From positions 1 through 29,602 of IMG/VR virus record IMGVR_UViG_3300032315_000308: 29,602 bases of DNA. One strand, 5' to 3'. The DNA is from a virus. This document shows positions 1 to 29,602 of the stretch, one piece after another (the first letter of the stretch is position 1; each line of letters begins with the position of its first letter). A program made the translations under genes and the position numbers. Under the pieces are notes generated by a model, which saw only the letters and a list, made by a program, of their open reading frames with translations, was not told the origin of the DNA and made no database searches.

Positions 1-1
1 T

Positions 2-1483
2 CCTATTAACGAGTCACCTATAGGTCTGCTGACTGCTGAGATTAAAGAAGAGTTAGGAATACCAAAAGGTAACATAGCTAGCCCATGGGCAGTTAAGCGA
101 CTCAAAGAATACGACGGTGATCTGACTCAGTTCAGAGTAGTTAAAAAGTTTCCGTCTCAGTTGGAGCAGGTGGCTATTACTAAGACAGAACCGGGAGACG
201 ATAACAACCAAGACATTTCGGCACTTGTAGGTAAGACAGACATCAGAAAGCTTGAAAGATTCTCTCAAGACGACCCTGATTCTTATTCTTACAGTGGTGG
301 GCTGTGTCAGTCAAACCAAGGTGTTCTTGACTTCGTGGAAATGTTTAAGGCACCAATTAAGATGCTGCATCCATTACTAACGGCAACACAAGAAAGAAAC
401 TATAAAGGCACAGAGGCGCTATCGGCTATTCCATATGATGGTATAGTGCTAGCTCACAGTAACGAATCTGAATGGACAGCGTTTAAACAGAACAAGAACA
501 ACGAAGCGTTTTTGGATAGGGTGTTCATCGTAGAAGTGCCATACTGTCTTAGGGTAGATGATGAAGTGAAAATCTACGAGAAGCTCCTAACAGGCAGTAA
601 GCTTAAAGAAGCTCCAATTGCCCCTAATACGCTGAGAATGCTTGCTGAATTTTGTGTTATATCTAGGCTGGAAGACCCAGAGAATTCAAGCATAGTATCT
701 AAAATGAGGGTATACAATGGTGAGAACGTTAAAGAAAGAGACGCTCATGCCAAGTCACTTCAAGAGTATAAGGATGGTGCATCATTAAATGAGGGGTTCT
801 TTGGAATCTCTACTAGGTTGGCATACAAGATTTTAGCTGAGGTCTTCAATTTTGACCCAAATGAAATCGCTGCAGACCCTGTACATTTGCTGTACGTACT
901 AGAGAAAACTGTGTTAAAACAAAGATATACTGATGACATCAAGGAAAAATACTTGACGTATATCAAGAAGTACCTAGCTTTGGACTACTTGAAACGAGTA
1001 GAGAAAGATATCCAGACTGCGTACTTAGATAGTTATGGTGAATACGGTCAGTCACTATTTGATCGCTACATCTTGTTTGCAGATCATTGGATACAAGATA
1101 ACGACTACAGGGACTGTGATACTGGACAAATGTTTGACAGACAGGAACTTAATCAAGAGTTAGAAAAGATTGAGAAACCTGCTGAAATCTCTAACCCTAA
1201 AGATTTTAGGCATGAGATTGTAAACTTTGCTTTACGTCATAGAGCTCAGAACAACGGTAAGAATCCTGATTGGACATCTTACGAAAAACTGAGACGTGTC
1301 ATTGAAGCGAACATGTTTAGAAAAACTAAAGATTTGTTACCAGTTATCTCGTTTACAGGGTCTGGAAACAAGGAAGATAAGACTAAGCATGAATCATTTG
1401 TCAAGAGAATGGAAACGATGGGGTACACTGAACGACAAGTAAGAAGGATCGTTGAGTGGCAAACTCGCGCAACTAAGGCATAA
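2..1483 (+). CDS. prkA: PrkA-type serine protein kinase, 5' end cut by window edge
   Basis: The frame is open from the first base of the window, so the gene starts upstream; 493 C-terminal residues are visible, against about 640 in E. coli YeaG/PrkA. PrkA is a cytoplasmic AAA-type serine/threonine kinase tied to nitrogen-starvation and stationary-phase survival in enterics and to sporulation in Bacillus. Visible landmarks are PINESPIGLL at the left edge, KTDIRKLE, a Walker B-like stretch GVLDFVEMFKAP followed by LHPLLTATQE, the AAA segment LAHSNESEW and NNEAFLDRVF, and the C-terminal PrkA domain (ENSSIVSKMRVY, KIEKPAEISNPKDFRHE, NPDWTSYEKLR, ELLPVISF-like). The Walker A loop lies outside the window. 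The visible part has no frameshift and its ending looks full length. An internal TTG at 161 is in frame but is not the start, since conserved sequence continues upstream. yeaH and spoVR homologues follow directly. Confidence 0.93.
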   Translation, partial: PINESPIGLLTAEIKEELGIPKGNIASPWAVKRLKEYDGDLTQFRVVKKFPSQLEQVAITKTEPGDDNNQDISALVGKTDIRKLERFSQDDPDSYSYSGGLCQSNQGVLDFVEMFKAPIKMLHPLLTATQERNYKGTEALSAIPYDGIVLAHSNESEWTAFKQNKNNEAFLDRVFIVEVPYCLRVDDEVKIYEKLLTGSKLKEAPIAPNTLRMLAEFCVISRLEDPENSSIVSKMRVYNGENVKERDAHAKSLQEYKDGASLNEGFFGISTRLAYKILAEVFNFDPNEIAADPVHLLYVLEKTVLKQRYTDDIKEKYLTYIKKYLALDYLKRVEKDIQTAYLDSYGEYGQSLFDRYILFADHWIQDNDYRDCDTGQMFDRQELNQELEKIEKPAEISNPKDFRHEIVNFALRHRAQNNGKNPDWTSYEKLRRVIEANMFRKTKDLLPVISFTGSGNKEDKTKHESFVKRMETMGYTERQVRRIVEWQTRATKA

Positions 1484-1490
1484 CCAAGCG

Positions 1491-1520
1491 GATTGTCTGG
1501 AGGGTATCCTCTGGACAATC
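1491..1520 (+). terminator. Intergenic 13-bp hairpin between prkA and yeaH homologues
   Basis: GATTGTC at 1491 and GACAATC at 1514-1520 form the base of a 13-bp stem (two G-T pairs) closed by a GTAT tetraloop. Only three T residues follow, and then the yeaH ribosome-binding site (AAGGGG). It lies between two genes expected to be co-expressed, so partial attenuation or RNA processing fits better than a full stop. The structure is plain in the sequence; its role is inferred. Confidence 0.55.
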
Positions 1521-1537
1521 TTTAAGGGGAACAGACA

Positions 1538-2713
1538 ATGACCATCATTGACAAAAGGAAAGCCGGAAAGAATCAATCTGCTGATAATAGGCAGAGATTC
1601 ATTAAACGGTATAAGAAGCACATAAAGAAGGCTATAGATGACGTCAGCCAAGACGACTCTATAACCGATACTATTAAAAATAGAAAGATTAAGATACCAG
1701 CTAAGGACTTGAGCGAACCAGATTTCAGCTTAGATCCAAACACTGGTAGAAAAGATATAGTTTTGCCCGGAAATAAGACCTTACAAAGAGGAGACAAGAT
1801 AGATAGACCTAAGCAAGGTCAAGGACAAAGTGGAAATGGTGGAAGCGACAGTGGAGAAGGAGAAGATGAATTTACGTTTGTGCTGACTAAAGAGGAATTC
1901 TTTGATATCTACTTTAGTGACATGGCATTACCTAACTTTATTAAAGAGTCATTTAAAGACACTAAGAAGTTTAAATATAAAAGATGTGGTTACACAAGAG
2001 ATGGCATACCGGCTAGAATGGACTTAATGAAGACATTTAAGCAATCGCTATCTAGACGTATTGCAACCAGAGAGTCATTAGAGGAAGAAGGGAAGAAGCC
2101 TAGGTTTTTAGATGATGTTGATCTTAGGTATAAACATTTTGTTAAGAAGCCTGAGCCTATAACTCATGCTAGAATATTCTTCTTAATGGATGTGTCATAC
2201 TCTATGGGAGAAACTGAGAAGTTAATAGCTAAGAAGTTTTTTATGCTACTGTATTTGTTTTTATATAGAGAGTATGAAAAGATAGAGCTGACCTTTGTGA
2301 GACACACTCATGAAGCAGACGTGGTTACAGAAGACGAGTTCTTTCACTCTACCAAGACTGGAGGCACTGTAGTATCTTCTGGCTTAGAATTAATTAACAG
2401 TATAATAGATACAGAAATAACTCTCAGCGAGACAAACGTATATGTGGCACAAGCATCGGATGGAGATAATTTCACTACTGATGACAAAAATTGTATAGAC
2501 CAATTAGTGATGCTGATAGACAAGGTGCAATATTTTGCTTATATTCAAGTAGAAGACGCAAGACGTTTTAGCTGGAAGAATCAGCAGAGTATTGAAGACT
2601 TGTTTGACTTGTATGCAGAAACTGCAAAAGAAAACAAGAAGTTTAACATACAGCGAGTACACTCACCAGAGGATGTTTATCCGGTGTTAAAAGAGCTGTT
2701 TAAGAAGGAGTGA
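1538..2713 (+). CDS. yeaH: YeaH-family protein (DUF444, VWA-type)
   Basis: 391 residues, slightly shorter than E. coli YeaH (about 427). The family has no settled biochemical role but is genetically coupled to PrkA. The N-terminus (IDKRKAGKNQSADNRQRFIKRYKKHIK) matches the basic opening of YeaH. A Gly/Ser/Gln-rich linker at about 93-107 is followed by DEFTFVLTKEEF and LPN. The von Willebrand A-like domain begins near 212 with a complete MIDAS-type motif D218-x-S220-x-S222 in LMDVSYSM, then GGTVVSS near 275 and the family signature AQASDGDN. The C-terminus DVYPVLKELF matches YeaH. The segment between LSRRIATRE and DDVDLRYK is shorter than in E. coli, which accounts for much of the length difference. 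AAGGGG precedes the ATG. It ends three bases before the SpoVR start, consistent with one operon. Confidence 0.93.
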   Translation: MTIIDKRKAGKNQSADNRQRFIKRYKKHIKKAIDDVSQDDSITDTIKNRKIKIPAKDLSEPDFSLDPNTGRKDIVLPGNKTLQRGDKIDRPKQGQGQSGNGGSDSGEGEDEFTFVLTKEEFFDIYFSDMALPNFIKESFKDTKKFKYKRCGYTRDGIPARMDLMKTFKQSLSRRIATRESLEEEGKKPRFLDDVDLRYKHFVKKPEPITHARIFFLMDVSYSMGETEKLIAKKFFMLLYLFLYREYEKIELTFVRHTHEADVVTEDEFFHSTKTGGTVVSSGLELINSIIDTEITLSETNVYVAQASDGDNFTTDDKNCIDQLVMLIDKVQYFAYIQVEDARRFSWKNQQSIEDLFDLYAETAKENKKFNIQRVHSPEDVYPVLKELFKKE

Positions 2714-2716
2714 CAC

Positions 2717-4189
2717 ATGGAGACTCCATTGTTTACAGGCACCGAGTGGGATTTTGACACTCTTGACCGGACATGGAAAGTTATAGACGACATCGGCAGA
2801 AATCAGCTAGGTGTCGACTATTATGAACCACAGTTTGAGATTATATCCAGCGAGCAAATGCTTGATTGCTATAGTAGTCACGCTATGCCTGCTATGTATA
2901 ATCACTGGTCGTTCGGTAAGTCGTTTATCCAGAACGAACATGGATATAAAACTGGACAGTCTGGTCTTGCTTATGAGGTAGTTATTAACACTAACCCAAG
3001 CATTGCGTACCTCATGGAAAACAACTCTATGACTATGCAAGCTTTGGTTATGGCACATGCTTCAGTAGGACACTCTGGTTTCTTTAAGAGCAACTACTTG
3101 TTTAGAGAGTGGTCTGATGCGGATTCCATATTAGACTACCTGAAGTATGCCAAAAACTACATAATTAAATGTGAGGAAAAGTACGGTGCCACCCAAGTTG
3201 AAGAGCTATTGGATGCATGCCATAGCCTACAAAGACACGGGGTAGATAAGTACAAAAGGCCACACATTAAAGCAGAAGTTGAAAGACAAAAGAAGAGGGA
3301 GTATGACAAATATTTGGAACAACACTTTAATGACTTGTGGCGCACTGTGCCAGAATCAGAGGAGGAAAAAATACCAGAGGAAGAGCAGACTGATAAGGTT
3401 TTCCCTGAAGAAAACATTTTGTACTTTTTGGAAAAGCACAGCCCGGTACTTAAAGATTGGCAACGAGAGATATTAAGGATAGTGAGAAAGATTTCTCAGT
3501 ATTTTTATCCTCAAATGCAAACTCAGTTGATGAATGAGGGATTTGCGTCTTTTACTCATCACACTATTATGAACATGATGTGGGAACAGAATCATATAAC
3601 TTCTGGGTCGTACATTGAGTTCATTAAGAGCCATGCTGGAGTTGTTGCTCAACCTGATTGGGACCATAAGTATTACAGTGGTATTAATGTGTATGCTCTT
3701 GGATTTGCTATGATGAAAGACATCCAGCGAATCTGTACGGCACCAGATGATGAGGATAGAAGGTATTTCCCTAGCATCTGCGACACAGATTGGAAACGTA
3801 CCATATTAGATGTGGTTCAGAACTATAGAGATGAGAGCTTTGTTACTCAGTTTTTATCTCCAAAGATATTACGAAAGTTTAAACTGTTTGCTTTAACTAT
3901 GGATGAGGAGAAAGATTATTATCAAGTTGGATTAACTCACGATGATGACCACTTGCTGGCAGTCAGAAAAGCTTTATCGGCTCAGTACGATTTGTCCAAG
4001 AGAGTGCCTCAAATTGAAGTAACCAGCGTTGACTGGAATGGAGATAGGGTTTTGCACCTAACCCATTTTGTTCAGCAAGATAGATTGCTATCTCACAAGG
4101 ATGCAAAAAAGACAGCTGCATATATTCATCAACTATGGGGGCACCAAGTTAGAATTCATTATGTGGATGAAACTGGTGAAGAAATATGA
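2717..4189 (+). CDS. spoVR: SpoVR/YcgB-family protein
   Basis: 490 residues, close to E. coli YcgB (510) and full length. In Bacillus SpoVR affects spore cortex formation; in enterics YcgB is a stress-regulated protein of unknown chemistry that co-occurs with PrkA and YeaH. Landmarks: WDFDTLD at the start, EIISSEQMLDCYSSHAMP, YNHWSFGKSF, GQSGLAYEVVIN, the His-bearing VMAHASVGHSGFFKSNYLFR (His114, His119), KDWQREILRIVRKISQYFYP, the block MNEGFASFTHHTIMN (272-286), and FVTQFLSPKILRKFKLF. The two His-containing blocks could bind metal, but this is inference. An acidic linker near 213-227 looks unstructured. GGAG lies just before the ATG and overlaps the yeaH stop. The gene ends inside an ATGA that starts the next small gene. 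Codon use looks like the neighbouring phage genes. Confidence 0.94.
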   Translation: METPLFTGTEWDFDTLDRTWKVIDDIGRNQLGVDYYEPQFEIISSEQMLDCYSSHAMPAMYNHWSFGKSFIQNEHGYKTGQSGLAYEVVINTNPSIAYLMENNSMTMQALVMAHASVGHSGFFKSNYLFREWSDADSILDYLKYAKNYIIKCEEKYGATQVEELLDACHSLQRHGVDKYKRPHIKAEVERQKKREYDKYLEQHFNDLWRTVPESEEEKIPEEEQTDKVFPEENILYFLEKHSPVLKDWQREILRIVRKISQYFYPQMQTQLMNEGFASFTHHTIMNMMWEQNHITSGSYIEFIKSHAGVVAQPDWDHKYYSGINVYALGFAMMKDIQRICTAPDDEDRRYFPSICDTDWKRTILDVVQNYRDESFVTQFLSPKILRKFKLFALTMDEEKDYYQVGLTHDDDHLLAVRKALSAQYDLSKRVPQIEVTSVDWNGDRVLHLTHFVQQDRLLSHKDAKKTAAYIHQLWGHQVRIHYVDETGEEI

Positions 4190-4323
4190 AATGTAAAAAA
4201 TGCGAATCACTAATAGGCACCGGAATTTGTAACAGATGTTGTGGAATACGTATTGCGATGTATTTAACTTGTTTGATACTCTTTACAGTAGATAATGCGC
4301 GTCTACTGGGATTGTGTCACTAA
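4186..4323 (+). CDS. 45-residue zinc-ribbon membrane microprotein, copy 1
   Basis: Starts at an ATG overlapping the spoVR stop by four bases (ATGA), the usual mark of translational coupling. The protein begins MKCKKCESLIGTGICNRCC, a CxxC-11-CxxC half-zinc-ribbon, followed by a hydrophobic helix (about IAMYLTCLILFTV, 24-36) and a short tail. The next gene has the same length, the same Cys pattern and the same GTG turn, so the two are a tandem duplication. I know of no named family. Linkage to spoVR suggests a membrane partner or anchor for the PrkA/SpoVR system, which is inference. Confidence 0.6.
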   Translation: MKCKKCESLIGTGICNRCCGIRIAMYLTCLILFTVDNARLLGLCH

Positions 4324-4335
4324 TTGGAGATAAAA

Positions 4336-4473
4336 ATGAAATGTTCAATATGTAAAGTATTATTAGGAACTGGAAAATGCGACCAATGCCATGATGTATC
4401 TGTAAAGATTATTATTGGCTCAGCGGTATTCTTCATGGTGGCTGTCATGCTATTGGCTGCGGGCATACTGTGA
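4336..4473 (+). CDS. 45-residue zinc-ribbon membrane microprotein, copy 2
   Basis: Begins MKCSICKVLLGTGKCDQCH and shares the pattern MKCxxCxxLxGTGxCxxC with the preceding gene; both are exactly 45 residues. The C-terminal half (about 25-45, IIIGSAVFFMVAVMLLAAG) is a clear transmembrane helix, more hydrophobic than in copy 1. TTGGAG lies 6 bases before the ATG. The stop TGA overlaps the GTG start of the RuvC-like gene. A short cytoplasmic metal-binding head joined to one membrane helix is the simplest reading. Function is unknown. Confidence 0.62.
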   Translation: MKCSICKVLLGTGKCDQCHDVSVKIIIGSAVFFMVAVMLLAAGIL

Positions 4474-4952
4474 TTATTGGTATTGATCCGGGGCTATCAG
4501 GTGCTATAGGGGTGCTGGACTCGTCCGGCAAAGCCCTTATGGTGCTTGATATGCCTTTAATGATTAAGGGTAAGGGTACAGGTGCAGTTAAACAATGCGT
4601 TAACGCTAGAGGCCTCTATGACCTTTTAAAGGGGCTTGACGATAATGCCACCTGTGTTCTTGAAACAGTTAACTCACGTCCCGGTCAAGGTGTTGCCGGA
4701 GTGTTTTCACTAGGAGATACTTATGGTTGCATTCGATCAGTAATTGCCTGTCTTGGGCTGCCACTGATTAATGTTGCACCAGTAACTTGGAAGAAACACT
4801 TTAAGATAACTAAAGAGAAGGAAGTGGCTAGAGCTTTAGCCATAGAGACGTTCCCAGAGATGAGCAAACAGTTAGCTCGAAAGAAGGATATAGATAGAGC
4901 TGAAAGTTTATTAATAGCTTTATGGGGGTTTAAGACTAACAAGGGGTGCTAA
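4470..4952 (+). CDS. ruvC: RuvC-like Holliday junction resolvase
   Basis: 160 residues, the size of phage and bacterial RuvC nucleases, which cut four-way DNA junctions during recombination and before packaging. The first strand IIGIDPGLSGAIG carries catalytic Asp6; LETVNSRPGQGVAGVFSLG supplies Glu65 and the RuvC-like glycine-rich stretch; the C-terminal helix DIDRAESLLIALWG supplies the acidic pair Asp142/Glu145. The GTG start lies in the stop codon of the preceding microprotein (GTGA); starting later would lose the catalytic first strand. It may resolve replication intermediates made by genes upstream of the window. The RNase H-fold assignment is firm; true junction specificity cannot be read from the sequence. 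Confidence 0.85.
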   Translation: MIIGIDPGLSGAIGVLDSSGKALMVLDMPLMIKGKGTGAVKQCVNARGLYDLLKGLDDNATCVLETVNSRPGQGVAGVFSLGDTYGCIRSVIACLGLPLINVAPVTWKKHFKITKEKEVARALAIETFPEMSKQLARKKDIDRAESLLIALWGFKTNKGC

Positions 4953-5732
4953 ATGAGATTGCCGAAGCATTTTATACTGCCGGACTGCCAGATTAAGAAA
5001 GGCGTAGATATGTCCCATTTGGTACATATTGGACATTACATAGTAGATAAAAAACCAGATGTTATCATAAACTTAGGTGACTTTGCGGATATGCCAAGTC
5101 TATGTAGTTATGACAAAGGACAGAAGTGTTTTGAGGGTAGAAGATACAAAGAAGACATTCAGGCTGCTAAAGAGGGAATGGACTTGTTGTTGGGGCCAAT
5201 GAGAAAATACAACAAACAGGCTGCCAAACTGCACAGACCTAGGTATCGACCGAGAATGGTTCTTACCCTTGGAAATCACGAAGAAAGGATTAAACGGACA
5301 ATTAATTTCAGTCCTGAATATGAGGGTATGATAGGGTATCACGACTTACCATATGAAGACTGGGAAGTTGTAGACTATCTAAAACCTATAGATATAGATG
5401 GTGTGACGTATGTTCACTTCTTGGCAAACCCAATGAGTGGTAAACCATATTCAAGTAACGCCATGAACCAATTAGTTAAAGTAGGTAAGTCGTTTGTTGT
5501 TGGACATAAACAGACACTTGATATAGCAACTAGGTTTACATTAGGAGGGCAACAGCAGTGGGGCATTGTGGCAGGAGCTTGCTATAAGCACCAAGAGGAC
5601 TACAAAGGGTATCAAGGTAATGACCACTTTAGGGGTGTACTAATGCTTCATAGAGTGATTAATGGTAGCTTTGATCCCTGTGTTATTTCTCTAGATTACT
5701 TAAAAGATAAGTACGACCATTTGACAAAATAG
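4953..5732 (+). CDS. Calcineurin-like metallophosphoesterase
   Basis: 259 residues with the ordered metal-binding motifs of the calcineurin-like phosphoesterase fold: LPDCQ at 9-13 (a phage-style D-x-Q in place of D-x-H), NLGDFAD at 40-46, LGNHEERI at 106-113, His155 and VVGHKQ at 182-187. Such enzymes hydrolyse phosphomono- or diesters, and phage members are often thought to act on nucleic acids or nucleotides; the substrate cannot be told here. The ATG follows the ruvC TAA directly with AAGGGG upstream, so it is probably co-translated with the resolvase. That pairing hints at a DNA-processing role, which is inference. No signal peptide is present, so it is cytoplasmic. Confidence 0.82.
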   Translation: MRLPKHFILPDCQIKKGVDMSHLVHIGHYIVDKKPDVIINLGDFADMPSLCSYDKGQKCFEGRRYKEDIQAAKEGMDLLLGPMRKYNKQAAKLHRPRYRPRMVLTLGNHEERIKRTINFSPEYEGMIGYHDLPYEDWEVVDYLKPIDIDGVTYVHFLANPMSGKPYSSNAMNQLVKVGKSFVVGHKQTLDIATRFTLGGQQQWGIVAGACYKHQEDYKGYQGNDHFRGVLMLHRVINGSFDPCVISLDYLKDKYDHLTK

Positions 5733-5748
5733 TCTGATAGTACATACT
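5721..5748 (+). promoter_or_regulatory. Candidate sigma70 promoter for the downstream membrane-protein and peptidase genes
   Basis: TTGACA at 5721-5726 (inside the end of the phosphoesterase gene), a 16-base spacer and CATACT at 5743-5748 (4 of 6 to consensus). A short inverted repeat AGTACA / TGTACT (5739-5744 and 5754-5759) overlaps the -10 region. The -35 is perfect but the -10 is weak. Confidence 0.35.
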
Positions 5749-5796
5749 TAATGTGTACTTCAAGCATTTAATGTCAACCAAACTGAGGTTACCAAA

Positions 5797-6090
5797 ATGA
5801 AAAAGATATTAGAGTATGCATATAAACTAGTGGAAGCGGTCAAAGGGGTCTTTGATTCAATTCCGGATGACAAAAAGAAACACATAATTGCGGGGTTATT
5901 TATAGGTCTAGTATTCGGCGAACTGCTGGTTTTGGCTGGTATAATATTAGTGGTAGTGTCTGTTGGTAAAGAACTTTATGACTTCCTAACCGATAAGTAC
6001 TTAGGGATTAAACATGACGTAGAAGTTTTAGACGCATTAGCCACCATAGTGGGCGGTTTAGCAGGTATTGGTATCGTTCACCTTATATAG
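5797..6090 (+). CDS. Small polytopic membrane protein
   Basis: 97 residues. An amphipathic N-terminal helix (1-20) leads to DDKKKHIIAG, a hydrophobic segment at about 30-56, then GKELYDFLTDKYLG, and a second hydrophobic segment at about 77-96 beginning VLDALATIVGG. The spaced polar residues (D-x-x-x-H, GKExxD, D-x-x-AT) recall YfiM/DUF2279 or VanZ-like small membrane proteins, but I hold this loosely. It could take part in lysis as a holin-like protein, yet it lies on the opposite strand from the lysozyme. GAGG precedes the ATG. The gene is spaced 6-9 bases from the aminopeptidase, so the two are likely co-expressed. Confidence 0.6.
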   Translation: MKKILEYAYKLVEAVKGVFDSIPDDKKKHIIAGLFIGLVFGELLVLAGIILVVVSVGKELYDFLTDKYLGIKHDVEVLDALATIVGGLAGIGIVHLI

Positions 6091-6099
6091 GGGAATACT

Positions 6100-6987
6100 A
6101 TGAAGAAAGCAAAAAAGATTATTGTTGAGTTGGGGCTTATGCCCCCCAACATATTGACTCCCATTAAACTGGCCAGTATGTTTAACCATAAAGAGTTTGC
6201 CCATACATCAAAAGAGTTGGTGGGGCTAAAAGCTGTAGGAGGGTCTAAAGCTTGGTTAGGCCACACACAAGTAGGTAAAAAAGAAAGTAACTTTAGAGTG
6301 GCAATAGTAGGTAAAGGTATAACGTTTGATTCTGGTGGTATATCCATCAAACCAGCACACAACATGCATGAAATGAAGTTTGACATGCTGGGGGCTGCTA
6401 CAGCGTTAGCACTTGCTGAAACACTAAAGGACTTTAAAGGCATAGTAGACATATATGGCGTATGTGCTGAAAACACATTTCACCATGAGTGTTTAAGACC
6501 CGGAGATGTTTTAGAGTATGCTGATGGTACTAAGGTAGAGATTATCAATACGGATGCTGAAGGACGATTAGTATTAGCTGATGGTATTATAGAGGCTAAG
6601 AAACACCATCCAGACATAATTATCACTATAGCTACACTAACGGGTGCTGCAAGGGCTGCATTAGGTAGCGCTACTGCCCTATTTGGTAATGACGATAGTT
6701 TAGTACAGAAGGCTATAGAGGCTTCTAAAGAGGCTAAAGAGTTACTGTGGCAGTTGCCAATTTGGGACATACACCGTAAGGACATTAAGGGCATAAAAGG
6801 TGTGGCAGACATTAAGAACCAAGGCACTATAGCAGGGGCTAGTACCGCTGCAGCGTTTCTTGAGCATTTTGTCAAAGACTCTCTGTGGCTGCACTTTGAT
6901 ATAGCAGGGTCTGCGTATAAAGATTCTAAACCCACTGGTGTTATGTTAGAAACTATTACTAAGTTACTTGACAGAATTATAGAGTGA
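6100..6987 (+). CDS. M17 leucyl aminopeptidase, catalytic domain only
   Basis: 295 residues, against about 480-500 for cellular PepA/LAP: the N-terminal domain is absent. M17 enzymes are two-metal peptidases, usually hexameric, that remove N-terminal residues from peptides. All expected ligands and catalytic residues are present with family spacing: Lys72, Asp77 (GKGITFDSGG), Lys84, Asp95, and the NTDAEGRL signature with Asp152, Glu154 and Arg156. An ATG with AGGGGA before it and the natural domain boundary argue for a genuine short form rather than a truncated gene; no upstream remnant of the N-domain is visible. In E. coli the N-domain of PepA also contributes to DNA binding, so this version should be a peptidase without that role (inference). 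It could help recycle host peptides or trim a phage protein. Confidence 0.88.
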   Translation: MKKAKKIIVELGLMPPNILTPIKLASMFNHKEFAHTSKELVGLKAVGGSKAWLGHTQVGKKESNFRVAIVGKGITFDSGGISIKPAHNMHEMKFDMLGAATALALAETLKDFKGIVDIYGVCAENTFHHECLRPGDVLEYADGTKVEIINTDAEGRLVLADGIIEAKKHHPDIIITIATLTGAARAALGSATALFGNDDSLVQKAIEASKEAKELLWQLPIWDIHRKDIKGIKGVADIKNQGTIAGASTAAAFLEHFVKDSLWLHFDIAGSAYKDSKPTGVMLETITKLLDRIIE

Positions 6988-6996
6988 TACTATACT
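6968..6996 (+). promoter_or_regulatory. Strong sigma70 promoter ahead of the small-gene cluster
   Basis: TTGACA at 6968-6973, exactly 17 bases, TATACT at 6991-6996 (5 of 6 to consensus). It overlaps the end of the aminopeptidase gene and would start RNA near 7003, about 25 bases before the HicB-like ATG. AGAGT / ACTCT arms (6981-6985 and 6994-6998) flank the -10 and could be part of an operator. Confidence 0.75.
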
Positions 6997-7027
6997 CTGT
7001 ATAACAACTAAACAAAGAGGTGACATT

Positions 7028-7240
7028 ATGTATATTGAATGCAGGGGATATGTAGCAGACGTCTATTTTCACGAGGAAAAAGACTGCTACTATGGAGCAG
7101 TTCTTGACGATAACGATAATGTCATCTTAGAGTTTATCGGAGATGATATAGACTCAGCAGTATTTAACTTTGAAGCAACTGTCGGTGCTCATGAGTACAG
7201 TCAAATGTGTTCAAGAGCAGTTCAGGCCACCATACAGTAG
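7028..7240 (+). CDS. HicB-like small protein
   Basis: 70 residues. The segment GYVADVYFHEEKDCYYGAVL followed by VILEFIGDDIDSAVFNFEATV has the strand-turn-strand then helix pattern of the HicB partial RNase H fold, the antitoxin half of HicAB systems. No C-terminal DNA-binding helix-turn-helix or ribbon-helix-helix is present, and no HicA toxin lies nearby, so this is a solo version. In phages such solo proteins may act as antitoxin mimics or unrelated regulators; that is inference. It is the first gene after a strong promoter, with GAGGTG before the ATG, suggesting early expression. Confidence 0.55.
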   Translation: MYIECRGYVADVYFHEEKDCYYGAVLDDNDNVILEFIGDDIDSAVFNFEATVGAHEYSQMCSRAVQATIQ

Positions 7241-7249
7241 GAGAGTATC

Positions 7250-7321
7250 ATGAGAGGATTAATATTAGTATTGCTTGTTTACTTCCTGTATGATACAGGC
7301 TTGTATCACCAATTCATTTAA
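7250..7321 (+). CDS. 23-residue hydrophobic peptide
   Basis: AGGAGA and an ATG open a 23-codon frame, MRGLILVLLVYFLYDTGLYHQ and two more residues, essentially one membrane helix with an Arg at the N-terminus. It lies in the promoter-proximal cluster between two well-supported genes and before a second peptide of similar kind. The good ribosome-binding site and gene-dense setting support translation. Function unknown. Confidence 0.42.
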   Translation: MRGLILVLLVYFLYDTGLYHQFI

Positions 7322-7363
7322 TAAAAACTGTAATGTACAGCATATTAACCAATGGAGGCTTTA

Positions 7364-7438
7364 ATGCAAAGTATATTAATCATATTGGTGTTGGTGTTGA
7401 TAATCATAGGTCTATTAGATGCTAGACCTCCAGAATAA
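7364..7438 (+). CDS. 24-residue hydrophobic peptide
   Basis: TGGAGG lies six bases before an ATG that opens a 24-codon frame, MQSILIILVLVLIIIGLLD plus a short polar tail ARPPE. It is a single very hydrophobic helix with a charged C-terminal end. The setting is the same as for the preceding 23-residue peptide. It might be a membrane-active phage peptide, for example one acting on a host membrane complex, but nothing specific can be said. Confidence 0.42.
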   Translation: MQSILIILVLVLIIIGLLDARPPE

Positions 7439-7452
7439 CATAGGAGAACAAC

Positions 7453-7782
7453 ATGAGCAGAAGCCGAAAGAAAACACCTATAGTTTCTGTTACTTGTTGT
7501 GACTCCAGTAAAGCATGGAGAACGCAAGAGAATCAAAGATATAGAGCTTACGTAAGAGACATGATTGCTCATGAACGATATGATGACATTCAGGGCTTTT
7601 GCGGAAAGTTTGGGAATGAGTGGGATTCACCAAGAGATGGAAAATACTGGTATGATAACGGTAAGGGTAAGCCATGTAATTCGACTATATGGTTTTCTCG
7701 ATGGGGAATAATCGTACCCACTTGTGATGTAGATAGTCACTATAAATGTGATGTAGAGTATAAAAAACAGATGAGGAAATAA
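7453..7782 (+). CDS. Hypothetical phage protein beginning MSRSRKKTPI
   Basis: 109 residues, basic at the N-terminus (MSRSRKKTPI), with several aromatic residues (KYWYDNGKGKPCNSTIWFSRWG) and four Cys (two adjacent near the start, two in the C-terminal half). The MSRSRKKTPI opening followed by a polar RxxNRxxR-like helix is a recurrent pattern in small phage proteins of unknown role. AGGAG precedes the ATG. It is separated by one base from the next gene, in a run of tightly packed small genes. Confidence 0.68.
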   Translation: MSRSRKKTPIVSVTCCDSSKAWRTQENQRYRAYVRDMIAHERYDDIQGFCGKFGNEWDSPRDGKYWYDNGKGKPCNSTIWFSRWGIIVPTCDVDSHYKCDVEYKKQMRK

Positions 7783-7783
7783 A

Positions 7784-8002
7784 ATGGGACTTACTGCAGA
7801 TCAAAACACTTTGGTAGACTTGTATGTAGAAGAACTGAAAAGTTTACACAAGCAAGAATCGGTCACACTGCCTGACTTTGTGGAATGGGCTACTGTACTA
7901 CAACAGTCACCTCGGCATGTACTGACAGAAGCGCTCAATGAGGCATTCACCAAAGGGTATCACTTAGGCAAACGATTAGGAGAACAGAATGGAAGAAACT
8001 AG
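7784..8002 (+). CDS. Small hypothetical protein, helical
   Basis: 72 residues, acidic first half and basic tail, predicted mostly helical (LVDLYVEELKSLHKQ; LTEALNEAFTKGYHLGKRLG). No family is recognised. The ATG follows the preceding stop by one base with GAGGAAAT upstream. The end overlaps the next gene by 14 bases, which argues for coupled translation. Confidence 0.62.
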   Translation: MGLTADQNTLVDLYVEELKSLHKQESVTLPDFVEWATVLQQSPRHVLTEALNEAFTKGYHLGKRLGEQNGRN

Positions 8003-8210
8003 TTTTATAGCGTACTCAGAAATCATCAAAGATTTAACGGATTCTATAAAGACTCTAACAGCTCTTAATGGTTCTTTAGTGGAAAGCAATACTCGAAAGT
8101 GCCTAGATGGTGCCATTAGGTTGCTAGAGCAAGAGATAGAAATCCAATCAGCATATCAGAAGGACATACTGAATACTATTAAAAAGAAAGCTAATTTGCG
8201 GTTAGTCTAA
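7989..8210 (+). CDS. Small hypothetical protein, coiled-coil-like
   Basis: 73 residues with heptad-like spacing of hydrophobic residues (EIIKDLTDSIKTLTALNGSL and later LLEQEIEIQ), ending in a basic tail KKKANLRLV. Probably a short helical hairpin or dimer. AGGAGA precedes the ATG, which lies within the end of the previous gene. No family recognised. Confidence 0.62.
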   Translation: MEETSFIAYSEIIKDLTDSIKTLTALNGSLVESNTRKCLDGAIRLLEQEIEIQSAYQKDILNTIKKKANLRLV

Positions 8211-8220
8211 GGAGACTATA

Positions 8221-8451
8221 ATGAATGATTATGATAGATTATCATTTAGGCAGCTAGAGGCGTATGTCGACCAAGTAGGCGCTAGAATAGACGCACACGA
8301 TAAGAAAATAGGAGAACTAGATAAACTACTTAAAACAGCTCAGGCACTAGAAGATGGGACCTTTATTGTGCACAAAGAAGACAGAGAGAGTTTAATATCC
8401 AAATGGATATGGAACCTAAGGGAGGCTCTTTCAAAAATAGTATACGGGTAA
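8221..8451 (+). CDS. Small hypothetical protein
   Basis: 76 residues, charged and mostly helical (LSFRQLEAYVDQVGARIDAHDKKIGELDKLL in its first half), with a more hydrophobic C-terminal end (WIWNLREALSKIVYG). AAGGAGA lies before the ATG. The first helix looks able to form a coiled coil. No family recognised. It belongs to the same compact run of small genes. Confidence 0.62.
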   Translation: MNDYDRLSFRQLEAYVDQVGARIDAHDKKIGELDKLLKTAQALEDGTFIVHKEDRESLISKWIWNLREALSKIVYG

Positions 8452-8474
8452 ATAATAGGGGTTTAGGAGGGTAT

Positions 8475-8645
8475 ATGGGGCATTACGACCAGTTTCAAGA
8501 ATCAACTTCAAAGTATGAGGAGGAAGAAGAAAAACAAAAGGAACTATCTGAGAATGAGCAGCTACTTAAAGATCTTCAAGAAGTAGTCGAACTAAGATAC
8601 AGACTTAGAAAAGCTCTTAAGAAACTAAAAGGTGAGGGGAATTAA
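8475..8645 (+). CDS. Small acidic/basic helical protein, last gene of the left arm
   Basis: 56 residues from the ATG at 8475, chosen because AGGAGG stands at 8465-8470; an in-frame ATG at 8403 lies inside the preceding gene without a good ribosome-binding site. The protein is strongly charged: a Glu run (YEEEEEKQKE) and a basic C-terminal helix (LRYRLRKALKKLKG), consistent with a coiled coil. Its stop codon is the loop of the convergent hairpin at 8631-8654. No family recognised. Confidence 0.58.
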   Translation: MGHYDQFQESTSKYEEEEEKQKELSENEQLLKDLQEVVELRYRLRKALKKLKGEGN

Positions 8646-8654
8646 CCCCTTACC
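8631..8654. terminator. Hairpin at the point of convergence of the two arms
   Basis: GGTGAGGGG (8631-8639) and CCCCTTACC (8646-8654) pair over 9 bp with one G-T, around an AATTAA loop. The stop codon of the + strand gene is in the loop and that of the - strand gene spans loop edge and stem. For - strand RNA the stem is followed by TTTTAGTTTC, a fair U-tract; for + strand RNA no U-run follows. It is best read as the terminator of the late operon. Confidence 0.6.
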
Positions 8655-8970
8655 ACATATCAAGAATTCTTATTATTTTTTGTCTTTCTAGAAAAGCTTC
8701 ATCAGAATCTTTTAGGTCTTGTTTTATCTTTTTCCTTGCCATCTGTCTTAGCGTCTTCGTTATCAATCCCGGTAACATTACTTCTCGGCAACCATTCTTG
8801 CCTTCAATAGTGACCTTGTATCCCTTCTCAATGGCGTCTGCCAAATGGTCACTCATCTCAATAGCTCGACGAATTACATCGGAACGACTAGGAGCGTCAA
8901 AAAGTTTTTGTAACGTGTCAATTTGTTGAAGAGTTTCTTCTTTGATGCGTATATTTAACGTACTAGACAT
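8650..8970 (-). CDS. Ribbon-helix-helix (CopG/Arc-type) transcriptional regulator
   Basis: 106 residues from the ATG at 8970, preceded by GAGGAAG; the frame can be extended upstream to 9063 but that part is not protein-like and covers a hairpin. Residues 1-45 fit a ribbon-helix-helix DNA-binding domain: strand TLNIRI, helix EETLQQIDTLQKLF, turn, helix SRSDVIRRAIEMSDHL. The rest (EKGYKVTIEGKNGCREVMLP and a charged helix near the end) may be an oligomerisation or ligand part. As last gene of the virion/lysis operon it could repress promoters late in infection. Candidate operators are the inverted repeats near 19535-19584 (inference). Confidence 0.78.
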   Translation of the reverse strand: MSSTLNIRIKEETLQQIDTLQKLFDAPSRSDVIRRAIEMSDHLADAIEKGYKVTIEGKNGCREVMLPGLITKTLRQMARKKIKQDLKDSDEAFLERQKIIRILDMW

Positions 8971-8992
8971 AGTGCTTCCTCTAAATAGATAA

Positions 8993-9024
8993 CCAGTGCG
9001 TACTCCTAAGAGAAGAGGCACTGG
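8993..9024 (-). other. Leader hairpin upstream of the regulator gene
   Basis: CCAGTGC (8993-8999) and GCACTGG (9018-9024) are perfect 7-bp arms; a CTC/GAG inner pairing extends the stem after a 3-base bulge. In - strand RNA it lies about 23 bases before the start codon and just before the ribosome-binding site. It may tune translation of the regulator or separate it from the lysozyme message. Confidence 0.45.
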
Positions 9025-9087
9025 CCGATTTAACTTCCTTAAATACCCGCACGATTTGAGCATATTAATAGAGGCTTGGCGGGTGTA

Positions 9088-9540
9088 TTACATATCAGTT
9101 AAAAACAACTTAGATTCAGCTTTACGCCTATCATCTAATCCTTTTAGTACCTTACCTCCTGCTCGATTCCATTTTAACATATTGTTAGCAGCAAGTCCAT
9201 AGAATCTTTTCTTAAGAGCATCAAATACTGAGCTGCCATTAATCATCCATCCGCCACCAACATTAAACGTAAAGGACACCAAAGCGTCATACATGTTTTG
9301 CGTCACTGGTACTTTAACGTATTTCCTAATAGTTGTCTGAAACTTCTCTGTTTCTTCTTTAAGCCGTCGAAGTGCTTCTGGCTCGTCAATTACTTCATCC
9401 TTATGTTTGGCTTTTGTACCATACCCTATAGACCATTGTTTATAGTCCCAGAATGCTTTAGGGATGAACGTCTCGTACTTCTTAATAAAATCTATACCTT
9501 TTTGACTAACACTTAATTCAGTAGGTAATTTATACATCAT
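9088..9540 (-). CDS. Endolysin, T4-lysozyme-type muramidase (GH24)
   Basis: 150 residues, close to T4 lysozyme (164). It would cut the MurNAc-GlcNAc bonds of host peptidoglycan for release. FIKKYETF carries the catalytic Glu23 and FWDYKQ Asp32, nine residues apart as in T4 (Glu11/Asp20), followed by WSIGYGTK in the place of the T4 TIGIGH strand. The residue equivalent to catalytic Thr26 appears to be Ser37, with the loop one residue shorter. The typical GH24 C-terminal features are present: VPVTQNMYDALVSFTFNVG, SSVFDALKK and KGLDDRRKAE. There is no signal peptide or signal-anchor helix, so it should need a holin, but no holin gene is adjacent. GGAGG lies five bases before the first of two ATGs. 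Confidence 0.92.
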   Translation of the reverse strand: MMYKLPTELSVSQKGIDFIKKYETFIPKAFWDYKQWSIGYGTKAKHKDEVIDEPEALRRLKEETEKFQTTIRKYVKVPVTQNMYDALVSFTFNVGGGWMINGSSVFDALKKRFYGLAANNMLKWNRAGGKVLKGLDDRRKAESKLFLTDM

Positions 9541-9573
9541 TTAACCTCCATAGAGGGGTATAGGTTGAACGAT

Positions 9574-9605
9574 CTACCCTATGGTAATAGGATACCATAG
9601 GGTAG
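9574..9605 (-). terminator. Perfect 13-bp hairpin before the lysozyme gene
   Basis: CTACCCTATGGTA (9574-9586) and TACCATAGGGTAG (9593-9605) are perfectly complementary around the 6-base loop ATAGGA. It lies between the 645-residue ejection-type protein and lysozyme. There is no T-run on either side, so it is more likely a processing or stability element, or an operator-like palindrome, than a classic terminator. Confidence 0.55.
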
Positions 9606-9618
9606 TGCTATATAGGCC

Positions 9619-11556
9619 TTATTGTGGGTTTATTCCATACATTGAATTTCGGCGCTCTACTTGTTTGCCTAACCCAGCACTTGCTGCGTTGACTGCCGAT
9701 TTACCAGCAACCTCACCAATGAGCTTAAAGAAAGCTGTAGTCTGAGGAACACCAGTAGGTGCTTCTAGAACTCGTGCTACATCATCTGCCCACTTGTCTC
9801 CACTTAAGGTTACGTCTAGTAATGCTTTTCTATATTGATTCATAGTTAGCTTACTAACGATTCTCTGGATGGCTCCAACATCCTTACCGTATACCGCAGA
9901 AACAGATTCCCCAGAGTTAACACGTTTAAGCACACGCATTAGCGGTGATTGTCTCAATGAGTCAACCAGACCTAGCATCTTCTCAGCTTGAACAGGGTCG
10001 CCACCAGTTGATGCAACGTCCCTTAAGAACATTTGCTTACGTCCTGTACCCTTAAATAAAGCTTGATACAATTCGTCAACAGATAGCTCGCCACCTTGTC
10101 CAGCTTTGGGGTCTTTCTTAGAAATCAACTGACTGTAATAATCTTTAAGTTTTAATTTCTGAGTAGCTGCCATGGCTTCCACATAACTTGATGACTGTTT
10201 AAGTATCGGCTCAATCTGTGCCTTAGCTTCTTCAAGCGCCAGTTTCTTATCTGGTGATAGCTCCTTAGTTATGATACCGGCTGCATTTGGTTCAGCTTTA
10301 TACAAGTCGTCATCAATCAAGTCTTTGATTTTATGTAGTTTAGCCACTGAGCCTTCTGGAAGATTCTTCCAAGTTTCACTCTTAGCTTTTACTACATCAA
10401 CATATTTCTCCATTAGCGTTGTGTTATTCTTGATGAATTCCGGAACAGTGGCAGCGTCTGCAGTAGCTGGTGGCGCATCAGTCAACTTGCCTGTTGTATC
10501 GATAAACTCTTTTTCCATGTTGGCAAAAGCTTGTTTCTGTATGCCCTTAACTTCAGGTGGTGCCATCTTGTCTATAGAGTCATATATTTGTTTCTTGACG
10601 TAGTTCTGACTAGTTTGAGCTACTTTGCTAACTTGAGCTTTTTCAGCATCATTAGCAATAATAGATAACTCGTTGGCTCTCGTAACAGTTCCCGGAATCG
10701 CTTCACCGGGTGTTCTGCCCATTGTGCCCTCAGCTTGTATGTCTTTAACTTTAGCTAAAGCTGCAGCTGCGTCATCCCCTGCGTCTGTCTTGATACTAGC
10801 AGCTATATCCTTAACGGCTGCTTCTTTAGGTTTAAACATCTTCTCTATTGCACTGCTGGTTCCTTTATCTCCACCAATAGATCTAACCAAAGATGATGCG
10901 CCCAAGAACGCACCGGTTGCAATCCCTCCAAACGCACCTCCAAGAGCTGCCTTGGTGACTCGTTCCTTATCAGTAGCTGAATAGTCCATAAAGCCCGCTG
11001 CAGCACCTCCAGCAGCACCAATACCAATAGTGCCCAACGCTGTAGGAGAACTGGCAGCAATGAGAGGCGCCGTAGCTACCACAGAGCCTCCGATAGACCC
11101 TGCTAAACTAGTTAGTGGGCTTGGAGTTCTTGCGTAAGCCTCATTATATCTTTGCTCACCACGTTGGTTACTGGCAGCCAATTGCTGGTCAAGAGCCAAA
11201 GAGTCTTGAACAATAGCGTTACCGACAAGTGGCAATCTACCTGCAGTCTCTCTAATTCCTCTATTAAGTAATTGGAGGCCACCTAACGCCATCCGTTCAA
11301 ACCCTCTATTAAAAATGTCTAACTTATCGTTAAGAGTCTTAGAGGCAGAATCAAGCTGATTCATCCCCTCCGGGGTCTTCACAGAAGACTGAGGCAGCTC
11401 ATTAGGACCCACAGGAGGCCGATTAGCTTCGACCCCTTGCTGACCCATTGGTTGGTTGGGATTAACGCCTTGTTGACCTTCTGGTGCGTTTCTAGAGGGT
11501 TCCATAAATGGGTTTTGCTCTCTAGTTGGCTCCATGAACGGATTAGTGTCTGACAT
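9619..11556 (-). CDS. Ejection-type internal virion protein (P22 gp16-like position)
   Basis: 645 residues, close to P22 gp16 (609), in the matching last place of a three-gene ejection set. Such proteins are packed in the virion and enter the host envelope to pass DNA. The N-terminus carries a 10-residue repeat with NPFMEP at 5-10 and 15-20, then a Gln/Pro-rich linker with GQQGV twice. Residues 148-220 are a Gly/Ala-rich hydrophobic stretch (LAGSIGGSVVATAPLIAASS, TIGIGAAGGAAAGF, LGGAFGGIATGAFLG) suited to membrane insertion. The rest is largely charged helix. AGGGGA precedes the ATG. Assignment rests on size, position and the hydrophobic block rather than a sharp motif. Confidence 0.68.
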   Translation of the reverse strand: MSDTNPFMEPTREQNPFMEPSRNAPEGQQGVNPNQPMGQQGVEANRPPVGPNELPQSSVKTPEGMNQLDSASKTLNDKLDIFNRGFERMALGGLQLLNRGIRETAGRLPLVGNAIVQDSLALDQQLAASNQRGEQRYNEAYARTPSPLTSLAGSIGGSVVATAPLIAASSPTALGTIGIGAAGGAAAGFMDYSATDKERVTKAALGGAFGGIATGAFLGASSLVRSIGGDKGTSSAIEKMFKPKEAAVKDIAASIKTDAGDDAAAALAKVKDIQAEGTMGRTPGEAIPGTVTRANELSIIANDAEKAQVSKVAQTSQNYVKKQIYDSIDKMAPPEVKGIQKQAFANMEKEFIDTTGKLTDAPPATADAATVPEFIKNNTTLMEKYVDVVKAKSETWKNLPEGSVAKLHKIKDLIDDDLYKAEPNAAGIITKELSPDKKLALEEAKAQIEPILKQSSSYVEAMAATQKLKLKDYYSQLISKKDPKAGQGGELSVDELYQALFKGTGRKQMFLRDVASTGGDPVQAEKMLGLVDSLRQSPLMRVLKRVNSGESVSAVYGKDVGAIQRIVSKLTMNQYRKALLDVTLSGDKWADDVARVLEAPTGVPQTTAFFKLIGEVAGKSAVNAASAGLGKQVERRNSMYGINPQ

Positions 11557-11569
11557 ATGTGTCCCCTAA

Positions 11570-13255
11570 TTACTGTTGTTGAGCTTCAGTTTGTTGGCGC
11601 GCTTGCTGTCTCATCTTGTCCGCCATTTGCATGACATACTGAGGAGAGCTTCCAGCATCAATTGCCTCAGCAGCTTGCCGTTGAGCTTCAGGAGGTAAAT
11701 CACCTAACTTGTATTGGTCTACTATCCTACCATACTTAGATGAGTCTTCCATTTGTTTATACTGCTCAGATGGAAATCTAACCTGATTCTTCTTGATTAC
11801 ATCCCCATATCCATCAAGAGTGTCTTTAAACTGTTTCTCAATAATGGCTTGTCGTTCAGTTTTTAACTTAGCCGTAGACTGGAAGGTAGCGGTCAAGTTC
11901 TTTATTTCAGTTGGCGACAAGTTAACTATCTGCTCTTTTAGCCAAGGAGTAGCATGGTCGTTCAAAACAGCAGCCATACCAGCATCTGACTTAACAGTCT
12001 CTGAAACGTCTTTATCTGTTAGTACCCCGCTTTGCACAGCAGTAGCCATCAAACGGGACAACATACCTTGAGCTGCTGGATTAGTGGGGTCTTTATTAAG
12101 AACCTCTAACTGAGCTTTTACTCCTGCGTACGTATTCATGAAACTGAGATAATCTTTACTGGAGGTGTTTACGTCACTCTGTATATTTCTAGTATTCCTG
12201 AATACTGTGCTCTCATTCTGAACTTGACCAGTTTGTAATCTCAACTCAGTGGCTGTTTTAGCTAATACTGCTTGTTGCTGTTTGGCAACATATGTGTCTC
12301 TAGCAGCTACCAACGATTGTAAGCCCGGATCATCCATCTTCATACCAGCAGCTAGTCGTGACTTAATGTCCATGTCTAGCTTACCAACGTTTGACTGAGC
12401 AGTAATCGATGCCTTATTTTGACTAAACAGCGTTGCTGCAGGGGTGGCCTGAGCTGCTGCCAACCCGAACATCGGTATAGCGTTTCTGACACTACTGGGA
12501 GCGTCTGGCACTATTTGCTTAACCATGGGCTTAATCTGGTCGTACATGGCTTGCTGTTGTTCTGGAGGGGCTTGCATAATGGCTGCACCAAACTTGCCAA
12601 GTACTCCGTAGCCTTCTACCAGTGCTTTGTTTTTCTCTGTAGCTGCAACACCCTTGAGTACATCATTTCGTAGCATTTGGTCTTCCAGCTTTAACTGGTC
12701 GGCTTTATACTCAATGGCGCGCTTAGGGTCAACAGCTCTCAAATAATCCACAACAGCAGGCAATCCGCCTTCTTGTGATGCTTGAGTCATTCCAGCTTGT
12801 ATGATGTCCTCTTTAGCTTTAGCGTCTCGTTTCCAACCAAACTCCTCACGAACCATAGAGTGAGTGTCTTGACGAATAGCTAAATCTGCTTGCTGGATGC
12901 CAAGTTGTTCTTGAGCAATAGCTAAATAGTCTTTTTTGATTCCTAGGTCTTCTTTAGCTAAACCAAGATACTCTTCATCCCTAGCATCTTTGGTGGCTGC
13001 CAATTTGTATTGCTGTTTAAGCATGTCTCCTTTAACGGCGCCCTCTAGGTCAGGACCTATCATACCGTACCCAATTAAATAAGAAGATCCTCCCTTATAT
13101 ACGGGCTTAACGGTGGCTCTGGTAGAGACTCCTGCGTCATCTACCATAGAGGGAGCACTTGCGGATACAACATCACCTTGCATCTGGCCTTGTGGTTGAG
13201 AACCAGAGAAATCAGTGAATGTATTTCCGTACTGATCTGAGTATTTATTAGGCAT
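11570..13255 (-). CDS. Ejection-type internal virion protein, helical
   Basis: 561 residues from the ATG at 13255, which overlaps the previous stop (ATGCCTAA) and has AAGGTGG upstream; the frame extends 13 codons further but inside the upstream gene. The first 60 residues are Gly/Ser/Gln-rich. Between about 97 and 130 there is a 14-residue repeat (YLGLAKEDLGIKKD, YLAIAQEQLGIQQA, then DLAIRQD), a long amphipathic helix. The remainder is Ala/Gln/Lys-rich helix with a Gln-rich end. Its place between two other ejection-type proteins matches P22 gp20. Role by position: part of the DNA delivery conduit. Sequence alone does not prove it. Confidence 0.65.
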   Translation of the reverse strand: MPNKYSDQYGNTFTDFSGSQPQGQMQGDVVSASAPSMVDDAGVSTRATVKPVYKGGSSYLIGYGMIGPDLEGAVKGDMLKQQYKLAATKDARDEEYLGLAKEDLGIKKDYLAIAQEQLGIQQADLAIRQDTHSMVREEFGWKRDAKAKEDIIQAGMTQASQEGGLPAVVDYLRAVDPKRAIEYKADQLKLEDQMLRNDVLKGVAATEKNKALVEGYGVLGKFGAAIMQAPPEQQQAMYDQIKPMVKQIVPDAPSSVRNAIPMFGLAAAQATPAATLFSQNKASITAQSNVGKLDMDIKSRLAAGMKMDDPGLQSLVAARDTYVAKQQQAVLAKTATELRLQTGQVQNESTVFRNTRNIQSDVNTSSKDYLSFMNTYAGVKAQLEVLNKDPTNPAAQGMLSRLMATAVQSGVLTDKDVSETVKSDAGMAAVLNDHATPWLKEQIVNLSPTEIKNLTATFQSTAKLKTERQAIIEKQFKDTLDGYGDVIKKNQVRFPSEQYKQMEDSSKYGRIVDQYKLGDLPPEAQRQAAEAIDAGSSPQYVMQMADKMRQQARQQTEAQQQ

Positions 13256-14675
13256 AGAATTGTTGTCCACCTTGTTGATTTTGAAGCACACCATAGTTAA
13301 ACTTCTGTTGTGCTAACCCTTGGGCTTGATATCCGGGACCTGCTTGTAATGCTGCCGAAGCCATACCTGCCTGTAATGCTCTAGTCTGTGAGATACCTTG
13401 ATACTGCATACCAGCATTAAACTTAGCTGCATCGGAGTATGCATTAGCTTGGTTATACAAACTATTAGCTTGGGCCGTACCAATTAAGCCGTAAGTGTCT
13501 CTACCAGCAGCACCTCTGGCAGATTCCAGATTAGCATACTGAGTGCCTTCTGTAACCTTATTAGCAGCTATCTGCATAGTAGCAGGACTTCCCTCGGCGA
13601 CAATCCGACTCAAGTTGTCCATATACATGCCGTAGAAGTTTTGAGCTAGTCCTTGACCATACTGTGTTAAAGCAGTTAGAGTATTACCACTTCCTAGCAT
13701 CCCTTTAGCAGCACCTTGCCGTTCAATAGCTTTAGTACCTTGATCTAACTGGAACTTATATCCCGGAGTTGCTTCGAGCTTAGCCGTAACTTGGTCACCA
13801 GTATATCCGCCATCGTAGTTAGCAGAGTATGCTTGATTGTAATCCGTACCAAACTGATTGTATGCTGTGTTAGCATCGTTCAAGCTTGCTATTTGGGCAT
13901 TTATGTCTTTCTCAGCAGCTAATCTAGCGTCTCCTTGCACTTTGGCCTTCATCAAAGCATTCATGATGATAGCTTGTTGATCTCTAGACACTACATAGTT
14001 TCCTTGAATCTTTTGAATTCCTGTAGTTTCTATTCCTGCTTTAGCTAGCTCTCCGTAAAACTCTTGAGGCAAATAAGTTTCACCCACTCTATTAGTTTTT
14101 AACAACTTAGATAATCTATATGCTTCTGCTTGTTGACTAGTAATGTTATTATTTTTAGCTAACTGTTCAGACAGTGTAGCAATCTTAGTTGTGTTATCTG
14201 CAACTCCAGCGCTAATCGTGTTGTTCAAGTTGTTTAACGCTGTAGCTCTTTGTGCTGGGTCTTTAATCTTCTCAGCAGCAGCTATCTGGTCTTGAACTGT
14301 TTTGGGCAATCCTCTATCTTTAGCTTCCTGTAACATATTAACAGAACTAGATAGTGGATCTAAGCCCATAAACCTAAGCTGTTCATTAAGAGCCTGATTA
14401 GCAGCATAAGACATTGGCTGTAACGTCTGGTTAGCTTGCTTGTATCCCAGTTTAATCTCTTTAGCAGCAGACTTTAGAGCATCAGTATAATAAGTTAAGC
14501 CTTCACGATAAGCATTAGTTTGTACATCAGATGCCTGTCTCATCCACTGTAAGGCCTGATCTATATTAACCTGAGGGACATACATATCATTTCTAGCATT
14601 ACGACCCTTTCGGATCAACGCATTGCTCACACCAGCTATTCTGGTGTCTGCTGTTAATTGGCCAACTGCTGCCAT
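13248..14675 (-). CDS. DNA-transfer/ejection-type virion protein
   Basis: 475 residues, Ala/Gln/Asn-rich and helical. Residues 304-358 carry a block often seen in short- and long-tailed phage virion proteins: PGYKFQLDQGTKAIERQGAA, GMLGSG, LTQYGQGLA, then NFYGMYMDNLSRI. The C-terminal 100 residues are Ala/Gly/Tyr/Gln-rich low complexity (YQAQGLAQQKFNYG, QNQQGGQQFYA). It is the first of three ejection-type genes after the fibre genes, matching the P22 gp7 position. GAGAGG precedes the ATG. The last codons overlap the start of the next gene, so translation is probably coupled. Confidence 0.7.
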   Translation of the reverse strand: MAAVGQLTADTRIAGVSNALIRKGRNARNDMYVPQVNIDQALQWMRQASDVQTNAYREGLTYYTDALKSAAKEIKLGYKQANQTLQPMSYAANQALNEQLRFMGLDPLSSSVNMLQEAKDRGLPKTVQDQIAAAEKIKDPAQRATALNNLNNTISAGVADNTTKIATLSEQLAKNNNITSQQAEAYRLSKLLKTNRVGETYLPQEFYGELAKAGIETTGIQKIQGNYVVSRDQQAIIMNALMKAKVQGDARLAAEKDINAQIASLNDANTAYNQFGTDYNQAYSANYDGGYTGDQVTAKLEATPGYKFQLDQGTKAIERQGAAKGMLGSGNTLTALTQYGQGLAQNFYGMYMDNLSRIVAEGSPATMQIAANKVTEGTQYANLESARGAAGRDTYGLIGTAQANSLYNQANAYSDAAKFNAGMQYQGISQTRALQAGMASAALQAGPGYQAQGLAQQKFNYGVLQNQQGGQQFYA

Positions 14676-14690
14676 GTTTATACCTCTCAG

Positions 14691-15809
14691 TTAAAAAGCT
14701 TTTATTATCATGAGCATAACAAGTGATGGTTGCATGTTATTGTGCGAACCGCCTCCACCCGCTGAGCCTGTAACCCCTGCCGTAGACCCCGTAATTCTAG
14801 AACCAGTACCCGTGGTATACGTTCCAGTAAATGTAGTTGTCTGACTCCATGTATGGGTGTGAGAACCCATTTCACCTAATGTCAATGTGTGGGTTTCTGA
14901 TCCACCTGTAGACCCTACTGTATTACCTAATGTTCCAGTGCCTGACCCTCCAGAACCTACAAGAGTGTTTCTTGCACTAGTTGGTACATTAAAGGTAGTA
15001 GATCCATCACCTGACCCGTAGGCTGTTCCTATGTTCGCGAACAGTGATGCATAGGTTGTTCTACTGACAGCAGCACCATTACATGGCAACCATCCAGTTG
15101 GTGCAGTCGCATTACCATAGAAACTTATAGTTCCAGCAGGTAAAAATCCAATGGCGCCTGACGATGTCAAATTGGCTGCAGTAGTGGTACCACTGACTGA
15201 GCAAGTTCCGGTCACCGTGTGACCTAAGGACGACACTGTTGAGGAAAATACTCCGGCACCAGATACTGTAAGTGTAGAGTCGCACACAACTGCGCGCCTC
15301 AATCTACATGTTCCTGAAGAAGATTCCCCTAATTGTACACTGCCTGTAGCTCCTCCGTCAAGAAATAATTTTCCAGATCCTTTGCTAGTTATAGATAACC
15401 CTACATTAGTGTCTGTTCCTGACGATACTATAGATGGTGCCAGTCCTGTTTCAGCATTTGTTATAGTTATTTTATTTACAGCATCTGTAATAAGAGTGTA
15501 TTTTAAAGCAGCATTATCGGAAGCACCAGTGTCTCCCACTTCGGCAACAGTCCATATAGTAGACCCTTCCTTATCTTTCAGTACAAGCTTAGTGTTTCCG
15601 TTAAGAATCACCATTGCTTCACCGCGACTGTCTAATACTATTGGATTAGTAAGTGGGTTAGTGTCATTCTCTGCATCAGTTATATCGTGATAAGCTCGTT
15701 TTTTGGTGGTGGTTCCTACCTCATAGGTATACAGCAATCCACCAGATAGAGGCTCACACACATCTACCTTAAAGTACTTAACTCTAGGGGAACCTAAATA
15801 TACTGCCAT
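14691..15809 (-). CDS. Tail-collar fibre protein, paralog 3 (last transcribed)
   Basis: 372 residues in four parts: an N-terminal attachment-like domain (1-92, LGSPRVKYF ... TYEVGTTT ... NPIVLDSRGEA ... LVLKDKEGSTIW), a repeat-like middle (110-220, GTDTNVGLSITSKGSG), a phage tail-collar domain (224-290, LPAGTISFYGNATAPTGWLP, RTTYASLF, GDGSTTFNVP) and a tip. After SHTHT (316-320) a Thr/Gly-rich loop of about 34 residues varies between paralogs, and the last 18 residues (HNNMQPSLVMLMIIK) are conserved. Such proteins are trimeric fibres for host binding. AGAGGAAA precedes the ATG. Two paralogs lie directly upstream in the operon. Confidence 0.88.
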   Translation of the reverse strand: MAVYLGSPRVKYFKVDVCEPLSGGLLYTYEVGTTTKKRAYHDITDAENDTNPLTNPIVLDSRGEAMVILNGNTKLVLKDKEGSTIWTVAEVGDTGASDNAALKYTLITDAVNKITITNAETGLAPSIVSSGTDTNVGLSITSKGSGKLFLDGGATGSVQLGESSSGTCRLRRAVVCDSTLTVSGAGVFSSTVSSLGHTVTGTCSVSGTTTAANLTSSGAIGFLPAGTISFYGNATAPTGWLPCNGAAVSRTTYASLFANIGTAYGSGDGSTTFNVPTSARNTLVGSGGSGTGTLGNTVGSTGGSETHTLTLGEMGSHTHTWSQTTTFTGTYTTGTGSRITGSTAGVTGSAGGGGSHNNMQPSLVMLMIIKAF

Positions 15810-15820
15810 TGTATTTCCTC

Positions 15821-16933
15821 TTAAGTTTTAATCATCATCAACATGACCACTGATGGCTGTATGTTATTATGGGCAGTACCACTTCCCGCTGAACCTGTAG
15901 CTACTGAAGACGTCCCGTTTGAAGTAACATATGATGCTCCTCCATTTACTGCAGTGTCTGATGTTGGCTGCGTAACCGTATGAGTGTGGGCAGCAACTTC
16001 GGAAGACGTTAACGCATGCGTTTCAGCGCCTCCTGTAGCTCCTACTGTATTGCCTAACGTTCCTGTTCCAGATCCACCAGATCCTACTAATACTCGTCTA
16101 GCTCCATCAGGAACATTAAACGTGGTAGATCCATCTCCTGACCCAAACGTTGTGCCAATAATAACAAACAAGTCAGCATATGTGGTTCTACTTACAGCAG
16201 CCCCATTACATGCTAGCCAACCTGTCGGAACCGTAGACGATGCGTTCCACATGACTACACCAGCAGGTAAGAAGTTCACACTGCCGGAAGCGGTCAAAGA
16301 TCCTGCTGACATGTTCCCCGATGCGGTTAAATCACCTGTAACTGTTCGATTTCCACTAGAGAGTGTTCCCGATAGCGTAACGGCTCCGTCTGAGGTGTAT
16401 GTACCTTGAATTACCAAGGCGCGTTTAACATTTACACCACCAGTTGACACATTATTTACTTCTATGTCTCCAGAAACTCCAGAGTCCATACTAAGAAGCC
16501 CAGACCCTTTAGACGTAATCTTAAGGCCTACGTTAGTGTCGGTACCTGTTGCCGATATACTTGGGGAATTTCCCGTGGCAGCGTTTGCTATAGTTACTTG
16601 GTTAACTGCATTGTTTACAAAACCGTACTGTAGTGCTCCATTGCCCGATGCTCCCGCGTCTCCTACATTGTCGACATCCCAAACAGTATTGTCCAAACTG
16701 TCTTTAAGAATTAGCCTATATAGGCCATTTAAGGCAATATCAGCCTGTCCATAAGCATCTAAGATAACGGGGTTGCTATTAGCATTAGTCAAAGCGTCCG
16801 CATCGTCTATAGTGGGATACGTGGCTTTTGGTGTGGTTGTTCCAACCTCATAGCTGTACAGCTTCCCTAATGACAGGAAGTTGCCCTCATCGTCAAAGTA
16901 CTGTACTTTAGGGGTTCCCAGCAATAACGACAT
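15821..16933 (-). CDS. Tail-collar fibre protein, paralog 2
   Basis: 370 residues with the same four-part layout as its neighbours: N-terminal domain (LGTPKVQYF, YSYEVGTTT, NPVILDAYGQA, LILKDSLDNTVW), middle region with GTDTNVGLKITSKGSG, tail-collar domain at about 222-289 (LPAGVVMWNASSTVPTGWLA, CNGAAVSRTTY, GSGDGSTTFNVP, VGSGGSGTGTLGNTVG), then AHTHT, a variable loop at about 320-353, and the conserved end AHNNIQPSVVMLMMIK. The middle region at 170-200 also differs from the others. The role is host recognition or fibre assembly. The ribosome-binding site is weak (TAGGT), so expression may depend on coupling to the gene upstream, only five bases away. Confidence 0.88.
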   Translation of the reverse strand: MSLLLGTPKVQYFDDEGNFLSLGKLYSYEVGTTTPKATYPTIDDADALTNANSNPVILDAYGQADIALNGLYRLILKDSLDNTVWDVDNVGDAGASGNGALQYGFVNNAVNQVTIANAATGNSPSISATGTDTNVGLKITSKGSGLLSMDSGVSGDIEVNNVSTGGVNVKRALVIQGTYTSDGAVTLSGTLSSGNRTVTGDLTASGNMSAGSLTASGSVNFLPAGVVMWNASSTVPTGWLACNGAAVSRTTYADLFVIIGTTFGSGDGSTTFNVPDGARRVLVGSGGSGTGTLGNTVGATGGAETHALTSSEVAAHTHTVTQPTSDTAVNGGASYVTSNGTSSVATGSAGSGTAHNNIQPSVVMLMMIKT

Positions 16934-16938
16934 ATTAT

Positions 16939-18048
16939 TTACCTACTTTTTATGATAAGGGTTAACACCAAACTGGGCATCATGTTGTTGTGAGCACTTC
17001 CACCAGTAGATCCAGTACTTGTAGACGTAGCACTATATGCCGTAGTTCCTGATCCCCCAGAATACCTATTTAACTGATCAGGAGCGTTAATACTGTGAGT
17101 ATGTGATGGAATTTCAGCAGTAACCAACGTATGAGTTTCAGCTCCACCCGTAGACCCTACAGTATTTGCCAGTGTGCCAGTACCAGACCCTCCAGAACCT
17201 ACTAGAACACGTCTAGCAGATGTTGGAAGGTTAAACGTGGTAGAACCATCTCCTACACCAAACGTCGTGCCAATTATAGCAAACAATGCCGAGAAAGTAG
17301 TCCTACTAATAGCTGCACCATTGCATGGCTGCCACCCCGAAGGAGTGGATGATCCAGCATACCAAGCAGTCATTCCAACAGGCACAAAATCTACGTTGTT
17401 GGTAACACTAAGAGCGCCAGTAGAATGCTGTCCGGATACACTAAGAGCACCAGTAACTGTATGAGTCAAACTCGACAGTGTGGAGCTAACAGAGGTGTTT
17501 CCTGCAACACTGATAGTGGAATACGATCTCGTGTTAACACTAATAGTTATTGTACCACTAGATGTAGTACCTATCTCAACAGTGCCAGTAGCGCCCCCAT
17601 TTAATGTGAGAGTTCCTGCCTTCTTAGTAGATATGTCTAATCCAACGTTAGTGTCTGTCCCTGTAGATGCTATAATAGGCTGACTGCCAGTTACGGCATT
17701 CGTTATGGTTACCTCATTGACACCAGCTGACGATATAACAAACGATAAAACATCATTACCAATAGCGCCAGAATTTAAGTTATCCTCTGTCCAAATAGTA
17801 TTATTGTCAGCATCCTTAAGTATTATCTTGGTGGCAGATGCTAAAACAATGTTGGCTTCACCCCTACTATCAAGTATTACAGGATTGGCATTAGCATTAG
17901 TGGACGCATCGGCATCAGCAATAGTTGGATATGTCGCTACTGGAGTCATAGTGCCCGCCAAGTAGGTATATACCTTACCTCCAACTAATGGTTCTTGCTT
18001 GTTAGGGTAAAAAAATTGTACTTTTGGCGTTCCTAAGAATCTAGTCAT
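16939..18048 (-). CDS. Tail-collar fibre protein, paralog 1 (first transcribed)
   Basis: 369 residues, same architecture: N-terminal domain (LGTPKVQFF, TYLAGTMTPVATYPT, NPVILDSRGEA, IILKDADNNTIW), middle with GTDTNVGLDI, tail-collar domain at about 222-289 (VPVGMTAWYAGSSTPSGWQP, ISRTTFSALF, GVGDGSTTFNLP), PSHTH, variable loop (320-351, rich in Ser/Gly/Thr) and conserved end AHNNMMPSLVLTLIIK. It is the most diverged of the three in the middle region. It starts four bases after the gp10-like gene and, with paralogs 2 and 3, occupies the place where P22 has its gp26 needle and other tail genes. Confidence 0.88.
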   Translation of the reverse strand: MTRFLGTPKVQFFYPNKQEPLVGGKVYTYLAGTMTPVATYPTIADADASTNANANPVILDSRGEANIVLASATKIILKDADNNTIWTEDNLNSGAIGNDVLSFVISSAGVNEVTITNAVTGSQPIIASTGTDTNVGLDISTKKAGTLTLNGGATGTVEIGTTSSGTITISVNTRSYSTISVAGNTSVSSTLSSLTHTVTGALSVSGQHSTGALSVTNNVDFVPVGMTAWYAGSSTPSGWQPCNGAAISRTTFSALFAIIGTTFGVGDGSTTFNLPTSARRVLVGSGGSGTGTLANTVGSTGGAETHTLVTAEIPSHTHSINAPDQLNRYSGGSGTTAYSATSTSTGSTGGSAHNNMMPSLVLTLIIKSR

Positions 18049-18052
18049 ATCT

Positions 18053-19501
18053 TTACTCAGCGGTTTGCATTATTGTTGCATCTACTATAGCTACAGGCAT
18101 ATTCTCTACTATAGAGACTTCAAAGACCCACTCAGTGGATGTTCCTAACCTGTTCCAAGTGACCCTTTTGTTGTAATCTCCTACAGCTGCTATTGTTCTT
18201 GGCAGATGATTTGACCATGAGTGCCCTCCATTAAATGAGTACCTCATAGTGACTTGAGGGTCTTCAACGTCAGAGTCTCCAAGACCAAACTTAATTTCTA
18301 AGCAATCTATGGATATGTCCTTGTAATCATTGGTATCTACTATAGGACTTGTGGTTCTTATTCTTCTTATTGGGTCGCCATTGTCTGTATATATAGTAGA
18401 GTCTGATATGTATACCTTGCCGTCTCTGTCTCCACCCATTAGGTGAAGATTGCCTGATTGTGCATAATATTGACATAAGTGATGCTGCAACTCACCCACA
18501 CCAGTGCTATAGTAGGCACGTTCATGCCAAGACTTGGTGGTGTAATCAAACACCCAAGTTTTTTGCTCCGTGGGGAACGATATCTGATACATCAAGTGAC
18601 CACGATCATTATATCCCATGGCAACAGCATCAGAGCGTGTCCCATATGATAAAATCTCGGCGGTAATGGCTTCATCGGATACAATCTTGATGTCATAGCC
18701 TGAGTTGTTTGACCTAATAAAAGGTGAAACTTCAGATTGAACTATGAATCCTCTATTGTCTAACCAAATAAGCAAATCATTAAGTAGCACAATGGATGCT
18801 GGTGCTCCACAACCAATCTGCATCTCAAGTCCATCTCGAGGTGAGAAAGGTGACCCAGTTGGATTTGCAGCATTGTACCATATCTCGGTAGTTGCTTCTC
18901 CAAATATCCATGCTTCACCCTTAGATACACCAAGACCTACTACATCGTCCGTGCCACTTTCAGCAGTAGCTACGTCCAGCGGGTCCCAAGAAGTTCCATC
19001 GTTTAAAGCGCTAGTGTAAAATTGTCCAGTTCCATGGTCATTAACCATGAAGTATCCATCAATAAATATGACCTGATCAGCAACAGGGAAGTCAGAATCT
19101 GATATAACACCATACGCCAAAGTGTCTATATTATAAAGATATCCTTGGTCGGTTCCATCTACCCAAATGATTTGAGTAGGATTTGACGCTACAGAAACAG
19201 GTCCTGTAGTGGTCGTTAGAGTTCCCAATGTGGATGACGTGGCAGTACGAGCTGACTCATTTATGTCTAATCTGTATACTGTGTTGCCACTAACGACATA
19301 TGTGTATAACCCCACGGTCTTGATAGACCTAATGGCACCAGACCCTAAGTTTGTTAGCAGTTCTAACCCTGAAGTATGTACTAGAGGTCCTTTACCTCGT
19401 CCCTCTGGTCCGGGAGACATGGGGAACAAATTTAAGCACCTTTGGTTATTTACCTCAATGGCTGGATGTTTATAAGCTGGTCCTGTAATTGGTAACTGCA
19501 T
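18053..19501 (-). CDS. P22 gp10-like tail hub / packaged-DNA stabilisation protein
   Basis: 482 residues, near P22 gp10 (472). gp10-type proteins bind below the portal adaptor, close the channel after packaging and hold the tail. The sequence is beta-rich with propeller-like repeats: an opening IEVNNQRCLNLFPM, GLELLTNLGSG, then strands ending in residues such as IIWVDGTDQGYLYN, FIDGYFMVN, and EAWIFGEATTEIWYN. The C-terminus (KRVTWNRLGTSTEWVFEVSI and following PVAIVDATI) parallels the end of gp10. I chose the ATG at 19501, which has AGAGG seven bases upstream; the upstream ATG at 19525 has no ribosome-binding site. A consensus promoter lies just upstream. Confidence 0.85.
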   Translation of the reverse strand: MQLPITGPAYKHPAIEVNNQRCLNLFPMSPGPEGRGKGPLVHTSGLELLTNLGSGAIRSIKTVGLYTYVVSGNTVYRLDINESARTATSSTLGTLTTTTGPVSVASNPTQIIWVDGTDQGYLYNIDTLAYGVISDSDFPVADQVIFIDGYFMVNDHGTGQFYTSALNDGTSWDPLDVATAESGTDDVVGLGVSKGEAWIFGEATTEIWYNAANPTGSPFSPRDGLEMQIGCGAPASIVLLNDLLIWLDNRGFIVQSEVSPFIRSNNSGYDIKIVSDEAITAEILSYGTRSDAVAMGYNDRGHLMYQISFPTEQKTWVFDYTTKSWHERAYYSTGVGELQHHLCQYYAQSGNLHLMGGDRDGKVYISDSTIYTDNGDPIRRIRTTSPIVDTNDYKDISIDCLEIKFGLGDSDVEDPQVTMRYSFNGGHSWSNHLPRTIAAVGDYNKRVTWNRLGTSTEWVFEVSIVENMPVAIVDATIMQTAE

Positions 19502-19534
19502 GTTCGGGCCTCTGTGGTATACCATATAGTATAG

Positions 19535-19584
19535 ATTGACAGACCAATGGTGGTATTATACCCTACATTTAGCAATCTGTCAAT
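19535..19584. promoter_or_regulatory. Operator-like inverted repeat around the late promoter
   Basis: ATTGACAGA (19535-19543) and TCTGTCAAT (19576-19584) are perfect 9-bp inverted arms 41 bp apart centre to centre, about four helical turns. One arm contains the -35 hexamer and the other falls at about +5 to +13. This layout suits a repressor binding both sites. Arms are seen directly; the repressor is unknown, and the ribbon-helix-helix protein of this window is a candidate. Confidence 0.5.
19555..19583 (-). promoter_or_regulatory. Perfect-consensus sigma70 promoter inside the virion operon
   Basis: Read on the - strand: TTGACA (19583-19578), 17 bases, TATAAT (19560-19555). All 12 hexamer bases and the spacer match the sigma70 ideal. 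RNA would start near 19548, about 47 bases before the gp10-like ATG, feeding tail, ejection and lysis genes. It lies in the gap between the adaptor and gp10-like genes. Confidence 0.85.
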
Positions 19585-19593
19585 ACTTATTTG

Positions 19594-20532
19594 TTAATAA
19601 TCCCTTAATTCGGGCATAAACTCTATGTCGCCTACTTCAGCGTCCCAATCAAGGAGGTCTTTAAGCATCTGAGAAGCCAATGGTAATATATCGTTTAATG
19701 CTGATGCTTTACCAAATGCCCTGCATAGTCTAACAGCAAGCTGCCACGTAAGAGCTTCCAACCACTCAGACGGGAAGTCAAACGTATCGGATGCCTCATT
19801 AAGGTCTTCTAGAATGCGCTCATAAGTGAATACAATGCGTTCTGACCCATCAGAAGGGCAAGGCCATAGGTACATAGTACCATATGACTTACCGGGGTTA
19901 TAATGAAACTGAGAGGGAAACCCAGACTCATTCTTAACGTTATACATCTGGTAATCTTGATATGACGTTTCGGTCAATACTAAGTCAACTATGCTGTCGC
20001 CAATGCCAGTTCGTTTACGTGCATCTAAGACCCGTAGAGGACGTTCTAGAGCAGACGTGTAGGTATATACTAGTCCATCATCAGAAGCGTCTCCAGAGAG
20101 TCCTGAAGCGATTGTAATGCCTGTTGAGGAGGTGACTGACGATATAGTAGTCCAATGAATAGACTTATCAGCTAAAACTACCCCAATTACATCAGAGTTC
20201 GCCATTCCAGTTGTGCTATCTACTACCAGAGTAGTATCTGCAGCTACATGGTCGCCATTAAGTTGAGTCTCAACTAAGTCTGACAGTTTGGTGGCCTTTG
20301 CGGTGCTTCCTAGAAGATACGAGGGTGTGTTTGGTGAAATAAACAGCACGGCTTCTTCTTTTGCCCAAAGGTGCAACCCCTTAGTTCCCCAAGCCTTAAC
20401 CATCTTGTTGAGCATGTTTGACGCAAAAGTTACGTCTTCGTCACTCATAGTTCTACCAATACCATATACTCCAACTATTTGGAAGGCATCGAAGATCAGC
20501 TCGTTTCTAGTTTGTGTAAATGATGTGGTCAT
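19594..20532 (-). CDS. P22 gp4-like head-to-tail adaptor
   Basis: 312 residues. The N-terminus LIFDAFQIVGVYGIGRTMSD, followed by ASNMLNKMVKAWGTKGLHLW, is the helical signature of portal adaptor proteins of the P22 gp4 type, which bind the portal ring and receive gp10. The C-terminus (FDFPSEWLEALTWQLAVRLC, then helices) is also typical. The middle (about 90-165) contains an extra beta-rich, Ser/Thr-rich insertion (DTTLVVDSTTGMANSDVIGV), making it longer than P22 gp4 (166). Its position directly before the gp10-like gene supports the call. The ribosome-binding site is weak. Confidence 0.8.
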   Translation of the reverse strand: MTTSFTQTRNELIFDAFQIVGVYGIGRTMSDEDVTFASNMLNKMVKAWGTKGLHLWAKEEAVLFISPNTPSYLLGSTAKATKLSDLVETQLNGDHVAADTTLVVDSTTGMANSDVIGVVLADKSIHWTTISSVTSSTGITIASGLSGDASDDGLVYTYTSALERPLRVLDARKRTGIGDSIVDLVLTETSYQDYQMYNVKNESGFPSQFHYNPGKSYGTMYLWPCPSDGSERIVFTYERILEDLNEASDTFDFPSEWLEALTWQLAVRLCRAFGKASALNDILPLASQMLKDLLDWDAEVGDIEFMPELRDY

Positions 20533-20541
20533 CGTTATGGC

Positions 20542-21078
20542 CTAATAAGTTATTGTTGATGTGTACGCGCCAGTGCCAAAGGAGTTGACCGCTGCCACTG
20601 AGTAGGTATAAGAACTTGTTGCAACTGCTGTGGAATCCTCGTAGGTTGTAGCCCCATTACCAGTATTAGTAGCAATAACGTTTCCATCACGCTTTATGGT
20701 ATATCCTGTGATGCCAGAACTACCTATTATCTCAGGTGCTTGCCACGCTAAAGTTACTACATCTTCTAAAACGCCAAGGCCTGCAGTTAACAATCTGGGA
20801 ACTGAGGGGAGAGTGTCATCAAGACCTGACAGCACAAAACTATCAGGTCGTTCAGCTCTAATCATTTCAGCACCCGGAACTTGGGTTTCTCTTATGCGAT
20901 TGGGGAGGTTTTGTTCATTGGTTTGGTCGAGATCTTTCAAGCAAACTACCAGTCCATGCTGATAGTTATACTTATCTCTAACCAAAACTGTATCCTTTCG
21001 GTAGAACTTGCCTCCACATACGTCACATGTAACCTTTATGTATCCGCTACCGGGATGGCTTTTAAACTTTAGAGCCAT
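20542..21078 (-). CDS. Virion-region protein with Cys motif and fibronectin III-like domain
   Basis: 178 residues. The N-terminal half holds CDVCGGKFYRKD (Cys18, Cys21) and VVCLKDLD (Cys46), a treble-clef-like arrangement with three visible Cys. The C-terminal part (about 92-178) reads as a fibronectin type III domain: VTLAWQAPEIIGSSGITGYT, IKRDGNVIA, TTYEDSTAV, YTYSVAAVNSFGTGAY. FN3 and Ig-like domains on phage particles are thought to aid weak surface or carbohydrate binding. It lies between an 81-residue protein and the gp4-like adaptor, so it may sit at the head-tail joint or on the capsid surface. GAGGT precedes the ATG. Confidence 0.72.
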   Translation of the reverse strand: MALKFKSHPGSGYIKVTCDVCGGKFYRKDTVLVRDKYNYQHGLVVCLKDLDQTNEQNLPNRIRETQVPGAEMIRAERPDSFVLSGLDDTLPSVPRLLTAGLGVLEDVVTLAWQAPEIIGSSGITGYTIKRDGNVIATNTGNGATTYEDSTAVATSSYTYSVAAVNSFGTGAYTSTITY

Positions 21079-21094
21079 GAAGATACCTCACTAA

Positions 21095-21340
21095 TTAGTC
21101 TCTGGCAAATCCAGTAAAGGCCCTACCTAAAGCGATAGCATCCTCAAAAGGAGTTAAGTCCCTTCCATCTAGTATAATTTCGTCTCTATCTAGCATAAAC
21201 TCTAAATGACGATAGTTTCTATCCAGATACTCGAATACCTGCATGGATTTAACTCCAGCTGCCACCAAGTCTTCAATCATGTTCACACTGTCGACCATAG
21301 CGTCAAACTTTTGGTCTATAGACCCAATATAATGATCCAT
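21095..21340 (-). CDS. Small head-tail-region hypothetical protein
   Basis: 81 residues from the ATG at 21340, preceded by AGAGGAA; a frame extension upstream to 21451 lies inside the fibre gene and is not used. Acidic and helical (DQKFDAMVDSVNMIEDLVAA, then VFEYLDRNYRHLEFML). No family recognised. It lies between the YadA-like fibre and the FN3-domain gene and could be a small structural or chaperone-like protein. Confidence 0.65.
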   Translation of the reverse strand: MDHYIGSIDQKFDAMVDSVNMIEDLVAAGVKSMQVFEYLDRNYRHLEFMLDRDEIILDGRDLTPFEDAIALGRAFTGFARD

Positions 21341-21353
21341 TTTGTTTTTCCTC

Positions 21354-23165
21354 TTAAGATACTGCAAATAGGTTAATTTTATACTCTGTACCATTGATTT
21401 TAAGCAGCATATAACCAGCGCTTGCACCAGCAGAAGGATATATAGTAGCATCTCCTCTAAAGCCCACTGGACGCTCTACAGACCCTATAGCAATTCCCGG
21501 CCCATCATCTGCAGAAGTAGCACCAGTTGCTTTTTTAGCTACTGCTCCAGATCCTAGCGCTATAGTGCCTATTGTATCAGTTGCTGTGACAGAGGCGTTT
21601 GCTCCTACTATAGTGTTGTGCGAGCCAGTAGACAGCGCTGTTTCACCAGTAGCCAAAGCAGTTACTGTGCCAGTATTTACCCCTATGCAAACGTTGTTAC
21701 TTCCGGTAGTCCCGTTACCGAATGCTAGCTCCCCTAATGCTACGTTAGCCCCCATAGTAGTGCCAGCTCCTGAAAAGTTACCGATTGCAACGCTGCCTGT
21801 CGCCGTAGTAGTACCGCTTCCTGAATATGACCCAACACATGTGTTTCTTCCACCAGTGTTTAATATTAGCGAGTTGTATCCAACTGCTGTGTTTCTATTA
21901 GATGAAGTGTTAGAAGCTAACGCAGATTTACCTATAGCAACTCCCTCACCTGTTCCAGTAGAGGCAAGCTTAAATGCATCCGTACCTATGGCTACGGAGT
22001 CCGAGAAGGTAGATGCAGCATTAAACGTGTTTGTTCCAATCCCAATCAAGTTAGAACCAGATGTCACGGACGCCATAGACGTTACCCCTATGGACACGTT
22101 AGAGGCTACAGAAGATGCACCTTTACCAACTTTAACGCCGTTAAACGTTACGTCTGCCGTCGTAGTGACAGTGGTGAGATTTACTAGGCTACCAGTACCT
22201 GCACTTAAGTTACCAGAAGCTATAGTACCTAACGCAGGTGTGACCAGAGTGGGACTAGTTGCTCTAACAAAGTCACCAGTTCCAGTAACTGGATCTACTG
22301 TCCATACAGTGCCAGTTCCTGATACTACTATGTCGCCTTTATCTCCATCGGATACTCCTCCGCCTCCTCCACCACCTAAATCAGCAATAGATTGAGCAGT
22401 TACAGTTTTAAGTCTGTCACCATCTGATACATCTTGTATAACTACTTTGTCGCCAGCTGCAACAGTAACGGCAGTTCCAATATTATTAATAGGGTCAAGC
22501 AAATCGTTCTGAGACGATATAATAGCAACTTGAGCAGTGGCCGAGCTTGAATACGAGTTTATTTTAACTCTAATGGCTTTTGCACCAATAGATGTTTGTG
22601 CCAAAGTGTCAGCAGTCTTGCTGGTTAAGGCTGTAATGTCTTCCCAAGATATGTTACCAGAGGAATCCTTTACGGTTAATATACTGTCAAACGTTTGTTG
22701 CACAGTAAAGTTTATAGTTCCTGTTACATCAACAGACACTTCAGGAGCAACTTCATTATAGAAGTTAAGTGGTACAATCTTAGAGATTGCCGATAAAGTA
22801 GTGCCAACAATACCCACGTTAACAGCTTCTGAGCCTCCTTGAGCTGCCGATATGGTAATTGATGTTACGGTTAAAAATGCTTTGGTACTTACTACAGTAG
22901 CACCCGATGCAGGGCCTGTAATAGTATTGGTTATAGCGTCACCATTGGTATCAGTACCAATAATAGTAAACGTTACGTCTGACTGAGTGTTAGTGCTAGA
23001 GTCTGTAATCGATATGATTCGACCCATGCCGTCAGATGATGTGAAAACGCCACCAGATGTCAAAGCTCCAGTAAGCGCCACAGATGTGCCAGCAGAGCTG
23101 ACGTTAGAGGCTAACCCTGTAGAACTGGCTGCCACTGGTGCTAAATCTAAAGTAACTGTTCTCAT
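21354..23165 (-). CDS. Large fibre-like virion protein with YadA-head-like repeats
   Basis: 603 residues, Ser/Thr/Gly/Ala-rich and almost all beta. Residues 1-255 form beta domains of unknown type (TLDLAPVAASS, FTIIGTDTNGDAI, NISWEDIT). A run of seven Gly (264-270) precedes GVSDGDKGDIVVSGTGTVWT, a junction often found in phage fibres. From about 357 to 560 there are degenerate repeats with AIG or VG turns (VAIGTDAF, VAIGKSAL, TAVGYNSL, SVAIGNFSG, VALGELAF, VCIGVNTG, TIALGSGA), the left-handed beta-roll pattern of YadA-type trimeric adhesin heads. The C-terminal 25 residues (SAGYMLLKINGTEYKI) look like a folded cap. It is probably a trimeric fibre on head or tail. The SD is weak (CTGGAT). Confidence 0.78.
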   Translation of the reverse strand: MRTVTLDLAPVAASSTGLASNVSSAGTSVALTGALTSGGVFTSSDGMGRIISITDSSTNTQSDVTFTIIGTDTNGDAITNTITGPASGATVVSTKAFLTVTSITISAAQGGSEAVNVGIVGTTLSAISKIVPLNFYNEVAPEVSVDVTGTINFTVQQTFDSILTVKDSSGNISWEDITALTSKTADTLAQTSIGAKAIRVKINSYSSSATAQVAIISSQNDLLDPINNIGTAVTVAAGDKVVIQDVSDGDRLKTVTAQSIADLGGGGGGGVSDGDKGDIVVSGTGTVWTVDPVTGTGDFVRATSPTLVTPALGTIASGNLSAGTGSLVNLTTVTTTADVTFNGVKVGKGASSVASNVSIGVTSMASVTSGSNLIGIGTNTFNAASTFSDSVAIGTDAFKLASTGTGEGVAIGKSALASNTSSNRNTAVGYNSLILNTGGRNTCVGSYSGSGTTTATGSVAIGNFSGAGTTMGANVALGELAFGNGTTGSNNVCIGVNTGTVTALATGETALSTGSHNTIVGANASVTATDTIGTIALGSGAVAKKATGATSADDGPGIAIGSVERPVGFRGDATIYPSAGASAGYMLLKINGTEYKINLFAVS

Positions 23166-23183
23166 GTATTATCCAGAATAAGG

Positions 23184-23203
23184 TGGGTGCCATCAGGCAC
23201 CCA
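23184..23203 (-). other. Leader hairpin before the fibre gene
   Basis: TGGGTGCC (23184-23191) and GGCACCCA (23196-23203) form a perfect 8-bp stem with an ATCA loop, about 18 bases before the fibre start codon. No T-run follows in the - direction. Its sequence resembles the hairpin after the major capsid gene at 24323-24341. Confidence 0.55.
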
Positions 23204-23216
23204 GTTGTTACGTTTG

Positions 23217-23316
23217 TGTCTAACTTTTAGACAATAAATCGGGAACTTAATAATTTCTATTCGCGATTCGCGAATAGCGAATACACGAACCATGAAGTTT
23301 TTCACAGTTCGTGTAT
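23217..23316 (-). repeat. Cluster of three inverted repeats in the gap between beta-helix and fibre genes
   Basis: Three separate hairpins occupy most of the gap. (1) 23217-23233: TGTCTAA, CTT, TTAGACA. (2) 23257-23277: CTATTCGCG, ATT, CGCGAATAG, 9 perfect bp. (3) 23281-23316: ATACACGAAC and GTTCGTGTAT, 10 perfect bp, with an inner TGAA/TTCA stem around GTTT set off by a symmetrical CA/CA internal loop. GCGAATA is also directly repeated (23270-23276 and 23277-23283). No open frame and no promoter were seen here. It could be an RNA processing/termination block or a protein-binding DNA site. Confidence 0.7.
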
Positions 23317-23331
23317 CACATAACATCAGAA

Positions 23332-24291
23332 CTAGGCGTCTGTACTCGCAACCCAGTTTATTAAAGTGCCCTTTTCACCGGCGAGGTTAACAACATAGAC
23401 AGGATCCATCACCACAAAAGTGGCACCGGTTATTGCTTCTGTAATGTTTGCAGCATTATCAGTCAATCGCAAGTTGATGTTTGGACCAATTTGACCCGTT
23501 GAGCCTGTGACAGTATCAATTAAGAATATATCGGCAGAGTTACGAGTGAAAAAACGACCAACATCGTGAACATACAAGTTAGTGGTTGCAGTAGTTGCTA
23601 CGTTAATTCCACCAACTGAGAAGTTACCGTCCATAATTTGGATAGTAATTTCTATTTCATCTCCACCAACTAGTCGGATACCAGATTGAGTTCCAGCAGC
23701 CGTGTCACCCTTATGAACATGATCAAGAATCTTTAACCTATTTGCACCAGCAGTGGTTAAGATACCTACAGTCATCTGACCAGTAACATCTCGTAGCTCG
23801 CAAGAATCAATCACGCAATCAGCAGCCGATACAACAATCATAGATGCTACAGCGTCAACACCACCTGTAAACAGGATGTTGTGGATAGCACAGTTAGCAG
23901 CACTCATTAGGAATGTACTAGCAGTTGCTGTAAAGTTGATTGTAGGCCGGCTAGAGCCCCTTCCTTGACCAATCAGAGTTACCCCTGCCTTACTCATGTC
24001 AATACCACCAGCAGCGCTTATAGTGGCTGTATGGCCTTCTCGCACTATGATGTAATCGCCTCGACCAGCAGCACATTGACTTATAGCATACGCAATAGTT
24101 GCAAACGGTTTTAAGAAAGATCCTCCTTGACCATTCAAGTCAGAATCTGCAGCAGTTTTTTCACCCTGAAGCATGGTGCCTTGGCTGTTACCAACCCAGT
24201 AGACTTTACCAGATACACGTTCGTGTTTTGGTAAATTCCTCATAAGAATACCATCGGTAAAACCATTGGGGAATGTTGACATTCTTCCCAT
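23332..24291 (-). CDS. Right-handed beta-helix virion protein
   Basis: 319 residues. After a short N-terminal arm comes LNGQGGSFLKPFATIAYAIS, then GRGDYIIVREGHTATISAAG, GVTLIGQGRGSSRPTINF, a pectate-lyase-like opening in which each turn is a short strand ending in Gly or Asn. Later turns include CAIHNILFTGG, CVIDSCELRDV and GIRLVGGDEIEITIQIM. No catalytic site could be read. Proteins of this type are common beside the major capsid gene in short-tailed phages and are likely capsid accessory or spike proteins. AGGAG precedes the ATG; related hairpins lie both upstream and downstream of the gene. Confidence 0.75.
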   Translation of the reverse strand: MGRMSTFPNGFTDGILMRNLPKHERVSGKVYWVGNSQGTMLQGEKTAADSDLNGQGGSFLKPFATIAYAISQCAAGRGDYIIVREGHTATISAAGGIDMSKAGVTLIGQGRGSSRPTINFTATASTFLMSAANCAIHNILFTGGVDAVASMIVVSAADCVIDSCELRDVTGQMTVGILTTAGANRLKILDHVHKGDTAAGTQSGIRLVGGDEIEITIQIMDGNFSVGGINVATTATTNLYVHDVGRFFTRNSADIFLIDTVTGSTGQIGPNINLRLTDNAANITEAITGATFVVMDPVYVVNLAGEKGTLINWVASTDA

Positions 24292-24309
24292 ATTTTATTC
24301 TCCTAATTA

Positions 24310-24341
24310 ACCCTAGTAGGGTGGGCACCACTTAGATGCCC
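24310..24341 (-). terminator. Double hairpin after the major capsid gene
   Basis: GGGCACC (24323-24329) with GATGCCC (24335-24341) forms a 7-bp stem (one G-T in RNA) around a 5-base loop, and ACCCTA / TAGGGT (24310-24322) a small second stem. They lie between capsid and beta-helix genes, before the AGGAG of the latter. There is no U-run, so they may stabilise the 3' end of the abundant capsid message or reduce read-through. Confidence 0.5.
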
Positions 24342-24357
24342 AATTTTAATAGTTCGA

Positions 24358-25266
24358 TTACTCACCGTTACAGAAAATACCACGAGGATCAGTCCAACCG
24401 AAAGAATATCTTTCAGTCATTTTGAACTTCATGTTTTCACTGTCAAAATCAGTGTCGTTCTTGATTTCCAATGCGCGACGTTCAAAGTGAACCAAGCCAT
24501 TAGGCACGTTAGTCTTAACAAACCATTTTGTAGAGCTAGTCAAGAAGTGGTTAACTACAAAGCCTTCTGGAAGGTAACGACCTTCTTTAAGAACGTTGAT
24601 AGCATTTTCAGCAGTATCATTCTTAAGAACAGACTTAAGGATACGTTGAGCTTCAAATTCTAACTGACGAGGTATAATCAATTTCATACCTTGGGCTTGC
24701 ATCTTAAGGCCAGCATCATCAACAAAACCACCAATATCTATCAGTGCTTGCTCAAGAGCTGCTTCACTCAAGTCAGACGCAGTAGCCAATTCGTTAGAGA
24801 AAGTTCCGCCTTTGGTTAACTTGTGAACTGCAGAAGACAATTCAACGCCGTCAAAACCAGTGTAAGAAGAGTTGTTAGCGCGGTTCAGAATGTTAGCACC
24901 AATGGTTTCTTTTGCTTGTTTCATACCTTGACCAAGCATTTCAGACATTGACCGTGCAACTTCCATGTACAGATTGTCTTCCATGGCGTTACGAGTAATG
25001 ATGAAACCTCGACCAATTTCAGTATGGACGTAGCGTTTAGCAGGTCCTTGACTCATTGAATCGTAAGTTACCCCAGCACCTTCAGGAATAACGGCACCCA
25101 TACCGAAGCCATGGATATTAACGTCAATCTCGAAGTTTTTCATTGATTTTTTTACTTCGAAAATCTTAGAATATTCTTCTGGGAACCGGTTGTACATATT
25201 GCCGAAAAAGGTACGAACGCCCGGCATAAGGGCAGCAGATATCGCACCAGCATTTACTAAAGCCAT
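24358..25266 (-). CDS. Major capsid protein (HK97-fold type)
   Basis: 302 residues, typical size for an HK97-fold shell protein. Position after scaffold and decoration-type genes supports the call, as do the sequence traits: an N-terminal arm (ALVNAGAISAALMPGVRTFF), GFGMGAVIPEGAGVTYDSM, a long alpha segment with MEDNLYMEVARSMSEMLGQG, then KLIIPRQLEFEAQRIL and a C-terminal beta-rich end (VHFERRALEIKNDTDFDS, MKFKMTERYSFGWTDPRG) that is shared by many phage coat proteins. AGAGGAAT precedes the ATG. It should be the most abundant virion protein. Confidence 0.85.
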   Translation of the reverse strand: MALVNAGAISAALMPGVRTFFGNMYNRFPEEYSKIFEVKKSMKNFEIDVNIHGFGMGAVIPEGAGVTYDSMSQGPAKRYVHTEIGRGFIITRNAMEDNLYMEVARSMSEMLGQGMKQAKETIGANILNRANNSSYTGFDGVELSSAVHKLTKGGTFSNELATASDLSEAALEQALIDIGGFVDDAGLKMQAQGMKLIIPRQLEFEAQRILKSVLKNDTAENAINVLKEGRYLPEGFVVNHFLTSSTKWFVKTNVPNGLVHFERRALEIKNDTDFDSENMKFKMTERYSFGWTDPRGIFCNGE

Positions 25267-25280
25267 TTATTTTATTCCTC

Positions 25281-25850
25281 TTAGACTTGTGTCAGGGTAG
25301 AAGCAGAAGCGTTAACCTCAGTATGAAGGTTTGCTTTAACAACCCATCGGGCATAAGCGCCTACTTCATTGTCTGGAGTGTCATACAGACGTTCTATGCG
25401 CCAAGTATTGTCTGCAGCTTGAGCTTCAGTATCAATCGCATACAAAGAGCGACCTAGAACTGTACTAGCGTCCACTGCAGCGATAGAATCAATATGTTCT
25501 CCAATGTCAGCAACTACTATACCAGTAGCACCACCATTATCTTGAACAACAAATTCTTGTTGTGGATGGTCAGCAACCAATACATAGCCAACATCAGCAG
25601 CAGCCAAGTAGCCAGATTGGTAAAGGTTAGTTACAACTGGTTCAACACCTACGACAACACCGGTAATTGCTGCACCAGTAGTGGCACGAACAATTTCCGG
25701 ATAGCCGTCTGGGCTAGAAGAGTTAGCTGCGCGAATAACAGGGTCACCAACAGCTATAATTCCAGCAGTAGCGTCCTTGTAGTAACGATGCACACGATCA
25801 GGGTGCAGATTAATGGGGGTGAACCCACATGGAGCATTTAAGTTTGCCAT
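25281..25850 (-). CDS. Probable capsid decoration/head protein
   Basis: 189 residues. The opening MANLNAPCGFTPINLHPDRV resembles the MANxDAPFGF-type N-terminus of small head proteins found just before coat genes in podovirus-like phages. The rest is beta-rich (GAAITGVVVGVEPVVTNLYQ, GYVLVADHPQQEFVVQDNGG, then RSLYAIDTE). It is 14 bases upstream of the coat gene in the same message. A cementing role is likely by position and size, without direct proof. Confidence 0.68.
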   Translation of the reverse strand: MANLNAPCGFTPINLHPDRVHRYYKDATAGIIAVGDPVIRAANSSSPDGYPEIVRATTGAAITGVVVGVEPVVTNLYQSGYLAAADVGYVLVADHPQQEFVVQDNGGATGIVVADIGEHIDSIAAVDASTVLGRSLYAIDTEAQAADNTWRIERLYDTPDNEVGAYARWVVKANLHTEVNASASTLTQV

Positions 25851-25865
25851 TTAGTTTTTTCTCTT

Positions 25866-26303
25866 TTATGAATATGAAGTGGTCATACTTCCGTATGCAC
25901 CTAATTTTTTCAGTTCGCCTAATTTGTCGAACGTCCTTTCTTTTTCATCTATTTCTGCTTGTGCTGCATGATGGTCTTCCTCATATAACTCAAGAGGGAT
26001 TTCCATCAATACTGCAGTCTTACATGCAGCGTTAGGATCTTGATTGACTACTCGTCTAACTACGCTATCTAGTTGGCTTTCTACTTGCGACAAACCATCA
26101 TGGGTTTTCATTCCTGCTTCAGACACTATTGTCCATCCTGCTAACTCAAAGGCAGCTATCCTACCCGGTTGCTCATTTACCCACATGCGTTTAAATCCAG
26201 CTTTGGATTCTGCAGCGAATACATTTTGTTTGTGTAACGGTACACGCTGAGGTCTAGCAACAGCGCGTGAGGTCTCTACATTGTCTCTTTTGACAGTACT
26301 CAT
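25866..26303 (-). CDS. Conserved-type head-region protein, unknown function
   Basis: 145 residues. The middle segment (PLHKQNVFAAESKAGFKRMW, then VNEQPGRIAAFELAGWTIV) recalls a group of small phage proteins encoded between scaffold and coat, with a basic N-terminus and an acidic C-terminal helix (EIDEKERTFDKLGEL). The start overlaps the scaffold stop by one base. Possibly a capsid-bound or scaffold-associated protein. I cannot name the family with certainty. Confidence 0.68.
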   Translation of the reverse strand: MSTVKRDNVETSRAVARPQRVPLHKQNVFAAESKAGFKRMWVNEQPGRIAAFELAGWTIVSEAGMKTHDGLSQVESQLDSVVRRVVNQDPNAACKTAVLMEIPLELYEEDHHAAQAEIDEKERTFDKLGELKKLGAYGSMTTSYS

Positions 26304-27079
26304 TATTTTAATTCTCCGTGGCTAACAAGGCTTTTTATATAATCATCTATTTTCATGAAACCTACAGCCTCAAAGTCTCTAGCTATTTGTTTCTGTGCTG
26401 GTGTCAGGTCGTTAAACCCAAACTTCTTACCTTTACCTGCAGGTTTTGCGTCAGAGGTGTCTCTAGCAGGAGCCACAGGGGATACTATATCGTCATCCTC
26501 AACAGTTTCAGCAAAAAACTTAGGAAATTCTTTCTTTAAGTGATCTTCAAGAATTGCCATGTGTTCTTCGACAGGTAATCGTTTTTTACCAAGTATTGCA
26601 CCGTGTTCTTGTACCCATTTTTGCATTTTCATTGCTTCATAAGAGGTACCTTCTAACCACTCCTTGTTTCTTTCTTCAAAGTCAGCAATAGCTGGATGAA
26701 CTTCTGGAACTTCCATCGCAGGAATTAGGTCGGCTTTAGCCTTGTCTAATTCTTCCACTAAGTCAACATCACCTTGTTGAATTGCTTGTCTTCTTTGGGC
26801 TTCTATGTCGGCCTTAGCTCGTTCATAGGCAGCCTTCTCAGCCTTACTCATGTGGACTTTCATTTCTTCCACAGTTCGAAATAGCTGGTCTATCTTTTTG
26901 CTTTGCTTAGGGAACTTGTCCATAGCAACTTTTATGAATTCTTCGGCGGTTTTTTCGCCTTCTTTGTTCCAACCATATTGTGATGCCAAATCCTCCATAG
27001 ATGAAGAACTTTGAGTTCCTTCTTTTATTTTATCTATGTCGGCAGCTAGTTGTCTTTCATCAAATACTTCATCAATCAT
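26303..27079 (-). CDS. Scaffolding protein
   Basis: 258 residues, highly charged and helical with few aromatic residues. Coiled-coil stretches include KQSKKIDQLFRTVEEMKVHM and KAAYERAKADIEAQRRQ. The C-terminus is a basic/helical segment (LTPAQKQIARDFEAVGFMKI), preceded by a Pro/Ala/Lys-rich linker; scaffolds bind coat through such a C-terminal helix. It would organise procapsid assembly and leave or be cleaved. No protease motif is visible. The ATG overlaps the GroES-like stop by four bases (ATGA). Confidence 0.75.
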   Translation of the reverse strand: MIDEVFDERQLAADIDKIKEGTQSSSSMEDLASQYGWNKEGEKTAEEFIKVAMDKFPKQSKKIDQLFRTVEEMKVHMSKAEKAAYERAKADIEAQRRQAIQQGDVDLVEELDKAKADLIPAMEVPEVHPAIADFEERNKEWLEGTSYEAMKMQKWVQEHGAILGKKRLPVEEHMAILEDHLKKEFPKFFAETVEDDDIVSPVAPARDTSDAKPAGKGKKFGFNDLTPAQKQIARDFEAVGFMKIDDYIKSLVSHGELK

Positions 27080-27417
27080 GATATTGCGTCCTCTGGGTAA
27101 ACAGCTTGAATATCTTGGTCGTTAATCATTCGATACACATGACCGTCTTCAATTCCGTCAATAAATGTACCGCTATATCTGGAGATTAAAACACAATCAC
27201 CAACTTTACACCAAGGAGCACCGTCGTCAAACGCCTTGAATGCAGATGGCCCAATATCTATGACATAGGCTTCCGTCATGGCTGCTTGTTCGCGTTCCAA
27301 TTGTTTATCTGATTTGATTTCCAGTATTAATCCGCCCTTAGAAACTGTTTCTTTCTTTTTTTCTACAGGTTTTAATCTTACTAGAACTCTATACCCCGGA
27401 GCTTTGACTAATCTCAT
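27076..27417 (-). CDS. GroES-like cochaperonin
   Basis: 113 residues, near GroES (97). KAPGYRVLVRLKPVEKKKET is the first strand and start of the mobile loop; SKGGLILE (residues 26-33) parallels the GroES loop with its hydrophobic GroEL-binding tripeptide (LIL in the place of IVL). Then come EAYVIDIGPSAF, PWCKVGDCVLISRYSGTFID and YRMINDQDIQAVYP, matching the GroES core through its C-terminal strand. It would pair with host GroEL to fold the coat protein, as T4 gp31 and RB49 CocO do. An ATG at 27417, eight bases after GAGGA, is preferred over the in-frame GTG at 27420. The gene overlaps its upstream neighbour by 29 bases. Confidence 0.85.
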   Translation of the reverse strand: MRLVKAPGYRVLVRLKPVEKKKETVSKGGLILEIKSDKQLEREQAAMTEAYVIDIGPSAFKAFDDGAPWCKVGDCVLISRYSGTFIDGIEDGHVYRMINDQDIQAVYPEDAIS

Positions 27418-27649
27418 CACTTGTTTCCTCTATGGTTATACTCTGCATGTTAATTATTTCTTCTAATGCGTTAACATACCCTCGCATCTCATTTAACTTA
27501 AGATGACCATTAGGACTTGAAATCAAATCCTGTCCGGTCATCATTTCTAAGGTGTAGTCAGCTACACTCTGTAGATACTTAAATACCGATAATGTTACAG
27601 GGTCTTTTTTCCACACGACAAAATCATGTTGAGCAATCTCTAGCATCAT
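27389..27649 (-). CDS. Small hypothetical protein after portal
   Basis: 86 residues, no family recognised. It is helical with an aromatic N-terminal part (FVVWKKDPVTLSVFKYLQSV) and an acidic C-terminal end (TIEETSDEISQSS). The start ATG shares one base with the portal stop (TAATG), and a second ATG follows at once. Its end overlaps the GroES-like gene. Such overlaps support translation coupled to the portal. Confidence 0.68.
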   Translation of the reverse strand: MMLEIAQHDFVVWKKDPVTLSVFKYLQSVADYTLEMMTGQDLISSPNGHLKLNEMRGYVNALEEIINMQSITIEETSDEISQSSGV

Positions 27650-29602
27650 TATTCGGCACTCCCATCGTTGGTTTTAGACTGCGCCTTGACGTCATTTAAC
27701 GTGTTGGCAGCTAATACTTGCTGGGCTTTTATTAAGTTAGAAGCTTGGTCGTTATCTACCCTATGGGCTAACGCCACTCCTTTTAACTCTTGTTCAGACT
27801 GCATCTTAGCAGATACTATCTGAGTTTTCTGCATGTTGTGTACAGCGTCTTGCTGCATTTTCCACACTCTGGCAACAGCTTCTTCGATTCTTGAGTCAGA
27901 CTCTTTGACAAATTGCTGGAGCTTGAGTTTTTCCATCATGTTTTGCTCAGCAGCCAATGTAGCTTCTGCCGATATCTTAGCAACCTCAGCTTGCAGCCTT
28001 TGAGTTTCAGCAATTAATTTCTGAACTTCAGGAGGAGGGGCTGCATTCGGGTCTTGCTTAGGTAGTAATCTCTCAATGGTTTCAACATCAAGTTGCATAG
28101 CCTCAAGGAACATCTTATCTACTTCCCTTGGGTCAGCAGTTCTTAACTGTTGAAGAGCGCCTGCTCGATACATTCGCTGAGATTCGGTAGAAACAGCAGG
28201 ATCAGCCACTGGCATGATATCCATACCGCTCATATCAAAGTCTTTTTTGACATCTGCAGCGTCATCGTCAAGCACATTCTCGTAATCACTTTGAGAAAGA
28301 TACCTAGCGTTTAATCTATATAGTTTTCTATACTCCTTTTTAAGGCTCCTATAGACGCGTTTATTGATAGCTACAAATACCTTAGTACCTTGCTCTACCA
28401 ATTGGGAGATCGTTGAGCTAGCAACGTTTTGAGCGGGTTGTTTGCCACTTAAAACATCAGTAGTACTAGATAAATCTCTACCTACCTGCATCAATAAGCT
28501 TAAAAGACTGAAAAGTGTACCAGATGGCTCCTTAGTTGGCCAAGGGAACACGCTTTTACGTATATCATCACCATTAGCAGCATCTAGAACCTGCCATTTA
28601 CCCATTTGGAACTGGATTTGACCATTCTTTAACCTAAGTCCTCGACCTATTAAGCCTCCTTGCATGTTATTAAGGGTACCAGAGTCAATCAACTGGTTAA
28701 TAAGGCTGTTAATTGCCTTGTTAATAGGTAGTAATAAGCTACCAAACCCCATGCTATAGAAGCCACCATCTGGACTTTTTATAAAATGGTAGTCAGTAAA
28801 GTAATGTTCGGCACTAATGCTTAACACTTTACCGTCTGCATTCTTTTCTATCTTCTTAAATCGGTTGACAATCCTTAATACTTTGCCTGATTCTTTATGT
28901 ACTGTAACAATATATGGCTCTTTGTAGCCATCTTCATCTAAGTCTAAGAAACAATGTTGTTCCAAGAACTCAATAGATGCATCCTCATCGTCAGGGTCAG
29001 TGCCTGTTAGCTCAACTAAGTCGCATTCACAGAACAATCCTCGTCTTTGACGCTCAACTATGTCGTTGTCCTTTAAGGATATACAGTGAGTTACTCGTCT
29101 AGCAGACTCTATACTGGATGTTTTATAGTTAACCACGATCTTTTCTGGAAGGCACAACTCACTGCAGTTGCGCTTTTCAGTTTCATCGTAGTAAGTTTTC
29201 TTAAATACAGTTCCTAATATAGGTAAAATATGTAGTAAAGCGTCGGTTCCTTCTTCCCAATCGCTGCTTTGTTCCATCAATTGGTAAGACATGAACTTGG
29301 ATACTCTATCAGCCCGTGCATATTTTGCACCATCAAGGTCTTTACCAATAACAACTGCTTTAACTATCTTGTCATTCTGTATGATTTCGGGAAGAGTTCT
29401 TGACGCATAGTCAATACTGGCTTGTGCAATCAAGGGGTACTTAATATTTGAGGCGTTTTCCCAAGGGAAACTTTTCTTTTTCATGACTTGTTTAGCAATA
29501 TCCATTGCTTGGTCAACAATATTAGTCCACTCTTTCCTACTATCGTCATCTATATCGTAACCTTTAACAACTTGCTGGCCTATTTTAGCTAATAATTGTT
29601 CA
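27649..29602 (-). CDS. P22-like portal protein, N-terminus cut by window edge
   Basis: 650 residues are visible and the frame stays open at the right edge, so the true start lies outside; the ATG at 29505 is internal because the sequence before it (GQQVVKGYDIDDDSRKEWTN) is protein-like and fits portal N-termini. The portal is the dodecameric ring through which DNA enters and leaves the head. Landmarks: FPWENASNIKYPLIAQASID, a wing region with ILPILGTVFKKTYYDE and LDLDEDGYKEPYIVTVHKES, HFIKSPDGGFYSMGFG, LIGRGLRLKNGQIQFQMGKW, VLSGKQPAQNVASSTISQLV. The last 135 or so residues are a long Gln/Glu/Lys/Ala-rich helix (LIAETQRLQAEVAKISAEA) that would form the internal barrel known in P22. Confidence 0.88.
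   Translation of the reverse strand, partial: EQLLAKIGQQVVKGYDIDDDSRKEWTNIVDQAMDIAKQVMKKKSFPWENASNIKYPLIAQASIDYASRTLPEIIQNDKIVKAVVIGKDLDGAKYARADRVSKFMSYQLMEQSSDWEEGTDALLHILPILGTVFKKTYYDETEKRNCSELCLPEKIVVNYKTSSIESARRVTHCISLKDNDIVERQRRGLFCECDLVELTGTDPDDEDASIEFLEQHCFLDLDEDGYKEPYIVTVHKESGKVLRIVNRFKKIEKNADGKVLSISAEHYFTDYHFIKSPDGGFYSMGFGSLLLPINKAINSLINQLIDSGTLNNMQGGLIGRGLRLKNGQIQFQMGKWQVLDAANGDDIRKSVFPWPTKEPSGTLFSLLSLLMQVGRDLSSTTDVLSGKQPAQNVASSTISQLVEQGTKVFVAINKRVYRSLKKEYRKLYRLNARYLSQSDYENVLDDDAADVKKDFDMSGMDIMPVADPAVSTESQRMYRAGALQQLRTADPREVDKMFLEAMQLDVETIERLLPKQDPNAAPPPEVQKLIAETQRLQAEVAKISAEATLAAEQNMMEKLKLQQFVKESDSRIEEAVARVWKMQQDAVHNMQKTQIVSAKMQSEQELKGVALAHRVDNDQASNLIKAQQVLAANTLNDVKAQSKTNDGSAE

Follow-up and report, generated by a model that had tools for sequence, protein, structure and literature searches.

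The Triad Locus and Its Surroundings

The window analyzed here, a podovirus-like fragment of 29.6 kb held as an IMG/VR virus record, was recognized as phage DNA by its genes for portal, major head, head-closure Hc3, tail collar, and endolysin proteins, all of which lie on the minus strand. The plus strand carries, from base 2 onward, homologues of PrkA, YeaH, and SpoVR, followed by genes for a RuvC-like resolvase, a metallophosphoesterase, and an M17 aminopeptidase (Table 1). The gene order, single strand, and coordinates of this triad, as reported in a first-pass annotation of the sequence, proved exact, and the Pfam matches of the three proteins were far above the cut-off. The neighboring phage recombination genes that it had pointed out were also found, namely the resolvase and, on the contig L003, a RecE-like exonuclease upstream of prkA. 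L003 is near-identical to the window and identical to it over the shared part of PrkA, and it adds the PrkA residues 1–143. Upstream of prkA, this contig further encodes a Gp2.5-like SSB, a DNA polymerase, and a nucleotide pyrophosphohydrolase. Because replication genes precede prkA on L003, the triad was assigned to a replication module, on the strand opposite to the virion genes.

Table 1. Features of the triad and the adjoining genes in the window.
Feature	Position	Strand	Remarks
prkA/yeaG homologue, AAA+ ATPase, residues 144–636 of 636 aa	2..1483	+	5' end lost at contig edge
PrkA E256, Walker-B-like acidic residue (GVLDFVEMFK; putative assignment)	338..340	+	invariant in all groups
PrkA N297, sensor-1-like (putative assignment)	461..463	+	invariant
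PrkA R316, arginine-finger-like (putative assignment)	518..520	+	invariant
PrkA R415 (sensor-2-like, GISTR) and K419 (= E. coli YeaG K426)	815..829	+	
RNA hairpin, 14 bp, in prkA-yeaH gap	1490..1521	+	MFE -22.8 kcal/mol, z -3.4
yeaH/yhbH homologue (DUF444), vWA/MIDAS protein, 391 aa	1538..2713	+	PF04285 9.1e-127
YeaH MIDAS DxSxS: D218, S220, S222	2189..2203	+	100% conserved in phage and cell rows
YeaH MIDAS T277	2366..2368	+	invariant
YeaH MIDAS D308 (SDG motif)	2459..2461	+	invariant
spoVR/ycgB homologue, 490 aa	2717..4189	+	PF04293 2.3e-150; SpoVR_C 6.9e-16
SpoVR H114-x4-H119 motif	3056..3073	+	invariant; in L080-L082 large insert inside, after YcgB residue 125
SpoVR N273-E274-G275-x-A277...H281 motif	3533..3559	+	invariant
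RuvC-like Holliday junction resolvase	4470..4952	+	phrog_1770 1.3e-33
Metallophosphoesterase	4953..5732	+	phrog_221 1.2e-53; ~60% identity in relatives; conserved with triad in group
M17 leucyl aminopeptidase, catalytic domain alone	6100..6987	+	PF00883 3.9e-77

No PHROG family was matched by the M17 aminopeptidase in a PHROG search of the window proteins. A near-identity DNA search against phage records returned no match to the window, and a promoter scan scored no better than shuffled sequences. No tyrosine integrase was found in eight records of the window's phage group by a search with PF00589 only, so that a lytic lifestyle of this group is likely. For the same reason, we did not favor a temperate phage that supplies its host with a fitness gene.

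PrkA Is a Predicted AAA+ ATPase

The PrkA homologue matched AAA_PrkA (PF08298, 5.4e-102) and passed the NCBIfam equivalog NF011999 (1039 bits versus a cut-off of 576). The C-terminal region reported at first pass was recovered as the PrkA C-terminal domain (PF06798, 4.4e-60). The whole protein of 636 aa is encoded at L003:6306–8216, and the Walker A motif, whose loss upstream of the window had been named as the main objection to a working system, is intact there (GPVGSSKS), so that a truncated or inactive PrkA was rejected. The AAA+ residues K116, S117, E256, N297, R316, and R415 are retained, as are 66 of the 70 columns in which cellular homologues show conservation of at least 98%. The phage PrkA is a predicted ATPase that would probably assemble into a ring. 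The MoxR class was ruled out for PrkA, since the protein matches AAA_PrkA and no MoxR model.

With regard to a Hanks-type serine/threonine kinase, the C-terminal PF06798, whose full name is "PrkA serine protein kinase C-terminal domain", was seen in the phage protein. The residue equivalent to K426 of E. coli YeaG is also conserved, being K in 17 of the 17 members of the window's phage clade, and older in vitro reports of kinase activity are cited in PMC4664914, where either K116A in Walker A or K426A rendered YeaG inactive in vivo. PrkA might on these grounds be a serine/threonine kinase with host proteins as its substrates, as had been suggested at first pass, but we consider this very unlikely. 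The kinase label goes back to old and disputed in vitro work, and a 2026 study described B. anthracis PrkA as an AAA+ ATPase without a kinase P-loop, the purified protein showing negligible kinase and protease activity (PMC13001217). Furthermore, the Thermus phages and many bacteria have D or N at position 426. Because K426 lies four residues past the sensor-2-like arginine (GISTR...K), the K426A substitution may break ATPase coupling and need not report on a kinase.

YeaH and SpoVR Retain Their Characteristic Residues

YeaH passed the NCBIfam equivalog NF003707 (442 bits versus a cut-off of 396) and kept 32 of the 34 columns with at least 98% conservation in cellular homologues. The MIDAS residues D218, S220, and S222 were as previously claimed and, with T277 and D308 additionally present, the MIDAS is complete (DxSxS-T-D). 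The predicted structure is a vWA fold, with matches that include NorD of the NorQD complex and the MIDAS of Rea1/MDN1.

SpoVR likewise passed its equivalog, NF008737 (700 bits versus a cut-off of 679), and kept 42 of 46 such columns. Its histidine blocks, noted at first pass, are retained (H63, H114, H119, and H281) together with E274, all at invariant positions. The AlphaFold2 model was confident, with a mean pLDDT of 86.3; no match at E ≤ 0.001 was obtained with the model against the PDB by Foldseek, and the sequence search gave no solved relative. SpoVR is a putative metal-site enzyme, which would be built on these four histidines and E274.

Large inserts were found in the SpoVR proteins of several phage lineages at four sites, after YcgB residues 51, 125, 284, and 286. 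Two of the inserts have clear intein-like ends, with an N-terminal Cys and a C-terminal Asn that is followed by Cys. The SpoVR inserts are called intein-like because just one of them gave a Pfam intein match, which was sub-threshold. The N273...H281 motif holds such inserts in L004 (after residue 286) and in L141 (after residue 284). In L080 and L082, PrkA itself is interrupted by a 416-aa intein (Intein_splicing 9e-21, LAGLIDADG 4e-15), whose insertion point separates the Walker A residues K116 and S117. Three of the four SpoVR insert sites lie inside the invariant H-x4-H and NEGxA motifs. Inteins prefer the active-site motifs of indispensable proteins, and this preference singles out the two motifs as the foremost candidates for an active site in SpoVR. 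Such a site would be open to a direct test in ycgB of E. coli or in spoVR of Bacillus subtilis.

Conservation of the Triad in Phages

When IMG/VR was scanned with PrkA, 130 stretches matched, and 80 loci were retained from these. YeaH and SpoVR were present, in the same order and on the same strand, in all 60 of the 60 loci with at least 3 kb 3' of PrkA, and the triad genes were tightly adjacent in 46 of these; several relatives have 0.7–2.1 kb between yeaH and spoVR, with order and strand unchanged. SpoVR was also present in 15 of 15 selected large records. Of 50 records, 19 yielded a terminase, among them near-complete contigs of ~45 kb and contigs of 112–363 kb; G050, which belongs to these 19, is a bacterial MAG, and many of the remaining records are fragmentary.

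Among close pairs, omega was 0.014–0.026 for PrkA, 0.09–0.17 for YeaH, and 0.055 for SpoVR. These values, within 0.01–0.17, and the kept conserved columns agree with the earlier supposition that selection maintains the triad. In comparison with two ~45-kb relatives, PrkA was the best-conserved protein of the phage (72% identity), followed by SpoVR (61–63%), the M17 aminopeptidase (58–65%), DNA polymerase (51–58%), and YeaH (52%), while the portal and major head proteins showed 35–39% and 32–34% identity, respectively. Judged from the sequences, the triad is intact and kept by purifying selection, and its presence in the phage is no accident. The status of PrkA as the most conserved protein of phages with small genomes offers a direct read-out of its role in burst size and latent period.

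An alignment of TerL was used as an independent search, in place of single-sequence DNA polymerase and capsid scans that gave only four loci each. PrkA was found in five of five contigs of at least 44 kb with a TerL identity of at least 66%, but in only three of 11 contigs of at least 38 kb with a TerL identity of 37–45%. Within the window's branch the triad is a core feature, but across the wider family it is accessory and not essential, because the distant TerL relatives (eight of 11) are mostly without it.

Evolutionary History of the Triad

In a 144-row PrkA tree, the window grouped with 15 podovirus-like contigs and one 13-kb Phycisphaerales MAG contig with a support of 100, and the YeaH and SpoVR trees returned the same phage group with supports of 99 and 71, respectively. 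The three genes have been inherited together in the window's phage group. Recent accidental capture, or a transducing artefact, would leave the genes functionless in the phage. Such an artefact, from flanking host DNA, does seem to account for one isolate record, Enterobacter phage LAU1, whose YeaG groups with that of E. coli. A PrkA tree had been proposed at first pass as the check on such capture, and the deep phage-only clade that it returned, along with purifying selection, conserved gene order, and terminase-bearing contigs, contradicts this explanation, to which we give almost no credence. A host-flank artefact was rejected for the window and applies only to the LAU1 record.

The concatenated tree placed the E. 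coli-type gammaproteobacterial operon within the phage diversity. A single transfer into phages, forming one phage clade, was rejected by the AU test (p-AU 5e-5). The Thermus phages form a separate PrkA clade (support 99), and one 595-kb phage groups with Planctomycetota in the PrkA tree. Taken together, the non-monophyly, the Thermus clade, and the grouping with Planctomycetota point to several entries into phages or to exchanges between phages and bacteria. The triad could then be a general, repeatedly acquired host-control machine that has passed from phages to bacteria as well as from bacteria to phages, with the gammaproteobacterial operon perhaps derived from phages; its range would cover podoviruses of ~45 kb, jumbo and ~630-kb huge phages, and Thermus phages. 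We regard this wider scenario as conceivable, although rather doubtful.

Comparison with Known Systems

The phage genes belong to the same three families, above equivalog cut-offs, as E. coli yeaG-yeaH (with ycgB) and Bacillus prkA-yhbH-spoVR; they encode the same catalytic and MIDAS residues, and their order is that of Alphaproteobacteria. Unlike the bacterial triads, the phage set is virus-borne and lies in a replication module, its PrkA is ~60% identical to the bacterial homologues, and its YeaH is ~36 aa shorter than that of E. coli. In E. coli, the SpoVR gene ycgB lies apart from yeaG-yeaH.

The first-pass annotation had mentioned only single members of the triad in large phages. This picture was too narrow, as whole triads were found in isolated Thermus phages, ~630-kb huge phages, and many IMG/VR contigs. 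The Thermus phages phiYS40, TMA, phiLo, MN1, and Lalka carry all three families together, but their PrkA is ~27% identical and forms a clade of its own, the order is YeaH-SpoVR-PrkA, the genes are annotated singly, and in several the triad lies beside portal, head, or terminase (TerL) genes. All three families are already listed in PHROGs, as "unknown function". Ralstonia phage RsoM2USA, a 343-kb myovirus, encodes PrkA (ORF30) and SpoVR (ORF28) on the same strand, separated by a gap the size of one ORF; the middle gene is unnamed in the table, and no system is described (PMC8504454). This was the sole relevant phage paper in a literature search for phage, PrkA, and SpoVR, and no paper on phage PrkA-YeaH-SpoVR as a system was found in a search that covered only part of the subscription literature. 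Single genes of the triad have been annotated in phages.

NorQ-NorD, CbbQ-CbbO, and RavA-ViaA resemble PrkA-YeaH in joining an AAA+ motor to a MIDAS vWA partner, but they have no SpoVR counterpart, and PrkA constitutes its own Pfam family rather than MoxR. As PrkA gave no MoxR match, the triad may be said to work like, but not to be, a MoxR AAA+/vWA pair.

Proposed Function of the Phage Triad

E. coli YeaG and YeaH jointly act as a metabolic brake in nitrogen starvation, and their loss leads to faster recovery and poorer long-term survival (PMC4664914, PMC10954441); through these homologues, the link to starvation physiology drawn at first pass was substantiated. We tentatively propose, with a confidence somewhat short of even, that the phage triad is a working counterpart of the PrkA-YeaH-SpoVR stress machine of bacteria and imposes a metabolic brake or retuning on the host. 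At first pass it had been suggested that the triad may hold a starved host in a productive state; the phenotype published for E. coli is that of a brake. PrkA would be the AAA+ ATPase, probably a ring motor, YeaH the vWA/MIDAS adaptor joining this motor to its client, and SpoVR the likely client or effector. The AAA+ nature of PrkA (PMC13001217) and the match of the YeaH model to NorD and Rea1 favor such a motor and MIDAS adaptor acting on SpoVR. NorQ-NorD provides a precedent for AAA+/MIDAS action in metal insertion (PMC9976466), and by this analogy we prefer a machine in which ATP-driven remodeling by PrkA-YeaH would activate SpoVR in the way that NorQ-NorD opens up its target to receive the metal. 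Because the triad shares the strand of the replication genes, opposite to the structural genes, it is probably expressed early in infection; it could then exert the same brake or retuning as YeaG/YeaH in starved E. coli, so that a slow-growing host stays usable for replication. The location of the triad in the head/packaging region of the Thermus phages fits early host control less well.

Instead of host physiology, the target of PrkA-YeaH could be a protein of the phage itself, involved in replication or part of the virion, which the pair would remodel as a dedicated chaperone. Pairs of the AAA+/MIDAS type usually serve as chaperones in maturation (PMC9976466), the triad adjoins portal, minor head protein, or terminase genes in Lalka8 and phiYS40, and it lies beside DNA polymerase, exonuclease, and resolvase genes in the window's group. 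However, no virion or replication gene neighbors the triad in every lineage, and the relative G012 holds the triad while no homologue of the window's DNA polymerase was seen in it. The high identity of PrkA to bacterial homologues, which have no phage client, also speaks against a phage chaperone, and we judge it improbable.

Counter-defence was considered as well, in which the triad dampens toxin-antitoxin or dormancy-based abortive responses of the host and lets infection proceed. E. coli YeaG leads to transcriptional repression of mqsRA and dinJ-yafQ in nitrogen starvation (PMC4664914), and toxin-antitoxin systems have been argued to act mainly against phages (PMC7438911). This repression is, however, likely to be an indirect effect, and nitrogen-starved E. 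coli is the only setting in which it was observed; PADLOC matched none of its families to any of the three proteins, and the strong conservation of the triad is unlike that of a fast-evolving anti-defence gene. A role in counter-defence therefore appears unlikely. Null mutants of bacterial PrkA-YeaH-SpoVR grow normally until starvation or sporulation.

The occurrence of the triad in many unrelated viruses points to an undescribed viral control of host physiology. If a metabolic brake or retuning of the host is indeed its function, phages carry, beyond metabolic genes, an entire stress-response machine, which bears on the infection of slow-growing bacteria.

Two weak observations concern laboratory-selected E. 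coli (PMC10044975). A yeaG E414K mutation, at a residue that is invariant here outside the Thermus phages, swept one T7-selected population, and yeaG E555* and ycgB H127Y, the latter at an invariant SpoVR histidine, rose in iron-selected populations.

Possible Host and Genome Form

A triad that belongs to the phage clade of the window is present on L083 (JAJDDC010000086.1), a 13-kb contig assigned to a Phycisphaerales MAG, and the same MAG contains a PrkA of its own elsewhere. Either L083 is a phage contig placed in the wrong bin, or it gives an indication of the host. In the record of Enterobacter phage LAU1 (L140, MN688132.1), yeaG-yeaH are located at the record start and group with E. coli, and probably represent host flank. 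PrkA was found to be divided between both ends of the 44.2-kb contig G010 (IMGVR_UViG_3300049793_000084), suggesting that this contig is a complete, circularly permuted genome.

Genes and Intergenic Regions Accompanying the Triad

Features of the window outside the triad genes
Feature	Position	Remarks
prkA-yeaH junction	1480-1545	strong hairpin, 14 bp, z -3.4
Metallophosphoesterase	4953-5732	~60% conservation across the phage group, together with the triad
M17 leucyl aminopeptidase, phage	6100-6987	catalytic domain only; NTDAEGRL signature retained
Three tail-collar/fibre genes, tandem	14691-18048	372, 370, and 369 aa

The M17 leucyl aminopeptidase of the window, which was without a PHROG family, exhibited 58-65% identity in relatives; in the related locus L011, this gene lies immediately 3' of spoVR. 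The three tail-collar/fibre proteins are of near-equal length with similar ends, and their genes are apparently duplicates.

The prkA-yeaH intergenic stretch of the near-identical contig L003 is ~49 bp longer than that of the window, despite an identical PrkA. In five relatives (L007, L010, L011, L012, and L013), yeaH and spoVR are 0.7-2.1 kb apart.

Inteins and Intein-Like Inserts

The Walker A motif is interrupted by an intein in the phage PrkA of L080/L082. Large, intein-like inserts were observed at four distinct sites in the phage SpoVR of L004, L068, L080-L082, and L141, with three of the four sites inside the invariant motifs; L004 is a member of the window's own phage clade.
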